From: Conchiformibius steedae
GTDB lineage: Bacteria; Pseudomonadota; Gammaproteobacteria; Burkholderiales; Neisseriaceae
Direction of reading: 5' to 3'
NCBI RefSeq assembly: GCF_014054725.1
Contig: NZ_CP059563.1
Span: 1 to 64,000, forward strand
Length of the DNA stretch: 64,000 nucleotides
Below, piece by piece: positions 1 through 64,000 of the stretch; positions within the stretch are counted from its first letter, which is position 1; the number at the start of each line of letters is the position of its first letter. The translations under genes and the position numbers were made by a program. Under the pieces are notes generated by a model. That model was given only the letters and a program-made list of their open reading frames with translations. It was not told the DNA's origin and made no database searches.

Positions 1-15
1 GATAACATTTTCGGC

Positions 16-21
16 TATAAT
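16..21 (+). promoter_or_regulatory. Candidate -10 box upstream of dnaA
   Basis: The sequence TATAAT lies 80 bases before the dnaA start codon, preceded by CGGC. A matching -35 element would fall at or beyond the left edge of the window, so the promoter cannot be confirmed. No DnaA box (TTATNCACA) is visible in the 100 bases before dnaA, so the origin is not shown to be here. Confidence 0.4.
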
Positions 22-100
22 GCGCCTATCTGTTCCAAGTCGTGCCTATCCAATCAACAATTTATTGAAATAAATAATCTTTTCGTTTATCCCCTGCATC

Positions 101-2146
101 ATGACCCTAGCCGAATTTTGGCCGCAGTGCCTGCGTTTGCTGCACACCGAATTAAACGAGCAACAGTTCAAACTGGCGATTGCTCCGCTGACCGTGGGCG
201 TAGAAAACGGCGAATGGGTGGTGTATGCGAAAAACCATTTTACTGCCAATATGCTGCGCAGCCAATATGCTGCCAAGCTGGGCGAGATTCAAAAAAAAAT
301 TGCACCTGAAGCACCTGTGCTGCAATTTAAAATCGGTACGGGCAAACATTATCCGATGGCTGAACCGTTGGAAGCTCAACGGGCGGAAGTTCAACGGGCG
401 GAAGTTCAACGGGCGGAAGTTCAACGGGCGGAAGTTCAACGGGCGGAAGTTCAACGGGCGGAAGTTCAACGGGCGGAAGTTCAACGGGCGGAAGTTCAAC
501 GGGCGGAAGTTCAACGGGCGGAAGCTCAACGGATGGAAGCTCAACGGGTGGAAGCTCAACGGGTGGAAGCTCAACGGGTGGAAGCTCAACGGGTGGAAGC
601 TCAACGGGTGGAAGCTCAACGGGTGGAAGCTCAACGGGTGGAAGCTCAACGGGTGGAAGCTCAACGGGTGGAAGCTCAACGGGCTGAAGCTCAACGGGCT
701 GAAGCTCAACGGGCTGAAGCTCAACGGGCTGAAGCTCAACGGGCTGAAGCTCAACGGGCTGAAGCTCAACGGGCTGAAGCCACCGCCCAATCCGCTAAAA
801 AAAACACCAAAAAAAACAACAACAGCAAACAACGCTTGTGCTTAAGCCGTTCCGAGCAGCTGTTTCCCGATATTCCGATGCCCGATGCGCCGCTGCCCAT
901 CGCCCAGTCGCGCAGCAAACCGCGCCAGCCCGCGCCGCAAAAAGAAACGCCCGTTCCCAAACTGCACGCCCACAGCAGTGCCAAGGATATTCTCGCGCAC
1001 CGTTTAAGCAATTTGCGCAGCAGCGAGCGCAAAACCCCTGCTGCTGCGGTGTTACCGCCAAAAGACAAAGATAAAAACGCCGTTCCCGCCAAAGCCCGCG
1101 ACACTCCGCCTAATAATCCCACCAATTTGTCGGGCGAATACACGTTCGGCAATTTGGTGGAAGGCAAGGGCAATCATTTGGCGGCGGCGGTTGCCAAAAG
1201 CATTGCCGAAAAACCGGGCGACAGTATGTATAATCCTTTTTTTGTGTACGGCGGAACGGGCTTGGGAAAAACGCATTTGGCACAGGCAACAGGCAATGAA
1301 TTACTGCGCCTCGCCCCACACGCCCGCGTACGTTATCTGCATGCCGACGAATATTTAAAAAACTTTATGGCAGCGGTGCGCAACCGCACTTGGGACAGCT
1401 TCAAACTGCAATATTTAAACTATAATTTATTGATTATTGACGATATTCAGTTTCTACAGGGCAAAAGCCGCACCATGGAAGAGTTTTTGCTGCTGTTTGA
1501 ACACTACCACGGCAACAACCAGCAGATTATCCTAACCTGCGACCAACAGCCCGACAGCCTTGCCAATATGGAGAAACGGCTGCTGTCGCGTTTTTCGTGG
1601 GGCATGACCATTAAGCTGGAACCGCCTGAACTGCAAATGCGCGTGCATATCCTGCAGCACAAAGCAGCACTGGCAGGCGTGGGTTTAGACCACGATGCCG
1701 CGTTGTTTATCGCCCAAAACATCAAACAAAACGTGCGCGAGCTGGAAGGCGCACTCAACCGCGTATTGGCGCGTTGCCGTTTTGAAAAACGCCGCCACAT
1801 CAATATTGATTTGGCAAGCGATGCCCTGCAGGACATTTTAAGCAGCAAACCCACGCCGATTACCGCCGAGCTGATTATGAAAACCGTGGCGGATTTTTAC
1901 CAAATCCGCATCAGCGATATTTTGGGACACAAACGCACCCGTAACCTTGCCCGTCCGCGCCAAATCGCCATGTCGCTTACCAAAGAACTCACCAATATGA
2001 GCCTGCCCGCCATCGGTACGGCGTTTGGCGGGCGCGACCACACCACCGTGATGCACGCCGTAAAAGCCGTAGAAAAACTGCTGAATGAAAACCAAGAAAT
2101 CATGAAAGAATATGAAAAACTGCTGGCAGCCGTGCAAAATATTTAA
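101..2146 (+). CDS. dnaA: Chromosomal replication initiator DnaA with an expanded repeat linker
   Basis: DnaA binds DnaA boxes at oriC, opens the duplex and loads the DnaB helicase. At 681 residues this copy is much longer than the usual 450-520. Domain I (about 1-85) begins [20 protein letters not shown]. Domain II contains 27 pentapeptides E-(A/V)-Q-R-(A/V/M) at residues 91-225, then a Lys/Pro-rich spacer to about 345. Domain III has Walker [10 protein letters not shown] near residue 384 and Walker [10 protein letters not shown] near 444. Domain IV carries the box-binding signature [11 protein letters not shown] near 643. Domains I, III and IV look intact, so the protein should work. The repeats lie in the tolerant linker and are predicted to be helical, highly charged and length-variable. 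dnaN follows after 44 bases. Confidence 0.98.
371..775 (+). repeat. 27-copy 15-bp in-frame minisatellite inside dnaA
   Basis: The stretch is exactly 27 tandem 15-mers: one GAAGCTCAACGGGCG, nine GAAGTTCAACGGGCG, one GAAGCTCAACGGATG, nine GAAGCTCAACGGGTG and seven GAAGCTCAACGGGCT. Each unit encodes five residues, so changes in copy number keep the reading frame. The three long blocks are internally identical and differ from each other by single bases, which indicates recent expansion by slippage or unequal recombination. Because 15 is a multiple of three and the unit lacks stops, other frames also stay open; those readings are artefacts. Confidence 0.98.
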
Positions 2147-2190
2147 TTTTATTGTTTTATAATGAAATTCAACCCAGAAGGACCGTATTT

Positions 2191-3294
2191 ATGCTGATTC
2201 TGCAAACCGACCGCGATGCCCTGCTCAAACCCTTGCAAGCCGTTATTGGCATTGTTGAGCGCCGCCACACCTTGCCCATTTTGGCAAATATCCTGATTCA
2301 AAACCAAAACGGCAAAACCACCCTGCTGGCAACCGATTTGGAAATCCAAATCCACACCGAAGGTCCGCCCAGCGAAGCGGGCGATTTTGCCATTACCACC
2401 AATGCCAAAAAACTGCACGATATTTTACGCGCCCTGCCCGATTGGGCGACCGTGCGTTTGGAATACGCCGACAACCGTCTGACCCTGAAAGCAGGCAAAT
2501 CACGCTTTAACCTGCAAACCCTGCCCGCCGAAGAATTCCCCACCATGAACGTTGCCGAAGCCGTTCACAACCGCTTCAGTCTTACCCAAGAACAGCTGAA
2601 AAACATGCTGGCGCAAGTACAATACAGCATGGCGGTGCAAGACATCCGCTTTTATTTAAACGGCTTACTGATGGAAACCGAAGGCAATCAACTGCGCCTG
2701 ATTGCCACCGACAGCCACCGTTTGGCATACATCAGCGCCGCCATTGATGCCGATTTGCCCAAATCCGAAATTATTTTGCCGCGCAAAACCGTGCTGGAAT
2801 TAAGCAAGCTGCTCAACCGTCCCGACGAAGAAGTACAGATTGAGCTGTTAGACAACCAAGTACGTTTCAGCTGCAACCAAACCGTGATTGTCAGCAAAAT
2901 CATTGACGGCAAATTTCCCGACTACAACCGCGTGATTCCTTTGGATAACGACAAAATTTTCCTGATTGGGCGCACGGCTTTATTGGGTGCATTGGAACGC
3001 TCTGCCATTCTTGCCAATGAAAAATTCCGTGGCGTGCGCCTGCAAATTGCCCCCGGTGTGTTGCGCGTGTCGTGCAGCAACAACGAGCAGGAAGAAGCGC
3101 AGGAAGAGCTGGAAATCGCCTATCAGGGTAGCGAATTGGAAACGGCATTTAACATCAGCTATTTGATGGACGTATTACGCAACAGCCAAAGCGAAGACGT
3201 GCAACTTGCCTTTGGCGATGCCAAACGCCCTACCCTTGCCACTTTACCCGATAATCCCGATTTCAAATACATTGTGATGCCGATTCTGATTTGA
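2191..3294 (+). CDS. dnaN: DNA polymerase III beta sliding clamp
   Basis: This is the ring-shaped processivity clamp for DNA polymerase III. The 367-residue product starting MLILQTDRDALLKPLQAVIG has the family's usual length (about 366) and the typical N-terminal phrase VIGIVERRHTLPILANIL and C-terminal YIVMPILI. The start at 2191 is preferred over an in-frame ATG at 2152 because AGAAGGA lies at correct distance and the alternative adds 13 unrelated residues. A TATAAT at 2158-2163 could give dnaN its own promoter beside read-through from dnaA. The dnaA-dnaN order is the ancestral bacterial one. Confidence 0.98.
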   Translation: MLILQTDRDALLKPLQAVIGIVERRHTLPILANILIQNQNGKTTLLATDLEIQIHTEGPPSEAGDFAITTNAKKLHDILRALPDWATVRLEYADNRLTLKAGKSRFNLQTLPAEEFPTMNVAEAVHNRFSLTQEQLKNMLAQVQYSMAVQDIRFYLNGLLMETEGNQLRLIATDSHRLAYISAAIDADLPKSEIILPRKTVLELSKLLNRPDEEVQIELLDNQVRFSCNQTVIVSKIIDGKFPDYNRVIPLDNDKIFLIGRTALLGALERSAILANEKFRGVRLQIAPGVLRVSCSNNEQEEAQEELEIAYQGSELETAFNISYLMDVLRNSQSEDVQLAFGDAKRPTLATLPDNPDFKYIVMPILI

Positions 3295-3428
3295 TGTTTC
3301 GGCTTGGACAGAACGCGGGTTCAGGCTGTGCGGGCAGCGGTTTGAATACGCCGTTCTGTGTGTTGAAATAGCCAAATAAATGCAAGGCTTGGTTAAATTT
3401 TGTCGCCACACTTGCGCGAAAGCCCGCC

Positions 3429-3452
3429 GCCGCCTAATATGGGCGGCATTTT
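3429..3452 (+). terminator. Probable terminator after dnaN
   Basis: GCCGCC and GGCGGC flank a seven-base loop and are followed by ATTTTG. The hairpin lies in the 186-base gap between dnaN and mlaF. The U-run is short, so it may be a weak terminator. Confidence 0.45.
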
Positions 3453-3480
3453 GCTGACTTTCCCCCAATCCGATATTGAT

Positions 3481-4299
3481 ATGAACGCCGTCCCCTTTAT
3501 CGAATGCCGAAACGTGGCTTTTGCCTACGGCAGCCGTCCCATTTTGCACAATGTCAATTTTCGTGTGCAAACGGGGCATTTTGCCGCCATTATGGGTGGT
3601 TCGGGCAGCGGCAAAACCACGCTGTTGCGCCTGATTACGGGGCAGCTTCGTCCCAGCGCAGGACAGGTATTGATACAGGGGCGCGATTTGGCGGATTTCA
3701 GCAATGCCGAACTTACCGCCCACCGCCGCCGTATGGGGGTGTTGTTTCAACATGGTGCACTGTTTACCGATTTATCCGTGTACGACAACATCGCCTTTCC
3801 CATGCGCGAACTCACCAAACTGCCCGAAAAACTGATACGCGATTTGGTGTTACTCAAATTACACGCCGTGGGCTTGCGCGGTGCGGAACAGCTGATGCCT
3901 GCCGAACTTTCAGGCGGCATGGCGCGGCGTGTTGCCTTGGCGCGTACCATCGCGCTCGACCCCGAACTGATGCTGTTTGACGAACCCTTTACTGGTTTGG
4001 ACCCGATTTCGCTGGGCGTGATTGCCCACCTGATCCGCCGTGTCAGCCAAGCCCTGCACGCCACCAGCCTGATGGTGACCCACGATATAGAACAATCGCT
4101 GCAAATTGTGGACCAAGTGGTGTTTTTGTCACATGGCGAAGTGCTGTTTTCAGGCACGCCCGATGAAATGCGCCACACCGATTCCGAATGGGTGCGGCAG
4201 TTTGTTGGCGGACTGCCCAACGGACCTGTGGCGTTCCGCTATCCCGCACGCAACAGTTGGCAGGACGATTTGTTACACACTTCTTCTTCAAACCCATGA
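3481..4299 (+). CDS. mlaF: Mla phospholipid transporter ATP-binding subunit MlaF
   Basis: MlaF is the cytoplasmic ATPase of the MlaFEDB inner-membrane complex, which moves glycerophospholipids between inner and outer membranes to preserve outer-membrane lipid asymmetry. The 272-residue protein has Walker A GGSGSGKTTL near residue 40, the ABC signature LSGGMARRVALART near 142, and Walker B LMLFDEPFTGLDP. The start MNAVPFIECRNVAFAYG is chosen because a 27-residue upstream extension is Pro-rich and unlike the family. It heads a six-gene set mlaF-E-D-C-B-A with short gaps. Confidence 0.95.
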   Translation: MNAVPFIECRNVAFAYGSRPILHNVNFRVQTGHFAAIMGGSGSGKTTLLRLITGQLRPSAGQVLIQGRDLADFSNAELTAHRRRMGVLFQHGALFTDLSVYDNIAFPMRELTKLPEKLIRDLVLLKLHAVGLRGAEQLMPAELSGGMARRVALARTIALDPELMLFDEPFTGLDPISLGVIAHLIRRVSQALHATSLMVTHDIEQSLQIVDQVVFLSHGEVLFSGTPDEMRHTDSEWVRQFVGGLPNGPVAFRYPARNSWQDDLLHTSSSNP

Positions 4300-4337
4300 T
4301 ACCAAAATAATTTTCCTTCCAGCCAAAAGGAATCTTG

Positions 4338-5114
4338 ATGAATTTTATCCAAACCACTGGACGCAAAACGCTTGCCTTTATCCGCATTTTGGGCGCACAC
4401 ACGCTGTTTTTGCTGCGGATTTTCGCCCTGCTGCCCCAGTCGCTGCTGCGTCTGCGCCTTACCGTGCGCCAAGTGTATTTTGCGGGCGTACTGTCGGTGT
4501 TGATTATTGCCGTGTCGGGGCTGTTTGTCGGTATGGTACTGGGCTTACAAGGTTATACACAGTTGGCAAAATTTAAATCTGCCGATGTACTGGGCTTTAT
4601 GGTGGCGGCTTCGCTGTTGCGCGAACTGGGTCCTGTATTGGCAGCGATTTTGTTTGCCAGCAGCGCAGGCGGCGCGATGACCAGCGAAATCGGTTTGATG
4701 AAAACCACCGAACAGCTGGAAGCCATGAATGTGATGGCGATTGACCCTGTTGCCCGCGTGGTGGCACCGCGTTTTTGGGCGGGTGTGCTGTCCATGCCGC
4801 TGCTGGCGAGTATTTTTAATGTGGCGGGCATTTACGGCGCGTATTTAATCGGTGTGCAGTGGCTGGGCTTGGACGGCGGGATTTTTTGGTCGCACATGCA
4901 AAATAATATTACTTTCGGCTATGATGTATTAAACGGCTTAATCAAATCGTTGTGTTTCGGCATGGCGGTGGCATTGATTGCCGTGTATCAGGGCTTTCAC
5001 TGTACGCCCACGGCAGAAGGCATTTTACGCGCCAGCACGCGCACGGTGGTGTCATCTGCGCTGACGGTGCTGGCATTGGATTTTATTTTAACGGCGTTTA
5101 TGTTTACCGCCTGA
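4338..5114 (+). CDS. mlaE: Mla phospholipid transporter permease MlaE
   Basis: MlaE is the membrane-spanning permease paired with MlaF. The 258-residue protein has several hydrophobic helices and the conserved stretches LRELGPVLAAILFASSAGGA and EQLEAMNVMAIDPVARVVAPR, which are diagnostic for the MlaE/YrbE family. A strong AAAGGA site precedes ATG 4338; the immediately upstream ATG at 4335 is too close to it. It lies 38 bases after mlaF and 25 bases before mlaD. Confidence 0.95.
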   Translation: MNFIQTTGRKTLAFIRILGAHTLFLLRIFALLPQSLLRLRLTVRQVYFAGVLSVLIIAVSGLFVGMVLGLQGYTQLAKFKSADVLGFMVAASLLRELGPVLAAILFASSAGGAMTSEIGLMKTTEQLEAMNVMAIDPVARVVAPRFWAGVLSMPLLASIFNVAGIYGAYLIGVQWLGLDGGIFWSHMQNNITFGYDVLNGLIKSLCFGMAVALIAVYQGFHCTPTAEGILRASTRTVVSSALTVLALDFILTAFMFTA

Positions 5115-5139
5115 TTGCGGATTTATCAAGGATAAGTTT

Positions 5140-5631
5140 ATGAAAAAAAGTATGTTGGAATTTTGGGTGGGGCTGTTTGTACTGCTGGGCATGGCTGCTT
5201 TGGGTGCGTTGTCGTTTAAAGTGGCTGGCGGCGGCAATTTTTCGGGCAACCGCAGCACCTATTCGGTTAGCGCCGAGTTTTCCGATATTGGCGGACTGAA
5301 AGTAAACGCCCCCGTTAAAGTGTCGGGCGTGCTGGTGGGGCGCGTGGGCGGTATCGCGCTTGACCCAAAAAGCTATCAGGCAAAAGTTACCCTGAATCTC
5401 GACAGCCAATACAAATTCAGCAGCGATGTCAGCGCTCAAATCCTCACATCGGGTTTGCTGGGCGAGCAGTATATTGGACTGCTGCAAGGGATTGAATCAG
5501 ATGAATTATCCAATGGCGATGTGATTACTTCCACCGATTCCGCACTGGTGTTGGAAAAACTCATCGGCAAATTTATGACAGGCATGACCGAAAAAGCCGC
5601 CGAATCGGTTGCTTCCGATAAAACCGAATAA
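5140..5631 (+). CDS. mlaD: Outer-membrane lipid asymmetry protein MlaD
   Basis: MlaD is an inner-membrane-anchored periplasmic MCE-domain protein that forms a hexameric lipid channel on MlaFE. The 163-residue product has one N-terminal helix (LEFWVGLFVLLGMAALGALS) and an MCE domain with FSDIGGLKVNAPVKVSGVLVG and the pore-loop region LTSGLLGEQYIGL. Length fits the single-MCE family (about 150-180). It is third in the mla operon. Confidence 0.95.
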   Translation: MKKSMLEFWVGLFVLLGMAALGALSFKVAGGGNFSGNRSTYSVSAEFSDIGGLKVNAPVKVSGVLVGRVGGIALDPKSYQAKVTLNLDSQYKFSSDVSAQILTSGLLGEQYIGLLQGIESDELSNGDVITSTDSALVLEKLIGKFMTGMTEKAAESVASDKTE

Positions 5632-5659
5632 CCCACTACCTCAAGAAAGAGAGCACACC

Positions 5660-6286
5660 ATGAAGAAATTTCCCTTAATCAACGCATTGAGCATTGGTAT
5701 TGTCAGCATCAGCATGGCATTTGCCGACCCCGCCGCCGTTACGCAGGTGCGCGAAAACGCCGTGCAGATGTTAAATATTCTGAACAAGGCAAACGGCAAA
5801 AACGATGCCCAAATCCGCAAGCAGGCAGAAGATTACGCCACGCCTTATTTTGATTTTGAGCGCATTACCGCGCAAGCCATGGGCACTGCCATTTGGCACA
5901 ACGCCACACCCCAGCAAAAACAAGCATTAATCAATGCTTTTAAAAACAAAATCCGTAGCCAGTACGCAGGCACCATGATGGCGTTTAAAAATGCCAAAGT
6001 GCAAGTACACGACAAACCTGTGGTAAAAAGTGCCAATAAAGTAGATGTGGTTACCACGCTGGCACTGACCAATGGCAAAAAAGCCGATGTTACCTTTTCT
6101 ACTTACCGCCACGGCAAAATGTTCCGCGTGTACGACATCAAAGCCGAAGGCATCAGCATTGTGAAACCGTTTCAAAGCCAATTTCAAAAAATCGTCAGCG
6201 AACAAGGACGTACACCCAAGGGCATCGATTACAAAAAAGGTATTGATGCACTGATTGCCGAGTTAAACAAAAGCGGCGGTAAATAA
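5660..6286 (+). CDS. mlaC: Periplasmic phospholipid shuttle MlaC
   Basis: MlaC carries phospholipid across the periplasm between MlaA and MlaFEDB. The 208-residue protein begins with a signal peptide ending near MAFA and has the family pattern QAEDYATPYFDFERITAQAMG and YRVYDI-like segment MFRVYDIKAEGISIV. The start MKKFPLINAL at 5660 gives a proper signal sequence and follows AAGAAAGAGA; an ATG at 5609 overlapping mlaD is rejected. Its stop overlaps the mlaB start (TAATG), implying translational coupling. Confidence 0.94.
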   Translation: MKKFPLINALSIGIVSISMAFADPAAVTQVRENAVQMLNILNKANGKNDAQIRKQAEDYATPYFDFERITAQAMGTAIWHNATPQQKQALINAFKNKIRSQYAGTMMAFKNAKVQVHDKPVVKSANKVDVVTTLALTNGKKADVTFSTYRHGKMFRVYDIKAEGISIVKPFQSQFQKIVSEQGRTPKGIDYKKGIDALIAELNKSGGK

Positions 6287-6576
6287 TGCACACGGGCATT
6301 CGTGAAGGCTGCCTGTATGTAAACGGAACGGCAACGGCACACACCGTTACCGCTTCCGCTTATCGGCAATTTGTGGAACAATGCGCCCGCAGCGAAGTAC
6401 ACAGCGTGGATTTCAGCGGTTTGCAACGTGCCGATTCTGTGTGTATCGGTTTGCTGTTGGCTGCTTTGCGCCGCCCGCAAGGTGCGCCTGCGTTGCGCGG
6501 TTTGCCCGAAAGTGTGCGCGAGCTGGCGAAACTGTATGAAATACAGGATTTTTTCCAAGAGCAAACGTCATTTTAA
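6286..6576 (+). CDS. mlaB: STAS-domain Mla subunit MlaB
   Basis: MlaB is a small cytoplasmic STAS-domain protein that binds MlaF and stabilises the transporter. The 96-residue product has the STAS layout with VDFSGLQRADSVCIGLLLAA, where the serine lies at the usual anti-sigma-antagonist-like position. Overlap with mlaC and position between mlaC and mlaA support the assignment more than sequence alone, since STAS domains diverge quickly. Confidence 0.88.
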   Translation: MHTGIREGCLYVNGTATAHTVTASAYRQFVEQCARSEVHSVDFSGLQRADSVCIGLLLAALRRPQGAPALRGLPESVRELAKLYEIQDFFQEQTSF

Positions 6577-6612
6577 TTAACTGTTAATCCTTTATTAAAA
6601 AAGGAAAAACCG

Positions 6613-7530
6613 ATGAAGCGCCGTTTTACTGTCCGCCGTATCGTTGTTCCGCTGCTGCTGTGCGGGACATTGTCGTGCGCTCACGCTGCCGATGATGCGT
6701 CCGCACCCGCTGCACCGCCGCCCAGTGTTGCCGTTACCGCCGACCCTTACGAATCCTATAACCGCGCCATGTTCCGTTTTAACGAAGCGGCAGACCGTTA
6801 TGTGATGCAGCCTGTGGCGCGTACCTATCAAAAAGTTACCCCCCGCCCCGTACGCAGCGCGGTAAACAATTTTTTTGACAACCTGCGCGATATTGTCAGT
6901 TTTGGCAGCAATTTATTGCGCGGCGATATTGAAAAAGCCGGCACCGATTTTATGCGTGTGTCGGTAAACACCACATTTGGCTTGGGCGGATTGATTAATA
7001 TTGCCGACGCTGCCAATATGCCCAATAATAAAAACACCTTGGGCGACACCTTTGCCACATGGGGCTGGAAAAACAGCCATTATTTTGTGATGCCTTTAAC
7101 CGGACCTTCCACCGTGCGCGACAGCTTGGGCAATGTGGTGATGGAAGTCAAATCCCCCGAAAGCGTGTTGTTTCCCAAACGAGCGGTACGCGCTTCTTTG
7201 GGCGCATTGCGCGGCGTAAGCAAACGCGAAGCCCTGCTGCCGTTTACTGACGGTTTCGCCCATATTCAAGGCGATAAATATGCCTACACCCGTGATTTAT
7301 ATATGGGTTTGCGTAACCGTCAAATCGGCAATACTGCTGCTTTGCCTGCCGATGATGACGTGGATATTGACGATTTGGTTGCCCCCGACAGCAGCTTGGA
7401 AGCAGCAGAAAGCCGCGAAACCGAAGCATCTGCACCTGCTGAAGCCCTTACCGATACCCCTGAAACCAACGACAGCCCCGCCGAAGCCGGTCAAGACAGT
7501 GCTTCAGAAGCCGTTGCCCCAGCCGAATAA
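6613..7530 (+). CDS. mlaA: Outer-membrane phospholipid-removal protein MlaA (VacJ)
   Basis: MlaA sits in the outer membrane with porins and passes mislocalised phospholipids to MlaC. The 305-residue protein has an N-terminal signal with a possible lipobox (LSC, cysteine at 17), then the core with DPYESYNRAMFRFNEAADRY and FGLGGLINIADAA, FATWGWKNSHYFVMPLTGPS. A 70-residue acidic, Ala/Pro/Glu-rich tail follows the core and is longer than in E. coli MlaA. The lipobox is imperfect, so cleavage by signal peptidase I after AHA is possible. Confidence 0.93.
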   Translation: MKRRFTVRRIVVPLLLCGTLSCAHAADDASAPAAPPPSVAVTADPYESYNRAMFRFNEAADRYVMQPVARTYQKVTPRPVRSAVNNFFDNLRDIVSFGSNLLRGDIEKAGTDFMRVSVNTTFGLGGLINIADAANMPNNKNTLGDTFATWGWKNSHYFVMPLTGPSTVRDSLGNVVMEVKSPESVLFPKRAVRASLGALRGVSKREALLPFTDGFAHIQGDKYAYTRDLYMGLRNRQIGNTAALPADDDVDIDDLVAPDSSLEAAESRETEASAPAEALTDTPETNDSPAEAGQDSASEAVAPAE

Positions 7531-7565
7531 CCCGTTTCCCCACCCGCCCCAAAGGAGCGCAGACC

Positions 7566-7925
7566 ATGTACGAAGTCAACCGCAGCGTATTTATGCTGAT
7601 TCCGCTTCCCCCGTTTTGGAACTGGCTCAACAGCCTGCCCGATAGTCAGTTGGACGGCATTACGCTGGAAAGCCTGCAAGCCGATGCCAACGCCTATTTG
7701 GTGCCTGCCTGCGAAAACGCCGAACAGGTATGGGAAGAAATCCAATCGCGCATTGAAGAAATTTTTGCTGCCGAATTAGCCGATTGGTGCGAAGACAGCA
7801 GCCAATGGCCCGATTTGCATCCCGATATTTTCGGCGAATGGTTTGCCATTGAATTGTCCAGCATTGTGATGGACTTAAGCAGCGACGCACTGGCGCGGGA
7901 CGCTTTTGAACCGCATGGCGTGTAA
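7566..7925 (+). CDS. Conserved hypothetical acidic protein
   Basis: The function is not recognised. The 119-residue product is acidic, without signal peptide or membrane segments, and contains the tryptophan-rich stretches PPFWNWLNSLPDSQ and DLHPDIFGEWFAIELSS. It has a good AAAGGAG site and starts 35 bases after mlaA. Its last 11 bases overlap the start of the following thioesterase gene, so the two are probably co-translated. Confidence 0.8.
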   Translation: MYEVNRSVFMLIPLPPFWNWLNSLPDSQLDGITLESLQADANAYLVPACENAEQVWEEIQSRIEEIFAAELADWCEDSSQWPDLHPDIFGEWFAIELSSIVMDLSSDALARDAFEPHGV

Positions 7926-8301
7926 ACCTTACCGCTGCACCGTTGCCAACTACCATTTGGACGGCTACGGTCATGTGAATAACGCCCGCTATCTGGAATT
8001 TCTGGAAGCGGCGCGTTGGTCGTTTTTCGCGCAACAGGATTTGCAGGACGTGTTGCGGCAGGCGCGTTTGGTGGTGGTGCGGATAGACATCCGTTACCGC
8101 CGCGCCGCCGTGTTAGATGATGTATTGGATATTGTTTGCGAAATCCAAACCGTTAAATCGCGCCAATTGTGCCTGCGTCAAATCGTGCAGTGCGCGGGAC
8201 GCACGGTGGCGGAAGCAGACGTTACCCTGTCGGCAACCGATGCGGCGGGTAATGTGGTGCGCCTGCCTGATGCGCTTACCTGTTTTTTTATTAAAAGATA
8301 A
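7915..8301 (+). CDS. Acyl-CoA thioesterase-like hotdog protein (4HBT family)
   Basis: The 128-residue protein has the 4-hydroxybenzoyl-CoA thioesterase/YbgC-type hotdog signature YHLDGYGHVNNARYLEFLEA, in which the Asp/His-Asn cluster forms the thioesterase active site. It probably hydrolyses an acyl-CoA in the cytoplasm; the substrate cannot be read from sequence. ATG 7915 is chosen over a TTG at 7906 because it begins just before the conserved fold. It overlaps the preceding gene and precedes the TlpA-like gene by 11 bases. Confidence 0.85.
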   Translation: MACKPYRCTVANYHLDGYGHVNNARYLEFLEAARWSFFAQQDLQDVLRQARLVVVRIDIRYRRAAVLDDVLDIVCEIQTVKSRQLCLRQIVQCAGRTVAEADVTLSATDAAGNVVRLPDALTCFFIKR

Positions 8302-8312
8302 ATATTTGTGTT

Positions 8313-8810
8313 ATGAAAAAAAAACTGATTGCTGCTGTGGTAGTACTGGCAGTTGCCGCTGCATTGGGCTTTTTATTGTTCGCGCCCAACCGCACGCCCG
8401 CGCCCGCGTTTCACATTCAAAATTTGCAGGGGCAAACCTTGAGCAATGCCGATTTAAACGGCAAAGTGACTCTGTTAAATTTTTGGTTTCCGTCTTGCCC
8501 TGGTTGTGTCAGCGAAATGCCCAAGCTGATTCAAACCGCCAAAGATTATCAAAATAAGCCTTTCCAAATCATCGGCATTGCCGTGCCTGTGGACAGCGCG
8601 GACAGTGTGCGCCACTACGCCAGCAGTCGCGCCCTGCCCTTTGCGGTGGCGTATGACGGCGACCGCACCGTTACCCGTGCTTTTGTCAAAACCGAGCTGT
8701 ACCCCACCAGCGTGTTGCTGGACAAACAGGGCAACATCATTCAAACCTTTGTGGGCGAACCCGATTTTGCGCAACTGTATCAGCAAATCGACACCGAATT
8801 GACCAAATAA
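8313..8810 (+). CDS. TlpA/ResA-like membrane-anchored thiol-disulfide oxidoreductase
   Basis: The protein is anchored by one N-terminal helix (residues 4-24, AAVVVLAVAAALGFLLF) and has a periplasmic thioredoxin fold with active site FWFPSCPGCVSEMP (CPGC) near residue 60 and the cis-Pro region ELYPTSVLLD. Family members reduce periplasmic disulfides, often for cytochrome c maturation. The 165-residue length is typical. It ends the run that starts with mlaF, but whether it is on the same transcript is not clear. Confidence 0.9.
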   Translation: MKKKLIAAVVVLAVAAALGFLLFAPNRTPAPAFHIQNLQGQTLSNADLNGKVTLLNFWFPSCPGCVSEMPKLIQTAKDYQNKPFQIIGIAVPVDSADSVRHYASSRALPFAVAYDGDRTVTRAFVKTELYPTSVLLDKQGNIIQTFVGEPDFAQLYQQIDTELTK

Positions 8811-8986
8811 GCCCCAGCCTTTCTTTCCCTTTTGCCGCAACGCTTATTTTTCGGGCAAAATCGGCTATAATCTGTTTTGTTTCAAAATTTAAAAGTGTGC
8901 GTGTCTGCACCCCAGCCTTTTGACAACAATTGTTTTGCGGCTGTCTGCCCCCAAAGGCAGGCAGTTTGCGCCCTACGGAACCCGAT

Positions 8987-11302
8987 ATGTCTGCCCACGA
9001 TTTCCTGCTGCACAACCAGCCTACTGCTTCCACCGTCCGCGTTTTGTGGTATTTAAACACGTTTTTTCAAGAAAAACCGTGGCAAGACGGCTTGGCTTAC
9101 GAGCAGGAATTGCGCGGCTGCCGTTTGGATTACAGCCCCGAAAGCCTGTTCCGCATTGATGCGCTGCTGCAAAGCATACGCCAAAACGAAGCGCCTGATG
9201 CAGAAAGTTTTTTTGAGCAGCTAGACAAACAGAATTTTTTGTCGGTGCTGGCATTTTACTGTGGCGAAACGGTGGGGCGCACGCGCCGCCAGGCGGCGGT
9301 GTGGCTGCATTACGGTGAGTTTGTTGAGCAGTCGCCCGAACTGGCAGCCAGCTATCCGCCTGCGTTGTGGACGGATTTTTTGGCAGAATTCCGCCATTAT
9401 GACGGCAGCAAAACCGTATTTTTCCCACTAAAAAGCATTTGCGGGGCATTGTTTGGCAATGATGAAGAACAAAGCGTGTTGTGCGCCGCCGCCGCGCTGA
9501 TGCCGCCCGATGCACCCGCACAAACACCGTTTGCCGAACCGCCGCCGCAATCGCTGGATTTCAGTATCCGCCACGCCCTGTCTGCCACCGAACCCGCACA
9601 ACTGCCCTATTTACAAATGCTTGCACCCAACGGCTTGGCAAACGAGCCGTTATGGTTGCAAATCAACGCCTTGGGTACGCTTTACAGCCAAGGGCGCGTG
9701 GTGTGGGCAGCGGCGGTTGAGCCTTCGCCGCTGCTGGCAGAATCGGGCAATACCCGTCCCGCCACCGTGGAAATCGTGTACGACCCGTCTGGGCGCACCG
9801 ATACCGAAACCCTGCGCCAAGCGGCGCGTAGTCTCGCCATTCTCAGACACAGCGATGAAGACGAAGAAGACGGCGGCGATGAAGACGGCGATACCGAAGC
9901 AAACGACCACCCACACGCCCATCTTGCCAATCCGTTTCACCGCATTCCGTCTATGGTTAGCCATATGCCGCTGCAAACCGCGCCGCTGTTTGTGTGGCTG
10001 CCGCACCTGCCCGACGGCGTGTTGCGCCTGCCCGTGTTTCCCATTCTGATTGACGACAGCACCCGCGCCGCCACCCTGTTGCCCGCGCGTTATTGGGCGC
10101 ACACGCAGCACTACCGCGATTGGCTGGAAAACGCCGACCCCAAAGTCCCCGCCGAAACCGCGCCCGCCTTTGCCGCGTTATTGGCAGAAGAGCCTGATTT
10201 TTGGCACGATTATCCCGAATTGGTGCGCCCCTTGCCCGAAGAATTGCCCGATTTGGGGCAGTTGCCCGAAGCCTACACCGCCGCCGACAGCAAACTCGGT
10301 CGCCGTTTAATCAAAAACTACCGCACCGCCGCGCAAAGCACCTACCCCCGTTTTGCCGAAGACCTGCCCCCCGAAGCCGAAATCGCCCGCTGCGCCCTCG
10401 CCTTAAAAGAAAACAACAACAGCGAAACCTTTCCCGAACGCATTGAAAAATATGCCCGTTTGCGTTTGGCGGATTTCAGTGCCGTGTTGATGGAACTCGC
10501 CGACCCCGCCGCCAACCGCCTGCTTTCACAACAGCCGCTGCCACAAGCCGCCGACACCCTGTCGCACGAATTAAGCCCCTACCAAAGCGCCCGTTTTGTG
10601 CACGGGCTGATGAAACAAAGCAAAACCAACCGCACCGCCGCCGTTTACCTTGCCTACCTTTATACCGTAGGGCGTTTTGTCCCGCAATCGCTGTATGAAG
10701 CTGCTGCTTGGGCGAATCAGGCAGCCGATGCGGGCGATTGGCGCGCCACCAAATTTTTAGCAGAAATCCTGCTTGCCGTACCGCAAACCGCCCCCGAATT
10801 GTGTTACGAAACCATCAGCAACGACACCTATGTGATTTTGTCTGACCTAAAAGAAGCAGGACTCAGTACCAAAGAAATCGAGCAACAGAAAAAAGCCTAT
10901 CTGAACAACCCCCAAGCCGTATTAGAAACCGTACGCCGTCAGCTGCTGCGCGCCGCCGAACAAGGCGACCCCATCGCCCAAGTGCGCCTACAACAACTGA
11001 TTGATGCCGAAATTCTGCCTGCCCAAGCCCCCGATGCCCGCTTCACTGGCATTAAAAACTGGCTGGCGATTTACGCCGAACGCAGCGACCAGCCCGCCCC
11101 GCTGCTGGATACCCAAACCCTGCTGAAAAAACCGTCTGCCGACAGCGCCGACACCCCGCCCCCGCCACGCAAAATGCGCCGTTTGCTACTGCTGGCGATA
11201 TTGCTGGGTGTACTGGTTTGGTGGTTCTTCCACAGCCACGGCTACCAGCTTCACGCCGTCCAAGCTCAACTGCTTGCCCTGCGGCATAACATCAGCCATT
11301 AA
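8987..11302 (+). CDS. Large unknown protein with Sel1-like helices and a C-terminal membrane anchor
   Basis: The function is not recognised. The 771-residue product (start MSAHDFLLHNQPTAST chosen; an upstream ATG adds 19 unrelated residues) has an acidic low-complexity insert near 290-310 (DEDEEDGGDEDGD). Helical repeats near 580-680 resemble Sel1/TPR units, for example AAAWANQAADAGDWRATKF and AEQGDPIAQVRLQQL. There is one transmembrane helix near the C-terminus, LLLLAILLGVLVWWFF, after a basic KMRR stretch, suggesting a tail-anchored cytoplasmic protein. A TATAAT at 8866-8871 is a plausible promoter. A bidirectional terminator follows. Confidence 0.85.
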   Translation: MSAHDFLLHNQPTASTVRVLWYLNTFFQEKPWQDGLAYEQELRGCRLDYSPESLFRIDALLQSIRQNEAPDAESFFEQLDKQNFLSVLAFYCGETVGRTRRQAAVWLHYGEFVEQSPELAASYPPALWTDFLAEFRHYDGSKTVFFPLKSICGALFGNDEEQSVLCAAAALMPPDAPAQTPFAEPPPQSLDFSIRHALSATEPAQLPYLQMLAPNGLANEPLWLQINALGTLYSQGRVVWAAAVEPSPLLAESGNTRPATVEIVYDPSGRTDTETLRQAARSLAILRHSDEDEEDGGDEDGDTEANDHPHAHLANPFHRIPSMVSHMPLQTAPLFVWLPHLPDGVLRLPVFPILIDDSTRAATLLPARYWAHTQHYRDWLENADPKVPAETAPAFAALLAEEPDFWHDYPELVRPLPEELPDLGQLPEAYTAADSKLGRRLIKNYRTAAQSTYPRFAEDLPPEAEIARCALALKENNNSETFPERIEKYARLRLADFSAVLMELADPAANRLLSQQPLPQAADTLSHELSPYQSARFVHGLMKQSKTNRTAAVYLAYLYTVGRFVPQSLYEAAAWANQAADAGDWRATKFLAEILLAVPQTAPELCYETISNDTYVILSDLKEAGLSTKEIEQQKKAYLNNPQAVLETVRRQLLRAAEQGDPIAQVRLQQLIDAEILPAQAPDARFTGIKNWLAIYAERSDQPAPLLDTQTLLKKPSADSADTPPPPRKMRRLLLLAILLGVLVWWFFHSHGYQLHAVQAQLLALRHNISH

Positions 11303-11308
11303 GCAAAT

Positions 11309-11342
11309 AAAAAACACAGCCTCAAAAAAGGCTGTGTTTTTT
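11309..11342. terminator. Bidirectional rho-independent terminator
   Basis: AAAACACAGCC and GGCTGTGTTTT pair around an eight-base loop with A-run on the left and T-run on the right. It ends the rightward unknown gene and the leftward tRNA-Leu transcript. Confidence 0.9.
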
Positions 11343-11344
11343 AA

Positions 11345-11426
11345 TGCGGACGGAGAGACTCGAACTCTCACACATCTCTGCGCCAGAACCTAAATCTGGT
11401 GCGTCTACCAATTTCGCCACGTCCGC
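11345..11426 (-). tRNA. tRNA-Leu (anticodon UAG)
   Basis: Read on the minus strand, the acceptor arms GCGGACG and CGTCCGC pair, the D-arm has GGCGAAATTGGTAGAC, and the anticodon stem CCAGA/TCTGG encloses TTTAGGT with anticodon TAG reading CUA. A long variable arm (class II) and T-loop GAGTTCGAGTCTC support leucine. The discriminator is A. CCA is not encoded and would be added after transcription. Confidence 0.95.
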
Positions 11427-11467
11427 GAAAACGGCGATTATACGCCAATCACACCACAAAAGCCAAC

Positions 11468-12490
11468 TCAATTACGTCCCAGCAGCATGGCATCGCCATA
11501 ACTGAAAAAACGGTATTGTTGTTCAACGGCATGGCGGTACACGGCGCGGATATGTTCCGTGCCTGCCAGTGCCGACACCAGCATCAGCAAAGTGGATTTG
11601 GGCAGATGAAAATTGGTGATTAAACGGTCTATTACCTGAAAACGATAACCAGGGGTAATAAAAATATCGGTGTCGCCTGTGCCAGCCTGCAAGCTGCCCG
11701 AACGCGCCGCCGATTCCAAAGCCCGCAGCGAAGTCGTCCCCACTGCCCACACTTTACCGCCACGCTGCCGCGTTTCCGCCACAGCATCCACCACGCTTTG
11801 TGGTACGTCAAACCATTCGCTGTGCATTTTGTGTTCGGCGATATTGTCGCTGCGGACAGGCTGGAATGTACCTGCGCCAACATGCAAAGTCACTTCCGCC
11901 ATGTTGACGCCTTTTTGCTTTAATTGTGCCAATAAATCATCGGTAAAATGCAAACCCGCCGTGGGCGCAGCCACCGCGCCCTGATATTTGGCGTAAACGG
12001 TTTGATAACGGGCACCATCGTCATCATCGGCAGCGCGAACAATATACGGTGGCAGCGGCAGTTTGCCGTTTTGTTCCAATAATTCATACACATTTTGCTC
12101 ACCCAAAAAACGCAGGCAAAACAATTCGCCCGCCCGTTCCTGCATCACGGCGCGGATACCGCCGTCAAACAGCAATTCCGTTCCCGCTTTGGGCGATTTG
12201 GACGAACGGATATGCGCCAGCGCCGTGTGCGCGTCCAACACCCGTTCCACCAAGGCTTCAATTTTGCCGCCGCTGGCTTTGTGTCCAAACAAACGCGCTT
12301 TCATCACTTTGGTATTGTTAAACACCAACAAATCACCCGCCACCACAAAATCAGGCAAATCAGCAAACACGCCGTCGCGCAAAGGCATATCGGGCAACGC
12401 CGCCAACAAACGGCTGCCGCCGCGCTCAGCAGGCGGATGTTGGGCGATAAGCTGTTCGGGCAATTCAAAATCAAAATCAGCAAGGCGCAT
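11468..12490 (-). CDS. queA: S-adenosylmethionine:tRNA ribosyltransferase-isomerase QueA
   Basis: QueA transfers and isomerises the ribose of S-adenosylmethionine onto 7-aminomethyl-7-deazaguanine in tRNA, giving epoxyqueuosine at the wobble base. The 340-residue length is typical. Conserved stretches include [60 protein letters not shown] and the C-terminal [17 protein letters not shown]. It stands alone between tRNA-Leu and a miniature repeat. Confidence 0.97.
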
Positions 12491-12593
12491 GGCGGGTTTT
12501 CCTGTTCAACAAACGCACCATTATAATGCCAAAGCGCATCAGATAAGGTTTTCCCCTGCTGCTTATTGCAAAAAACCGCTGTCTGTCCGATAC

Positions 12594-12699
12594 TATAGTT
12601 GATTACAATCGCAACGATACGGCGTTGCCAACGCCCTGATGTACTACCCGTACACGGCGGGCGTTGTCGCCTTGTCTCGTTTTTATTTTTATCAACTAT
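12594..12699. repeat. Miniature inverted-repeat element, type A copy 1
   Basis: This 106-base element is bounded by TATAGTTGATTA and TTTTTATCAACTAT, imperfect terminal inverted repeats. Its interior (GCGTTGCCAACGCCC, GGCGGGCGTTGTCGCC) recurs almost base for base in reverse orientation at 26732-26837 and in degraded form at 48222-48312. It carries no coding capacity. Its right end lies 30 bases before the WG-repeat gene, so it may affect that gene's leader. It is related in size and ends to Correia elements but has a different core. Confidence 0.8.
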
Positions 12700-12728
12700 G
12701 AAACCCTTTTTCAACAAAGGATAACATC

Positions 12729-13979
12729 ATGAGTTTTTCATTAAAAAGCATGGCTGGTTTATGTGCGCTGCTGCTGTGTGGTGTCGCACACGCCGAACAA
12801 ACTGCCTGCGAGCGTTTTGAACAGCAATATGCCAAGCAATATGCAGAAATTAACTGCGCGGATAAAGATACCGCCGTTGTCCGCAACCAACAGGATGAAT
12901 ATGCCGTTGCCGACAGCCAAAACCGCTTGTTGGTACCGTTTGGTACTTATCCTGTTATTTTTGCACATAACGCATTTAGCCAAAATGGTAAGTTGCTGTT
13001 AAACATCAGCAACCAAGATGGGAAAGAAGGTGTGATTGACCGCAACGGCAAAACCGTTGTGCCAATGCAATACGATGATATTCAGATGCCCAAACAAGCG
13101 GACAAACCGATTTTTATCATTCAAAACAGCGAATACGGCGAGCGTTACGGCTTAGCCGACCAAACGGGCAAGATACTGCTGGAACCGCGTTATTATAAGA
13201 TTAACCCTTTTTCCGAAGGCTTGGCTGCCTATTCCGCCGACCCCATAACCAAATACGGCGAAAAAAATCCGCACGCCCGTTACGGTTATTTGGATACGCA
13301 GGGCAAAACTGTGATTGCACCGCAGTTTGCCAATGCCCACGAATTTGGTGCAGACACGGCATGGGTACAACACCCCGACAACAGCGATTGGCTGCTGATT
13401 GACCGCACGGGTAAAACCCTGATGAATGCACCCGAAACTTACCAAAATATTGAGAATTTTGAACAAAACGGTTTGGCAATCGCCAGAAAAAATAATTTGT
13501 ACGGCTTAATCAACAAGCGCGGCGAAAGCGTATTGGCAGCGGAATACAACAGGCTTCTTTGGCAGGATACGGAAAAATTTTATTTATTGTTCAAAGACAA
13601 TAAATTTGGTGTTGCCAATGCACAGGGCAAAATCATGATTGCGCCCGAATTTGATTTCCCCACCGACTGGGACTGGGATACAAAACAGACACCACAGGGG
13701 CAAATTGCTTTCATACGCGGCTTCACTGTTTACCTGTTTAACCAAAACGGCAAGCAGATTAACCAACGCCCTGTGCGTTATGCTGCACAATGCGCCCATG
13801 TTGCCATAGGCTTACCGCACAAAACCCAAGCAGGATACCGTGTCAGCAAGATAACGCCAGATTACGCGGAAAACAACCATATTGTGTTTGCCAATGCTGC
13901 TAACCACATCAAGCTCGGCGAATGCAGCGATGTTGCCCCACACAAAAAAGGCAGAACCCACAAAAAACGCCGTTCTTAA
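12729..13979 (+). CDS. Secreted WG-repeat protein
   Basis: The 416-residue protein has a signal peptide cleaved near AHA (residue 23) and at least six WG/KWG-type repeats. Examples are GVIDRNGKTVVPMQYDDIQ, YGLADQTGKILLEPRYYKI, YGYLDTQGKTVIAPQF and YGLINKRGESVLAAEYNRL. Such repeats form beta-propeller-like or solenoid folds of unknown role, probably periplasmic here. The C-terminal 80 residues depart from the repeat pattern, contain two cysteines and end in a basic tail (KKGRTHKKRRS). AAAGGA precedes the start. It is followed immediately by a Correia-like element. Confidence 0.88.
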   Translation: MSFSLKSMAGLCALLLCGVAHAEQTACERFEQQYAKQYAEINCADKDTAVVRNQQDEYAVADSQNRLLVPFGTYPVIFAHNAFSQNGKLLLNISNQDGKEGVIDRNGKTVVPMQYDDIQMPKQADKPIFIIQNSEYGERYGLADQTGKILLEPRYYKINPFSEGLAAYSADPITKYGEKNPHARYGYLDTQGKTVIAPQFANAHEFGADTAWVQHPDNSDWLLIDRTGKTLMNAPETYQNIENFEQNGLAIARKNNLYGLINKRGESVLAAEYNRLLWQDTEKFYLLFKDNKFGVANAQGKIMIAPEFDFPTDWDWDTKQTPQGQIAFIRGFTVYLFNQNGKQINQRPVRYAAQCAHVAIGLPHKTQAGYRVSKITPDYAENNHIVFANAANHIKLGECSDVAPHKKGRTHKKRRS

Positions 13980-13982
13980 TAT

Positions 13983-14090
13983 TATAGTTAATGTGATTTA
14001 TTTTTCATACAAGGCGGCGAGCCGCAGACAGTATGCGTAATACGGCAAGGCAAGCCAACACCGTATGAGAAATAAAGCATATTGACTATA
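13983..14090 (+). repeat. Correia-like element (CREE), copy 1
   Basis: This 108-base element begins TATAGTTAATGTG and ends ATATTGACTATA. Its core ACAAGGCGGCGAGCCGCAGA plus CAGTATG and ACGGCAAGGC closely matches the core of Neisseria Correia repeat-enclosed elements. Correia elements are non-autonomous miniature transposons that can carry promoters and integration host factor sites. The second copy lies inverted at 15278-15384. Confidence 0.85.
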
Positions 14091-14121
14091 CAGGCTGCCT
14101 GAACACTTTTCAGGCAGCCTG
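14091..14121. terminator. Inverted DNA-uptake-sequence pair, terminator-like
   Basis: CAGGCTGCCTGAA and TTCAGGCAGCCTG face each other around a short loop, giving a stable hairpin with two copies of the 12-mer AGGCTGCCTGAA. It lies between the Correia-like element and the end of the leftward membrane-protein gene, and probably terminates transcription as in other Neisseriaceae. Confidence 0.85.
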
Positions 14122-14127
14122 TAAGCA

Positions 14128-14880
14128 TCAATCTTCAAACCAAATATCGCGGTAAGCCGCATAACAGCCCAACATCATAAACAGCTGCCCCAGCGTTAAA
14201 ACCGCCAGCAGCACCATGCCCATATACACCGTATTCGTTATCTGCGTTAGAAACGGCAGCAAACCATAACCGGCAAATACCATCATCGCCCACTGCAAAC
14301 CCAGCATCAACAGCATCGGAAAAATATTACGCCACGCCGTTTTCAAGCTCAACAGCACCGCCGTCATCACCCCTTCGCCCTGTAAAAACACCAAAGCAGG
14401 CGTAAAAAACAAAAACGACAAACACACCGCAAAAAACGCCGCCGCCATTTGCAGCTGCAACCAATTTCCGCCCAAGAAAACAATGTTCAAATAATAAAAA
14501 ATCCCCAACCCGCCGATAAGCATCAAGATATACAGCAGCAAGGCATTGATATAATTGTCGGTATTGAACACCGTAAACAAATGCCCGATAGAGGGCGGTT
14601 CTTCATCAAATTCCTGTGCCGATGCCGCAGACATTACCCCTGCCGCAAACATCAACATCACAAAAGGCACAGCCAACAGCAAGGCGGGCTTAACTTGCGC
14701 CGCCGCCCAAATGCCCCATTGCAGCAGCCACATCACCGTACACAACACTGACCAGCCCACCCAACGTTGCTCAAACAACTGAAAGGCTTTCGCAAACCAT
14801 ACCGCACCGTTGCGTACGGCACAAACCGCAGGCTCGCTTAACAAAGCTGCGCCGCCGTCATCATCAGACCATTCTTCCAT
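14128..14880 (-). CDS. BPSS1780-family multi-pass membrane protein
   Basis: The 250-residue protein has about six hydrophobic helices (for example LLLAVPFVMLMFAAGVMSAA and ALLLYILMLIGGLGIFYYL) and the family-like N-terminal pattern VCAVRNGAVWFAKAFQLFEQ before the first helix. Proteins of this family are found across beta-proteobacteria and have no established function. The gene and the small rightward gene at 14950 form a divergent pair enclosed by two inverted Correia-like elements. Confidence 0.8.
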   Translation of the reverse strand: MEEWSDDDGGAALLSEPAVCAVRNGAVWFAKAFQLFEQRWVGWSVLCTVMWLLQWGIWAAAQVKPALLLAVPFVMLMFAAGVMSAASAQEFDEEPPSIGHLFTVFNTDNYINALLLYILMLIGGLGIFYYLNIVFLGGNWLQLQMAAAFFAVCLSFLFFTPALVFLQGEGVMTAVLLSLKTAWRNIFPMLLMLGLQWAMMVFAGYGLLPFLTQITNTVYMGMVLLAVLTLGQLFMMLGCYAAYRDIWFED

Positions 14881-14949
14881 AACCCGTTTTACAAAAATTA
14901 AACCGTTATGCTATGATTCTAACATATTAAAACCTTTTACAAATAAAAA

Positions 14950-15231
14950 ATGTTTGAAAATAGCGGAATTTGGTTGAAAGTCGGCCTGATAGGCTTGGTA
15001 TTGATGTGGTTTGTGTTTAGAAAACACACGCCCGATGTTCCTCCGCCGCCCATTACGGCAGGCGATATTGTGCGGATTACCCAAGCATCGGGCGGAAAAT
15101 TGCTGGATTTTTACTGCGCCGCGCCTGAAGGCAGAAAGCGCAATAAAATGAAATGCAAGGTTGAATTACAGAACAGCGAACAAGAGCTTCAGCTCATCTA
15201 CCGCGATGAACAATGGCAAAAAGCCAATTAA
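14950..15231 (+). CDS. Small single-pass membrane protein, unknown
   Basis: The 93-residue product has one N-terminal transmembrane helix (IWLKVGLIGLVLMWFVF, residues 7-23), a Pro-rich hinge and a 60-residue tail with two cysteines (DFYCAAP and KMKCKVEL) that could pair if exported. No family is recognised. The A-rich leader AAATAAAAAATG has no clear Shine-Dalgarno, so the start is the least certain part. It ends five bases before a strong terminator. Confidence 0.65.
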   Translation: MFENSGIWLKVGLIGLVLMWFVFRKHTPDVPPPPITAGDIVRITQASGGKLLDFYCAAPEGRKRNKMKCKVELQNSEQELQLIYRDEQWQKAN

Positions 15232-15234
15232 CAA

Positions 15235-15275
15235 ACAGGCTGCCTGAAAAGTTTTCAGGCAGCCTGTTTTTACCC
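15235..15275 (+). terminator. Terminator built from an inverted DNA-uptake-sequence pair
   Basis: ACAGGCTGCCTGAAAA and TTTTCAGGCAGCCTGT form a perfect hairpin followed by TTTTTA. It terminates the small membrane-protein gene and also provides two uptake sequences. Confidence 0.93.
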
Positions 15276-15277
15276 TT

Positions 15278-15384
15278 TATAGCTAATCCACTTTAAAACA
15301 GTTACAGCGTTGGCTCGCCTTGCCGTATTTTTATACTGTCTGCGGCTCGCCGCCTTGTAACTGTTTCAAATTAAATCAGCTATA
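15278..15384 (-). repeat. Correia-like element (CREE), copy 2, inverted
   Basis: This 107-base element reads, on the minus strand, TATAGCTGATTTAAT, then ACAAGGCGGCGAGCCGCAGA, CAGTATA, ACGGCAAGGCGAGCCAACGC, and ends TGGATTAGCTATA. It shares its core with the copy at 13983-14090 in opposite orientation. The two enclose a 1.2-kb segment holding the BPSS1780-family gene and the small membrane gene. It lies immediately downstream of typA. Confidence 0.85.
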
Positions 15385-15387
15385 CAA

Positions 15388-17196
15388 TCAATCTTTCTTA
15401 AAGTGGCGGCGGCGTTCCTGTTCGGTCAGGAAGCGTTTGCGCAAACGGATAGACTTGGGCGTAATTTCCACCAATTCGTCATCGTCAATAAACTCTACCG
15501 CGCTTTCCAAAGTCAGTTTAATCGGCGTGGTTAAGCGCACCGCTTCATCTGTGCCGCTGGCGCGGACGTTGGTCAGTTTTTTGCCTTTTAAGGGATTCAC
15601 CACCAAATCATTGTCGCGGCTGTGAATACCGATAATCATGCCTTCGTAAATTTTTTCACCGGGGGAAACAAACATGCGTCCGCGGTCTTCCAAATTCCAC
15701 AAGGCATACGCCACCGCTTCGCCCTGCTCTTGCGACACCAACACGCCGTTGTGACGTCCCGGCATATCGGGTTTAACGGGTGCATAGTCGTCAAACACAT
15801 GGCTCATCAAGCCCGTACCGCGTGTCATGGTTAAAAATTCGCCTTGAAAACCAATCAGACCACGTGCAGGGATATGGTATTCCAAACGGGTACGTCCGTT
15901 GCCATCGCTCTCCATATTGGTGAGTTCGCCGCGTCTGCGTCCCAGCTCTTCCATTACCGCGCCTTGAACGCTGTCTTCCACATCTACAGTCAGGTTTTCA
16001 TAAGGTTCGCATTTTTTACCGTTAATCTCGCGGTACACCACACGCGGTTTGCCCACTGCCAACTCGTAACCTTCACGGCGCATGTTTTCCAGCAAAATGG
16101 TTAAATGCAGTTCGCCGCGACCCGATACGCGGAAAATATCGGCATCTTCCGTGTCTTCCACACGCAAAGCCACATTGGTCAGCAGTTCTTTTTGCAAACG
16201 GTCGCGGATTTGGCGCGAGGTAACAAATTTGCCTTCTGTGCCAGCCAAGGGCGAAGTGTTCACCATAAAGTCCATGGTCAGCGTGGGTTCGTCCACGCTC
16301 AACATCGGCAGACCTTTGGGATTGTCTTTTTCGCTGATGGTAACGCCGATGCCGATGTCTTCAATGCCCGAAATAATCACAATATCGCCTGCTTCGGCTG
16401 CTTCCAAAGGCACGCGTTCTAAGCCTTTAAAGCCCAACAGTTGGTTGATGCGACCTTGTGCGACTTGTTGTTCGTGGTTCATCACGGCAACCACTTGTCC
16501 GGGTTTGATGCGTCCGTTCAGAATACGCCCGATACCCAAACGTCCTGTGTAGTTGTCGTAGTCCAGTTGCGAAATTTGCAGTTGCAGGGTTTCGTCCGCG
16601 CTGCCTGAAGGCGGCGGGGTGTGGCTTAAAATGGTTTCAAACAAGGGGCGCATATCGCTGCTGTCGTCGTTTTCGTCCAGCTTGGCAAAACCGCTTAAAC
16701 CCGAAGCATACACAATGGGGAAATCCAACTGCTCATCGGTTGCGCCCAAGTTATCAAACAGTTCAAAGGTTTGGTCCACCACCCATTGGCTGCGGGCAGA
16801 GGGTTTGTCAATTTTGTTAATCACCACAATCGGGCGCAGACCCAATGCCAAGGCTTTTTTGGTAACAAAACGGGTTTGCGGCATCGGACCTTCCTGCGCG
16901 TCCACCAGCAGCACCACGCAATCCACCATGCCCAATACACGCTCTACTTCGCCGCCGAAATCGGCGTGTCCAGGGGTGTCTACGATATTGATGTGGCAAC
17001 CTTCGTATTCAATGGCGGTGTTTTTCGCCAAAATGGTGATGCCGCGCTCTTTTTCCAAATCGTTGCTGTCCATCACGCGCTCATCTACCTGCTGGTTGGC
17101 GCGGAACGTGCCGGACTGGCGCAAAAGTTGGTCAACCAAGGTGGTTTTGCCGTGGTCAACGTGGGCAATAATGGCAATGTTGCGAATATTTTTCAT
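15388..17196 (-). CDS. typA: Ribosome-associated GTPase TypA/BipA
   Basis: TypA is a translational GTPase related to EF-G and LepA that binds the 70S ribosome and affects stress adaptation and ribosome assembly. The 602-residue protein has G1 AHVDHGKTT near residue 11, G2 RGITI, G3 DTPGHADFG and G4 NKIDKPSA, then the EF-G-like domains III and V and the BipA-specific C-terminus ending in [15 protein letters not shown]. Length is normal (about 603-607). The gene is monocistronic in appearance. Confidence 0.97.
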
Positions 17197-17535
17197 CTTA
17201 CGGTATTTTTACGTCAAAACCGAATATTATAAACCTTTTTGCCCCAGACACGGAAAAAGCCTGTAGATAAGCTGCAAAAAACCGCTGCAAAGTATAAAGA
17301 AAGGTAAAGATTTTAAACACTATCGCACCGATTAAATAGCAATTAACAATCAATCTCAAAATACCGATATGATTTCACTATAAAAACATCCCAATCGGAA
17401 TGCTTATCAAATCCGTTCCGCTGCGGTTTTTAATGTTGATAATGGTTTGTATTTCAAAGGGAATTGTTTTTTTGCAAGCAACGCGCTATCATGCGCCACA
17501 TTGATTGGCAAAACACATTACAGAAGGACATCACC
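17197..17535. other. Intergenic region between typA and the bacterioferritin genes
   Basis: This AT-rich 339-base gap separates divergent genes and shows no coding region. It contains the predicted bacterioferritin promoter near its right end. A stretch TGATAATGGTTTGTATTTC near 17438 weakly resembles half of a Fur box, which would make sense for iron-storage genes, but the match is too poor to call. Confidence 0.6.
17464..17492 (+). promoter_or_regulatory. Predicted sigma-70 promoter of the bacterioferritin operon
   Basis: TTGTTT (17464-17469) and TATCAT (17487-17492) are separated by 17 bases, the optimal sigma-70 spacing. The -10 box lies about 43 bases before the first start codon. Confidence 0.6.
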
Positions 17536-18024
17536 ATGCAAGGCGATAAAGAAATTATTGATTATTTGAACTTTTTATTGGCTTATGAATTATCGGCACG
17601 CGACCAGTATTTTATCCATTCACGTATGTATGACGAATGGGGCTTGACCAAGCTGTTTGCCCGCATCGGTCACGAAATGGAAGACGAAACCCTGCACGCC
17701 GAAGGCTTTATCCGCCGTATTTTGACTTTGGGCGGTACGCCTATTTGCGTACCCGCAGCCATTAAAGTAGGCAAAACCGTGCGCGAAATGCTGCAACTGG
17801 ATTTGGATACCGAATTGGAAGTACAAGGCAATCTGAAAAAAGGCATTAAATTGTGCGAGGAAAAACAAGATTATGTTACCCGCCAATTGCTGGTTGAACA
17901 GCTGAAAGACACCGAAGAAGACCACGCGCATTGGCTGGAACAACAGCTGCGTCTGATGGATTTGCTGGGCGAACAAAACTACCTGCAAAGCCAAATCGGT
18001 GAAGCCGTACCCCACAGCCATTAA
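17536..18024 (+). CDS. bfrA: Bacterioferritin subunit with ferroxidase site but no heme-ligand methionine
   Basis: Bacterioferritin 24-mers store iron oxidised at a di-iron ferroxidase centre. The 162-residue protein has the ferritin four-helix pattern. Aligned by eye with E. coli Bfr, Glu51 and His54 are present in EDETLHAEGF, and the late EEDHAHW carries the Glu/His ligands with one extra residue. The heme-axial Met52 position is Thr, so heme should not bind between two of these subunits. AGAAGGA precedes ATG 17536; a longer in-frame start is rejected. bfrB follows after 11 bases, as in Neisseria. Confidence 0.93.
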   Translation: MQGDKEIIDYLNFLLAYELSARDQYFIHSRMYDEWGLTKLFARIGHEMEDETLHAEGFIRRILTLGGTPICVPAAIKVGKTVREMLQLDLDTELEVQGNLKKGIKLCEEKQDYVTRQLLVEQLKDTEEDHAHWLEQQLRLMDLLGEQNYLQSQIGEAVPHSH

Positions 18025-18035
18025 GGAGGACAGCC

Positions 18036-18503
18036 ATGCAAGGCGACCGCGCCGTTATCCGCGAACTCAATAAAAACTTGGGTTTGTTGCTGGTAACCAT
18101 CAACCAATATTTTCTGCACGCCCGCATTTTGAAAAACTGGGGCTTGGAAGAGCTAGGACAGCGTTTTTACAAACAGTCTATTGTAGAAATGAAAGCCGCT
18201 GATGCACTGATTGAGCGCATTTTGCTGCTGGAAGGTCTGCCCAATTTGCAAGAACTGGGTAAAATCCTGATTGGCGAAAGCGCAGAAGAAATCATTGCTT
18301 GCGATTTGGCAAAAGAAGAAGAAAAACACGCCGCGTTAACCGCAGCGATTGCCGTGTGCGAAGCGCAGGAAGATTACGTTTCCCGCCAATTGCTGGAAGA
18401 GCAAAAAACCGAAAACGAAGAGCATGCCGATTGGCTGGGTAACCAGCAAGAGCTGATTGCCAAACTGGGCTTGCCCGCCTATCTGCAACTTGGGGCACAA
18501 TAA
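18036..18503 (+). CDS. bfrB: Bacterioferritin subunit with heme-ligand methionine but degraded ferroxidase site
   Basis: The 155-residue paralogue keeps Glu51-Met52 in SIVEMKAADALIERIL, so it can supply the axial methionine for inter-subunit heme. By eye alignment with E. coli Bfr, ferroxidase ligand His54 is Ala and the Glu127 position is Asn (TENEEHADW), so iron oxidation by this subunit alone is unlikely. This complements the neighbouring subunit and implies mixed 24-mers, as proposed for Neisseria BfrA/BfrB. AAGGAGG lies at ideal spacing. A terminator follows. Confidence 0.94.
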   Translation: MQGDRAVIRELNKNLGLLLVTINQYFLHARILKNWGLEELGQRFYKQSIVEMKAADALIERILLLEGLPNLQELGKILIGESAEEIIACDLAKEEEKHAALTAAIAVCEAQEDYVSRQLLEEQKTENEEHADWLGNQQELIAKLGLPAYLQLGAQ

Positions 18504-18530
18504 ACATAAACCACTACCTTTCCCCAAACC

Positions 18531-18560
18531 AAACAGCCTGTTATTTAACAGGCTGTTTTT
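18531..18560 (+). terminator. Rho-independent terminator after bfrB
   Basis: AAACAGCCTGTT and AACAGGCTGTTTTT form a hairpin followed by a U-run. It closes the bacterioferritin operon. Confidence 0.93.
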
Positions 18561-18702
18561 ATGCTGAATACTCAAACCCATTTTTTGAAAAATCATCAGG
18601 CAATTTTTAACCCTATGATTTTTATTCCCTACCCTGATAAGATGCCCGAAATACGCGCAAACCGTGTTATTATCGTCTTATTGCCAATACGGGGAAAAGA
18701 TT

Positions 18703-19539
18703 ATGCCTCATCCGAAAGCCATCAATAAAATCAACACACTGAAACAAAACAGTATTTATTTACTGCCTAATTCGTTTACCATTGCGGCTTTGTTTTGTGC
18801 GTTTTATGCGATTACCGAATCCATGCACGACCGTTTTGGTACGGCAGCTGCGGCGGTGTTTGTGTCTATGCTGCTGGACGGTATGGACGGGCGCGTGGCG
18901 CGTTGGACCAACAGCCAAAGTGCGTTTGGCGAGCAATTGGACAGTTTGGCGGATATGGTGAGCTTTGGGGTAGCGCCTGCGCTGATTGTGTATAACTGGC
19001 AGCTTTATCAATTTGGCAAGCTGGGTTATGGGATTGCTTTTGTGTATTGTGCATGTGCGGCGCTGCGTTTGGCTTTGTTTAATACGCTTATCGGTAAAAT
19101 CGATAAAAAATGGTTTATTGGTATTCCCAGCCCAACTGCGGCGGCACTGATGGCGGGTTTGGTGTGGTTGGACCAAAGTGTGGACGGTTTGGGCGGCAGC
19201 GGGGCTTGGGCGTTGCTGATTACGCTGTTTGCGGGCTTGTCGATGGTGGCACAGATTCCATTTTGGAGCTTTAAGGAAATTCATGTTAAACGCAAAGTAC
19301 CGTTTTTTGGCATGATTTTGCTGGTGCTGGCGGTTATGGTGCTGGCATTGAAACCTGCTTTGGTGTTATTTGCGTTTTTCTTTGCTTACAGTTTGTCGGG
19401 CTATGTGATGTACGGTTGGCGCAAATGGAAGGGTTTGGATACGGCGGTGGCGGGTATGTATGTGGATGCTGCGGCAGAAAAAACGGCAGACGATGCTGCG
19501 GATACTTTACCTGCCAAAGAAACGCAACAACAGCCTTAA
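18703..19539 (+). CDS. pssA: CDP-diacylglycerol-serine O-phosphatidyltransferase
   Basis: This inner-membrane enzyme makes phosphatidylserine, the precursor of phosphatidylethanolamine. The 278-residue protein has the CDP-alcohol phosphotransferase motif D-G-x2-A-R-x8-G-x3-D-x3-D as DGRVARWTNSQSAFGEQLDS plus LAD, and about eight hydrophobic helices. It is of the membrane-embedded type, unlike the E. coli phospholipase-D-like Pss. ATG 18703 follows GGGGAAAAG. Its stop abuts the stop of the convergent YnfA-type gene with no spacing. Confidence 0.95.
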   Translation: MPHPKAINKINTLKQNSIYLLPNSFTIAALFCAFYAITESMHDRFGTAAAAVFVSMLLDGMDGRVARWTNSQSAFGEQLDSLADMVSFGVAPALIVYNWQLYQFGKLGYGIAFVYCACAALRLALFNTLIGKIDKKWFIGIPSPTAAALMAGLVWLDQSVDGLGGSGAWALLITLFAGLSMVAQIPFWSFKEIHVKRKVPFFGMILLVLAVMVLALKPALVLFAFFFAYSLSGYVMYGWRKWKGLDTAVAGMYVDAAAEKTADDAADTLPAKETQQQP

Positions 19540-19863
19540 TCAATGTTTGCCCAAGGCGATAAGCGCAGCACCACACAAACACAGTGCCGCGCCGAGCCAG
19601 TCGTTCCACGCGGGGCGCACGCCGTCTGCCAAACGCAGCCACAATAAGGCAGTGGCAATATACACGCCGCCATAAGCGGCATATACGCGCCCGCTGGCAG
19701 CAGGATGCAAAGTCAGCAACCATGCAAACAGTGACAATGCCGCTGCTGCGGGTAGCAACAACCACGCGCTTTTGCCTTGGCGCAACCACAAATACGGCAG
19801 CCAACAACCGATAATTTCCGCCAATGCGGTGGCAACAAACAAGAAAAAGGTTTTGAACATCAT
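19540..19863 (-). CDS. YnfA/UPF0060-family small membrane protein
   Basis: The 107-residue protein has four predicted helices and the family pattern [36 protein letters not shown] and [10 protein letters not shown]-like end (here [20 protein letters not shown]). The family is related to small multidrug transporters but its substrate is unknown. A far upstream ATG at 19989 is rejected because [16 protein letters not shown] is the normal family start. Confidence 0.93.
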
Positions 19864-19929
19864 GCGGCAATTATAGCCTGCAAATTGACCCATTTTGCAA
19901 AAAAGCGCATAATCGGCGCGTTTTTTCCA

Positions 19930-19963
19930 TTCAGGCAGCCCCGTGGTTTTTGGGCTGCCTGAA
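19930..19963. terminator. Inverted DNA-uptake-sequence hairpin upstream of trhP
   Basis: TTCAGGCAGCCC and GGGCTGCCTGAA face each other around about ten bases. It lies between divergent genes, 25 bases before the U32-family start codon, so it may act mainly as an uptake sequence or as a leader structure rather than as a terminator. Confidence 0.7.
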
Positions 19964-19987
19964 AACCATTTTACTAAAGGAATCATC

Positions 19988-21352
19988 ATGAAATCCCCCG
20001 AACTGCTGCTGCCCGCAGGCGGCTTGGAACGGATGCGTACCGCTTTTGATTACGGCGCCGATGCCGTTTACGCAGGCAGCCCGCGCTACTCCCTGCGCGC
20101 CCGCAACAACGAATTTGCCAAACTGCCCGTATTAGAACAAGGCATTAACGAAGCCCATCAGCGTGGCAAAAAGTTCTTTTTAACCGTCAATACCCTGCCC
20201 CACAACAGCAAACTCAAAACCTTTATCGCCGACATGGAACCACTGATTGCCATGCGCCCCGATGCCCTGATTATGGCAGACCCCGGTTTGATTATGCAGG
20301 TGCGCGAGCGTTGGCCAGAGATGCCGATACACCTGTCGGTACAGGCAAACACCACCAACTATTGGGGCGTAAAATTTTGGCAGAGCGTGGGCGTAGAACG
20401 CATTATCCTGTCACGCGAATTAAGCTTGGAAGAAATCGCCGAAATCCGCCAGCAATGCCCCGATATTGAATTGGAAGTGTTTGTACACGGCGCATTGTGC
20501 ATTGCCTATTCGGGGCGTTGCCTGCTGTCGGGCTATTTCAACCACCGCGACCCCAACCAAGGCACGTGCACCAACGCCTGTCGTTGGGATTACAAAGTAC
20601 ACGACACCCAAACCGATGATATGGGCGATGTGCAATCCTTAAACGGATTTGATTTTCACCGCGCCAAAAGTGAAGCCGATGCCGCCTTTGAAGGCATTAA
20701 CGGACAACGCCGCCACCCCGCCGCCGACAAAGTTTTCCTGATAGAAGAAGCCAACCGCCCCGGTGAACTGATGCCGATTATGGAAGACGAACACGGCACT
20801 TACATCATGAATTCCAAAGATTTACGCGCCATTGAACAAGTTGCCAAACTCGCCCAAATCGGCGTGGACAGCCTGAAAGTGGAAGGACGCACCAAATCCG
20901 TTTACTACGTTGCCCGCACCGCCCAAAGCTACCGCCGCGCCATTGACGATGCCGTAGCAGGCAAACCCTTTGATTACAGCCTGTTAGCCGAATTAGAAGG
21001 CTTGGCAAACCGTGGTTACACATCAGGCTTTTTAGAACGCCACCACACGCAGGATTACCAAAACTACTTGCACGGACATTCATTGGCAAAACAAAGCCAG
21101 TTTGTCGGACAAGTATCGGCAGTTAATTCAGAAGGTTGGGCGACTGTAGATGTGAAAAACCGTTTTGCCGTGGGTGACAGCTTGGAAATTATCCACCCGC
21201 AGGGTAACGAAATCCGCGTACTGACTGCCATGCAGCGCAAAGGCATCTCCACCGATATTGCCCCCGGTAACGGCATTCAAGTGCAAATCCCCGATATGCA
21301 CGGCAAAGACAATGCCTTGATTGCCCGCATTATTCATCAGGACAAGGCATGA
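19988..21352 (+). CDS. trhP: U32 peptidase-family tRNA hydroxylation protein (TrhP/YegQ-like)
   Basis: Members of this family take part in prephenate-dependent 5-hydroxylation of uridine at the tRNA wobble position. The 454-residue protein has [20 protein letters not shown], the U32 signature [19 protein letters not shown], and cysteines in [11 protein letters not shown] that suggest an iron-sulphur site. It corresponds to E. coli YegQ in length and layout. The start at ATG 19988 follows AAAGGAATC. The stop overlaps the following Nudix gene by four bases (ATGA). Confidence 0.9.
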
Positions 21353-22125
21353 AGCCCGTGCAAGTCGTAGCAGGCGTGGTGTATAACGCAGCAGGTGAAA
21401 TCCTACTCACATCACGTCCCGCAGGAAAAGCCTATGCAGGCTATTGGGAATTCGCGGGTGGAAAAGTAGAAGCAGGTGAAAGCCTGTTTGACGCGCTCAA
21501 ACGCGAGTTTGAAGAAGAATTGGGCATCACCATTACCCGCGCCCGTCCGTGGCTGCAAAAAATCCACGCCTATGAACACGCCACCGTGCATTTGCATTTT
21601 TTCCGTATTGCTGCCGATGCTTGGTATGGCACGGTGTCGCCGCGTGAAGGACAACAATTGGCATGGCAACGGGCGGGCGCGTATGCGGTCTCGCCGATGT
21701 TGCCCGCCAATGCCGCGCTGCTGAACGCGCTGGCGATTCCCGCAACGTTTTCAGGCAATCCGCAACACGGTTTTTACAGCACAGACGGCGCGTACCGTAT
21801 TGCACCGCCGTCCCTATTTCACAGCGGACACGATGCCCTGCTTTTAGATGCTCACGCCCCTCAGCCCGCTACGGTTCAGCCCCGCGCCGTTTGGCGCAGC
21901 GTTGGCAATCTTGCCGAATTTAAGCAAGCGCAAGATGCCGATGCCCTGCTGTGGCGTGTGGAAAACGATTCCGCCGCGCAAACGCTGCTGCACACCCTGC
22001 AACAAGGCGTGTCGCTGCCTGTTGCCGCCTATGCCCGCGCCGATGTGTGCGCCCGCCACGCCCCAGCATGGCGCGATGCAGGTTTGCATGCCCTGATTGA
22101 AAACCGCGAATCGGTAACGGTTTAA
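21349..22125 (+). CDS. Nudix hydrolase with C-terminal TenI-like extension
   Basis: Residues 1-130 form a MutT-type Nudix domain with the box G-x5-E-x7-R-E-x2-E-E-x-G as GGKVEAGESLFDALKREFEE plus ELG, typical of 8-oxo-dGTP or related nucleotide pyrophosphohydrolases. The remaining 125 residues resemble a shortened thiamine-phosphate-synthase/TenI barrel, as in other beta-proteobacterial MutT fusions, and lack obvious catalytic residues. Overlap with trhP suggests coupled translation. A role in nucleotide sanitation is inferred from the Nudix box. Confidence 0.88.
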   Translation: MKPVQVVAGVVYNAAGEILLTSRPAGKAYAGYWEFAGGKVEAGESLFDALKREFEEELGITITRARPWLQKIHAYEHATVHLHFFRIAADAWYGTVSPREGQQLAWQRAGAYAVSPMLPANAALLNALAIPATFSGNPQHGFYSTDGAYRIAPPSLFHSGHDALLLDAHAPQPATVQPRAVWRSVGNLAEFKQAQDADALLWRVENDSAAQTLLHTLQQGVSLPVAAYARADVCARHAPAWRDAGLHALIENRESVTV

Positions 22126-22132
22126 CTACGCG

Positions 22133-22606
22133 CTATTTCTCGGCTTCTTCAAGCAGTTGCTGCCACGCCGCTTCGCCTTGTGCCACATAGCTGCGCCAGT
22201 CGCCTTGTCCGCCCCGATAAGAAATTTGCCTGCCGTCGGGCAAAAACATGATGTCCCAATCGTTTTCCAATACCGCCAAACCGTTTTCACAGGCCGCACG
22301 GATGATGGCGCAGACAAAAACTTCTTCATCCAGCAGGGCGGGCTTGGCTTCAAAGCAGTACACCCGTTCCAAGGTGGTGGCGGTAGAACAGGCAATGCCG
22401 CCGATATTTTCCAAAGCATAATCGCCGTCATAATACATTAAAGCAGGGCGGACAAATTCCGCCATTTTTTGACCGAATGCCGCCATGCGCGGATTGGGTT
22501 CGGTTTCGGGAACGGTGTTCAAATCGGCCACAAAGCGGTAGGCTGTTTCCATATTGTCGGGAATACCGTATTTGATGTCCCACACATAAATGCCGTTGCT
22601 GCTCAT
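22133..22606 (-). CDS. Unknown protein, short paralogue of the adjacent 362-aa protein
   Basis: The function is not recognised. The 157-residue product begins with IYVWDIKYGIPDN and contains EPNPRMAAFGQKMAEFVRPA, LERVYCFEA and FLPDGRQISYRG. It aligns over its full length with the first 155 residues of the protein encoded at 22683-23771, so the pair arose by duplication. No signal peptide or membrane segment is present. The repeated YxWDxKYGIP start and the soluble character are compatible with immunity-type or cytoplasmic binding domains, but that is only a guess. A hairpin separates the two genes. Confidence 0.8.
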   Translation of the reverse strand: MSSNGIYVWDIKYGIPDNMETAYRFVADLNTVPETEPNPRMAAFGQKMAEFVRPALMYYDGDYALENIGGIACSTATTLERVYCFEAKPALLDEEVFVCAIIRAACENGLAVLENDWDIMFLPDGRQISYRGGQGDWRSYVAQGEAAWQQLLEEAEK

Positions 22607-22637
22607 CGTTTAATCGTCCTGAAATAAAAAATGGTTT

Positions 22638-22674
22638 TTCAGACAGCTTGAAAAGCGGTTTCAAGCTGTCTGAA
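22638..22674 (-). terminator. Terminator with a variant uptake-sequence core
   Basis: TTCAGACAGCTTGAAA and TTTCAAGCTGTCTGAA form a long hairpin, followed on the minus strand by a T-rich stretch. It ends the 22683-23771 gene. The arm ends in GCTGTCTGAA rather than the GCTGCCTGAA seen elsewhere in the window. Confidence 0.85.
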
Positions 22675-22682
22675 CATGGTAT

Positions 22683-23771
22683 TTAAGGCTGCTCCAAATA
22701 AAATTTACGCTTATTCGGATTGGTATCGGGCAAGGTTAAGCGGGCAAAGTTGGTTTCGCCTGCATGGTGTGCCTGCACAAATCGGGTAAAATCCTCTGCC
22801 GTGCCGATATGGGGCAGGTAATACATCAACATATCCGCCGCCGCTTCTGCCAAAACAACCGCTTCTTCACGGCTGGATATGCTCCATTTATGATTTGCAG
22901 CTTTATGAGAATGATATCCAACGTGAACTTTAGGGTTTTCTTCCTCCGATACCCCATAAAAATCAGTTAATGCAATCTGTCTAACCGCACCTTCATCGGT
23001 ATTACTAGGTTGAGCAGCCGGCATCAGTCTGTCAATTAAATCATTATATTCTTTATGAAAATTTATTCTAATCAAGCTTGTGAAATAATTTTCACTCCCA
23101 GTTTCTATATCTGTAGAAAACATAAATGAATCTACTAATTCTGTTTGCAACTTCCTAAAAGAATCAAAATAATTCATACGGGTTGGTATGTAATGATATT
23201 GATTGCACAATAAATCAAGCGGCTTACCGATTTTTTCCTGAATAATTAAGGAAAGGAAGGTGTTTCTGGCGTCGTATCCTTTAGGCAGTTTGCCTGTTCT
23301 CTTTCTGACTTTTGCTAGTGTTTCCTGCCAACGCTTTTCAGTTTCTTCTGCATCGTTCCGCCAATCGCTTTTTTTTCCTTCATAGTATTCTGTACCGTCA
23401 GGTAAAAGTAATTGTACCGTATATTCAAATTCCCGTGCGACAACCAAGCCGTTTTCAGCAGCAGCACGGGCAACAATCCCAGTACTGTTGGCTATATATG
23501 AATCGGGAAGGTCGCCTAAACAATAAATACGCTCCAAGCAATTTTCGGTATCGCGGGCAACATGATACATGGCGGTTAATTCGGAGGCATCTTCAAAATA
23601 TGTCCATGCGGGACGGACAAATTCTTCCATTTTCTTGCCAAATGCCACCATGCGCGGATTGGGTTCGGTTTCAAAGGTGTTTGCCAGCTTCGCCGCGATG
23701 GCGCGGGCTTCTTCATCATTGGTGGGAATGCCGTATTTGCTGTCCCAGATGTAAACTTTATGCAGTTCCAT
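22683..23771 (-). CDS. Unknown two-part protein, long paralogue, mosaic base composition
   Basis: The function is not recognised. Residues 1-155 (VYIWDSKYGIPTN, EPNPRMVAFGKKMEEFVRPA, LLLPDGTEYYEG) match the neighbouring 157-residue protein. Residues 156-362 form a second region found only here, with YHYIPTRMNYFDSF and NYFTSLIRINFHKEYNDLI. DNA for the middle of this second region (about 22900-23260) is clearly richer in A+T than either end, indicating a recombined or transferred segment. The C-terminus (DTNPNKRKFYLEQP) is in host-like composition. No signal or membrane helices are seen. Confidence 0.82.
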   Translation of the reverse strand: MELHKVYIWDSKYGIPTNDEEARAIAAKLANTFETEPNPRMVAFGKKMEEFVRPAWTYFEDASELTAMYHVARDTENCLERIYCLGDLPDSYIANSTGIVARAAAENGLVVAREFEYTVQLLLPDGTEYYEGKKSDWRNDAEETEKRWQETLAKVRKRTGKLPKGYDARNTFLSLIIQEKIGKPLDLLCNQYHYIPTRMNYFDSFRKLQTELVDSFMFSTDIETGSENYFTSLIRINFHKEYNDLIDRLMPAAQPSNTDEGAVRQIALTDFYGVSEEENPKVHVGYHSHKAANHKWSISSREEAVVLAEAAADMLMYYLPHIGTAEDFTRFVQAHHAGETNFARLTLPDTNPNKRKFYLEQP

Positions 23772-23853
23772 GTGTTTGTTCCTAGGGTGAGGTAAAAAGA
23801 CTGGATTAAAGGTTTATACAATACAATACGCAATCCATCAAGCCTCAAAGTTT

Positions 23854-25731
23854 TTACTGACCACGCAAAAACAGTTTGTCCAAATCGTCCAGCCCCAGTT
23901 TAACCCATGTGGGACGACCGTGATTGCATTGGTTGCTGCGCGGGGTGCGTTCCATATCGCGCAACAGGGCGTTCATTTCGGGCAAAGTCAGCCTGCGCCC
24001 TGCGCGTACCGAACCGTGGCACGCCATGGTGCTGAAAATACGGTTTTCATAGGCTTCAAGGGCTTGACTCGTGCCGACTGCGCCCAATTCCTGCAAAACT
24101 TTTTGCGCCAATACGGGAACATCGGCGTGTGCCAGCAGTGCGGGCAAGGCGTACACGGCTAAAGTTTGTTCGCCTTTGGCACGGATATCAAAACCCAGCT
24201 CGTGTAGGGCTTGGCGGTGTTCGTCCAGCGCGGCAACGGTGCTGCGTTCAGCAGTAAACTCTATGGGAATCAGCAGTTTTTGCATGGGTAAACTGCCTTG
24301 TTCGCGGTGTTTGCTTTTGAGTTTTTCGTAGGTAATGCGTTCGGCGGCGGCATGCATGTCCACCAATACCAACCCGTCTGCGGCTTGCGCCAAAATGTAA
24401 ATCCCCGACAATTGCGCCATGGCAAAGCCTAAAGGCGGGGCAGAATGGTCGGCTGATTCATTTTCATTGGATTCGGTAATCGCTTGGGGTTGGGGTGTGG
24501 CGGGTGGAAAGGGGATTTCGGCAGGGGTAAAGTCGTCTGCTGGCGGCGGTGGCGGGGCGGAACGGTACAGCTCGGCATAAGTACGCATGGCAGCGCGGCT
24601 TTCGTTCAGGCTTAAACCGCGCTGTTGCGGGCGTGCTTGTTGATAGGAATAGGCGGCAGGCGCACTTTTGGCGGGTGCGGCAGGTGTGGCGGGGGCAGAC
24701 GTTTCAGGCAGAAACAAAGTAGATACGCTGTCGGTACGGTCGGCGCGGGTGTCTGCCAATACTTTGTTAATGCTGTGAAACACCAGCTGATGCACAGCTT
24801 GGCTGTCGCTAAAACGCACTTCGGTTTTGGTGGGATGCACATTGGCATCTACCTGATTGGGCGGCAGTTCCAAAAACAGCGCAAAAGCAGGCGAAAACTG
24901 CTGATGCAAAACATCACGGTACGCCTGTTTAAGCGCGTGCAACATCACTTTATCGCGCACAAAGCGTTTATTGACAAAGAAAAACTGATTGTCGCTACGC
25001 CCTTTGGCAAAAGTGGGTTTGGCTATCATGCCGTGCAGGTGCAATTCGCCCGCCTGTTCGTCCACCGCCAAAGCCGCTGCGGAAAAGGCTTCGCCCAAAA
25101 CGGCTTGCATACGCGCTTGTGCGGTTTGAACGGGATAATTAAAAATCTCTTTGCCATTGTGCGACAGGGCAAACGCCACTTGCGGATGCGCCAATGCCAA
25201 ACGTGCCAACACATTGGCGCAATGGGCGTATTCGGTGGCTTCCGATTTTAAAAATTTGCGCCGTGCGGGGGTGTTGAAAAACAGTTCTGCCACGCTTACG
25301 GTGCTGCCGACAGGGTGGGACGCGGGCGATACTGCACCCAAATTACCGTCTTCGGCGCGGATTTCGGCGGCGTGGGCATCATCGGCGCGGCGGCTGGTTA
25401 GCGTTAGCCGCGACACCGAAGCAATGCTTGCCAAACCTTCCCCGCGAAAACCCAAGCTGGACACTGCTTCCAAATCCGCCAGCGAACGGATTTTGCTGGT
25501 GGCGTGGCGCGACAGTGCCAAGGGCAGTTCGGCAGCGGCGATGCCCGCGCCGTTGTCGCGCACCCGTATCAGGCGGACGCCGCCGCCGCCCAATTCCACC
25601 GTAATCTGATTAGCCCCCGCATCCAAGCTGTTTTCCAACAATTCTTTTAAAGCATTGGCGGGACGTTCCACCATTTCCCCTGCCGCGATTTGGTTGATTA
25701 AATGGTCGGGCAGCAGCGCGATTTCAGACAT
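23854..25731 (-). CDS. mutL: DNA mismatch repair protein MutL
   Basis: MutL links MutS mismatch recognition to strand incision. The 625-residue protein has the GHKL ATPase motifs ELLENSLDAGA, RVRDNGAGI, RHATSKI and LGFRGEGLASIASV. A Pro/Ala-rich linker (about 340-430) precedes the dimerisation domain. The latter carries DMHAAAERITYE, fitting the endonuclease motif D-M-H-A-x2-E-x4-E, plus ACHGSVRAG and CNHGRPTWV, so intrinsic nicking activity is likely; this fits bacteria without MutH. It starts ten bases after the TraB/GumN gene. Confidence 0.97.
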   Translation of the reverse strand: MSEIALLPDHLINQIAAGEMVERPANALKELLENSLDAGANQITVELGGGGVRLIRVRDNGAGIAAAELPLALSRHATSKIRSLADLEAVSSLGFRGEGLASIASVSRLTLTSRRADDAHAAEIRAEDGNLGAVSPASHPVGSTVSVAELFFNTPARRKFLKSEATEYAHCANVLARLALAHPQVAFALSHNGKEIFNYPVQTAQARMQAVLGEAFSAAALAVDEQAGELHLHGMIAKPTFAKGRSDNQFFFVNKRFVRDKVMLHALKQAYRDVLHQQFSPAFALFLELPPNQVDANVHPTKTEVRFSDSQAVHQLVFHSINKVLADTRADRTDSVSTLFLPETSAPATPAAPAKSAPAAYSYQQARPQQRGLSLNESRAAMRTYAELYRSAPPPPPADDFTPAEIPFPPATPQPQAITESNENESADHSAPPLGFAMAQLSGIYILAQAADGLVLVDMHAAAERITYEKLKSKHREQGSLPMQKLLIPIEFTAERSTVAALDEHRQALHELGFDIRAKGEQTLAVYALPALLAHADVPVLAQKVLQELGAVGTSQALEAYENRIFSTMACHGSVRAGRRLTLPEMNALLRDMERTPRSNQCNHGRPTWVKLGLDDLDKLFLRGQ

Positions 25732-25741
25732 ATTCAGCCTT

Positions 25742-26707
25742 TCAAGATGGAATATTGGTTTTGCGTTTTTTCAGCATAATCGGTTCTACCGTATAACCCT
25801 GTTGGCGTAACAAAGCAATCAAACCGTGTTCGCCAAACAGATGCGCCGCACCCACTGCCACCGTGTTGGCACGCTCACTCAATAATTTTTCCAACTTTGG
25901 CATCCACTGGGTATTTCTTTCTTTTAATAATTGCTTAAACATCATGTTTTTCCAAATTTCGCGGTCTTGCGGGACAAACATTTCATAATATTTATCGGAT
26001 TTCACTTCTGCCCACAATTCGGTGGCGCGATGCTCGCGGTAGAGTTTAAACAAATGTTGCGACAAGGCAATTTGTTCTTGCTGATGCTGTAAAGTGGCAT
26101 CAATGCCACGCAAAACCGTGTCTTCGGGAATGGCAGCGTAATATTTCAACACTTCTATCCCTTCCAATTCGTCAATGTCTTTGCCTGTGGCGCGGGCAGC
26201 TTTCAGCAGCAGTCTGTCAATCCCGTAATCATCATCATAGCCTTTGGGAACAATCATTTGTTCCAGCGACATCAACACAAACCACGGCTGCCATTTTTGC
26301 TTGCTGCTTAACATGGCGCGTTCGTCGGGCGAAGCATAACGGCGCACGACGCGTTGCACTTTGGCATGGCGGGCTTTGCCTAAAGACTGCACCAGTGTTT
26401 GCTCGGACTGCGCCAACTGCATCATCAGCATTACCCGCAGCATACCCGCAGGCGTTTGAAAAAATTCAGGTTCAATTTGGGTTTCTACCACCAAACGCGG
26501 GGTTTGTGCCAAAATATCGCGGTATTGGGACGACAGCGTACTGCCTGTTTTCCCTTTATGTACCGTGCCAATCAGATAGCTGGTGGGGGTGTCGGATTTG
26601 CTGATTTTCCAGAGAAAAGTGTCGGCAGGCACATCTGCAGCCCAAGCGGGGCGCAACAAGCACAATGCCAGCAGCAGGGTTTTGAGCAGGATAAGCCATT
26701 TTTTCAT
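25742..26707 (-). CDS. TraB/GumN-family exported protein
   Basis: The 321-residue protein has a signal peptide (LILLKTLLLALCLLRPAWA) and the TraB/GumN pattern LWKISKSDTPTSYLIGTVHKG at the N-terminus and ANTVAVGAAHLFGEHGLIALL followed by GYTVEPI at the C-terminus. Conserved His/Glu residues in these segments resemble those of TIKI-type metalloproteases, but the bacterial function is unknown. Ten bases separate it from mutL, so the two may be co-transcribed. Confidence 0.92.
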   Translation of the reverse strand: MKKWLILLKTLLLALCLLRPAWAADVPADTFLWKISKSDTPTSYLIGTVHKGKTGSTLSSQYRDILAQTPRLVVETQIEPEFFQTPAGMLRVMLMMQLAQSEQTLVQSLGKARHAKVQRVVRRYASPDERAMLSSKQKWQPWFVLMSLEQMIVPKGYDDDYGIDRLLLKAARATGKDIDELEGIEVLKYYAAIPEDTVLRGIDATLQHQQEQIALSQHLFKLYREHRATELWAEVKSDKYYEMFVPQDREIWKNMMFKQLLKERNTQWMPKLEKLLSERANTVAVGAAHLFGEHGLIALLRQQGYTVEPIMLKKRKTNIPS

Positions 26708-26731
26708 GATGATTCCTTTAATTAAGTAAGG

Positions 26732-26837
26732 ATAGTTGATAAAAATAAAAACGAGACAAGGCGATAACGCCCGCCGTGTACGAATCGTACATCAGGGCGT
26801 TGGCAACGCGGTATCGTTGAAATTTTAATCAGCTATA
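26732..26837. repeat. Miniature inverted-repeat element, type A copy 2
   Basis: ATAGTTGATAAAAATAAAAA at the left and AATCAGCTATA at the right bound a 106-base element. Its interior (GAGACAAGGCGATAACGCCC, CATCAGGGCGTTGGCAACGC) is nearly identical to the reverse complement of the copy at 12594-12699. It lies just upstream of the TraB/GumN start and next to the DoxX terminator. It has no coding content. Confidence 0.85.
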
Positions 26838-26843
26838 AACAAT

Positions 26844-26878
26844 AAAAAACGCCTGTTTCCCATGAAAGGAAACAGGCG
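26844..26878 (-). terminator. Terminator of the DoxX gene
   Basis: On the minus strand CGCCTGTTTCC and GGAAACAGGCG pair and are followed by TTTTTTATTG. It lies 39 bases after the DoxX stop codon. Confidence 0.93.
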
Positions 26879-26916
26879 CAGATTGTACCCGAAACGGCAC
26901 AAACCAAGGCAGGGTA

Positions 26917-27327
26917 TTACTTGGTTGCGGCAAACAGGCGGTTATCCAAAGCCCACGCGCCCGCGCCGGCAGCCGACAGATACAAGAAAATAAAGCAGAA
27001 TAATGCAGCGGGTTCGCCACCGTTCATCAGCGGCAACAGCGGGGCTTGTGCGGCGTGCATCATAAAATATGCTACTGCCATCATGCCCGACAGCAAAAAT
27101 GCCACAGGACGGGTAAACAGACCAATCATCAGCAAAATACCGCCAACCACTTCCAGCACACCTGCCGCGCCCATCAATGAAAACATCGGCATATTGTCAA
27201 ACATTTCAATGTGGGGCATGGCAAACAGTTTGGCTGTACCGTGCAAGAAGAACATATATGCAGTGGTAATGCGCAGCAGTGCCAGCAAAATGGGTTGGAA
27301 GCGTTGCAAAGGGTTGTTGTGAAGCAT
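26917..27327 (-). CDS. DoxX-family four-helix membrane protein
   Basis: The 136-residue protein has four hydrophobic helices and the DoxX pattern LLRITTAYMFFLHGTAKLF, GAAGVLEVVGGILLMIGLFT and GEPAALFCFIFLYLSAAGAG. DoxX proteins are small membrane proteins linked to quinone or thiol redox processes; the exact role is unknown. It is divergent from a LysR regulator 108 bases away, which suggests that regulator controls it. It is a different subfamily from the DoxX-like protein at 33807. Confidence 0.92.
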   Translation of the reverse strand: MLHNNPLQRFQPILLALLRITTAYMFFLHGTAKLFAMPHIEMFDNMPMFSLMGAAGVLEVVGGILLMIGLFTRPVAFLLSGMMAVAYFMMHAAQAPLLPLMNGGEPAALFCFIFLYLSAAGAGAWALDNRLFAATK

Positions 27328-27435
27328 GGTTTTTCCTTAAAATTGAATTGAACTAATCACAATGGACAGTATATAAGATTCTTGTGGTTTAATATACGGT
27401 CGTTTTATTGATAAATCATTTCTTATTGGGAAATA

Positions 27436-28323
27436 ATGGACACGCTTTTTAGTATGAAGGTGTTTCGCTTGGTGGTGGAATCAGGCGGATTCTCACGGGC
27501 GGCGCAGCGTTTGGATATTTCGCCTGCAATGGCAAGCAAACATGTGGCGCATTTGGAAAAAACTTTGTCGGCAAAATTGTTGTACCGCAACAGCCGTCAT
27601 GTGCGCTTAACCGATACGGGCGCGGAATATTACCGCGAATGTGTACACGCTTTGGAAATTTTGGCGGCAGCGGCGCAAAAAGCGGGCGGGGGTTTGGACA
27701 AACCGCAAGGCAGGTTGCGCGTGACCATGCCGCAATGGTTTGCCGACCGCCGTGTCGCGGCGTGGATGGCGGAATACCGCCAACGTTATCCCGAAGTGGT
27801 GTTGGATTTGTCGTTTGACAACCGCCGTTGCGATTTGGTGGCGGAAGGTTTGGATGTGGCATTGCGGGTGTCGGTACACACCGAGCCTGAATGGATTGTG
27901 CGTCCTTTGGGGGAAATTGCGTTTTATTTATACGCTGCGCCCGATTATCTGGCGCGTTACGGCACGCCCGACACGCCCGAAGCTTTATCCAAACACCCCG
28001 CAGTAGTGCCGTCTTATTCCGATTTGGCGTGGGTAAAGCTGCGTCCGCCGCAGGGTGAAGCCAGCACTTTGGCGTTGTGCGAAGCCTTGCGCTGCGACAA
28101 TACCATGATGACCGCCAAACTGATTGGGGCAGGTTGCGGCATTGGTTTTCTGCCCGAATGGTGCGCGGAAGGCTTGGTGCGGCTGTTGCCTGATTACACG
28201 CTGATGCGTATTCCTTTATATGCCGTGTATGCCGACCGTGCTTTTTTAAGTGCTAAAATCCGCAGCTTTATTGATTTTATGATAGAAAAAACCGCCGACC
28301 ACACTCACCCCGTCAAACGGTAA
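27436..28323 (+). CDS. LysR-type transcriptional regulator
   Basis: The 295-residue protein has an N-terminal winged helix (FRLVVESGGFSRAAQRLDIS, then ASKHVAHLEKTLSAKLLYR) and a LysR substrate-binding domain, closest in style to the CrgA/AaeR group (RLRVTMPQWFADR, DLVAEGLDVALRVS). The divergent DoxX gene is the likely target, and LysR regulators commonly autoregulate from such shared promoters. Its 3' end overlaps the 3' end of convergent earP by 19 bases. Confidence 0.94.
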   Translation: MDTLFSMKVFRLVVESGGFSRAAQRLDISPAMASKHVAHLEKTLSAKLLYRNSRHVRLTDTGAEYYRECVHALEILAAAAQKAGGGLDKPQGRLRVTMPQWFADRRVAAWMAEYRQRYPEVVLDLSFDNRRCDLVAEGLDVALRVSVHTEPEWIVRPLGEIAFYLYAAPDYLARYGTPDTPEALSKHPAVVPSYSDLAWVKLRPPQGEASTLALCEALRCDNTMMTAKLIGAGCGIGFLPEWCAEGLVRLLPDYTLMRIPLYAVYADRAFLSAKIRSFIDFMIEKTADHTHPVKR

Positions 28324-29450
28324 CGCGCAGGCTGCTGCGCCGCATACCATTGCGCCAAACGCGACACCGCATCGCTTTGTCCGTGCAAAAACGCCTGCCA
28401 CTGCTGCGCCGACTGCCGCCAATGCCCCTGCCAGTCCAGCAGCGTGATTAAAGCCTGCGTGCGTACCGTATCGTTTAAGCGGCGACCGCCGTTTAATTCG
28501 TTAGACAACACATGATGCGCCGATTGCAGCTTGCCCGGTAAAGAAGCGGCAGGATAATACGTCTGCCGCCAAAACGCATCCGATTTGGTCAGGTGCGCCG
28601 CTTCCGCTTGCGGATAAGTGTGCCACAACATCGGTTTGCCTGCCAATTGCGCCCGTACAAAGCTGTCTTCGCCGCGCACCAGCAAAATATCTGCCGACCA
28701 CAATACTTCGTCAAAATCTGCCTGCGGCACAAACGGCAATATATAGCAGTTGTCAGGCAATGCCCCGTTTTGGCGCAAACTGTCGGCTGATTGTTCGCCT
28801 GCCAACCACCAACGCACATTGCGTCCGCTTTGCATCAGCGTACGCCACCAAATGGGCAATAAAGGTGTTTTGTAACTGAACACAAAAATATCGGTGCTGT
28901 CGGAACTGCGGTCAGGCAAACCCAAACGGCGGCGCAAGGCAAATTCATCGGCGTGGTCAAACGTGCGTTGGCGCATGGCATAGTTTTCTTCGCGCAACAA
29001 CCCCCCGCTCTCGGGTACAAAACCCATCTGCCAAAAATACTTTTGCAAATGATTGGCTTGTAAAGATTTCATCAAATGCGTGCGTAAAGCCCAATCTTCC
29101 GCGCTCAAGTATTCCCAATTCAGGCACACGGCGTTGTTGTCAATAATGATTTTTTGTACGCTTTCGGGTAAACGGCAGGCAAAGGCTTCAATCGCCAAAT
29201 CGGGCGGCGGCACATGGCTTAAATCGGCATACTGCCCTTCCTGCCAATGGCGTAAATACACACCATCGTGATGCAAAGGCAGAATTTCGGGCAAAGACGG
29301 CACAATTGCCCGCAATGCCGCCGCATTGTCCACCCACAAATACACGCTCCAGCCCAAACGCTGCGTCAGCTCCCGAGCTAAACGCCACGACACGCCAATA
29401 TCGCCAAAATTATCGATTACGGTACAAAAAAGCCAACATTTGATTTTCAT
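28305..29450 (-). CDS. earP: EF-P arginine 32 rhamnosyltransferase EarP
   Basis: EarP transfers rhamnose from dTDP-rhamnose to the conserved arginine of elongation factor P, activating it for proline-stretch translation. The 381-residue protein has the catalytic Asp13 and Asp17 of the family in CTVIDNFGDIGVSWRLARE, and the C-terminal nucleotide-sugar site LLVRGEDSFVRAQLAGKP containing the expected Glu. The start MKIKCWLF aligns these residues at 13 and 17; a ten-residue upstream extension is rejected. The efp gene, often adjacent, is not in this window. Confidence 0.95.
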   Translation of the reverse strand: MKIKCWLFCTVIDNFGDIGVSWRLARELTQRLGWSVYLWVDNAAALRAIVPSLPEILPLHHDGVYLRHWQEGQYADLSHVPPPDLAIEAFACRLPESVQKIIIDNNAVCLNWEYLSAEDWALRTHLMKSLQANHLQKYFWQMGFVPESGGLLREENYAMRQRTFDHADEFALRRRLGLPDRSSDSTDIFVFSYKTPLLPIWWRTLMQSGRNVRWWLAGEQSADSLRQNGALPDNCYILPFVPQADFDEVLWSADILLVRGEDSFVRAQLAGKPMLWHTYPQAEAAHLTKSDAFWRQTYYPAASLPGKLQSAHHVLSNELNGGRRLNDTVRTQALITLLDWQGHWRQSAQQWQAFLHGQSDAVSRLAQWYAAQQPARYRLTG

Positions 29451-30020
29451 CGGTATTCCTTCAGTATTGACACAGCACAATCAATCAGGGTAACACAGAA
29501 CGTGCGCTGCTGCGCCCCCGCAAAGCATAGTAAGAAAATATGGTAAAAATTTTGAGAATAAATTGCATGCACGGGCAAATTTCGTCAGAATTAAAACATC
29601 ATTCCGCACAAGGTGCTAGCCTGTATCCTGCAGGAACAGGTATAAAATGTGTATCAGTGTTGTATTTGGCATACGCAGCAGACGGAATGTGGCTTTTGGG
29701 TGCGGTGGTTTTTTCCTCCTTTTCCAGCGCGCCCCCCGAGTAGCTTTAGGGTTATTCGGGCAAAACGGTTTTACCCCAGCCGTTTTGCCCGAATAACCCT
29801 GTTTTTTATGTAGCGTTTGTGTCAAGAAAACGCGCCAAGACGTTACCGTTTGCACAGCGGCGGTTACATAAAGGCGTATTGCGTGAAGCTTTGCAAAGTT
29901 CGGCAATCCCGTTGGACGGACAGCGGGCAGAGGCGTAATATTCGCTCTGTTGCCGAACGGGACGGCACAAACCAAAAATTTCCCGCTTGTTTTTCCACTC
30001 TTTAATTCAATAAGGAAACC
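29451..30020. other. 570-base gap between earP and acp, possibly an RNA locus
   Basis: No convincing protein gene is present; a 67-codon rightward frame (29540-29743) has no family resemblance or good ribosome site. The gap holds a smaller hairpin CCTGT/ACAGG near 29621-29640 and a perfect 21-bp hairpin at 29748-29800 with a U-run. The sequence before the hairpin could encode a small RNA. It does not match conserved segments of tmRNA, SRP RNA, RNase P RNA or 6S RNA that I could check by eye. Confidence 0.5.
29748..29807 (+). terminator. Perfect 21-bp hairpin with U-run and no recognised upstream gene
   Basis: AGGGTTATTCGGGCAAAACGG (29748-29768) is exactly complementary to the sequence at 29780-29800, with an 11-base loop, followed by GTTTTTTATG. 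It is an unusually long perfect stem for a terminator. No credible protein gene ends immediately before it on the plus strand. Confidence 0.8.
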
Positions 30021-30416
30021 ATGATGAAAGCCCTGAAAATTTTTTCCGCCATTGCCCTGTCTGCTGGTCTGATTGCTTCTGCTTCTGCCGCTACCAGCCC
30101 CATTAACGCCAACAAAATCACCAAACGCGCCAATGTAAGCTACACCTGCCAAGGCGGCAAACACCTGACTGTGAGCTACGGCTTTAACGCTGCGGGCGTA
30201 CCCGTTACCGCCACTGCCCGTGTAAACGGTCAAAACCGCGTAATGCGCTACGACCTGAACCATTCTGACAACGTCAGCTCTTTCTTTAAAGATGCACGCG
30301 GTTACCGTTTGGGCGCAAGCAACATCGACAGCCGCAACTACCGCAAAGCCAGCGTAATGGTTACCGAGCCGAACAACCGCATCGCTTTCAAGAGCTGCAT
30401 GCCCCGCACCCGTTAA
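30021..30416 (+). CDS. acp: Adhesin complex protein (MliC-like lysozyme inhibitor)
   Basis: The 131-residue protein has a signal peptide ending near ASA and the pattern of Neisseria ACP: RANVSYTCQGGKHLTVSYGF, NHSDNVSSFF, GYRLGASNID, NYRKASVMVTEPNNRIAFKS and a C-terminal CMPR. The two cysteines should form the single disulphide of the small beta-barrel. In Neisseria ACP is surface-exposed, aids adhesion and inhibits C-type lysozyme. A good AAGGAAACC precedes the tandem ATGs at 30021/30024. Confidence 0.92.
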   Translation: MMKALKIFSAIALSAGLIASASAATSPINANKITKRANVSYTCQGGKHLTVSYGFNAAGVPVTATARVNGQNRVMRYDLNHSDNVSSFFKDARGYRLGASNIDSRNYRKASVMVTEPNNRIAFKSCMPRTR

Positions 30417-30471
30417 TTGAGTTGGGTTTGGCAAAATTTAAAAAGTTAATTAAAAGTACATGATGAAACCC

Positions 30472-30495
30472 ACCCCGCACAGCAATGTGCGGGGT
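30472..30495 (+). terminator. Hairpin after acp
   Basis: ACCCCGCAC and GTGCGGGGT form a GC-rich hairpin 56 bases after the acp stop. No U-run follows, so it may stabilise the 3' end while the next hairpin terminates. Confidence 0.55.
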
Positions 30496-30536
30496 GTTCA
30501 CATAAGCGTGTCTGCCTGTAGCGATTGCAGTTATCA

Positions 30537-30575
30537 AAATCTGCATAAAGTTCAACAGCTTTATGCGGATTTTTT
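30537..30575. terminator. Bidirectional terminator between acp and the RiPP operon
   Basis: AAATCTGCATAAAG and CTTTATGCGGATTTTTT pair around a seven-base loop. It follows both acp (plus strand) and the anti-sigma gene (minus strand), with A and T runs on the two sides. Confidence 0.88.
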
Positions 30576-30577
30576 CA

Positions 30578-30790
30578 TCACGGTAACCGGTTTTCAACTT
30601 CATGCTGATTATTTTCCGACTCACGCTGCCACTGCCCCACCTGCTTGCGGATAAACGACAATTGCGCGTGATAACGGCGGCAGCTCGGGCAAAACGGCAG
30701 ATGCAGGCGCAATTGCCAGCGTTCCCCGCGTGTCAATTCCCTGTCCTGCCCTTGCGACAACAGCTTGCAGGCTTCTTTACAATTCAACAT
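30578..30790 (-). CDS. Zinc-finger anti-sigma factor (MseR-like)
   Basis: The 70-residue cytoplasmic protein has Cys4 and Cys8 and an H-x3-C-x2-C motif in LRLHLPFCPSCRRY, the ZAS/zf-HC2 zinc-binding pattern of redox-sensitive anti-sigma factors. It overlaps the ECF sigma gene by 14 bases, which supports the pairing. In Neisseria the equivalent protein (MseR) holds the ECF sigma factor inactive. A release signal here, oxidant or metal displacing zinc, is inferred. ATG 30790 is used because an upstream start would extend further into the sigma gene. Confidence 0.88.
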   Translation of the reverse strand: MLNCKEACKLLSQGQDRELTRGERWQLRLHLPFCPSCRRYHAQLSFIRKQVGQWQRESENNQHEVENRLP

Positions 30791-31379
30791 ACGCCTTTCC
30801 TGATTCCTGATGCCAATCAAACCAACGGTGTTGCAAACACGCCCGCAGTCCGTTGCGGGCGCGGTGCAAAATCACATAACAGTTTTCGCGGCTGATGGCA
30901 AAATCCGCACAAATTTCCTCAACTTCCATGCCCATGATTTCGCGCAGATAAAAAATCCGTGCGGTGTCTTCGGGCAATCCGCGCAAACAGTTTTCTAAAG
31001 CGCGGCGAAATTCCTGCTGGTCGGTAAAGGTTTCGGGTTCGGCATCCCAAGCCTGCGGTGCAGCCGCTGCCAGCCAATGTCCGCGTTCGTCAAAACAGGC
31101 ATCAAAATTTTGCTCGATGGCGTGATTGTCTTCCTGCCATTCGTCCAAACTAACCATATTTTTCAGGCTGCGGAAATGGTCGCTGATTTTGTTTTTTAAA
31201 ATTGCCAGCACCCATGTTTTTAATCCCGAATCGCTGCGGAACTGACGGTGTTTGTCCATTGCGGCGACTAGGGCTTCCTGTACCATGTCTTCGGCAAGGT
31301 CTTCATCGCGCAACTGCACGCGGGCAAAACGCAAGACTTCGGGGCGCACCGCCGCCAACAGGGCTTGGAACTGTTCCAT
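30777..31379 (-). CDS. ECF-family RNA polymerase sigma factor
   Basis: The 200-residue protein has sigma region 2 (RFARVQLRDEDLAEDMVQEA, then KTWVLAILKNKISDHFR) and region 4 (LREIMGMEVEEICADFAISR, then NCYVILHRARNGLRACLQ). It follows hvfC by one base and overlaps its anti-sigma gene. The order sigma, anti-sigma, DUF2063, DUF692 matches the Neisseria ecf locus, whose sigma factor controls its own operon and methionine sulphoxide reductase. Autoregulation from the candidate promoter at 34341 is inferred. Confidence 0.94.
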   Translation of the reverse strand: MEQFQALLAAVRPEVLRFARVQLRDEDLAEDMVQEALVAAMDKHRQFRSDSGLKTWVLAILKNKISDHFRSLKNMVSLDEWQEDNHAIEQNFDACFDERGHWLAAAAPQAWDAEPETFTDQQEFRRALENCLRGLPEDTARIFYLREIMGMEVEEICADFAISRENCYVILHRARNGLRACLQHRWFDWHQESGKAYVEL

Positions 31380-31380
31380 G

Positions 31381-32100
31381 CTAATCCGCCACAGGCAGCA
31401 GCACGCCCGCCTTTATCCATGCACCCACGGCATCACGCAGCCATGCTTCGGCAGAATTGCCTGTTAATTCGTACAAGGCAGCGGCAAGACTGTTTAAGCT
31501 GTCGTCCTGACTGCTAAAATGTTCCAGTAAAAACAAATCGGTATTTTCCAATTTGCGGTAATAGACTTCGTTGTGCGGATTGCGCCACGTCAATACGGCG
31601 GTTTCGCCCTCGTCCAAGCGTTCCAAACCGCTGCTGACAAAATCGCAGGGGTAATGCGTTAAACGGGCAGCAGGCGAAAAACGCAGCAGGGTATCATCTT
31701 GCCAACTGCCGTCTGATTCGGGAAGCAAGGCGGTCTCGGCGTGCAACAGCGCGGTTTCAAAATCCATCATCGCCAACACATTATCGGGCAGTTTGTCTGC
31801 ACCGTTTTTGCTTTGCGCGTAGGCAAGAAATTGGGCGGGAATATCGTTAAAAAACGGCGATTCGGGCTTAGCTTCTGCCAAAAAACGGTTTTGCAGACGT
31901 TCCCACAAGGCAGCATCGGCAAAATGCTGGCTGTCGCTGAAACACAAATCCAAAAAGTTTTTAATATTATTGCGAACCAATCGGTTATAAACCGCCAAAC
32001 GCTCGGCAGGCATACCGGGGGGCGCAGGTTGGGACGGGTCGCGCACATAATTCGCCAGCATGGCTTGAAATTCGGCGCTGCTTATTTTGGCTTCAGACAT
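31381..32100 (-). CDS. hvfC: DUF2063 partner protein of the RiPP maturase (HvfC/BufC-like)
   Basis: The 239-residue protein has the DUF2063 N-terminal pattern [20 protein letters not shown], then [20 protein letters not shown]. The C-terminal half resembles a RiPP-recognition partner domain ([20 protein letters not shown]). Proteins of this type form a complex with the DUF692 enzyme and help it bind precursor peptides. The start [11 protein letters not shown] overlaps the hvfB stop by eight bases, indicating coupled translation. A 12-residue upstream extension inside hvfB is rejected. Confidence 0.92.
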
Positions 32101-32938
32101 AAGGTGCTTCCTCGGTTTGCCTTTGAATCGCAGCAATGCGCCCTACTTCGGCTTCCAGCTCGGCAAACGGCGGAAAATTGCTGTCGCGTTCCAATAATAC
32201 GGGCACAGGGTGGGGAATGCGTTGGCAGGTATAGGCAAATAAGTCCCACACCGCATCGCACACGGCTTGTCCGTGGGTGTCAATCAATAGGGTTTCGTGT
32301 TCTTCATCGTGTCCTGCCATGTGCATATAGTTCACACGCGGCAAATCCACGCGGTCAATATAATCGCGCGGCTGCACAATGCCGTGATTCACGGCATTAA
32401 CATACACATTATTGACATCCAAATGAATCCCACAATCCGCTTCCCGCGCCACGGCGTTTAAAAAACCCACTTCGTCCATTTCCGCCAAAGGGCTGTGGGC
32501 GTAATACGATGTATTTTCAACCGAAATCTGCTGTTCTAAAATATCCTGCACCATGCGGATACGCGCAGCGGTGTGGCGCACCGATTCTTCGGTAAATGGC
32601 AGCGGCAGCAGGTCGTACACATGCCCGTGATGGCTACAATAGCTTAAATGTTCAGAAAAAAAGCCGATGCGGTATTGACGCATAAATTCTTTGATTTGGC
32701 GGACAAAATCTATTTGCAAAGGGTCTTGTCCGCCCAAAGACAGCGATAAGCCGTGGCAGGCAATGGGGAAACGTTCTGCCACCGCATCAAATTTTTTGCG
32801 TGCCGCGCCACCCATTTTCAACCAGTTTTCAGGCGAAGCTTCAATAAATTGAATGGGCGAAACTTCGCGGTCTAATGCCAGAAAATCATCTGCCATACTG
32901 CGTTTGTATCCCAAACCTGCACCTTGTAAAGCGTTCAT
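32093..32938 (-). CDS. hvfB: MNIO (DUF692) multinuclear iron RiPP maturase (HvfB/BufB-like)
   Basis: DUF692/MNIO enzymes are TIM-barrel non-heme iron oxidases that rewrite cysteines in precursor peptides, giving oxazolone/thioamide or thiooxazole groups that bind copper. The 281-residue protein has [60 protein letters not shown] and LLERDSNFP, which contain the expected His, Asp and Glu metal ligands. ATG 32938 follows AAGGATAAAAAG. It lies 133 bases downstream of the precursor genes behind a large inverted repeat. Confidence 0.95.
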
Positions 32939-32959
32939 CTTTTTATCCTTTATATTTTT

Positions 32960-33004
32960 ATGCCATGCGTATGGCAGCTTGTGCAAACCGCCATACGCAT
33001 GGCA
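32960..33004. repeat. Nested inverted repeat between precursor and maturase genes
   Basis: TGCCATGCGTATGGC (32961-32975) and GCCATACGCATGGCA (32990-33004) are perfect 15-base inverted repeats separated by 14 bases. Each arm is also partly palindromic (GCCAT...ATGGC), so the RNA can fold as one long stem or two short ones. It lies in the only sizeable gap of the operon. No U-run follows on the minus strand, so it looks like an RNA-stability or partial attenuation element rather than a full terminator. Confidence 0.8.
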
Positions 33005-33071
33005 AAACAGACAGCTAAAACCAACAGGGCTTCAGCCTGCCTGTTTACTTTGGTTTAGAAACGGTTGTTAA

Positions 33072-33425
33072 TTAGTGACCGCATTTGCCTTCAGCCGCTT
33101 TTGCGCCTGTGGATTGATGTGCGCCGCCGCAATTGCCTTCGCCTGTTTTGGACGAATGTCCGCCACATGCACCTTCACGGGCTTTGGATTTGCCCGCACC
33201 ACATGCGCCCTCGCCTGCTTTAACACCGTGCGCTGCACCACACGCACCCGCAGTGGTTTTGCTGTGACGGTGTTTTTTGGTCAGGCTGCCGCGTTTGGCT
33301 TTTTTCAGTTTTTTCGCTTTTTGGGTTTTGGCGGTAGCGGCTTGATGATGGTCGGCAACGGCTGTTTGCGAACCCAGCAGCGCCAATGCACCCGCCAAGG
33401 CAATTAAAGAAGCAGTTTTTTTCAT
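33072..33425 (-). CDS. hvfA: Secreted Cys-rich RiPP precursor, HvfA-like, soluble type
   Basis: The 117-residue peptide has a signal sequence (SLIALAGALALLGSQTAVA) with predicted cleavage before DHHQ, a Lys-rich stretch (KAKKLKKAKRG) and five cysteines, each followed by Gly in AGACG, GEGACG, REGACG, GEGNCG and AEGKCG. These fit loosely the EG-x-CG core motifs modified by HvfB-type enzymes. Histidines are interspersed. The product should be periplasmic and bind copper after modification; this is by analogy. It shares the start MKKT-SLIALAGALAL with the neighbouring precursor, so the two are divergent paralogues. Confidence 0.88.
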   Translation of the reverse strand: MKKTASLIALAGALALLGSQTAVADHHQAATAKTQKAKKLKKAKRGSLTKKHRHSKTTAGACGAAHGVKAGEGACGAGKSKAREGACGGHSSKTGEGNCGGAHQSTGAKAAEGKCGH

Positions 33426-33476
33426 GGTTTCATCCTTTTAAATTTCAATTGATTCAATCATAAAGCGGGCGCAAGA

Positions 33477-33655
33477 TTATTTTTGCTCGCCGCCGCATTT
33501 ACCCTCACCGCACTTGCCTTCGCCCGCTTTGCTGCCCGCAGCCGATGCACCGCCGCATTTGCCTTCACCACATTTACCCTCGCCCGCTTTGCTGGCAGCA
33601 GCCGATGCCGCACCACCGCATTTACCCTCACCGCATTTGCCTTCGCCCGCTTTAG
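33477..33655 (-). repeat. Three-unit minisatellite encoding the EGKCG blocks
   Basis: Three near-identical units of about 60-63 bases encode GEGKCGEGKCGG plus an Ala/Ser/Lys spacer. Synonymous positions are largely shared between units, which points to recent duplication or gene conversion, so core number may vary between strains in steps of two motifs. Confidence 0.8.
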
Positions 33656-33773
33656 CAGCAGAGGCAGGCTGTTGTTGCGCGGCGGGGGCTGCGCTGTTTT
33701 GTGATGCGGAATCCTGACAAGCCGCCAATGCCAACGCACCTGCCAAAGCAATCAGAGAAGAAGTTTTTTTCAT
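33477..33773 (-). CDS. hvfA: Lipoprotein-type RiPP precursor with six EGKCG motifs, HvfA-like
   Basis: The 98-residue peptide has a lipobox LAAC with Cys19 instead of a signal peptidase I site, an Ala/Gln linker, and three copies of the block GEGKCGEGKCGG. The six EGKCG cysteines are at residues 47, 52, 68, 73, 88 and 93. Each EGKCG is an expected substrate of an HvfB/HvfC-type maturase. If lipidated, the product would be a membrane-anchored copper ligand beside the soluble paralogue. It lies 33 bases downstream of the HvfX-like gene and has its own good ribosome site (AAAGGACTTG). Confidence 0.9.
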   Translation of the reverse strand: MKKTSSLIALAGALALAACQDSASQNSAAPAAQQQPASAAKAGEGKCGEGKCGGAASAAASKAGEGKCGEGKCGGASAAGSKAGEGKCGEGKCGGEQK

Positions 33774-33806
33774 GGTTCAAGTCCTTTGTTAAACAGTTAA
33801 AGAAAA

Positions 33807-34307
33807 TCAATTGGTTTCATGCGTTACCGCTGCATCCGCAGCTTTACGCCCGAATAAAACATAATCCAGCGACCAACGCCCCATGCCTTGCAACAGCAAA
33901 GGCAGCAGCATCAGCAGATACACCAGCGCCATTTTGTAGCCGTTGTTGCAAACATTGTAGCCGTTGCCGCCGTGTACCGCCGCCCAAGCCACCGCCGTCA
34001 GCACAGCCAACACCAAAGCACCAGCACGACCGAACAATCCCAACACCAGCAGCAGCGGCACCAGCAATTCCGCGCCCATTGCCAACGCCCAATTAAAATC
34101 GGCAGGCAACACATTAAACGGAAACGGAAACGATTGCTGGATATCGGCAAACCAGTTTTGTCCGCGCCATTTTTCCAAACCTGCTTCCGCAAATTCATAA
34201 GCAACAAACAAACGCAGTGCCAGCAGCGACACATCTTTGCCGATGCCTTCGGAAAAATGTTTTAAACAGCGCAGCCGTTTGGGGCAGCAGAGGCGTGGAT
34301 TCATCAT
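33807..34307 (-). CDS. DoxX-like membrane protein of the RiPP operon (HvfX-like)
   Basis: The 166-residue protein has four hydrophobic helices, with LLALRLFVAYEFAEAGLEKW at the start and LAMGAELLVPLLLVLGLFGR and YKMALVYLLMLLPLLLQG later. DoxX-type proteins regularly accompany DUF692-DUF2063 RiPP operons and are called HvfX in such loci; their role in copper-peptide maturation or membrane redox coupling is not settled. It is the first gene of the leftward operon and follows the candidate ECF promoter. Several cysteines near the N-terminus (RLCCPKRLRC) might be metal- or redox-active. Confidence 0.88.
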   Translation of the reverse strand: MMNPRLCCPKRLRCLKHFSEGIGKDVSLLALRLFVAYEFAEAGLEKWRGQNWFADIQQSFPFPFNVLPADFNWALAMGAELLVPLLLVLGLFGRAGALVLAVLTAVAWAAVHGGNGYNVCNNGYKMALVYLLMLLPLLLQGMGRWSLDYVLFGRKAADAAVTHETN

Positions 34308-34340
34308 AAGGTGTTTCCCTGTTTGTGAAGTGTTATACCC

Positions 34341-34370
34341 GTTAGACGGACAAGGCAGGCGTTTTCTTAC
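34341..34370 (-). promoter_or_regulatory. Candidate ECF sigma promoter of the RiPP operon
   Basis: On the minus strand GTAAG (34370-34366) and CGTCTAAC (34348-34341) are separated by 17 bases. This fits the general ECF pattern of an AAC/AAG-type -35 and a CGTC-type -10, about 35 bases before the first start codon. No competing sigma-70 promoter is obvious. The assignment is inference from one site. Confidence 0.45.
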
Positions 34371-34526
34371 AAAAAATTTTGCTTTTTGAATAAAAAAATC
34401 ACAAACAATTGATTATAAAATAAATATTTTTTAGAAAATATCCGCTTCGCCCCGCCGCCGCGCCCGCCATGACAAAACCGCCGCATACGTTTTATAATGA
34501 TTTAACAGATTTTTTTTTCAAACATT

Positions 34527-35240
34527 ATGAACAATATCCCCCAAGCGCTTTATCAGAAAGTCAAACAACACCTGCTCGCCCATATTCAAAACGGTACTTG
34601 GCCCGTACACCACCGTTTGCCGTCCGAACACGAACTGACGGCGCAATTCGGCGTGTCGCGCATGACGGTAAACCGTGCTTTGCGCGAACTGGCTGCCGAA
34701 GGCAGGTTGGTGCGTTTGCAGGGTGTCGGCACTTTTGTTGCCCCGCCCAAAGCCCAATCGGCACTGTTTGAAGTACGCAGCATTGCCGAAGAAATCGCCC
34801 GCCGTGGCGGAAAACACCATTGTCGGGTGCTGTCGGTGCAGGCACTCGCCACCGATGCCGCCACCGCCGAAGCACTCAACTTGCCCGCCGGCGCACACGC
34901 CTACCGCAGCATGATTGTGCATTTTGAAAACCATGTACCGATTCAGTATGAAGACCGTTGGGTCAATCCTGCTGCCGTTCCCGATTATTTGGCGCAGGAT
35001 TTTCATCACATTACCCCGCACGATTATCTGACTGCGGTTACCCCGTTTAGCGAAGGCGAACACATTATTGAAGCGGTGTTACCGCCCAAACACATTGCCG
35101 CTGCGCTGGCTATGGCACGTGGCGAACCGTGTTTGGTGGTAGAACGGCGCACATGGAGCGGCAAGCTGGCAGTAACGCAGGTGCGTTTGTGGTTTGCCGC
35201 AGGGCGCTACCGCCTGCAGGGACGTTTTTCTGCCGATTAA
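34527..35240 (+). CDS. GntR/HutC-family transcriptional regulator
   Basis: The 237-residue protein has an N-terminal winged helix (LPSEHELTAQFGVSRMTVNR, ALRELAAEGRLVRLQGVGTF) and a C-terminal UTRA ligand-binding domain (IQYEDRWVNPAAVPDYLAQD), and is closest in pattern to HutC, the urocanate-responsive repressor of histidine utilisation. No hut catabolic genes are in the window, so the true ligand and target are uncertain; the convergent AGCS amino-acid symporter is the nearest transport gene. A nine-T tract at 34510-34518 lies just before its start. Confidence 0.9.
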   Translation: MNNIPQALYQKVKQHLLAHIQNGTWPVHHRLPSEHELTAQFGVSRMTVNRALRELAAEGRLVRLQGVGTFVAPPKAQSALFEVRSIAEEIARRGGKHHCRVLSVQALATDAATAEALNLPAGAHAYRSMIVHFENHVPIQYEDRWVNPAAVPDYLAQDFHHITPHDYLTAVTPFSEGEHIIEAVLPPKHIAAALAMARGEPCLVVERRTWSGKLAVTQVRLWFAAGRYRLQGRFSAD

Positions 35241-35242
35241 AA

Positions 35243-35277
35243 AAAACTGCCCGAAAAGTTTTTTTTTCGGGCAGTTT
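35243..35277. terminator. Bidirectional terminator between hutC-like and AGCS genes
   Basis: AACTGCCCGAAAA and TTTTCGGGCAGTTT pair, with an A-run on the left and T-rich loop. It closes both convergent genes. Confidence 0.92.
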
Positions 35278-35294
35278 GCCGTTACCGGTAACAA

Positions 35295-36824
35295 TCAGGA
35301 AGCTTTGTCTTCAGTAGGATTTTTCTGCTGGCGCAAACGCTCTTCCCAAAACAACGCGCCTTTAATCCCCAGCTTTTGCGGGTCAAACGTAAAATGTTTT
35401 ACCCCTGCTTTTTGCTGCTCTTCATAGTCTTTCAGCGCCGTTAAAGTGGGTTTTGCCATAAAGAAAATCACAATAATGCCGACAATATTCAGCCACGCGG
35501 TCAAGCCCACGCCGATGTCGCCGATGTCCCACACATAGCCTGCGCCACCTACTGCACCATAGGCAACCGCCATCATAATCACCACTTTAACCACAAACAA
35601 ACTGCCAGTGGTTTTAAACGAACGGGTCAGGTAAGCCACATTGGTTTCGGCGATGTAGTAGTAAGCCAAAATAGTGGTAAAGGCAAAGAAGAAAATCGCA
35701 ATCCCCACAAATACTTTACCAAATCCGCCAAACATGCTGGCAACCGCCAATTGGGTAAACGCAGGACTGCTGATAACGGTATCAGTCGGCAGGTTTTGCA
35801 CCACAAACTGCCCTGCTTCGTTTTGCACATTGTATTGCCCCGTAATCAAAATCATAAACGCGGTGGCAGAACACACAAATAAGGTGTCCACATACACAGA
35901 AAACGCCTGTACCATGCCTTGTTGCGCGGGATGTTCCACTTCGGCGGCAGCGGCAGCGTGCGGACCTGTGCCTTGTCCTGCTTCGTTAGAATACACACCG
36001 CGCTTCACACCCCAGCCAATCGCCGCGCCAAAACCCGCTTGCGCGGTAAAGGCATCACTGATAATCAGGCTGACAATACCGGGAAGCTGATGGGCGTTCA
36101 TGGCGATAATCAGTACCGACATAATAATATAGCCCAATGCCATAAACGGCACGACAATTTGGGTAACATTGGCAATGCGCTTGATACCGCCGAAAATAAT
36201 CATGCCCAGCACCACCAAAATCACCAGCACCGCAACCAGTTTGTTGCCGCCCACTTCGCCAAACATGGTATTAACCATATCGCCTTCACCGAAAATGGTG
36301 GTAACGGCATTGGCAACACCGTTTGCCTGTACCCCCGGTAAAAACAATCCGCACGATACAATCAGCGACACCGCCAGCAAGATACCGTAAGCCTTACCCG
36401 CCGCACCGCCAAAGAATTTTTCAAAATAATAAGCCGGACCGCCACGGTATTCGTTGGGGTCATTTTGGTCGCGTTCTTTATAGATTTGCGCCAGCGTGGA
36501 TTCCACATAAGCGGTACTCGCGCCCAAAAACGCCACCACCCACATCCAAAACACCGCACCTGGTCCGCCAAAACCGATGGCAGCCGCCACCCCCGCAATA
36601 TTACCTGTTCCCACACGCCCCGACAGTGCCACCGCCAAAGCCTGAAACGAACTGATGCCCTGTTGGGCAGTATTGGGTTTGGCAAGCAGACGCAGCATTT
36701 CGCCAAAATGGCGCACCTGCATAAAGCGCGTCAGCACCGAGAAAAACAAACCCGCACCCAAACACAGGTAAATCAAAGGTTTGCTCCAAATTAACCCGTT
36801 TAGGGTATTGATGAGTTCTTGCAT
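35295..36824 (-). CDS. Sodium:alanine/glycine symporter (AGCS family)
   Basis: The 509-residue inner-membrane protein has about eleven helices and the AGCS signatures ALSGRVGTGNIAGVAAAIGF, GPGAVFWMWVVAFLGASTAY and GWGVKRGVYSNEAGQGTGPH. It should import alanine or glycine with sodium. The C-terminal tail (about 470-509) is soluble and charged. It is convergent with the HutC-like regulator; regulation by it is possible but not shown. Confidence 0.96.
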   Translation of the reverse strand: MQELINTLNGLIWSKPLIYLCLGAGLFFSVLTRFMQVRHFGEMLRLLAKPNTAQQGISSFQALAVALSGRVGTGNIAGVAAAIGFGGPGAVFWMWVVAFLGASTAYVESTLAQIYKERDQNDPNEYRGGPAYYFEKFFGGAAGKAYGILLAVSLIVSCGLFLPGVQANGVANAVTTIFGEGDMVNTMFGEVGGNKLVAVLVILVVLGMIIFGGIKRIANVTQIVVPFMALGYIIMSVLIIAMNAHQLPGIVSLIISDAFTAQAGFGAAIGWGVKRGVYSNEAGQGTGPHAAAAAEVEHPAQQGMVQAFSVYVDTLFVCSATAFMILITGQYNVQNEAGQFVVQNLPTDTVISSPAFTQLAVASMFGGFGKVFVGIAIFFFAFTTILAYYYIAETNVAYLTRSFKTTGSLFVVKVVIMMAVAYGAVGGAGYVWDIGDIGVGLTAWLNIVGIIVIFFMAKPTLTALKDYEEQQKAGVKHFTFDPQKLGIKGALFWEERLRQQKNPTEDKAS

Positions 36825-37158
36825 GGCAGTTCTCCGAAATCCCGCCGCAGCGGTGAGGTAGTCTTAACAAACGGCAACATTTCTTACCATTTGTTTGCCA
36901 TTATAGTACATCTTTTCTGTCAATCTACACAGCTATTTATTTTGCGCCTACTGTATTCGCTTTGACACAACAATCACTATCTATTTATTTTTAAATGATT
37001 TTATTTTATGCGTAATCTATACGCTGCAAACATTGCGACAACAGGATTTCAATCATAAAAATAATTTAATTTTCAATATTATATAAATTTTCCTGATACA
37101 AGCATTCACAAAAAACGATAACGTGGCATTGTGGTGCAAACGAAACGGTCAAACAGCA
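36825..37158. other. AT-rich intergenic region upstream of the AGCS gene
   Basis: This 334-base stretch lies between the AGCS start and the lipoprotein terminator. It is strongly A+T-rich in 36900-37110 and probably holds the AGCS promoter. I see no coding sequence, no tandem glycine-riboswitch-like structure and no repeat element. Confidence 0.6.
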
Positions 37159-37183
37159 AAAAAGACACTGCTAGGCAGTGTCT
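37159..37183 (-). terminator. Terminator of the lipoprotein gene
   Basis: On the minus strand AGACACTGC and GCAGTGTCT pair around a three-base loop, followed by TTTTTTGC. It lies about 20 bases after the lipoprotein stop. Confidence 0.92.
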
Positions 37184-37202
37184 TCGTAAACCACAATGGG
37201 TT

Positions 37203-37862
37203 TTATTCGGCGCGCATAATGTTGTACACGCTGCTCAAATCATATACTTTGTAACGGGCAGGGTCTTTGCGCCCTTCGCCTGCATAGCTTAATGTCAAAC
37301 CCAAACGGCGTTCTTTATCCACCCAACCGATAAACATGCCGCTGTGCTGGATGTTTTTGTAGCTGTGGTTGATGTGGTAAATCCAGTCGCCTACGCGCAG
37401 TTGGTCGGGGTGGGCGTACGGTCCTTTGGGCGATGCGCCTTTGTACACGGTTTTGCGGGCTTGGCGCGGTACGCCTGCGCGGGTAAATACGGTGTCGAGA
37501 TAATCCCAACAGCCACCACGCACCACTTCTTTGTGAAACAGTGCCATCACGCGCCCTTGGGTCAGCACGTTGCGGGCTTTGCCTACGGCGTAACGCTCGG
37601 CAGCCAACACCAGCGGCATATGGTCGCTGTGCACGCCTGCGGTTTTGCTTTGATTTTTGCTTTGGGGCTTGACTTTGGGCGCGTACACGGTGGTGCGGGC
37701 GTGGTTGCGGTTGAGAATGTCGGCAGCGCGGCGGGCATCGGCTTCGTCGTACACACGGGGGGCGTTTGCGCCTTGCTGCGGCGGCTGTTGATAAATAGGC
37801 AGCAGCGAACAGGCGGAAAGGGCAAAGCCTGCTGCCGTGCACAAAACAAATTGCTTGTTCAT
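37203..37862 (-). CDS. Lipoprotein with an NlpC/P60-like C-terminal domain
   Basis: The 219-residue protein has a lipobox FALSAC with Cys18, a low-complexity Pro/Gln/Lys linker to about residue 75, and a C-terminal domain with RGGCWDYLDTVFTRAG (candidate nucleophile Cys) and NIQHSGMFIGWVD (candidate His). This spacing suggests a papain-like cysteine peptidase/amidase fold that could cut peptidoglycan or act as a non-catalytic relative. The specific family is not certain. ATG 37862 is chosen over one 15 bases earlier because it gives a standard lipoprotein signal. Confidence 0.82.
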   Translation of the reverse strand: MNKQFVLCTAAGFALSACSLLPIYQQPPQQGANAPRVYDEADARRAADILNRNHARTTVYAPKVKPQSKNQSKTAGVHSDHMPLVLAAERYAVGKARNVLTQGRVMALFHKEVVRGGCWDYLDTVFTRAGVPRQARKTVYKGASPKGPYAHPDQLRVGDWIYHINHSYKNIQHSGMFIGWVDKERRLGLTLSYAGEGRKDPARYKVYDLSSVYNIMRAE

Positions 37863-38107
37863 GAGTGAGAACTCCAAAAAAACACAGTTACTTCAATACA
37901 CAAAATACCACCTGAATCTTAAAGACCAGTAGGTTTCACTCTATCAGCAAGGCAGCGGCACTACAAGGGTTTGCCGCAGAAAATTTGTCAAACAGCAGCT
38001 TCCCTGCAGGCAAAAACGGGCGCACCCTGTGCCGAAAAATAAAAATAGTGTTAAAATCCACTGTTTTATTGTCAATCTGCCGCACAGAGCAGGAAAGAAC
38101 ACAAGCC

Positions 38108-39754
38108 ATGGATTCATCTCAAAAACGCGACACTATGCAATACGATACGGTGATTGTGGGCGCAGGACCGGCAGGTTTGGCAGCTGCCATCCGCTTAAAA
38201 CAGCTCGCCCACAGCACGGGACGCGACATCAGCGTGTGCGTTTTGGAAAAAGGCAGCGAGGTGGGGGCGCATATTGTGTCGGGCGCGGTGATGGACCCTG
38301 TGGCGTTAAACGAGCTGTTACCCGATTGGCGCGAACGCGGTGCGCCTTTGGATTGCGAAGTTCAACAAGATGATTTTTGGCTGTTAAGCAAAGAGCGGGC
38401 GTGGCGTTTGCCGATTCCGCCCAGTTTGCACAATCAGGGCAATTATATTGTCAGCTTGGGGCTGGTGTGCCGCTGGTTGGCGGAACAGGCAGAAGCTTTG
38501 GGCGTGGAAATTTATGCGGGCTTTGCGGCGGCGGAAGTGCTGTATCACGACAACGGCGCGGTAAAAGGCGTGGCAACGGGCGATATGGGCTTGGACAAAA
38601 ACGGCAAACCGTCTGCCAACTACCAAGCGGGCATGGAACTGCACGCCCGTCAAACCCTGTTTGCCGAAGGTGCGCGCGGTTCGTTAAGCAAACAAGTCAT
38701 TGCCCGTTTCGCGCTGGACCGCGACAGCTGTCCGCCCACTTACGGCTTGGGCATTAAGGAAATTTGGGAAGTGCCCGCCGAGCAATGCACCGCAGGACGG
38801 GTAATTCACAGCATCGGTTGGCCTTTGGACAGCCGCACTTACGGCGGCGGTTTTATTTATCACGGCAAAGATAACCGCATCGCCATCGGGCTGATTGTGG
38901 GACTGGATTATCACAATCCGTATTTGTCGCCATTTGAAGAAATGCAGCGTTTGAAAACCCACCCCGAAATCCAAAAAATGCTGGCGGGCGGACGGCGCAT
39001 TGCCTATGGTGCGCGTGCTATCAGCGAAGGTGGTTTGCAAAGCCTGCCGCAGTTGAGTTTTGACGGCGGCGTATTGGTGGGCGATGCAGCGGGATTTTTA
39101 AACGTGCCGCGCATCAAAGGCTCTCATACCGCGATTAAATCGGGTATGCTTGCCGCAGAAGCCGTGTTTGAAGTGTTGCAAACCGAATCCGACAGCCCCC
39201 GCCGTGCCGCAACTTACGAACAACGTTTTGCCGAAAGCTGGCTCTACCGCGAACTGCACACCGCCCGCAATATCCGTCCCGCCTTCCGCTGGGGATTATA
39301 CGGCGGCAGCGCCTATGCCGCTTTAGAACAATACCTGTTTAAAGGGCGCACCCCGTGGACACTGCGCCACCGCCACAGCGATGCCCGCAGCCTAAACAAA
39401 GCCGCCGCAGCTTCGCCCATTGCCTACCCTGCCCCCGACAACGTACTCACCTTTAACCGCAGCGACAGCGTATTTTTAACCCATACCGCCCACGACGAAA
39501 ACCAACCTGTTCACCTGATATTGGAAAACCCCCTGCTGGCAACGGAAATCAACGCCCGCGAATACGCTTCCCCTGAAACCCGTTATTGTCCCGCAGGCGT
39601 GTACGAAATCATTGAACAAAACGGCAAGCCGCAACTGCACATCAACGCCGCCAACTGCATTCACTGCAAAACCTGCGACATCAAAGACCCCACGGGCAAT
39701 ATCCGTTGGCAATGTCCCGAAGGCGGCAGCGGACCCAATTACGGCGCAATGTAA
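38108..39754 (+). CDS. Electron transfer flavoprotein-ubiquinone oxidoreductase
   Basis: ETF-QO passes electrons from electron transfer flavoprotein to ubiquinone at the inner membrane. The 548-residue protein has the FAD-binding GAGPAGLAAAIRL, the family stretches VLEKGSEVGAHIVSGAVMDP and GDAAGFLNVPRIKGSHTAIK, and a C-terminal 4Fe-4S ferredoxin motif NCIHCKTCDIKDP with CPEGGSGPNY. Length is normal (about 550). Start 38108 is used; an upstream in-frame start adds residues not seen in the family. The etfAB genes are not in this window. Confidence 0.95.
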   Translation: MDSSQKRDTMQYDTVIVGAGPAGLAAAIRLKQLAHSTGRDISVCVLEKGSEVGAHIVSGAVMDPVALNELLPDWRERGAPLDCEVQQDDFWLLSKERAWRLPIPPSLHNQGNYIVSLGLVCRWLAEQAEALGVEIYAGFAAAEVLYHDNGAVKGVATGDMGLDKNGKPSANYQAGMELHARQTLFAEGARGSLSKQVIARFALDRDSCPPTYGLGIKEIWEVPAEQCTAGRVIHSIGWPLDSRTYGGGFIYHGKDNRIAIGLIVGLDYHNPYLSPFEEMQRLKTHPEIQKMLAGGRRIAYGARAISEGGLQSLPQLSFDGGVLVGDAAGFLNVPRIKGSHTAIKSGMLAAEAVFEVLQTESDSPRRAATYEQRFAESWLYRELHTARNIRPAFRWGLYGGSAYAALEQYLFKGRTPWTLRHRHSDARSLNKAAAASPIAYPAPDNVLTFNRSDSVFLTHTAHDENQPVHLILENPLLATEINAREYASPETRYCPAGVYEIIEQNGKPQLHINAANCIHCKTCDIKDPTGNIRWQCPEGGSGPNYGAM

Positions 39755-39931
39755 ATCCAAAAATACGGTACAATGCGCGGCGGTTTTGTACCGCCGTTGC
39801 TGCCAAGCACGCCCGAAAAACCACATACCGCGCAAACTTGGCGCAAAAAAACGCCTGTTAGCGCAATAAATCAGTACAATAAAACAGTTTGACCCACACA
39901 CGCCGTCGAGAGCCTGTTTACGAGAGCAAGT

Positions 39932-41725
39932 ATGGATATACCACCGCCTCAGATATCGGTTCCGGATGACTATATACCCTATCCCATCCGCACCCAAATC
40001 AACCAAATCGACCCCCGATTGGATGTATTTTGGCAAGATTATCTGTTGGATATTTTCAAACGCCTGCGCGACCACGACCGCAAAAACGTGGCCGTACAGC
40101 TGCTTGCGCCCAAAAAAATCTTCTGGAACAACGAACAGAAAGCCTTCGGCTACCACCCCGACGGCACAGAAGACAACCTGACCCACGTTTTGGCAGACAT
40201 CCCCCACAGCGCCCGCCACCTCAAAGCCTTCGCCGTCAGCGCCGTGCGCCATCTGGACAGCCTGCGCGCCTACGAACACATTGAAGAAATTGCCGATTTT
40301 TTAGAAAACGTATTGGATAAAATCCAAAACCTCGATATTGAAAACAACCTGCAGCAGCAAGTGCTCAAACAAAGGCTTTATACTGCCTTTATTTACGCTG
40401 CAGCCCATATTATCCGCAAAAAAAACAACCTGCTGCTGCCGCAAAACCACCGCAACCTCAATCCCGGCATGATTATCACCTTTATCAACGAGGTGTATCT
40501 CAAATACCAGCTGCTGGGCTATTGGTTCAAAACCCTCAGCAACCGCCAGCTCGCCGCCATGCCCGAGCCGCTGATGCACGACTTTTTGTGCCGCGAACAA
40601 AAAACCCGCCAGCTGCAGATTGTCCGCACATCCAAATATTTATTTGCCATTGCCCCCACCATCGAAACAGGGCATAACCCCTTTACCATCCGCCGTTTTT
40701 TACAGGAAGAAGCCCTGTATTCGCACGAGCGCATTATTTTCAACGGTGTCGCCATCAATTTGGCGGTGCTGGCAGAAAATCCTCCCGAATACGAACAGCA
40801 TTTTAAGCAGCAAACCGAATACGAACAGCGTTTCCGTCACCAGATTGAACACATCATTACCCTTGAATCCAACGTCAATCCCGAAATTTTTGAGTGTTTG
40901 TACGAATTGGAGCATTTCCACGAAGACACCCTGCTGCCCATGCTGTTTTCGCCCATGCCCGTAGATGTGCCGCTGAACAAAGCCGTAACATCGCGTTTGC
41001 AGCAATACGAAAAACTATTGATTGTTAATGTATTATTACCGTTTCATCGGGTATTGCGCAAAGTGGTCAGCAATAATGACGAGCAGGAAGTGCTGTACAT
41101 CGGCATCCGCCAGTTGTTTGGTAATATATTGAGTTCGTTTAAAGATTTTTTGCTGCTGCCCGCGCTGCTGCTGAACGAACAGGCAGATATGTTATTCGGA
41201 CGCCTGCTTGCCTACACCCTGTTTTTGGAAAAACGCCACGATGCCATTTTCAAAATGCAAACACCTATTGAATGGGAAAACAGCCACGAAGCCTCGCAGG
41301 AAGCCTTGCAGTCGGTAGAAGACATGATGGCGCAAAAAATGGAACGCCACACCCGTTTAATCAGCCAAATCAACGACCAGCAATCCAGCGTGGATTCGCC
41401 GGGGCTGCTGGGGCGTCTGCTCAAACGCACCGAAAAAGACGAAAACCGCTTGGGTAATTTAAAACGTCAGTCGCAGCAGACCCAATGGGAAGTGTATCAG
41501 CAGCTTTTGCAGCTGCCCAAACATTTCCCCGACCAAGTGGTGCATTTGGAATTTGATTCGCTGATGTTAAGCAAACAGGCTATCCGCCATTATGCTTTTC
41601 CCGCAGGCAACAACGGCATCACGCGCCTGCCTTTGGTGCTTGCCGTGCCCGACAGCATTTCACAGTTTGATTTAAGCGAATTTGACAAGGATATGCAGCA
41701 GAAAATCCGTCAGGCGGGCAGTTAG
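39932..41725 (+). CDS. Unknown 597-residue helical protein
   Basis: The function is not recognised. The protein is cytoplasmic by lack of signal and membrane segments and predicted almost wholly helical. It has repeated YEQHF/YEQRF heptad-like stretches near 290-310 and a coiled-coil-prone, charged region near 445-525 (MAQKMERHTRLISQINDQQS). The N-terminus PPPQISVPDDYIPYPIRTQI is Pro-rich. A GC hairpin (CGGCGG/CCGCCG) lies upstream near 39778-39798. It ends 62 bases before tRNA-Ile2. Confidence 0.82.
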   Translation: MDIPPPQISVPDDYIPYPIRTQINQIDPRLDVFWQDYLLDIFKRLRDHDRKNVAVQLLAPKKIFWNNEQKAFGYHPDGTEDNLTHVLADIPHSARHLKAFAVSAVRHLDSLRAYEHIEEIADFLENVLDKIQNLDIENNLQQQVLKQRLYTAFIYAAAHIIRKKNNLLLPQNHRNLNPGMIITFINEVYLKYQLLGYWFKTLSNRQLAAMPEPLMHDFLCREQKTRQLQIVRTSKYLFAIAPTIETGHNPFTIRRFLQEEALYSHERIIFNGVAINLAVLAENPPEYEQHFKQQTEYEQRFRHQIEHIITLESNVNPEIFECLYELEHFHEDTLLPMLFSPMPVDVPLNKAVTSRLQQYEKLLIVNVLLPFHRVLRKVVSNNDEQEVLYIGIRQLFGNILSSFKDFLLLPALLLNEQADMLFGRLLAYTLFLEKRHDAIFKMQTPIEWENSHEASQEALQSVEDMMAQKMERHTRLISQINDQQSSVDSPGLLGRLLKRTEKDENRLGNLKRQSQQTQWEVYQQLLQLPKHFPDQVVHLEFDSLMLSKQAIRHYAFPAGNNGITRLPLVLAVPDSISQFDLSEFDKDMQQKIRQAGS

Positions 41726-41787
41726 GCTTGCAGCTGATGCTGTTTTTGGGTAAAATCCTGCGTTTGCGTATGGTTAATATTGCCTTG

Positions 41788-41863
<76 letters not shown>

Positions 41864-41895
41864 ATGAAACCATTTATTTTATTTACAATATTTTG

Positions 41896-41933
41896 AAAAC
41901 GGCACAAACCTAAAAGTTTGTGCCGTTTTTGTG
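41896..41933 (+). terminator. Terminator downstream of tRNA-Ile2
   Basis: AAAACGGCACAAAC and GTTTGTGCCGTTTTT form a 14-bp hairpin with U-run 33 bases after the tRNA. Confidence 0.95.
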
Positions 41934-42019
41934 CCCATACAAAACGGCAGACCAAGGCATCAAACCTTAATCTGCCGCTGCTTTGAATACCCAATTCGGC
42001 AAGTCCGAACAACAGGCTG

Positions 42020-42223
42020 TTATACCTTTTGGATGTTTGCCGCTTGTTTGCCTTTAGGACCTTCGGTAACATCAAAGGATACTTTTTGACCTTCTTTCAA
42101 GGTTTTAAAGCCTTCCATATTGATGGACGAAAAGTGAGCGAACAAATCTTCGCCGCCTTCGTCGGGGGTGATGAAACCGAAACCTTTAGCGTCGTTAAAC
42201 CATTTAACAATACCGGTTGCCAT
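42020..42223 (-). CDS. cspA: Cold-shock-domain protein
   Basis: The 67-residue protein is a single cold-shock domain with RNP1-like KGFGFITPD and RNP2-like DLFAHFSSI, beginning [17 protein letters not shown]. It binds single-stranded RNA and DNA and prevents RNA structure at low temperature. The ten-residue upstream extension is rejected. Upstream sequence to 42416 may hold a long leader, common for csp genes, but no specific cold-box is recognised. Confidence 0.95.
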
Positions 42224-42416
42224 AAATCGTACTTTCTGAAAAAAATTAAACAAGATGCAAAACGGAGTCGAACCAAAACCGAAAAAACGGCTTTTTCCGC
42301 AGCACCATCTCGCTGATTAGCTTTTTACCGATGTTAGGCTGAACAGTCAAGACAAGAGTTGGGAAACACGATTTTTTTCATTAAAATAGCAAAAAAATGC
42401 AACAAAGCGAGCCATA

Positions 42417-42719
42417 ATGACCTTTTCCCAAACCGACAGCACCGCCCTGCGCGGTAAACTCGCCCCACCCAAACGCTGCGGTGTTTTTCTAATTAATGAC
42501 GACTATACCCCCATGGATTTTGTGGTGGACGTGTTAAGCGGTATTTTTCTGCTGCCGCACAACCAAGCCGTTGCCGTCATGCTGACTATCCACCATCAGG
42601 GCAAGGCATTGTGCGGCACTTACAGCCGCGATATTGCCGAAACCAAACAACAACAGGTGCTGCAATTGGCAGCCGAAGCAGGTTATCCGCTGCTGTGCAC
42701 CATTGAGGAATTATCATGA
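42417..42719 (+). CDS. clpS: ClpA adaptor protein ClpS
   Basis: ClpS delivers N-degron substrates to ClpAP. The 100-residue protein has the core RCGVFLINDDYTPMDFVVDV with the Asn-Asp residues that bind the substrate alpha-amino group, and a basic C-terminal half (AVAVMLTIHHQGKALCG). Its stop overlaps the clpA start by four bases (ATGA), so the two are co-translated. Confidence 0.96.
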   Translation: MTFSQTDSTALRGKLAPPKRCGVFLINDDYTPMDFVVDVLSGIFLLPHNQAVAVMLTIHHQGKALCGTYSRDIAETKQQQVLQLAAEAGYPLLCTIEELS

Positions 42720-44989
42720 TTACCCCACAACTGGAAAATATTCTGCAACAAATGTATGAAGACGCGCAAAACCGCCGTCATGAAATGGTGGGGCTGGAAC
42801 ACCTGCTGCTCGCCCTTACCCAACACGACCCTGATACCGCCACCATGTTGCAACGCTGCGGCGCGGATACTGCGGTGCTGTGCGCCCAATTGTGCGACAG
42901 CATCAGCGAAAACACCCCTGTTTTACCTGATGATTACCTGCGCCGTTCCGAACCCGAACCCACATTGGGTTTTCAGCGTGTGATGCAACGCGCCATGATA
43001 CACGTTCAAAGCGCGGGCAAGCGCGAAGTAAAACCTGCCGATGTATTGATTGCCATTTTGGACGAACAAGACAGTTACGCCGCTTATTTTCTGCAATTGC
43101 AATCGGTGAGCCGTTATGATTTGCTGCGCTATTTGTCTCACGGTATTGCCCCCGATGATGAAGACACAGCCAAACCGTCTGAACACGCCGAAGAAGACGA
43201 TGCCCCCTCCGCCAAACCGCTGGAAGCCTATACCGTACATCTCAACGCCGAAGTCCGCGCAGGGCGCATTGACCCGCTGATTGGGCGCAAAAACGAAATG
43301 CGCCGTTTGATTCAGGTGCTGTGCCGCCGCCGCAAAAACAATCCGCTGCTGGTGGGTGAAGCAGGTGTCGGTAAAACCGCTTTGGCAGAAGGTTTAGCGT
43401 ATTTGATTGAACAAAAAAATGTTCCCGAAATTTTGGCACAGGCACAAGTGTATGCCTTGGACATGGGTGCACTGCTGGCAGGCGCAAAATACCGTGGCGA
43501 TTTTGAAGCGCGGGTGAAAGCTGTGTTAAAAGAATTGGCAAAACAAGACAATGCCGTTTTGTTTATTGACGAAATCCACACCATTATCGGCGCGGGCAGT
43601 ACTCAAGGCGGCACCATGGATGCGTCCAACCTGCTCAAACCCGCCTTGGCAAAAGGCACGCTGCGCTGCATCGGCGCAACTACTTACGAAGAACACCGCA
43701 GCATTTTCAGTAAAGACCACGCTTTAAGCCGCCGTTTTCAAAAAATTGATATTGTTGAGCCCGATGTGGCGGAAACCGTTGCCATTTTGCGCGGTTTGCA
43801 AAGCGCGTTTGAAGCCCATCATCAGGTGCAATATGAAGAAGATGCGCTGCAAGCCGCCGCCGAATTGTCCGCCAAACACATTAACGACCGTTTTCTACCC
43901 GATAAAGCCATTGATATTATTGACGAAGCAGGCGCAGCACAACGCCTGTTGCCCACCGAGCAAAAAGTGGAACGCATCGGGCGCAGCGAAATTGAAAGCG
44001 TGGTGGCACACATTGCCCGCATTCCCGAAAAAACCGTTTCCCACGACGACCGCAATGTTTTACAGCATTTGGGGCGCGATTTGAAAAACATGGTGTTCGG
44101 ACAAGATGCGGCGATTGACGCGCTGGTGGCAGCAGTAAAAATGTCGCGTTCGGGCTTGGGCTTGCCCGAAAAACCCGTAGGCAGTTTTTTGTTTTCCGGA
44201 CCGACAGGTGTCGGCAAAACCGAAGTGGCGCGACAGCTTGCCTATGCCTTGGGGATTCCGCTGCAACGCTTTGATATGTCGGAATACATGGAAGCACACG
44301 CCGTGTCGCGGCTGATTGGTGCGCCCCCTGGTTATGTCGGACACGAACAGGCAGGTTTGCTGACCGAAGCGGTCAACAAACAACCACATTGCGTGCTGCT
44401 GCTAGACGAAATTGAAAAAGCCCACCGCGATATTTACAACGTGCTGCTGCAAGTGATGGACCACGGCAAACTGACCGACAACAACGGCAAAAGCGCAGAT
44501 TTCCGCAATGTGATTTTGATTATGACCACCAATGCGGGCGCGGAAGCCTTAAGTAAACCGCAGTTTGGTTTTACGGGTGCGCGACAACGCGGCGATGAAA
44601 TGGTGGCGATTAAAAAACAATTTAGCCCCGAATTCCGCAACCGTTTGGACGCGATTGTGCCGTTTGCACCGCTAAACGAAGCCGTGATTGCCCGTGTGGT
44701 GGATAAATTCTTGTTGGAATTGGAACAGCAGCTGTTGGCGAAAAACGTTTCCGCCACCTTTACGCCCGCGCTGCGCCGCCACCTTGCCGAAGCAGGTTTT
44801 GACCCGCACATGGGCGCGCGTCCCATGCACCGCTTAATCCGCGAATGTATCCGCAGCGTGTTGGCAGACGAATTATTGTTCGGCAAACTGGCAGACGGCG
44901 GCTCGGTCAAAATCGATTGGGACGGCAAAACCGTTTTAAAATTCGGGCGCAAAAAAGCCCCTGCCCCGTCTGAAAGCGCACCTTTATGA
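42716..44989 (+). CDS. clpA: ATP-dependent Clp protease ATP-binding subunit ClpA
   Basis: ClpA is the AAA+ unfoldase that feeds ClpP. The 757-residue protein has the Clp N domain, D1 Walker A GEAGVGKTALAEG (about residue 215), D2 Walker A GPTGVGKTEVARQ (about 495), Walker B VLFIDEIHTIIGAG and VLLLDEIEKAH, and the ClpP-binding type loop. Length is close to E. coli ClpA (758). The end overlaps selO by four bases. Confidence 0.97.
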   Translation: MITPQLENILQQMYEDAQNRRHEMVGLEHLLLALTQHDPDTATMLQRCGADTAVLCAQLCDSISENTPVLPDDYLRRSEPEPTLGFQRVMQRAMIHVQSAGKREVKPADVLIAILDEQDSYAAYFLQLQSVSRYDLLRYLSHGIAPDDEDTAKPSEHAEEDDAPSAKPLEAYTVHLNAEVRAGRIDPLIGRKNEMRRLIQVLCRRRKNNPLLVGEAGVGKTALAEGLAYLIEQKNVPEILAQAQVYALDMGALLAGAKYRGDFEARVKAVLKELAKQDNAVLFIDEIHTIIGAGSTQGGTMDASNLLKPALAKGTLRCIGATTYEEHRSIFSKDHALSRRFQKIDIVEPDVAETVAILRGLQSAFEAHHQVQYEEDALQAAAELSAKHINDRFLPDKAIDIIDEAGAAQRLLPTEQKVERIGRSEIESVVAHIARIPEKTVSHDDRNVLQHLGRDLKNMVFGQDAAIDALVAAVKMSRSGLGLPEKPVGSFLFSGPTGVGKTEVARQLAYALGIPLQRFDMSEYMEAHAVSRLIGAPPGYVGHEQAGLLTEAVNKQPHCVLLLDEIEKAHRDIYNVLLQVMDHGKLTDNNGKSADFRNVILIMTTNAGAEALSKPQFGFTGARQRGDEMVAIKKQFSPEFRNRLDAIVPFAPLNEAVIARVVDKFLLELEQQLLAKNVSATFTPALRRHLAEAGFDPHMGARPMHRLIRECIRSVLADELLFGKLADGGSVKIDWDGKTVLKFGRKKAPAPSESAPL

Positions 44990-46437
44990 GCCATTTTCAC
45001 TTTGTTCACAGCTATCAAACGCTTCCATCAACGTTTTACACCCGCATCCCCCAAACTGCCGATTTTCCCGCGCCCCAAACCCTGTGTTTTAATCACGCTT
45101 TGGCGCAGCAATTGGGTATTTCGGCAGGTGCGGAAGATGCTGATATTTGGTGCGGCAACCGCTTCCCCGATGGCGCAGCCCCCATTGCTCAAGCCTATGC
45201 AGGACACCAGTTCGGACACTTTGCCCTGCTGGGCGACGGTCGCGCCCTATTATTGGGCGAGCAGCAAACCCCTGACGGTCGTTTGTACGACATTCAACTG
45301 AAAGGCAGCGGCAAAACGCCCTATTCCCGCCGTGGCGACGGCAAAGCCGCTGTTGCCCCCATGTTGCGCGAATACCTGATGAGCGAAGCCATGCACGCGC
45401 TGGGTATCGCCACCACACGCAGCTTGGCGGTGGTGCGCACGGGCGAACGTGTGTACCGTCCCCGTTTTCCTGATGGCGCAGTATTGGTACGCAGCGCGCA
45501 AAGCCATATCCGTGTCGGTACGTTTCAGTTTGCCGCTGCCACAGGCGATATTGCCAACATCCGCGCCTTGGCAGATTACACCTTAAAACGCCATTTTGCC
45601 GACATTGCCGCCGACACCCCCACGCAAGCCTATACCGAAATGCTCGGACAAATCATTATCCGCCAAGCTAAATTATTGGCACAATGGCAAAGCGTGGGCT
45701 TTGTTCACGGCGTGATGAATACCGACAACACCAGCATCGCAGGCGAAACGCTGGATTACGGTCCATGCGCGTTTTTAGACCACTACCACCCCGACACCGT
45801 TTTCAGTTCCATAGACGAGCACGGACGTTACCGCTATGCCAATCAGCCCCGGATTGCCGAATGGAATTTGGCGCGTTTGGCAGAAACACTGCTGCCGCTA
45901 CTGGACACAGACGAATCACGCGCCTTGGACAGCGCACACACCCAATTAGCGCAGTTTCAAACCACGTTTCTCGCAGAATATCAACACATCATGCAGCAAA
46001 AACTGGGCTTGCCACCGCAAACCCCGCACGATTTGCCCACGCAATTGCTGCAACTGATGCAAGACCACCGCGCCGATTACAGCAATACCTTTGTGCGTTT
46101 AAGCCTGCGCGTGGGCGGCAGCGATGCCGTTTTGGACGGTACGCAGGATTTGTTTGCTGCGCCCGATTTTGCCGAATGGTACGCACGTTGGCAGCAAGCC
46201 CTTCAAGGGCAGGATTCGGCGCACACCGCCGCGCAAATGCGTGCCGTCAATCCCTTTGTGATTCCGCGCAACGCCCATGTGGAAGCCGCGCTTGCCGCCG
46301 CCGAAGCGGGCGAAATGCAGCCGTTTACGGATTTGCTGACTGCCTTGCAACAGCCGTTTGCCTATGCCGACAGCCCAAGCATTTACCAATCCATTCCCGC
46401 TACAAACGAACCCTATCAAACCTTTTGCGGAACTTGA
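44986..46437 (+). CDS. selO: Protein adenylyltransferase SelO (YdiU)
   Basis: SelO is a pseudokinase-fold enzyme that transfers AMP to proteins under oxidative stress. The 483-residue protein has the family stretches QAYAGHQFGHFALLGDGRAL, KGSGKTPYSRRGDGKAAVAP, TTRSLAVVRTGERVYR and the metal/catalytic GVMNTDNTSIAGETLDYGPC followed by AFLD. It ends without the selenocysteine/Cys tail of eukaryotic homologues, though a Cys is near the end (TFCGT). It overlaps clpA, suggesting a clpS-clpA-selO transcript. Confidence 0.95.
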   Translation: MSHFHFVHSYQTLPSTFYTRIPQTADFPAPQTLCFNHALAQQLGISAGAEDADIWCGNRFPDGAAPIAQAYAGHQFGHFALLGDGRALLLGEQQTPDGRLYDIQLKGSGKTPYSRRGDGKAAVAPMLREYLMSEAMHALGIATTRSLAVVRTGERVYRPRFPDGAVLVRSAQSHIRVGTFQFAAATGDIANIRALADYTLKRHFADIAADTPTQAYTEMLGQIIIRQAKLLAQWQSVGFVHGVMNTDNTSIAGETLDYGPCAFLDHYHPDTVFSSIDEHGRYRYANQPRIAEWNLARLAETLLPLLDTDESRALDSAHTQLAQFQTTFLAEYQHIMQQKLGLPPQTPHDLPTQLLQLMQDHRADYSNTFVRLSLRVGGSDAVLDGTQDLFAAPDFAEWYARWQQALQGQDSAHTAAQMRAVNPFVIPRNAHVEAALAAAEAGEMQPFTDLLTALQQPFAYADSPSIYQSIPATNEPYQTFCGT

Positions 46438-46529
46438 TGGGTAAACAGGCTTGACTTAAAATAAAGAAAATAATCAAAAAACGGGATTTGCGCTTCTGGT
46501 TTTCACCCATTTGCTTCAAGGAAAACACC

Positions 46530-48170
46530 ATGTTCCGCTTACGCTTGCTTGCCGTTTTAGTGGCACTTTCTGCCTGCGCACCACACAGCCCGCCGCCACC
46601 ACCGTCGTCTGACCACACTGCCGTTGCTGATGACCTGTCTGTTCTCGGGCGCATGACCTATCGTTTAGAGTCCCTGCCAGTTGCTTACGGTATTTCCCCC
46701 CAAGCCGCCCCTATCGTATCCCATGCCCATATCCGTACTGCATCATTAGCTGTTAATACCGAGCGTTATGGCAATACCCCCGAAAACCCCATTCACCGCA
46801 CCGTACAAACCCCTGTCTCTACCTTCAGTATTGATGTGGATACAGGCAGCTATGCCAACACCCGCCGTTATCTCAACAACCAAAGTCTGCCGCCTGCCAA
46901 CGCCGTGCGCGCCGAAGAAATCATCAATTACTTCGACTACGGCTACGCCCAACCCACTGACGGCAAACCGTTTGCTGTTCACACCGAAACCGTAGATTCG
47001 CCTTGGCAAGCCGATGCCAAAATCATCAAAATCGGCATTAAAGCCAAAGATTGGGCAACGAAACAACTTCCCCCTGCCAATTTGGTGTTTTTGGTGGACG
47101 TATCAGGCAGCATGGACACACCCGAAAAACTGCCCTTGGTCAAACACACCCTAAACCTGCTGCTGGAGCAAATGCGCCCGCAGGACAAAATCACACTGAT
47201 TACCTATGCTTCTGGCGAAAAACTGGTGTTGCCACCCACATCAGGCAGCGAAAAAGACACCATCCGCCGCGCCATTGAGCAACTGGAAGCAGATGGCGCT
47301 ACGGCAGGCGAACAAGCCATTCAAATGGCGTACCGTGAAGCACAAAAATCTTTTATCCACAATGGCATCAACCGTATTTTACTGGCAACCGATGGCGATT
47401 TTAATGTGGGCGTAACCGATTTTGACACCTTAAAAAACATGGTGGCAGAAAAACGCAAAAGCGGGATTTCGCTGACCACATTGGGTTTTGGCACAGGCAA
47501 TTACAACGAACACATGATGGAACAGCTTGCCGATGCGGGTGATGGCAATTACAGCTACATCGACACCGAAAAAGAAGCCCAGAAAGTGCTGACACGGCAA
47601 TTGTCGTCCACTTTGGCAACGGTGGCAAAAGATGTCAAAATCCAAGTAGAATTTAATCCCGCTACGGTTAAAGAATACCGTTTGATAGGTTATGAAAACC
47701 GTGCCTTAAAAGAAGAAGATTTTAATAACGACCGCGTTGATGCGGGGGATATTGGCGCAGGACACAGCGTTACCGCGCTCTATGAAATTGTGCCTGTTGG
47801 CAAAAAAGGTTGGCTGGACGACAACCGTTATCAAGCTACTGCTGCCGCTCAAGGCAAAAGCCACGAATATGCCTTGCTGAAACTGCGTTACAAATTGCCC
47901 ACACAGCAAAAAAGCCATTTAATCAGCCAAACCATTGCTGCCAAAAGCAAACCTTTGGCACAAGCCGGCACGGATACACGCTTTGCACTGGCTGCTGCCG
48001 CTTACGCACAACAGCTAAAAGGCGGAAAATACAACGGCAATATGGGTTGGCAAAACATTTTTGATTTGGCAAAACAGTCTGCCCACCCTGACCGCTATGG
48101 TTTGCGCCAAGAGTTTTTGGATTTAATCCAAACGGCGCAAAGCCTGTCTGCCAAACCGCAGCAGCAGTAA
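46530..48170 (+). CDS. VWA-domain lipoprotein (YfbK-like)
   Basis: The 546-residue protein has a lipobox (LVALSAC, Cys16), an N-terminal vWF-A-associated region (FSIDVDTGSYANTRRYLNNQ), a von Willebrand A domain with MIDAS motif LVDVSGSMDTP near residue 190, and a C-terminal DUF3520-like region. VWA lipoproteins bind metal-dependent protein partners at the cell envelope; the partner is unknown. The start at 46530 follows AAGGAAAACACC; an earlier ATG is rejected. Confidence 0.93.
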   Translation: MFRLRLLAVLVALSACAPHSPPPPPSSDHTAVADDLSVLGRMTYRLESLPVAYGISPQAAPIVSHAHIRTASLAVNTERYGNTPENPIHRTVQTPVSTFSIDVDTGSYANTRRYLNNQSLPPANAVRAEEIINYFDYGYAQPTDGKPFAVHTETVDSPWQADAKIIKIGIKAKDWATKQLPPANLVFLVDVSGSMDTPEKLPLVKHTLNLLLEQMRPQDKITLITYASGEKLVLPPTSGSEKDTIRRAIEQLEADGATAGEQAIQMAYREAQKSFIHNGINRILLATDGDFNVGVTDFDTLKNMVAEKRKSGISLTTLGFGTGNYNEHMMEQLADAGDGNYSYIDTEKEAQKVLTRQLSSTLATVAKDVKIQVEFNPATVKEYRLIGYENRALKEEDFNNDRVDAGDIGAGHSVTALYEIVPVGKKGWLDDNRYQATAAAQGKSHEYALLKLRYKLPTQQKSHLISQTIAAKSKPLAQAGTDTRFALAAAAYAQQLKGGKYNGNMGWQNIFDLAKQSAHPDRYGLRQEFLDLIQTAQSLSAKPQQQ

Positions 48171-48221
48171 TGCCAACGCCCAAGCCGTAAAAACAGCTTG
48201 GGCGTTTGGATTACAATTATG

Positions 48222-48312
48222 CAGTTGATTACAACAAAAACAATACAAAATTACCAATACCCTAACACGGCGGGCACTGAACCTTGTCTTGTTTTTATTT
48301 TTATCAACTACA
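48222..48312. repeat. Degenerate miniature element, type A copy 3
   Basis: CAGTTGATTACAA at the left and CTTGTTTTTATTTTTATCAA at the right match the ends of the element at 12594-12699, and CACGGCGGGC matches its interior. The central part is diverged and shortened. It overlaps the space between the VWA gene and the 3' end of the XRE pseudogene. Confidence 0.65.
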
Positions 48313-48315
48313 AAC

Positions 48316-48726
48316 TTAATCTTGCTTATGCTGCAAGGTCTCTACCAAAATTTTTAATACAGCGTTTTCACTTTCCTTTTGCTTTAACAACAAATCCTTC
48401 TGCACCAACATTTCCTGCTGGTGCTGGATAATCAGTTTTAATTTTTCTATTTCAGCAGCCAACGATTCACTACTGCCATAGTAATTGGATTGGCTGCCGT
48501 TTTCTTTAATCAGATTAAATGTCCCGTTTAAACCCATTTTTAACAGTTCAGTAATCTCTATTCCAAAAATATTGGCAATTTGTTCCAGCTTTTCAGTAGT
48601 AATCTTACTTTGCCCGCGTTCTATTTTTGCATAACCGCTTTTTGTCATTTGCATTTTCTCTGCCATCTATTCTTGAGACCAATTATTCAGCTTCCGCAAC
48701 ATGCGGATTTTTTCATTTAACGCCAT
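48316..48726 (-). pseudogene. XRE-family regulator interrupted by an amber codon
   Basis: Read from ATG 48726 the product starts MALNEKIRMLRKLNNWSQE, then meets TAG (48669-48667), then continues in frame MAEKMQMTKSGYAKIERGQ. Typical relatives read WSQEEMAEKM here, so a single Glu (GAG) to TAG change is the simplest cause. The rest encodes the remaining HTH helices and a C-terminal coiled coil (EMLVQKDLLLKQKESENAVL) of normal length. Re-initiation at the ATG right after TAG would give a 116-residue protein lacking the first HTH helix. Expression or suppression cannot be excluded. Confidence 0.85.
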
Positions 48727-48840
48727 GATTTATCCCAAAGTGTCCAAAATGGAAACTTAAGCACCTGATAAGGCACCAAAGATACCTGATTAATGGCTGG
48801 TTTAAATATCAGTTTTATCTTAATATATTTAAAAATTTGG

Positions 48841-48872
48841 TATAATAGTCCAGTTGATTTTATTTATCAACT
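48841..48872 (+). promoter_or_regulatory. -10 box and adjacent inverted repeat upstream of the surface lipoprotein gene
   Basis: TATAAT (48841-48846) is followed by AGTTGAT-N7-ATCAACT (48852-48872). The -35 region is weak. The inverted repeat lies at about +1 to +20, where an operator would block transcription. It also equals the end sequence of the type A miniature elements, so it may instead be a remnant of one. Confidence 0.5.
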
Positions 48873-48920
48873 CTGGCTTGATGCTTCCTTTTCTCTATTT
48901 ATCTCGTTTAAGGAATTACT

Positions 48921-49784
48921 ATGCGTAAACTCATCACAAGTGTCCCAGTTGCAGTTTTACTTTCCGCTTGCGGCAGTAGCGGTAGCGAAGCACCCTCTAC
49001 CTCTAGTAGCTACATACCTACTCCCCACACCAATCACACTCACAGTGAGCAACCATCTTCTTCAAGCTCTAGTGTTAATTCAAGCACAGGTGCTGTACAT
49101 ACTGATGATACCGCCTCTTTAAATAAAGATGATTTTATTCTTGGCAGAGTTTCCATTGACTTACCTCAAGGTGGAAAAATTGCAGGTGAAAACCGCCGCT
49201 ATTCGTTTAACGGCGCATACGCAGACATAGATTCTTTAACTATAGGCGGTGTGGATATTGCTTTAGCAGTAGGCGGAAAAGCGCTAGGTGGTTTGAAAGG
49301 TGAAGCATTCAAACAGGCTTTCTGGCCTTTGATTAGTTATGCTGCTGCACCTGAACACGATGTTTTTTATGTAGGGAAAGCAACCCCTGCTAAAGATATG
49401 CCCACACAGGGCACAGCACGTTACACAGGGGTAGCAACCCGCTATGATGCTTTAAAGGGCACAGTACGCAATGCGGGCTCTATGGAGTTATACGCCGACT
49501 TTGGTAATAAAACCGTTAGAGGACATTTGCGTATGGACGGTTTGCGCCGTAATATTACTTTAGAACGCACCAATATTCGCGGTAATAGTTTTGCAGGTAC
49601 AGCAGTTGTCGGAACAGACAGTATTTTTGTCAAAAACCGCGAAGGACATTACGAAGGTAAATTCTTTGGACCACAAGCCGAGGAGGTAGCAGGCAAAGCC
49701 ACTTTTAGCGGACGGACTTGGGGTGGTTTGGGTGAAGATTTAAGCAATCTCAATACCAGTTTTGGCGGTACGAAAGACCAATAA
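48921..49784 (+). CDS. Slam-type surface lipoprotein (TbpB-like beta-barrel lobe)
   Basis: The 287-residue protein has a lipobox LLSAC (Cys17), a Ser/Thr-rich tether to about residue 65, and a C-terminal eight-stranded barrel pattern GTARYTGVATRY...GSMELYADFGNKTVRGHL and YEGKFFGPQAEEVAGKATFS, ending SFGGTKDQ. This ending is characteristic of Slam-exported lipoproteins related to TbpB, HpuA and factor H-binding protein. The ligand is unknown. It lies in an A+T-richer stretch and has a good AAGGAATT ribosome site. No Slam translocator gene is nearby. Confidence 0.88.
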   Translation: MRKLITSVPVAVLLSACGSSGSEAPSTSSSYIPTPHTNHTHSEQPSSSSSSVNSSTGAVHTDDTASLNKDDFILGRVSIDLPQGGKIAGENRRYSFNGAYADIDSLTIGGVDIALAVGGKALGGLKGEAFKQAFWPLISYAAAPEHDVFYVGKATPAKDMPTQGTARYTGVATRYDALKGTVRNAGSMELYADFGNKTVRGHLRMDGLRRNITLERTNIRGNSFAGTAVVGTDSIFVKNREGHYEGKFFGPQAEEVAGKATFSGRTWGGLGEDLSNLNTSFGGTKDQ

Positions 49785-49806
49785 GGCTTGTTTGATGCCA
49801 ACAAAA

Positions 49807-49841
49807 CAGCGCCTGCAAACTTATTGTAGGCGCTGCGATTT
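49807..49841. terminator. Bidirectional terminator between the surface lipoprotein gene and leuS
   Basis: CAGCGCCT and AGGCGCTG pair around a 13-base loop and are followed by ATTTTTT on the plus strand, with AAAACAG on the other side. It lies between convergent genes. Confidence 0.85.
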
Positions 49842-49842
49842 T

Positions 49843-52491
<2,649 letters not shown>

Positions 52492-52555
52492 TTAAAGTCT
52501 TTCTGCGATTACTCAATCATTAAATGCGCGGATTATAGCAGACGACAGCCAAAAA

Positions 52556-52586
52556 ACAGGCAGCCGCGCATTTCACGGCTGCCTGT
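52556..52586 (-). terminator. Terminator of the SDR gene
   Basis: ACAGGCAGCC and GGCTGCCTGT pair around an 11-base loop; on the minus strand TTTTTT follows. The stem resembles the uptake-sequence core but lacks the GAA end. Confidence 0.88.
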
Positions 52587-52609
52587 AAACAGTCAAAAGA
52601 TAAAGCCAT

Positions 52610-53365
52610 TTATGCCACAGCAGATAAAACCTCATCAAACACGCTAACAACGGTTTTACCGCTGCGGGTATCACTTAAATCAAAATGCGGCGCAGCCACG
52701 CCCAATTTGGCGGCTTCGGCAGCGTAAAACTCCGCTTTGCTGGGGTGCTGCGCTTCCACAATATTGCGGATGCGCTTGCCATTGGGCTGCTGTATGGCGC
52801 GAATTAGCGCAGCAAGGGCAATATCGCGGTGTACCATATTCACAGGCTGGTGTGCACCTGTGTTGTTTTGGCGTTTGAGCAGAGAATAAACGGGGTGGCG
52901 TTCCGCTGCGTACAGCCCGCCAAAACGCAAAATATCCACATGGGCGATGGTGCTGTTCAAACAGCTTTGTTCAGCAGCCACAATCGCATGGGCTGAAGCG
53001 GTTTCGGGGTGAAGGCTGCTGTGTTCATCACACACCCGCGCCTGCGAGCCGTAAACGGAAGTGCTGCTGCCAAACACCAGCTGCGCCACGCCCGCACTTT
53101 CAGCATATTGCACCAAAGCAGCAAGGGTTTGTGCATAATCTGCTACTTGAGACGGCGGCAGCAAAAACACCCATGTCGGATAATCCGCCCATGCAGGCAA
53201 ACGGCTTTGCGGCGACAAATCCAGCGTATCCAAGGCAAACGGCAGGTTGATGTCGTCTGAAGTAAGACGGCGTTTGACGGCGCGGACGTTTGCGCCGTTT
53301 TGCCACAGGGCTTCTGCCAAGGGTTTACCCAGAAAACCCAAACCAAAAATTAAAATATTGTGCAT
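52610..53365 (-). CDS. NAD(P)-binding epimerase/dehydratase-family protein
   Basis: The 251-residue protein starts MHNILIFGLGFLGKPLAEAL with the Rossmann nucleotide-binding motif G-x-G-F-L-G, followed by LVFGSSTSVYGSQARVCDE, in which the serine and tyrosine suggest the extended-SDR active site, and LRFGGLYAAERHPVYSLLKR. It resembles YeeZ-like bacterial SDR proteins. The substrate is not known. A 40-residue upstream extension is rejected because the Rossmann motif begins at 53365. It is divergent from dld. Confidence 0.87.
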   Translation of the reverse strand: MHNILIFGLGFLGKPLAEALWQNGANVRAVKRRLTSDDINLPFALDTLDLSPQSRLPAWADYPTWVFLLPPSQVADYAQTLAALVQYAESAGVAQLVFGSSTSVYGSQARVCDEHSSLHPETASAHAIVAAEQSCLNSTIAHVDILRFGGLYAAERHPVYSLLKRQNNTGAHQPVNMVHRDIALAALIRAIQQPNGKRIRNIVEAQHPSKAEFYAAEAAKLGVAAPHFDLSDTRSGKTVVSVFDEVLSAVA

Positions 53366-53434
53366 GATGATTTCTATCCGTGCGAATGCGCCAACTGCGC
53401 TAAAATAAAGTTTTATTTTTTGATGTGTGATGCC

Positions 53435-55117
53435 ATGTCTGCCGATTTGCTTATCCGATTGCGCCAAATTGTTGGCGAAAACCATGTTTTAACCGAAGCT
53501 GCGCAAACCCGCCGTTACCGCGAGGGCTACCGTTTTGGCAGCGGCGAGGCTTTGGCGGTGGTGCGCCCTGCTACGCTGGTGGAATATTGGCACGTGTTGC
53601 AGGCTTGTGCGGCGGCGGATGTGGTGATTATCAACCAAGCAGCAAACACGGGTTTAACAGGCGGTTCAACGCCCAGCGGCGGTTACGGACGTGCAGTGGT
53701 GATTATCCACACCATGCGCATCAAGGGCATTCAGTTGATTAACGACAACCGTCAAGCCGTGTGTCTGCCCGCTGCCACTTTACACGAATTGGAAAGCCTG
53801 CTCAAACCTTTGGGGCGTGAACCGCATTCGGTGATTGGTTCGTCCTGTATCGGCGCATCGGTGATTGGCGGGGTGTGCAATAATTCGGGCGGGGCATTGG
53901 TACAGCGTGGTCCTGCTTATACGGAAATGGCATTGTATGCCCAAATTGACGCTTCAGGCACACTCAATTTAGTCAATCATTTAGGTATTGATTTGGGCGA
54001 CAGCCCCGAAGAAATATTAGACAATTTACAAAACGGACGTTATCAGCGCAAAGACATCGCCGCTGGCACACACGGGCACGACCACGCTTATTGTCAGCAC
54101 GTCCGCCAAATTGATGCCGACACCCCCGCCCGTTTCAATGCCGACCCAAGCCGTCTGCATCAGGCTTCGGGCAGCGCGGGGCGTTTGGCGGTGTTTGCCG
54201 TGCGCTTGGACACCTTCCCCGCCGCCGAACAAACCGCCGTGTTTTACATCGGCAGCGCCCACACCGCCACGCTTACCCGTTTGCGCCGCGAGATGTTGAG
54301 CAACTTTGCCAACCTGCCCGTTTCAGGCGAATACATCCACCGCGATGCCTTTGATTTGGCAGAGCAATATGGCAAAGATATGTTTTATGTGATTAAACAC
54401 TTCGGCACACAACACCTACCAAACTTATTTGCCGCTAAAGCCGCAGTAGACCGTTTTGCTGCTCGTATGCCCTTTTTGCCGCGCCATTTTGCCGACCGCG
54501 CCCTACAAACCCTGTCGCGGCTGCTGCCCGCCCACCTGCCCCCGCGCCTGACCGATTTCCGCCACCGCTACGAACACCATTTAATCCTCAAAACCGCCGA
54601 TGCAGGCATTGCCGAAACCCGCGATTATTTAAACCAACTGTTTGCCGACCCCCAACAAGGCGCGTTTTTTGAATGCACCCCCGATGAAGCCCAAGCCGCC
54701 ATGTTGCACCGTTTTGCCGTAGCTTCCGCCGCCGTGCGCTACCGCGCCGTTCACCCCCGCGACACCGAAGACATTGTTGCCCTAGACATCGCCCTGCGCC
54801 GCAACGACCACGACTGGTTTGAACAGCTTCCCCCCGAATTAGATGCCAAAATCGCCCGCAAACTCTATTACGGACATTTTTTCTGCCACGTTTTCCATCA
54901 AGACTACATCGTCAAAAAAGGCGAAGACTGCTTGGCGGTAGAACACGCCATGTGGAAACTGCTTGACCAACGCGGCGCACACTATCCCGCCGAACACAAT
55001 GTCGGACATCTTTATCCCGCCGCCCCTGCCCTGCGCGACTTTTACCGCAGCCTCGACCCCACCAACCGCTTTAATGCAGGCATCGGACAAACGTCCAAAC
55101 AGAAAGACTGGCAATGA
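53435..55117 (+). CDS. dld: Quinone-dependent D-lactate dehydrogenase
   Basis: Dld is a peripheral membrane flavoprotein oxidising D-lactate to pyruvate with transfer of electrons to quinone. The 560-residue protein has the FAD-binding PCMH region PATLVEYWHVLQACAAADVV, NTGLTGGSTPSGGYGRAVVI and SVIGSSCIGASVIGGVCNNS, and the C-terminal membrane-binding domain with YYGHFFCHVFHQDYIVKKG. Length is close to E. coli Dld (571). Start MSADLLIRLRQ at 53435 is used; MCDAM at 53423 is an alternative. It overlaps yigZ by four bases. Confidence 0.95.
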   Translation: MSADLLIRLRQIVGENHVLTEAAQTRRYREGYRFGSGEALAVVRPATLVEYWHVLQACAAADVVIINQAANTGLTGGSTPSGGYGRAVVIIHTMRIKGIQLINDNRQAVCLPAATLHELESLLKPLGREPHSVIGSSCIGASVIGGVCNNSGGALVQRGPAYTEMALYAQIDASGTLNLVNHLGIDLGDSPEEILDNLQNGRYQRKDIAAGTHGHDHAYCQHVRQIDADTPARFNADPSRLHQASGSAGRLAVFAVRLDTFPAAEQTAVFYIGSAHTATLTRLRREMLSNFANLPVSGEYIHRDAFDLAEQYGKDMFYVIKHFGTQHLPNLFAAKAAVDRFAARMPFLPRHFADRALQTLSRLLPAHLPPRLTDFRHRYEHHLILKTADAGIAETRDYLNQLFADPQQGAFFECTPDEAQAAMLHRFAVASAAVRYRAVHPRDTEDIVALDIALRRNDHDWFEQLPPELDAKIARKLYYGHFFCHVFHQDYIVKKGEDCLAVEHAMWKLLDQRGAHYPAEHNVGHLYPAAPALRDFYRSLDPTNRFNAGIGQTSKQKDWQ

Positions 55118-55713
55118 CCCCCACCACCTACCGCACCCTCGCCGCCCCCGCCGAAGGGCAATTTAAAGACAAAGGCAGCCGCTTTACCGCCTACGCCTAC
55201 CCCGTTTCCCACGAAAACCAAGTCAAACAACACGTTGAAGCCCTGCGCCAACAGCACCACAAAGCCCGCCACTGGTGCTATGCCTACCGCATCGGCACAG
55301 ACGGCAACCGTTTCCGCGCCAACGACGACGGCGAACCCTCTGGCAGCGCAGGACGACCCATTTTGGGGCAGATTGACTCATTTAACCTAACCGACACACT
55401 GGTGGTGGTGGTGCGTTATTTTGGCGGCACACTATTGGGCGTACCGGGGCTGATTCACGCCTACAAAACCGCCACAGCCAACGCCTTAAGCGATGCCGAA
55501 ATCATTGAAAAAAACATCGAACAAACCATTGCCCTGCGCTGCGCCTATCCCGTATTGGGCGAAGTGCGCCGCTTGGCAAAACTGCACCAAGCCCAAATCA
55601 TCGAGCAAGATTTGCAACTGGACTGCCGCCTGCTGCTGCGCGTACCACTGGCACAACTGCACGCCTGCACCGAAGCATGGCGCAAAACAGAATCAGTTAA
55701 TTTAGAAGAATAA
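55114..55713 (+). CDS. YigZ/IMPACT-family protein
   Basis: The 199-residue protein has the UPF0029/IMPACT N-terminal motif KDKGSRFTAYAYPVSHE, HWCYAYRIG, NDDGEPSGSAGRPILGQI and VVVVRYFGGTLLGVPGLIHA, and a YigZ-type C-terminal domain. The family is linked to translation or ribosome-associated control in eukaryotes; bacterial function is unsettled. The start overlaps the dld stop (ATGA). An immunity-like cluster begins ten bases later. Confidence 0.95.
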   Translation: MTPTTYRTLAAPAEGQFKDKGSRFTAYAYPVSHENQVKQHVEALRQQHHKARHWCYAYRIGTDGNRFRANDDGEPSGSAGRPILGQIDSFNLTDTLVVVVRYFGGTLLGVPGLIHAYKTATANALSDAEIIEKNIEQTIALRCAYPVLGEVRRLAKLHQAQIIEQDLQLDCRLLLRVPLAQLHACTEAWRKTESVNLEE

Positions 55714-55723
55714 GGAAAGATTG

Positions 55724-56446
55724 ATGGACAATCAAACCCAAGTTTGGATTAGTGAAGTTTTGGGGTGGGCAGAACATTTTTATATGGGTAATGGCTATCC
55801 TCATGTTGATTACAAAAGAATGTTTATTTTAGAGCATAAACAACACAATGCCCAAGTGGTCAATAGTGATGTGGTGTTTACCGCTGAAGAAGAAGCGGAA
55901 TTACAGCATTTATGGTCATTATCGCGTCAAGCATGGGGTGAAGCTTCTGATTTACACGGTATGGCTATTTTGCCTGATAAATTATGGACCAGTGATGTCA
56001 ATAGCCCCAGTCCGAATTTAAGCGCATTTACCATCACAGGCAATTATTTGGTATTAAGTGAAGCCTGTGGCGAAATTTTGCAGCAGTTTAATTTGGGCAA
56101 CAGCCAATTGGTTAAGCTGCAAATTTACAATATGGGTACGCTGGAACCTGATGACGAACGATTCTTTTATTTTTTTGACCTTGCTGAATGGCGGCATTAT
56201 ATTTTGCCCGAAAAAAGTGCTTCGTGTCGTTCTTCTGGTTATGAAAGAAATGGATATCAACGCCATGTTTATCATCCTTGGAAAGGAGACTTGGTATTGT
56301 CTAAAGAAGCCCCCTATTGTGATTTGGATATTTGGCATGACCCGATGTTAATGCGGTCGGTTTTTTTATCGAAACGGCTGTATCAAGCATTAAGTGATGC
56401 AGGCATGAGCCAAGATTGGCATTTAAATCCTTGCGTAATTGATTAA
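55724..56446 (+). CDS. Imm11 (DUF1629)-like immunity protein, copy 1
   Basis: The 240-residue cytoplasmic protein ends with the pattern YCDLDIWHDPMLMRSVFLSK and RLYQALSDAGM, which resembles the Imm11/DUF1629 family of immunity proteins from polymorphic toxin systems. Upstream, VKLQIYNMGTLEPDDERFFY also fits. Base composition is A+T-rich compared with dld and yigZ. It is the first of three immunity-like genes with no intact toxin. The cognate toxin is unknown. Confidence 0.8.
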   Translation: MDNQTQVWISEVLGWAEHFYMGNGYPHVDYKRMFILEHKQHNAQVVNSDVVFTAEEEAELQHLWSLSRQAWGEASDLHGMAILPDKLWTSDVNSPSPNLSAFTITGNYLVLSEACGEILQQFNLGNSQLVKLQIYNMGTLEPDDERFFYFFDLAEWRHYILPEKSASCRSSGYERNGYQRHVYHPWKGDLVLSKEAPYCDLDIWHDPMLMRSVFLSKRLYQALSDAGMSQDWHLNPCVID

Positions 56447-56475
56447 AAACATTTTTAAGTGAGAAGGAAGCCACC

Positions 56476-57210
56476 ATGCTGGAAAATGGTTTTGTTTTAC
56501 TCAACAGCCATGAATTTAATATTCATCAATTGCTTAACGATTTAAAAACGGACTGGGGTATTTCCGCCCAAGCAGAACGACATCAGGATTCCTTTATCCT
56601 GAACATCGGCGATTTTTTATGTGTGCTTGGCTTAATGCCCGCTCCCGTTCCCAATGGCGAAGCAGCACACTATGCCAAAGGCAATTATTACTGCCCCGAT
56701 GCTGTTGCTGCTGCTGAAGCCCATCAAGCGCATTTGATGGTTACTGTGATGAACCAAGCTGAAAACACCGAAGTGCTTGGCATGAATTTGTACAGCAAAA
56801 TCGTTTCCAGTTGTCTGAAACCGCAAAATGCCACTGCCGTTTATACTTCAGGAACGGTTTATACTGCTGATTTCTATCGGAAAGTGGCACAACAATACTT
56901 ACCCAATCATGAAATCCCAATTATGATTTGGGTGTACATTGGTTTGGGACAGAACCAGCAGGGCAATCAGCTCTATACATCGGGCATGGCGAAATTTGGC
57001 AAAGATGAAATGGAAATTTTAAACAGCCCAATGGATATGGGAAAGCTGCACGCTTCATTAAGCAGTATGTGCGCCTATATCATCAGTTCGGGTTTGGTGC
57101 TGAAAGATGGGGAAAGCATTGGATTTAGCGCAGAGCAGAAATGGCAAATCAGTCATTCTAAAAGTGTGTACGCACCCAGTGAGTTTTCATTAAAGATTGA
57201 TATTCAATAA
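56476..57210 (+). CDS. DUF4261-family protein
   Basis: The 244-residue protein fits the DUF4261 pattern: MLENGFVLLNSHEFN, HYAKGNYYCPDAVAAAEAHQ, AHLMVTVMNQAENTEVLG, SGMAKFGKDEMEILNSPMD, and ISSGLVLKDGESIGFSAEQK near the end. DUF4261 proteins are often found in type VI secretion and polymorphic-toxin neighbourhoods and are suspected immunity proteins; the activity is not established. It sits between two Imm11-like genes, each separated by 29-67 bases, suggesting a shared transcript. Confidence 0.85.
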   Translation: MLENGFVLLNSHEFNIHQLLNDLKTDWGISAQAERHQDSFILNIGDFLCVLGLMPAPVPNGEAAHYAKGNYYCPDAVAAAEAHQAHLMVTVMNQAENTEVLGMNLYSKIVSSCLKPQNATAVYTSGTVYTADFYRKVAQQYLPNHEIPIMIWVYIGLGQNQQGNQLYTSGMAKFGKDEMEILNSPMDMGKLHASLSSMCAYIISSGLVLKDGESIGFSAEQKWQISHSKSVYAPSEFSLKIDIQ

Positions 57211-57277
57211 GTTATTTTGGTTTAACAGGTCTATTGTTCTGTGCAATAGACCATGAAAAATTGATAGGGAGCGTGCT

Positions 57278-57997
57278 ATGTCCAATCAAGTTTATGTTTG
57301 TCAATTTGCATTAGATAGGGTGCAACAATATGATATGGAAGCCAGTGTTAAAGGCAGTGGTTTGATGTACCCGGAAATTCGGGGTATTTTGGGGGTAGGA
57401 TTGGAACCAGAGACACTTGAAGTTAAAGAAAAGAAGAGAAAGTATTTTCCTTTTGCTGCGGAATTATCTGATGCAAATCATTTTTTTAAACAAAATAAAA
57501 CGATTCCTGATGCACTATGGGTTGGTATTTATCAAAATGAAGCCATCAAATTGCCCACCCGTGAAGATTATATATTCAGTATCTGGGATGGTGGCATTCT
57601 GTTTAATCCGTCTTGTGCAGCCATCTTAAAACAGCACCGACTAGGCGAAAATATCCTGACACCTGTACAAATTTATGATTTATCAACAGGTTGTTTGGCA
57701 AGTAATGAAACGTATTACTTTCTAAATCTGTATGAAAGACGAATGTGCGTTTGTGAAACCCAAACCACGCCCAGATTAAAACCAATACCTGACATCACAT
57801 ATGGTTTTCGTGTTGCCAGCAGTATTTTCAATGATGGGGAACTGAATATTGATAAACATGCTTTAAATTGTGATGTGGATTTATGGCATGACCCTAGATT
57901 TATTGGACATTTTTTTATGTCAGCAAATTTACATCATGCTTTATCTGAAGTAGGAATGATTGATAAATTTAGTGCATATACTTGTAATCTTATTTAA
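57278..57997 (+). CDS. Imm11 (DUF1629)-like immunity protein, copy 2
   Basis: The 239-residue protein ends CDVDLWHDPRFIGHFFMSAN and LHHALSEVGM, parallel to the copy at 55724, but the N-terminal halves are strongly diverged (VYVCQFALDRVQQYDMEASV here). It is even richer in A+T. Two paralogues with a shared C-terminal pattern and different N-termini suggest specificity for different toxins. A GGGAGCG ribosome site precedes it. The AHH-nuclease remnant follows after 21 bases. Confidence 0.82.
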   Translation: MSNQVYVCQFALDRVQQYDMEASVKGSGLMYPEIRGILGVGLEPETLEVKEKKRKYFPFAAELSDANHFFKQNKTIPDALWVGIYQNEAIKLPTREDYIFSIWDGGILFNPSCAAILKQHRLGENILTPVQIYDLSTGCLASNETYYFLNLYERRMCVCETQTTPRLKPIPDITYGFRVASSIFNDGELNIDKHALNCDVDLWHDPRFIGHFFMSANLHHALSEVGMIDKFSAYTCNLI

Positions 57998-58018
57998 TGA
58001 TTTTTTTGGAGACTTTTT

Positions 58019-58188
58019 ATGGCAAATTCAGTACCTCAACAAGCGCACCACATTATTCCAGAAGCAGTTTTTGATGCAAAGTAGCAGAATATTTTAAACA
58101 ATTCGGTGGTAATTTTATTTATCTTTAATAGTGATAATGAAAATGCAACCCAAGCCCAGCAACTTTTAGAGTGTTGGCAACTGAAACA
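58019..58188 (+). pseudogene. Remnant of an AHH-type toxin nuclease
   Basis: A 21-codon frame from ATG 58019, with ribosome site TTGGAGAC, reads MANSVPQQAHHIIPEAVFDA then Lys-TAG (58082-58084). QAHHIIPE matches the catalytic start of AHH-family HNH/EndoVII nucleases used as toxin tips. In the next frame the DNA continues KVAEYFKQFGGNFIYL before a stop, as expected if a one-base deletion broke a longer domain. The remainder to the terminator is decayed. The fragment directly follows three immunity-like genes, fitting a degraded orphan toxin cassette. Confidence 0.65.
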
Positions 58189-58219
58189 TAAAAAGGCAAG
58201 ACCGTTTCCGTGTCTTGCC
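58189..58219 (-). terminator. Terminator of the DUF4149 gene
   Basis: On the minus strand GGCAAGAC and GTCTTGCC pair around a nine-base loop and are followed by TTTTTATG. It lies just after the leftward gene's stop codon. Confidence 0.92.
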
Positions 58220-58236
58220 AAACGAGAAAGGGCGAT

Positions 58237-58689
58237 TTAGCGCGTTTCCAAACGCAGCAGCAAAAACGCCAATATCAAACCCAAAAAGCTGATCATCAGG
58301 TACAAAATATACGATGTACCGTGCCACGCGCCAAATCCGCCACCAATCAGATTGCTCAATACATGGCTTTGTCCGTGTTTTAGGGCATGAATCACGGGGT
58401 TAATCACAAATTCTGCCGTTGCCAGCAATGCCAGCATCAGCACAATCATGCGCCGCCGCCCGCGCCCCTGATAACGCCCATCGCCCCAAGACGGTACAGA
58501 CGGACGACACGCCAGCCACGCCACTGCCCATGTTACCAAACCCATCAGGTTGGTAATATGGAACAAAATGCCTGCAATACGCCCTGCGTCTTCTTTGAGT
58601 AGCTGGTTAAACAACACCAGCGATGCGGCGAGAAAACCAATCTGCATCCCCAGCCATAGGGCAATCAACAATGCGCTCAAACGTTTCAC
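58237..58689 (-). CDS. DUF4149-like four-helix membrane protein
   Basis: The 150-residue protein has four hydrophobic helices (for example LLIALWLGMQIGFLAASLVL, MIVLMLALLATAEFVINPVI and TSYILYLMISFLGLILAFLL) with LLKEDAGRIAGILFHITNLM between the first two, the TMEM205/DUF4149 pattern. Function is unknown. It lies 70 bases downstream of greA on the same strand, a neighbourhood seen in other beta-proteobacteria. Confidence 0.8.
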   Translation of the reverse strand: MKRLSALLIALWLGMQIGFLAASLVLFNQLLKEDAGRIAGILFHITNLMGLVTWAVAWLACRPSVPSWGDGRYQGRGRRRMIVLMLALLATAEFVINPVIHALKHGQSHVLSNLIGGGFGAWHGTSYILYLMISFLGLILAFLLLRLETR

Positions 58690-58759
58690 GCGCCGTCTCC
58701 GTGTTTAAAACCGCAAATTGTAGCACCGTTGCCGTTGCGCCCGAAACGGCATTTGACTA

Positions 58760-59236
58760 TCAGATGTATTGCACGGCAATGATTTCGTATTCGCGCACGC
58801 CGCTGGGGGCTTGCACTTCGGCAACATCGCCTTCTTCTTTGCCGATTAGGGCGCGGGCAATGGGCGAATGCAGGGAAATTTTATTGTGTTTGATGTCGGC
58901 TTCGTCGTCGCCCACAATCTGATAAGTGGCTTCTTCTTCGGTGTCCAAATCCGACAGGCGCACGGTGGCACCAAACACCACGCGACCTTCGGCGTGGATT
59001 TCTTTGGGATTAACCACATGGGCGTGGGCAAGTTTGTTTTCAATTTCGGCAATGCGCCCTTCAATAAAGCCTTGGCGTTCTTTGGCGGCTTCGTATTCGG
59101 CGTTTTCCGACAAATCGCCGTGCGAACGGGCTTCGGCAATGGCGGCAATCACTTCGGGACGGGCTACGCTTTTAAGCTGCTTGAGTTCGTCTTTTAACAA
59201 GGCTTCGCCGTGGGCGGTAATGGTAATTCTTTGCAT
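58760..59236 (-). CDS. greA: Transcript-cleavage elongation factor GreA
   Basis: GreA enters the RNA polymerase secondary channel and restarts stalled complexes by cleaving the transcript 3' end. The 158-residue protein has the coiled-coil tip ARSHGDLSENAEYEAAKERQ with the acidic Asp/Glu pair, and the C-terminal GDDEADIKHNKISLHSPIAR. The standard start MQRITITAHGEALLKDELKQ at 59236 is used rather than a six-residue upstream extension. Confidence 0.97.
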   Translation of the reverse strand: MQRITITAHGEALLKDELKQLKSVARPEVIAAIAEARSHGDLSENAEYEAAKERQGFIEGRIAEIENKLAHAHVVNPKEIHAEGRVVFGATVRLSDLDTEEEATYQIVGDDEADIKHNKISLHSPIARALIGKEEGDVAEVQAPSGVREYEIIAVQYI

Positions 59237-59290
59237 GGTTGTTCCAAATGGCAAACCACCCGATTGCTTGAAACAATCGGGGGAAAAATA

Positions 59291-59330
59291 TAAAAACGCA
59301 AGCCGCCTAAAAACAGGGTGGCGGCTTGCG
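59291..59330 (-). terminator. Terminator of the leftward lipoprotein gene
   Basis: CGCAAGCCGCC and GGCGGCTTGCG pair around 12 bases, and on the minus strand TTTTTATATTTTT follows. It lies between the lipoprotein stop and greA start. Confidence 0.93.
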
Positions 59331-59378
59331 AACGGGAATAGGCTTATTGTACCAAATCGCCCGAAAAAGGCAACGGCA

Positions 59379-59885
59379 TTATTTCAAAGGCGGCAAGCCC
59401 ATGTGTTCCATCAGAAAGTTGGTAAATGCGGGGTTTTCGGGGCGTTGCGGCAAATCATGCCAACGTCTTGCCCAGCCTTGCAAGGAACTTTCCACCATGG
59501 CTTTGGATTGGGCAGAATCAATCGCACCGCGCTGGCTGTCCACCGCTGCACGCAAATACACGTCGTACATGCTGTCGTCCACCTGATTATGCCCGACCAA
59601 GCCCAAACGGAAGCGGTTTAAATGCTGCGCTGCCTGTACTTTGCTGATTTTGCCCGCGCTCACCTGCATACCCAAACGCTGGGCTTCGGCGCGGATTTTG
59701 GCAACATCCGTCCAATGGTGGGGCGCAAGGCTGTAACGCACCGGCACGGGATTGGGCGAACCCAAAGGCGGCAGCGGTTGGACTTGTCCGCGATACTGCG
59801 GGGTGGGGGTAACGTTCACACTGCAGGCGCTTAAAAAAACGGCAAGCAGTGCGGCGGTGCAAGTGTGTTTGGAAGTGGAAAACAT
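59379..59885 (-). CDS. Putative lipoprotein, conserved in Neisseriaceae style
   Basis: The 168-residue product has a lipobox VFLSAC (Cys21), a Pro-rich segment (VTPTPQYRGQVQPLPPLGSP) and a helical C-terminal domain (KIRAEAQRLGMQVSAGKISK; QAAQHLNRFRLGLVGHNQVD). No catalytic motif is seen and no function is recognised. An upstream 19-residue extension lacks signal character and is rejected. It stands between pyrD and greA, convergent with neither. Confidence 0.82.
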   Translation of the reverse strand: MFSTSKHTCTAALLAVFLSACSVNVTPTPQYRGQVQPLPPLGSPNPVPVRYSLAPHHWTDVAKIRAEAQRLGMQVSAGKISKVQAAQHLNRFRLGLVGHNQVDDSMYDVYLRAAVDSQRGAIDSAQSKAMVESSLQGWARRWHDLPQRPENPAFTNFLMEHMGLPPLK

Positions 59886-60012
59886 GGTCTTTACTTTAGC
59901 GTTATTGTGGATATGCAATGATGCGGACGATAAGCGCATCAAAGGTAAAAGGCAATCTTAACCGATTGGCGCAGTTTTGCAAATCCGTTGCGCGGCAAGT
60001 GTGGTATTTTGG

Positions 60013-61026
60013 CTACGCACAGGCGCGGATACATTCGCGCACCAGTTCGGGACCGCGATACACCATGCCGCTGTAAAGTTGCACCGCCGTTGCGCCCAAA
60101 CGCAGCTTTTCTGCCGCATCGCTGCCCGACACAATACCGCCCGCGCCCACCAAAGGCACACTGCCGTCCAATTCTGCTGCCAATGCCGCCAATACGCGGT
60201 TGGCAGCCGCACGCACGGGCAAACCGCTCAATCCCCCCGCTTCCTGTGCCAAAGGCGAAGCCCCCAAAGACGATTTATCAATGGTGGTATTGGTGGCGAT
60301 GACACCGTCCATTTCGCATTGTTTCACAATACGGGCGATGTCGCGGATTTGCGCTTCGTCCAAATCAGGCGCGATTTTTACCGCCACAGGCACATAACGC
60401 CCGTGCGCCGTGTGCAAGGCAGATTGTTTGTTTTTCAAGGTTTCCAATAATTTGGATAATTCGTCGCCCGCTTGCAGATTGCGTAAGTTCTGCGTATTGG
60501 GCGAAGAAATATTCACGGTAATATAAGACGCATGCGGATAGGCTTTTTCCAAACCAATCAAATAATCATCGGCGGCGCGTTCAATGGGCGTGGCAGCGTT
60601 TTTCCCGATATTGATGCCCAATACACCCTTAAATTTGGCGGCGCGTACATTGGCAATCAAACGGTCAATACCGTCATTATTAAAACCCATGCGGTTAATT
60701 ACCGCTTGATGTTCAGGCACTCGGAACAGGCGCGGTTTCGGGTTGCCCGACTGCGCCAACGGCGTGACCGTACCCACTTCAATAAAACCAAAACCCAAAG
60801 CCGCCAAAGCATCAATATACTCGCCGTTTTTGTCCAACCCCGCTGCCAAACCCACCCCGTTCGGCAAATCCAAACCCATCAACTTCACGGGTTTGCCCTG
60901 CACCGCAGGCATGCAGCGCAATACACCACAGCTTTCGGCGTATTTCAGCCATTGCAGGGCGCGGTGATGCGAGGTTTCCGCATCGCTGCGAAATAAAATA
61001 TTGCGTATGGGCGTGTAAAAATTCAT
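60013..61026 (-). CDS. pyrD: Dihydroorotate dehydrogenase (quinone), class 2
   Basis: PyrD oxidises dihydroorotate to orotate in pyrimidine synthesis, passing electrons to quinone at the membrane. The 337-residue protein has an N-terminal helical extension typical of class 2 enzymes, GLAAGLDKNGEYIDALAALG, EVGTVTPLAQSGNPKPRLFR, the catalytic-Ser region TVNISSPNTQNLR and FMN-binding ATNTTIDKSSLG and GAGGIVSGSDAAEKLRLGAT. Length is normal (336). It follows a TSUP gene by 20 bases on the same strand. Confidence 0.97.
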   Translation of the reverse strand: MNFYTPIRNILFRSDAETSHHRALQWLKYAESCGVLRCMPAVQGKPVKLMGLDLPNGVGLAAGLDKNGEYIDALAALGFGFIEVGTVTPLAQSGNPKPRLFRVPEHQAVINRMGFNNDGIDRLIANVRAAKFKGVLGINIGKNAATPIERAADDYLIGLEKAYPHASYITVNISSPNTQNLRNLQAGDELSKLLETLKNKQSALHTAHGRYVPVAVKIAPDLDEAQIRDIARIVKQCEMDGVIATNTTIDKSSLGASPLAQEAGGLSGLPVRAAANRVLAALAAELDGSVPLVGAGGIVSGSDAAEKLRLGATAVQLYSGMVYRGPELVRECIRACA

Positions 61027-61046
61027 GCTCTTTCCTTACAATTTAA

Positions 61047-61814
61047 TCACTTATAAACCAGCGCAAACGCCACCGCCAACAGCGTCATCACAAACACCGC
61101 CCAACGCATATTTTGCGGCGACAGCTTCATCGCCACGCGCACCCCCACCAATGCCCCCAACACATTGCCCGCCGCCAACACCAGCCCCAGCGTCCACCAC
61201 ACCTGCCCTTGTGAAATAAAAATCAGCAGCGCCACTGTGGTAAAGCCTAAAGTACACAAAATTTTCAAGGCATTGGCGCGTACCGTATCAAAGCGCAGCA
61301 ACGCCACCAGCATGGGCAGCATCAGCAAACCCACACCCGCCTGCACAAAGCCGCCGTATATGCCCGCCAAAAACATTCCCGCCCACGCTTTGGGGTGGCT
61401 GTTGATATTTACGGGTTCGGTATCAGGGGGATTATTCAGCAAATTGGGTTTAAACAACATCAGCCCCGCCACCAACAGCATCACCAGCAGCAGCGAAGGT
61501 TTGAGCAGCCACGCGGGCAGTTGCGAAGCCAGCACCGCACCCACCGTCCCGCCAATCAGCGTGGGCAACATAATGCGCCACACCTGTGGTGCAGGTGGAA
61601 TTTTATCCGCTTTGGCAAAACCCTGAATCCCCGCCAAAGACTGCAAAAACACACCCACACGGTTGCTGCCGTTGGCGATGTCGGGGGGAATACCAAACAC
61701 CATCAGCGTTGGCAAAATCAGGTTGGAACCGCCCCCCGCCACAATATTAATCACACCTGCCACCACCGCCAACACAGCAATGGCAAGGTAATGCCACAGG
61801 CTTAAATCATGCAT
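61047..61814 (-). CDS. TSUP-family (TauE/SafE) permease
   Basis: The 255-residue inner-membrane protein has eight predicted helices and the family repeats LAVVAGVINIVAGGGSNLIL with GSNRVGVFLQSLAG, and MFLAGIYGGFVQAGVGLLML with the matching second-half pattern. TSUP proteins export sulphite, sulphoacetate or other organosulphur anions; the substrate here is not clear. It is just upstream of pyrD and downstream of an unknown membrane protein, in a leftward run from hisA. Confidence 0.93.
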   Translation of the reverse strand: MHDLSLWHYLAIAVLAVVAGVINIVAGGGSNLILPTLMVFGIPPDIANGSNRVGVFLQSLAGIQGFAKADKIPPAPQVWRIMLPTLIGGTVGAVLASQLPAWLLKPSLLLVMLLVAGLMLFKPNLLNNPPDTEPVNINSHPKAWAGMFLAGIYGGFVQAGVGLLMLPMLVALLRFDTVRANALKILCTLGFTTVALLIFISQGQVWWTLGLVLAAGNVLGALVGVRVAMKLSPQNMRWAVFVMTLLAVAFALVYK

Positions 61815-61841
61815 TATCTATTCCTAATTAATTACTGCGGA

Positions 61842-62462
61842 TTAATAAGTATTTTTCCATTTATCCAACCATTCGCGGGTACGCTGTTTTTCCTTTTCCA
61901 ACCATGCTTTATCGCGCATTGCCTGCTTGGGACTGTAAGTTGCCAACTGTCCTTGGGCGCAATGGGCGAGAATGGCATGGTACAGCGCGTAAACCGTTTG
62001 GTCGTAGTGATGTTCAGACAAGGTTACATATTCGCGCACACTGCGGCGCGAATATTGCAAACGGCTTAAATCCACCACCTGTTCGCGTGGTTCGCTGTCG
62101 GAGTCATCTTCAGGCAAACGGTATTCCAAAAGGAATTTGGCGTGAACCATCCGTTCGCCATGGTTAGGACACTGGTAATCCAATTGACAATACAGCAGCG
62201 CCGCATAGGGAATATGGTAGGTTTTCGGGTCAGGGTCAATTTGAAAGGAAAAACCCATTGTGCCTAAACGGATAAATTCACGGCTGGTGCGCTGTTTTTG
62301 CCAAACAGTCATGCCAATCGCGCCTACTATGCTCATCAGGAAACTCAACAGCAACAATCTGATGTCAAATATACTCAACAATAACAGTAAAACACAGATA
62401 GCAGCTATAAAAACCGCTTCTGCTGGCAGACGGGGATAAAAATGCCATTCGCGTGCTTGCAT
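61842..62462 (-). CDS. Unknown two-helix membrane protein
   Basis: The 206-residue protein starts MQAREWHFYPRLPAEAVFIA, has two adjacent helices (VFIAAICVLLLLLSIF, LLLLSFLMSIVGAIGMTVW) and then a 140-residue soluble domain with YHIPYAALLYCQLDYQCPNH, followed by a basic C-terminal helix (KEKQRTREWLDKWKNTY). No family is recognised. A 50-residue upstream extension overlapping hisF is rejected. It lies between hisF and the TSUP gene. Confidence 0.78.
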   Translation of the reverse strand: MQAREWHFYPRLPAEAVFIAAICVLLLLLSIFDIRLLLLSFLMSIVGAIGMTVWQKQRTSREFIRLGTMGFSFQIDPDPKTYHIPYAALLYCQLDYQCPNHGERMVHAKFLLEYRLPEDDSDSEPREQVVDLSRLQYSRRSVREYVTLSEHHYDQTVYALYHAILAHCAQGQLATYSPKQAMRDKAWLEKEKQRTREWLDKWKNTY

Positions 62463-62487
62463 GCTGTGTATTCCTGTGGGCGCGGGA

Positions 62488-63252
62488 TTACAGCCGCATT
62501 TCAATACCTGCTTGGCGCATTTGCCGTTTGGCTTCGGCAATGGATACTTCGCCAAAGTGGAAAATACTGGCTGCCAGCACAGCATCGGCGTGTCCTTGGC
62601 TGATGCCTTCAATTAAATGTTGAATATTGCCTACGCCACCCGATGCAATCACGGGAATATCCACCGCATCGGCAACGGCACGGGTAAGCGGCAGATTAAA
62701 GCCGTTTTTGGTACCGTCTCTGTCCATGCTGGTAAGCAGGATTTCGCCTGCGCCGCGTGTTTGCAGTTCACGCGCCCATGCTACGGCATCCATGCCTGTG
62801 GGTTTGCGTCCACCGTGGGTAAACACTTCCCAACGGCTGTTGTCGGCATTAACGGCTTTGGCATCTACAGCCGCCACAATGGCTTGCGAACCAAAAAACG
62901 CCGCCGCTTCGTCCACCAATTCGGGACGGGTAACGGCGGCGGAATTGATACCAACTTTGTCTGCACCCGCGTTCAGCAAACGGCGCACATCTGCCACGCT
63001 GCGCACACCGCCGCCCACGGTAAGCGGGATAAACACTTGTGAGGCAACGGCTTCAATCACATGCAAAATGGTGTCGCGGTTGTCGCTGCTGGCGGTAATG
63101 TCTAAAAACACCAGTTCGTCTGCGCCTTCGTCGTTATAGCGTTTGGCAACGGCAACAGGGTCGCCCGCATCGCGCAACCCAACAAAGTTTACGCCTTTGA
63201 CCACACGTCCGTTGTCCACATCCAAGCAGGGGATAATGCGTTTGGCAAGCAT
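62488..63252 (-). CDS. hisF: Imidazole glycerol phosphate synthase cyclase subunit HisF
   Basis: HisF with HisH makes imidazole glycerol phosphate and AICAR in histidine synthesis. The 254-residue TIM barrel has the catalytic Asp11 in [50 protein letters not shown], and Asp130-type [11 protein letters not shown], with the phosphate-binding loops VIASGGVGN. Start [10 protein letters not shown] is used; the long upstream extension is rejected. hisA lies upstream, separated by a small membrane-protein gene and a terminator. Confidence 0.97.
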
Positions 63253-63280
63253 GGGTTTACTTTCTAAAAATAAAAATTTA

Positions 63281-63322
63281 AAAAAATCGGGTGTGCCAAA
63301 CGCACACGGCGCGGCACACCCG
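63281..63322 (-). terminator. Terminator between the small membrane gene and hisF
   Basis: CGGGTGTGCC and GGCACACCCG pair around 15 bases; on the minus strand ATTTTTTTAAATTTTT follows. It would separate hisF transcription from the upstream genes, at least partly. Confidence 0.88.
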
Positions 63323-63341
63323 TGACAACAGCAGCGGCAGA

Positions 63342-63692
63342 TTATGCCACCCAACTGCCTACTTTTGCCATGCCTTCGGCACTGAACAGCCACTGTGCCA
63401 AAAAGAACCAACCCACGGCAGAACCGATGGCAATGGTCAGATTCAGCGACATATTGTTGGAAAAACGGTCAATCAGTTCCAAGGTAATCACCGAATACAC
63501 AAACAAAATACCCCATACTGCCAGCATGGTGGCATCAAAATGGGGCGGACCGCTCCATTCCATCAGGCTTTTTGCCACAATCGCCACAATGGTAATCCCA
63601 AAGGATTCCATAATGGAATTGACATCGCGGTTCGCCGACCAAATGCACCAAAAACCCAACACGAACGCAGTCAGCATAAATGCACCGTTCAT
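63342..63692 (-). CDS. Unknown small membrane protein between hisA and hisF
   Basis: The 116-residue protein has about four hydrophobic helices ([70 protein letters not shown]). No family is recognised and no link to histidine synthesis is evident. AAAGGAACTG lies before the start. A strong terminator follows its stop, so it may be cotranscribed with hisA but not hisF. Confidence 0.8.
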
Positions 63693-63723
63693 AAACAGTT
63701 CCTTTTCGTTTTATTTATTAAAA

Positions 63724-64000
63724 TCATGATAATGTAGATAATTCGTCTGCCAAAGCTTGGGCTTGGGCAAAATCAATGCTGCCTTCGTAAATCGCCCGTC
63801 CCGTTATCGCGCCGCTGATGCCCGCAGGCGCGGCGGCGCACAGGGTGCGGATGTCGTCCAAGCTGCTTAATCCGCCTGATGCGATAATCGGCAAACCCGA
63901 TGCCTGTGCCAACGCAGCAGTGGCGTCAATGTTGACACCACTCATCATGCCATCGCGCCCGATATCGGTGTAAATCACGGCGTTTACGCCGTCATCAGCA
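63724..64000 (-). CDS. hisA: Phosphoribosylformimino-AICAR-ribotide isomerase HisA, C-terminal part
   Basis: Only the last 91 or so codons are in the window; the gene continues past the right edge. The visible part has [17 protein letters not shown] (catalytic Asp region of the second half-barrel), [16 protein letters not shown] and the phosphate-loop [14 protein letters not shown], all typical of HisA, which isomerises the intermediate before HisHF in histidine synthesis. It is 31 bases upstream of the small membrane gene on the same strand. Confidence 0.95.

Follow-up and report, generated by a model that had tools for sequence, protein, structure and literature searches.

Putative copper-binding peptides from Neisseriaceae operons

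The operon type described here is already known from gonococcus, as the source of gonophorin (PMC12668002), from meningococcus, and from the lipidated peptide NedA (PMC12636315). Gonophorin derives from a one-precursor operon of Neisseria gonorrhoeae, contains 5-thiooxazole and was found with one to two Cu (PMC12668002). The same 5-thiooxazole occurs in fontiphorin and oxazolin, and EGKCG products bind copper (PMC12668002, PMC12636315). NedA of Neisseria dentiae, a lipidated EGKCG peptide produced in E. coli, is triacylated and shows a shift of -12 Da over three EGKCG motifs (PMC12636315).

We analysed a related operon in the first 64,000 nucleotides of a Conchiformibius steedae contig (the window). 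The reading that best accounts for the locus as a whole, and that we consider probable, is that of a captophorin/oxazolin (Hvf-type) operon whose precursor was duplicated, the two copies being sent to different destinations. A single maturation system would thereby provide the membrane face as well as the periplasm with thiooxazole peptides that bind copper, whenever a self-amplifying sigma factor calls for them.

Organization of the operon

The operon lies on the minus strand from 34370, where the SigmaE-type -35 element begins, to 30578 (Table 1). Reading of the open reading frames places all named elements of its seven genes in frame and in the order promoter, doxX/hvfX, hvfA1, hvfA2, hvfB (MNIO), hvfC, ECF sigma factor and ZAS anti-sigma factor. 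Genes hvfB and hvfC overlap by 8 nt, hvfC and the sigma gene are 1 nt apart, and the sigma and anti-sigma genes overlap by 14 nt. Coordinates and HMM matches thus agree with the sequence-only reading, which had described a leftward set of DoxX-like, two Cys-rich, DUF692, DUF2063, sigma and anti-sigma genes with short gaps or overlaps. Its assignment to the copper-RiPP class is also supported.

Table 1. Features of the operon in the window.
Feature	Coordinates	Strand	Evidence
SigmaE-type promoter GTAAGAAAA-13 nt-CGTCTAA, 5' of doxX	34342..34370	-	consensus of PMC2893595
doxX/hvfX, membrane protein	33807..34307	-	PF07681 E 2.9e-21; NF050144 136.9 bits (cut-off 80)
hvfA1, lipobox precursor ALAA/C19, six EGKCG motifs	33477..33773	-	NF050137 (three stretches); PROSITE-style lipobox rule
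hvfA2, precursor with Sec SPI-type leader (AVA/D), basic/His-rich spacer, five lone motifs	33072..33425	-	NF050137 barely above cut-off
Two adjoining stem-loops, hvfA2-hvfB gap (133 nt)	32961..33046	-	MFE -58.6 kcal/mol, z -7.3 against mononucleotide shuffles
hvfB, MNIO (DUF692) enzyme	32093..32938	-	PF05114 330 bits; HvfB NF003818 372 bits (cut-off 360)
hvfC, DUF2063/RRE partner (PME1)	31381..32100	-	NF050145 168.7 bits (cut-off 142); DUF2063, NGO1945_C; 3DEE E 1e-38
ECF sigma factor	30777..31379	-	TIGR02943 209 bits (cut-off 162)
ZAS anti-sigma factor	30578..30790	-	NF052368 79 bits (cut-off 50); C4/H30/C34/C37 as in MseR (PMC2893595)

In HMM searches all five non-precursor genes passed curated family cut-offs; the hvfB product belongs to the HvfB family and the hvfC product to the PME1 partners with DUF2063 and RRE-like domains. 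The site-3 iron ligands N176, D220 and H222 are conserved in the window MNIO, and correspond to HvfB residues N175, D242 and H244, whose replacement abolishes HvfB activity (PMC13419390). A genome-wide search identified this enzyme as the sole MNIO of the 2.2-Mb genome and hvfA1 and hvfA2 as its only HvfA matches, with no second MNIO or orphan precursors elsewhere. Largely the same gene set is present in 37 other Neisseriaceae genomes, so the operon is not a product of chance, and this recurrence also rules out chance repeat ORFs.

Promoter and sigma regulon

The neisserial SigmaE consensus is GTMAGBWTT / CGTCTAAH with a spacer of 12-13 nt (PMC2893595). The window promoter reads GTAAGAAAA-13 nt-CGTCTAAC (34370-34342) and is followed some six bases later by an A; the full published -35 element GTNAGNNTT, used as a query in the promoter search, gave no match because the window operon reads GTAAGAAAA. 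Among 25 oriented operons, the pattern RTMAG-15/18-CGTCTA was found in 21 of the 24 that bear doxX. Each of these occurrences is single, on the coding strand and 5' of doxX, with none elsewhere in the operons, and about 0.7 per strand would be expected by chance for the whole set, as estimated from shuffled sequence. Four of the 25 gave no match: G063, G064, G011 and G003, which has no doxX. The conservation of this promoter supports the earlier proposal that the sigma factor drives the operon.

Of the features expected of a SigmaE/MseR regulon, we found the ZAS residues C4, H30, C34 and C37 and the promoter before doxX, whereas no SigmaE promoter motif was found 5' of msrAB in the window genome. 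In meningococcus these genes respond to SigmaE more strongly than any other target (81-fold). Their motif is present in N. gonorrhoeae, G037, G020, G015, G048, G051 and G013, and absent from the window genome and ten other genomes examined. The strict SigmaE motif has one site in the window genome; a looser pattern gave four additional matches with shorter spacers, below the count of its reversed control. Given msrAB without the motif and a single strict site, the sigma regulon may have been reduced to its own operon, although the msrAB site may instead have diverged. The prediction is of a regulon down to a single promoter, and this apparent narrowing is the second new element of the locus, beside the precursor pairing described below.

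These observations bear on whether the operon is chiefly an envelope defence against an oxidant such as hypochlorite, with peptides that scavenge oxidant or hold copper incidentally. In H. influenzae, hypochlorite acts via RpoE2 to induce the homologous doxX cluster (PMC7907618), and the ZAS residues of the anti-sigma factor are of the redox type. We nevertheless consider such a primary role doubtful, as the methionine-repair genes msrAB, partners of the sigma factor in meningococcus, are without the motif here, EGKCG products bind copper, and the N. meningitidis sigma factor is not induced by H2O2, diamide or singlet oxygen (PMC2893595). The searched literature yielded no copper data on the neisserial sigma factor.

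A stem-loop between precursors and MNIO

The stem-loops of the window lack a perfect U-run. In 25/25 operons the gap that separates the MNIO gene from the last precursor holds a stem of 10 bp or more, with at least five G-C pairs in 22 of them, compared with an equally GC-rich stem (at least five G-C pairs) in only 1/24 of the doxX-precursor gaps; gaps between two precursors also contain a stem in 5/12 cases. It is the position that is conserved and not the sequence, as the element is an inverted DNA-uptake sequence in many Neisseria, a terminator with a T-run in N. gonorrhoeae, and a long hairpin beside a second one in the window. Inverted DNA-uptake sequences are frequent terminators in Neisseria, so conservation of a stem-loop is partly expected at any gene junction. 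The window hairpin is not a dispersed repeat; its exact arm was found only at this locus.

Reads from a meningococcal mseR mutant number 187,292 for doxX, 60,516 for hvfA, 63,164 for hvfB, 40,218 for hvfC and 9,997 for the sigma gene, or approximately 420, 200, 75, 54 and 16 per base with rough lengths taken from the gonococcal orthologues. The per-base values drop at every step, including across the stem-loop. The fixed stem-loop predicts, and these data fit, an excess of precursor over enzyme, an interpretation that is plausible rather than proven.

Two precursors with different leaders

Both precursors combine a signal sequence with repeated EGKCG-type motifs. The N-terminus of HvfA1, MKKTSSLIALAGALALAAC, carries a lipobox and is followed by three EGKCGEGKCG doublets; that of HvfA2, MKKTASLIALAGALALLGSQTAVAD, is a leader of the signal-peptidase-I type, after which come a basic/His-rich stretch and the lone motifs AGACG, EGACG, EGACG, EGNCG and EGKCG. 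Leader types were assigned by sequence rules (PROSITE-style for the lipobox), under which HvfA1 has the canonical lipobox of a RiPP-lipoprotein (DAG-RiPP), ALAAC at 19. The initial view of two unlike precursors is supported, one bearing a lipobox and the other an AxA-type leader. Both score above the cut-off of the HvfA repeat domain NF050137 (19.5), HvfA1 with 57.7 bits and HvfA2 narrowly with 20.9 bits, and below that of the HvfA equivalog NF050188 (95 bits), with 74.4 and 27.3 bits. Judged by these profiles, HvfA1 and HvfA2 are HvfA relatives, not equivalogs by the NF050188 cut-off.

The two leaders are near-identical and align residue for residue, the soluble copy having Ser or Gly where the lipobox Cys stands, which suggests a duplication with small later change. 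The soluble copy is probably the older one, since one-precursor relatives mostly resemble it. In the window genome HvfA2 is degenerate, with lone motifs in place of doublets and Lys mostly substituted.

Whether HvfBC would accept HvfA2 is the weakest step of the model. The related FonBC enzymes accept Ala at the Lys position and favour a small residue after Cys, and HvfA2 has compatible features, with Gly after Cys throughout and Ala at the Lys position in its AGACG and EGACG motifs. FonBC left a single-repeat minimal peptide unmodified, however, and HvfA2 could therefore be a poor substrate. Accordingly, one may ask whether HvfA1 alone is matured, HvfA2 now being a distinct, largely unmodified periplasmic Cys/His-rich buffer for metal or oxidant. 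Its basic/His-rich spacer, the need of FonBC for two repeats in a minimal substrate, and the loss of doublets that other A2 copies of the clade have kept would all fit such a protein. We regard it as unlikely, because Gly follows Cys at 5/5 sites, Glu-Gly precedes Cys at 4/5, and lone EGSCG/EGTCG motifs also occur in one-precursor Neisseria operons, including the gonococcal one.

Precursor pairing across Neisseriaceae

We searched 80 Neisseriaceae genomes, identified MNIO in 38, and read the region before MNIO in all 38. Tandem precursors are present in 12 of these, and by sequence rules each of the 12 operons has exactly one canonical-lipobox and one SPI-type precursor. The lipoprotein precursor comes first in 10 and second in two (G063 and G064, of another genus). 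In an MNIO tree made by a quick method with SH-aLRT support only, the tandem state requires two changes, and the starred branches force two. On this tree the precursor pair originated at least twice, with the gene order reversed in one lineage. This regularity makes it improbable that the additional precursor is just a neutral copy lacking any role of its own, even though the near-identical leaders and the repeat numbers, which differ freely from species to species, would suit one.

One-precursor operons mostly have an SPI-type leader, with a borderline lipobox in five (G050, G048, G033, G013 and G047). The single precursor of G030 is frameshifted, and in G015 the region read 3' of hvfC contains no sigma gene. 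In G037 two unlike motif sets stand beside one enzyme, EANCG in the lipoprotein versus EGKCG, EGTCG and EGSCG in its soluble counterpart.

A horizontal acquisition of the operon by the window's genus was considered and rejected: the window MNIO groups with the tandem Neisseria clade (84%), but with values of roughly 60-72% for HvfC, sigma and MsrAB against those genomes there is no clear excess. The operon is absent from the fragmentary assembly of the sister genome G001.

A survey of MNIO enzymes mentions tandem precursors in general (PMC12452194). We found no description of a regular lipidated/soluble pairing in the main texts of the literature searched, which includes few subscription journals. 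The regular pairing with at least two origins is the new part of this work and appears to be undescribed so far.

Proposed function

Gene content, leader types, promoter, stem-loop and conservation were read from sequence, and we infer modification, lipidation, copper binding, stoichiometry and stimulus. In the preferred model of one maturation system serving two destinations, the ECF sigma factor would transcribe the entire operon, including its own gene, from the doxX promoter, and would be restrained by the zinc-finger anti-sigma factor. The stem-loop after the precursors would reduce read-through or stabilize the upstream mRNA, leaving precursors in excess of enzymes and sigma factor. By analogy with the characterized systems, the single HvfB/HvfC pair would form 5-thiooxazole at the Cys of each (E)GxCG in both precursors, in the cytoplasm before export. 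HvfA1 is predicted to be exported, lipidated at Cys19 and membrane-anchored, where Gln at +2 would favour an outer-membrane location if E. coli rules apply, and HvfA2 to remain soluble in the periplasm once signal peptidase I has cleaved it. Both products may bind copper, HvfA1 at the membrane face and HvfA2 in the periplasm.

We speculate, as a tentative extension, that a two-compartment copper buffer evolved at least twice in Neisseriaceae, in which one thiooxazole-forming pair makes anchored and soluble peptides that share copper, and a sigma factor that in this lineage has lost its methionine-repair target serves only this operon. The pair would by nature place a like modified core in two compartments, and would make the contribution of location to a captophorin testable.

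Comparison with known systems

The gonophorin operon ngoABC of N. gonorrhoeae (captophorin class; PMC12668002) resembles the window operon in HvfX, MNIO (67% identical), PME1, sigma, anti-sigma, promoter and gene order, but has a single SPI-type precursor, where the window operon has two and one of these is predicted to be a lipoprotein. The NedA oxazolin of N. dentiae (PMC12636315) shares a lipobox EGKCG precursor matured by MNIO/PME1; the main text of that paper presents the lipidated precursor alone. Genome G018 (L004), which may be N. dentiae, encodes a lipoprotein precursor with three EGKCG motifs and a second, soluble precursor.

The SigmaE/MseR operon NMB2140-NMB2145 of N. meningitidis (PMC2893595, PMC3240639) is alike in layout, ZAS residues, promoter consensus and autoregulation, but has six genes instead of seven, and its sigma factor targets msrAB, which is without the motif in the window genome. 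The oxazolin hvf operon of H. influenzae and bufferin BGCs (PMC13419390, PMC12452194) share the HvfA/B/C chemistry. In H. influenzae, unlike here, the doxX cluster and rpoE2 lie in separate gene regions (PMC7907618). Tandem precursor genes are mentioned, in general terms, for some bufferin BGCs; the bufferin 1 and 2 precursors belong to other families.

Features of the operon and its relatives

A stem-loop lies between the last precursor gene and the gene for the HvfB-type enzyme (MNIO) in the window operon and always in the same place in 24 related operons, and its sequence is unconserved among them. It is possible that it serves as an attenuator or mRNA stabilizer upstream of the MNIO gene. 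HvfX, encoded by the first gene, has a Cys-rich N-terminus; most proteins of its clade share a Cys in this N-terminal part and another around residue 112.

In two other Neisseriaceae genomes (locus L024 of G003 and L011 of G037), EAACG or EANCG replaces EGKCG in precursors adjoining an MNIO of the same type, a possible substrate-specificity series. Locus L079 of a further genome, G015, is a tandem-precursor operon with a SigmaE-type promoter. No sigma gene follows hvfC within the stretch read there, and it may be located elsewhere.

Locations of features
Feature	Location	Description
Repeat array	window 370-779	~27 head-to-tail copies of 15-base unit GGAAGCTCAACGGGC
Stem-loop	window 32961-33046	
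HvfX cysteines	window 34266-34289	C7, C8, C14
Own msrAB (L075)	contig C3, ~1,761,400-1,763,000	Trx-MsrA-MsrB fusion gene

Repeats, uptake sequences and msrAB

The repeat array probably codes for a pentapeptide-type repeat protein. Across the whole window the uptake-sequence dialect is AGGCTGCCTGAA (AG-simDUS, five copies), and seven other neisserial dialects have no copies there. The SigmaE motif is absent from the msrAB of this genome, whereas N. gonorrhoeae and six further genomes carry it at theirs.
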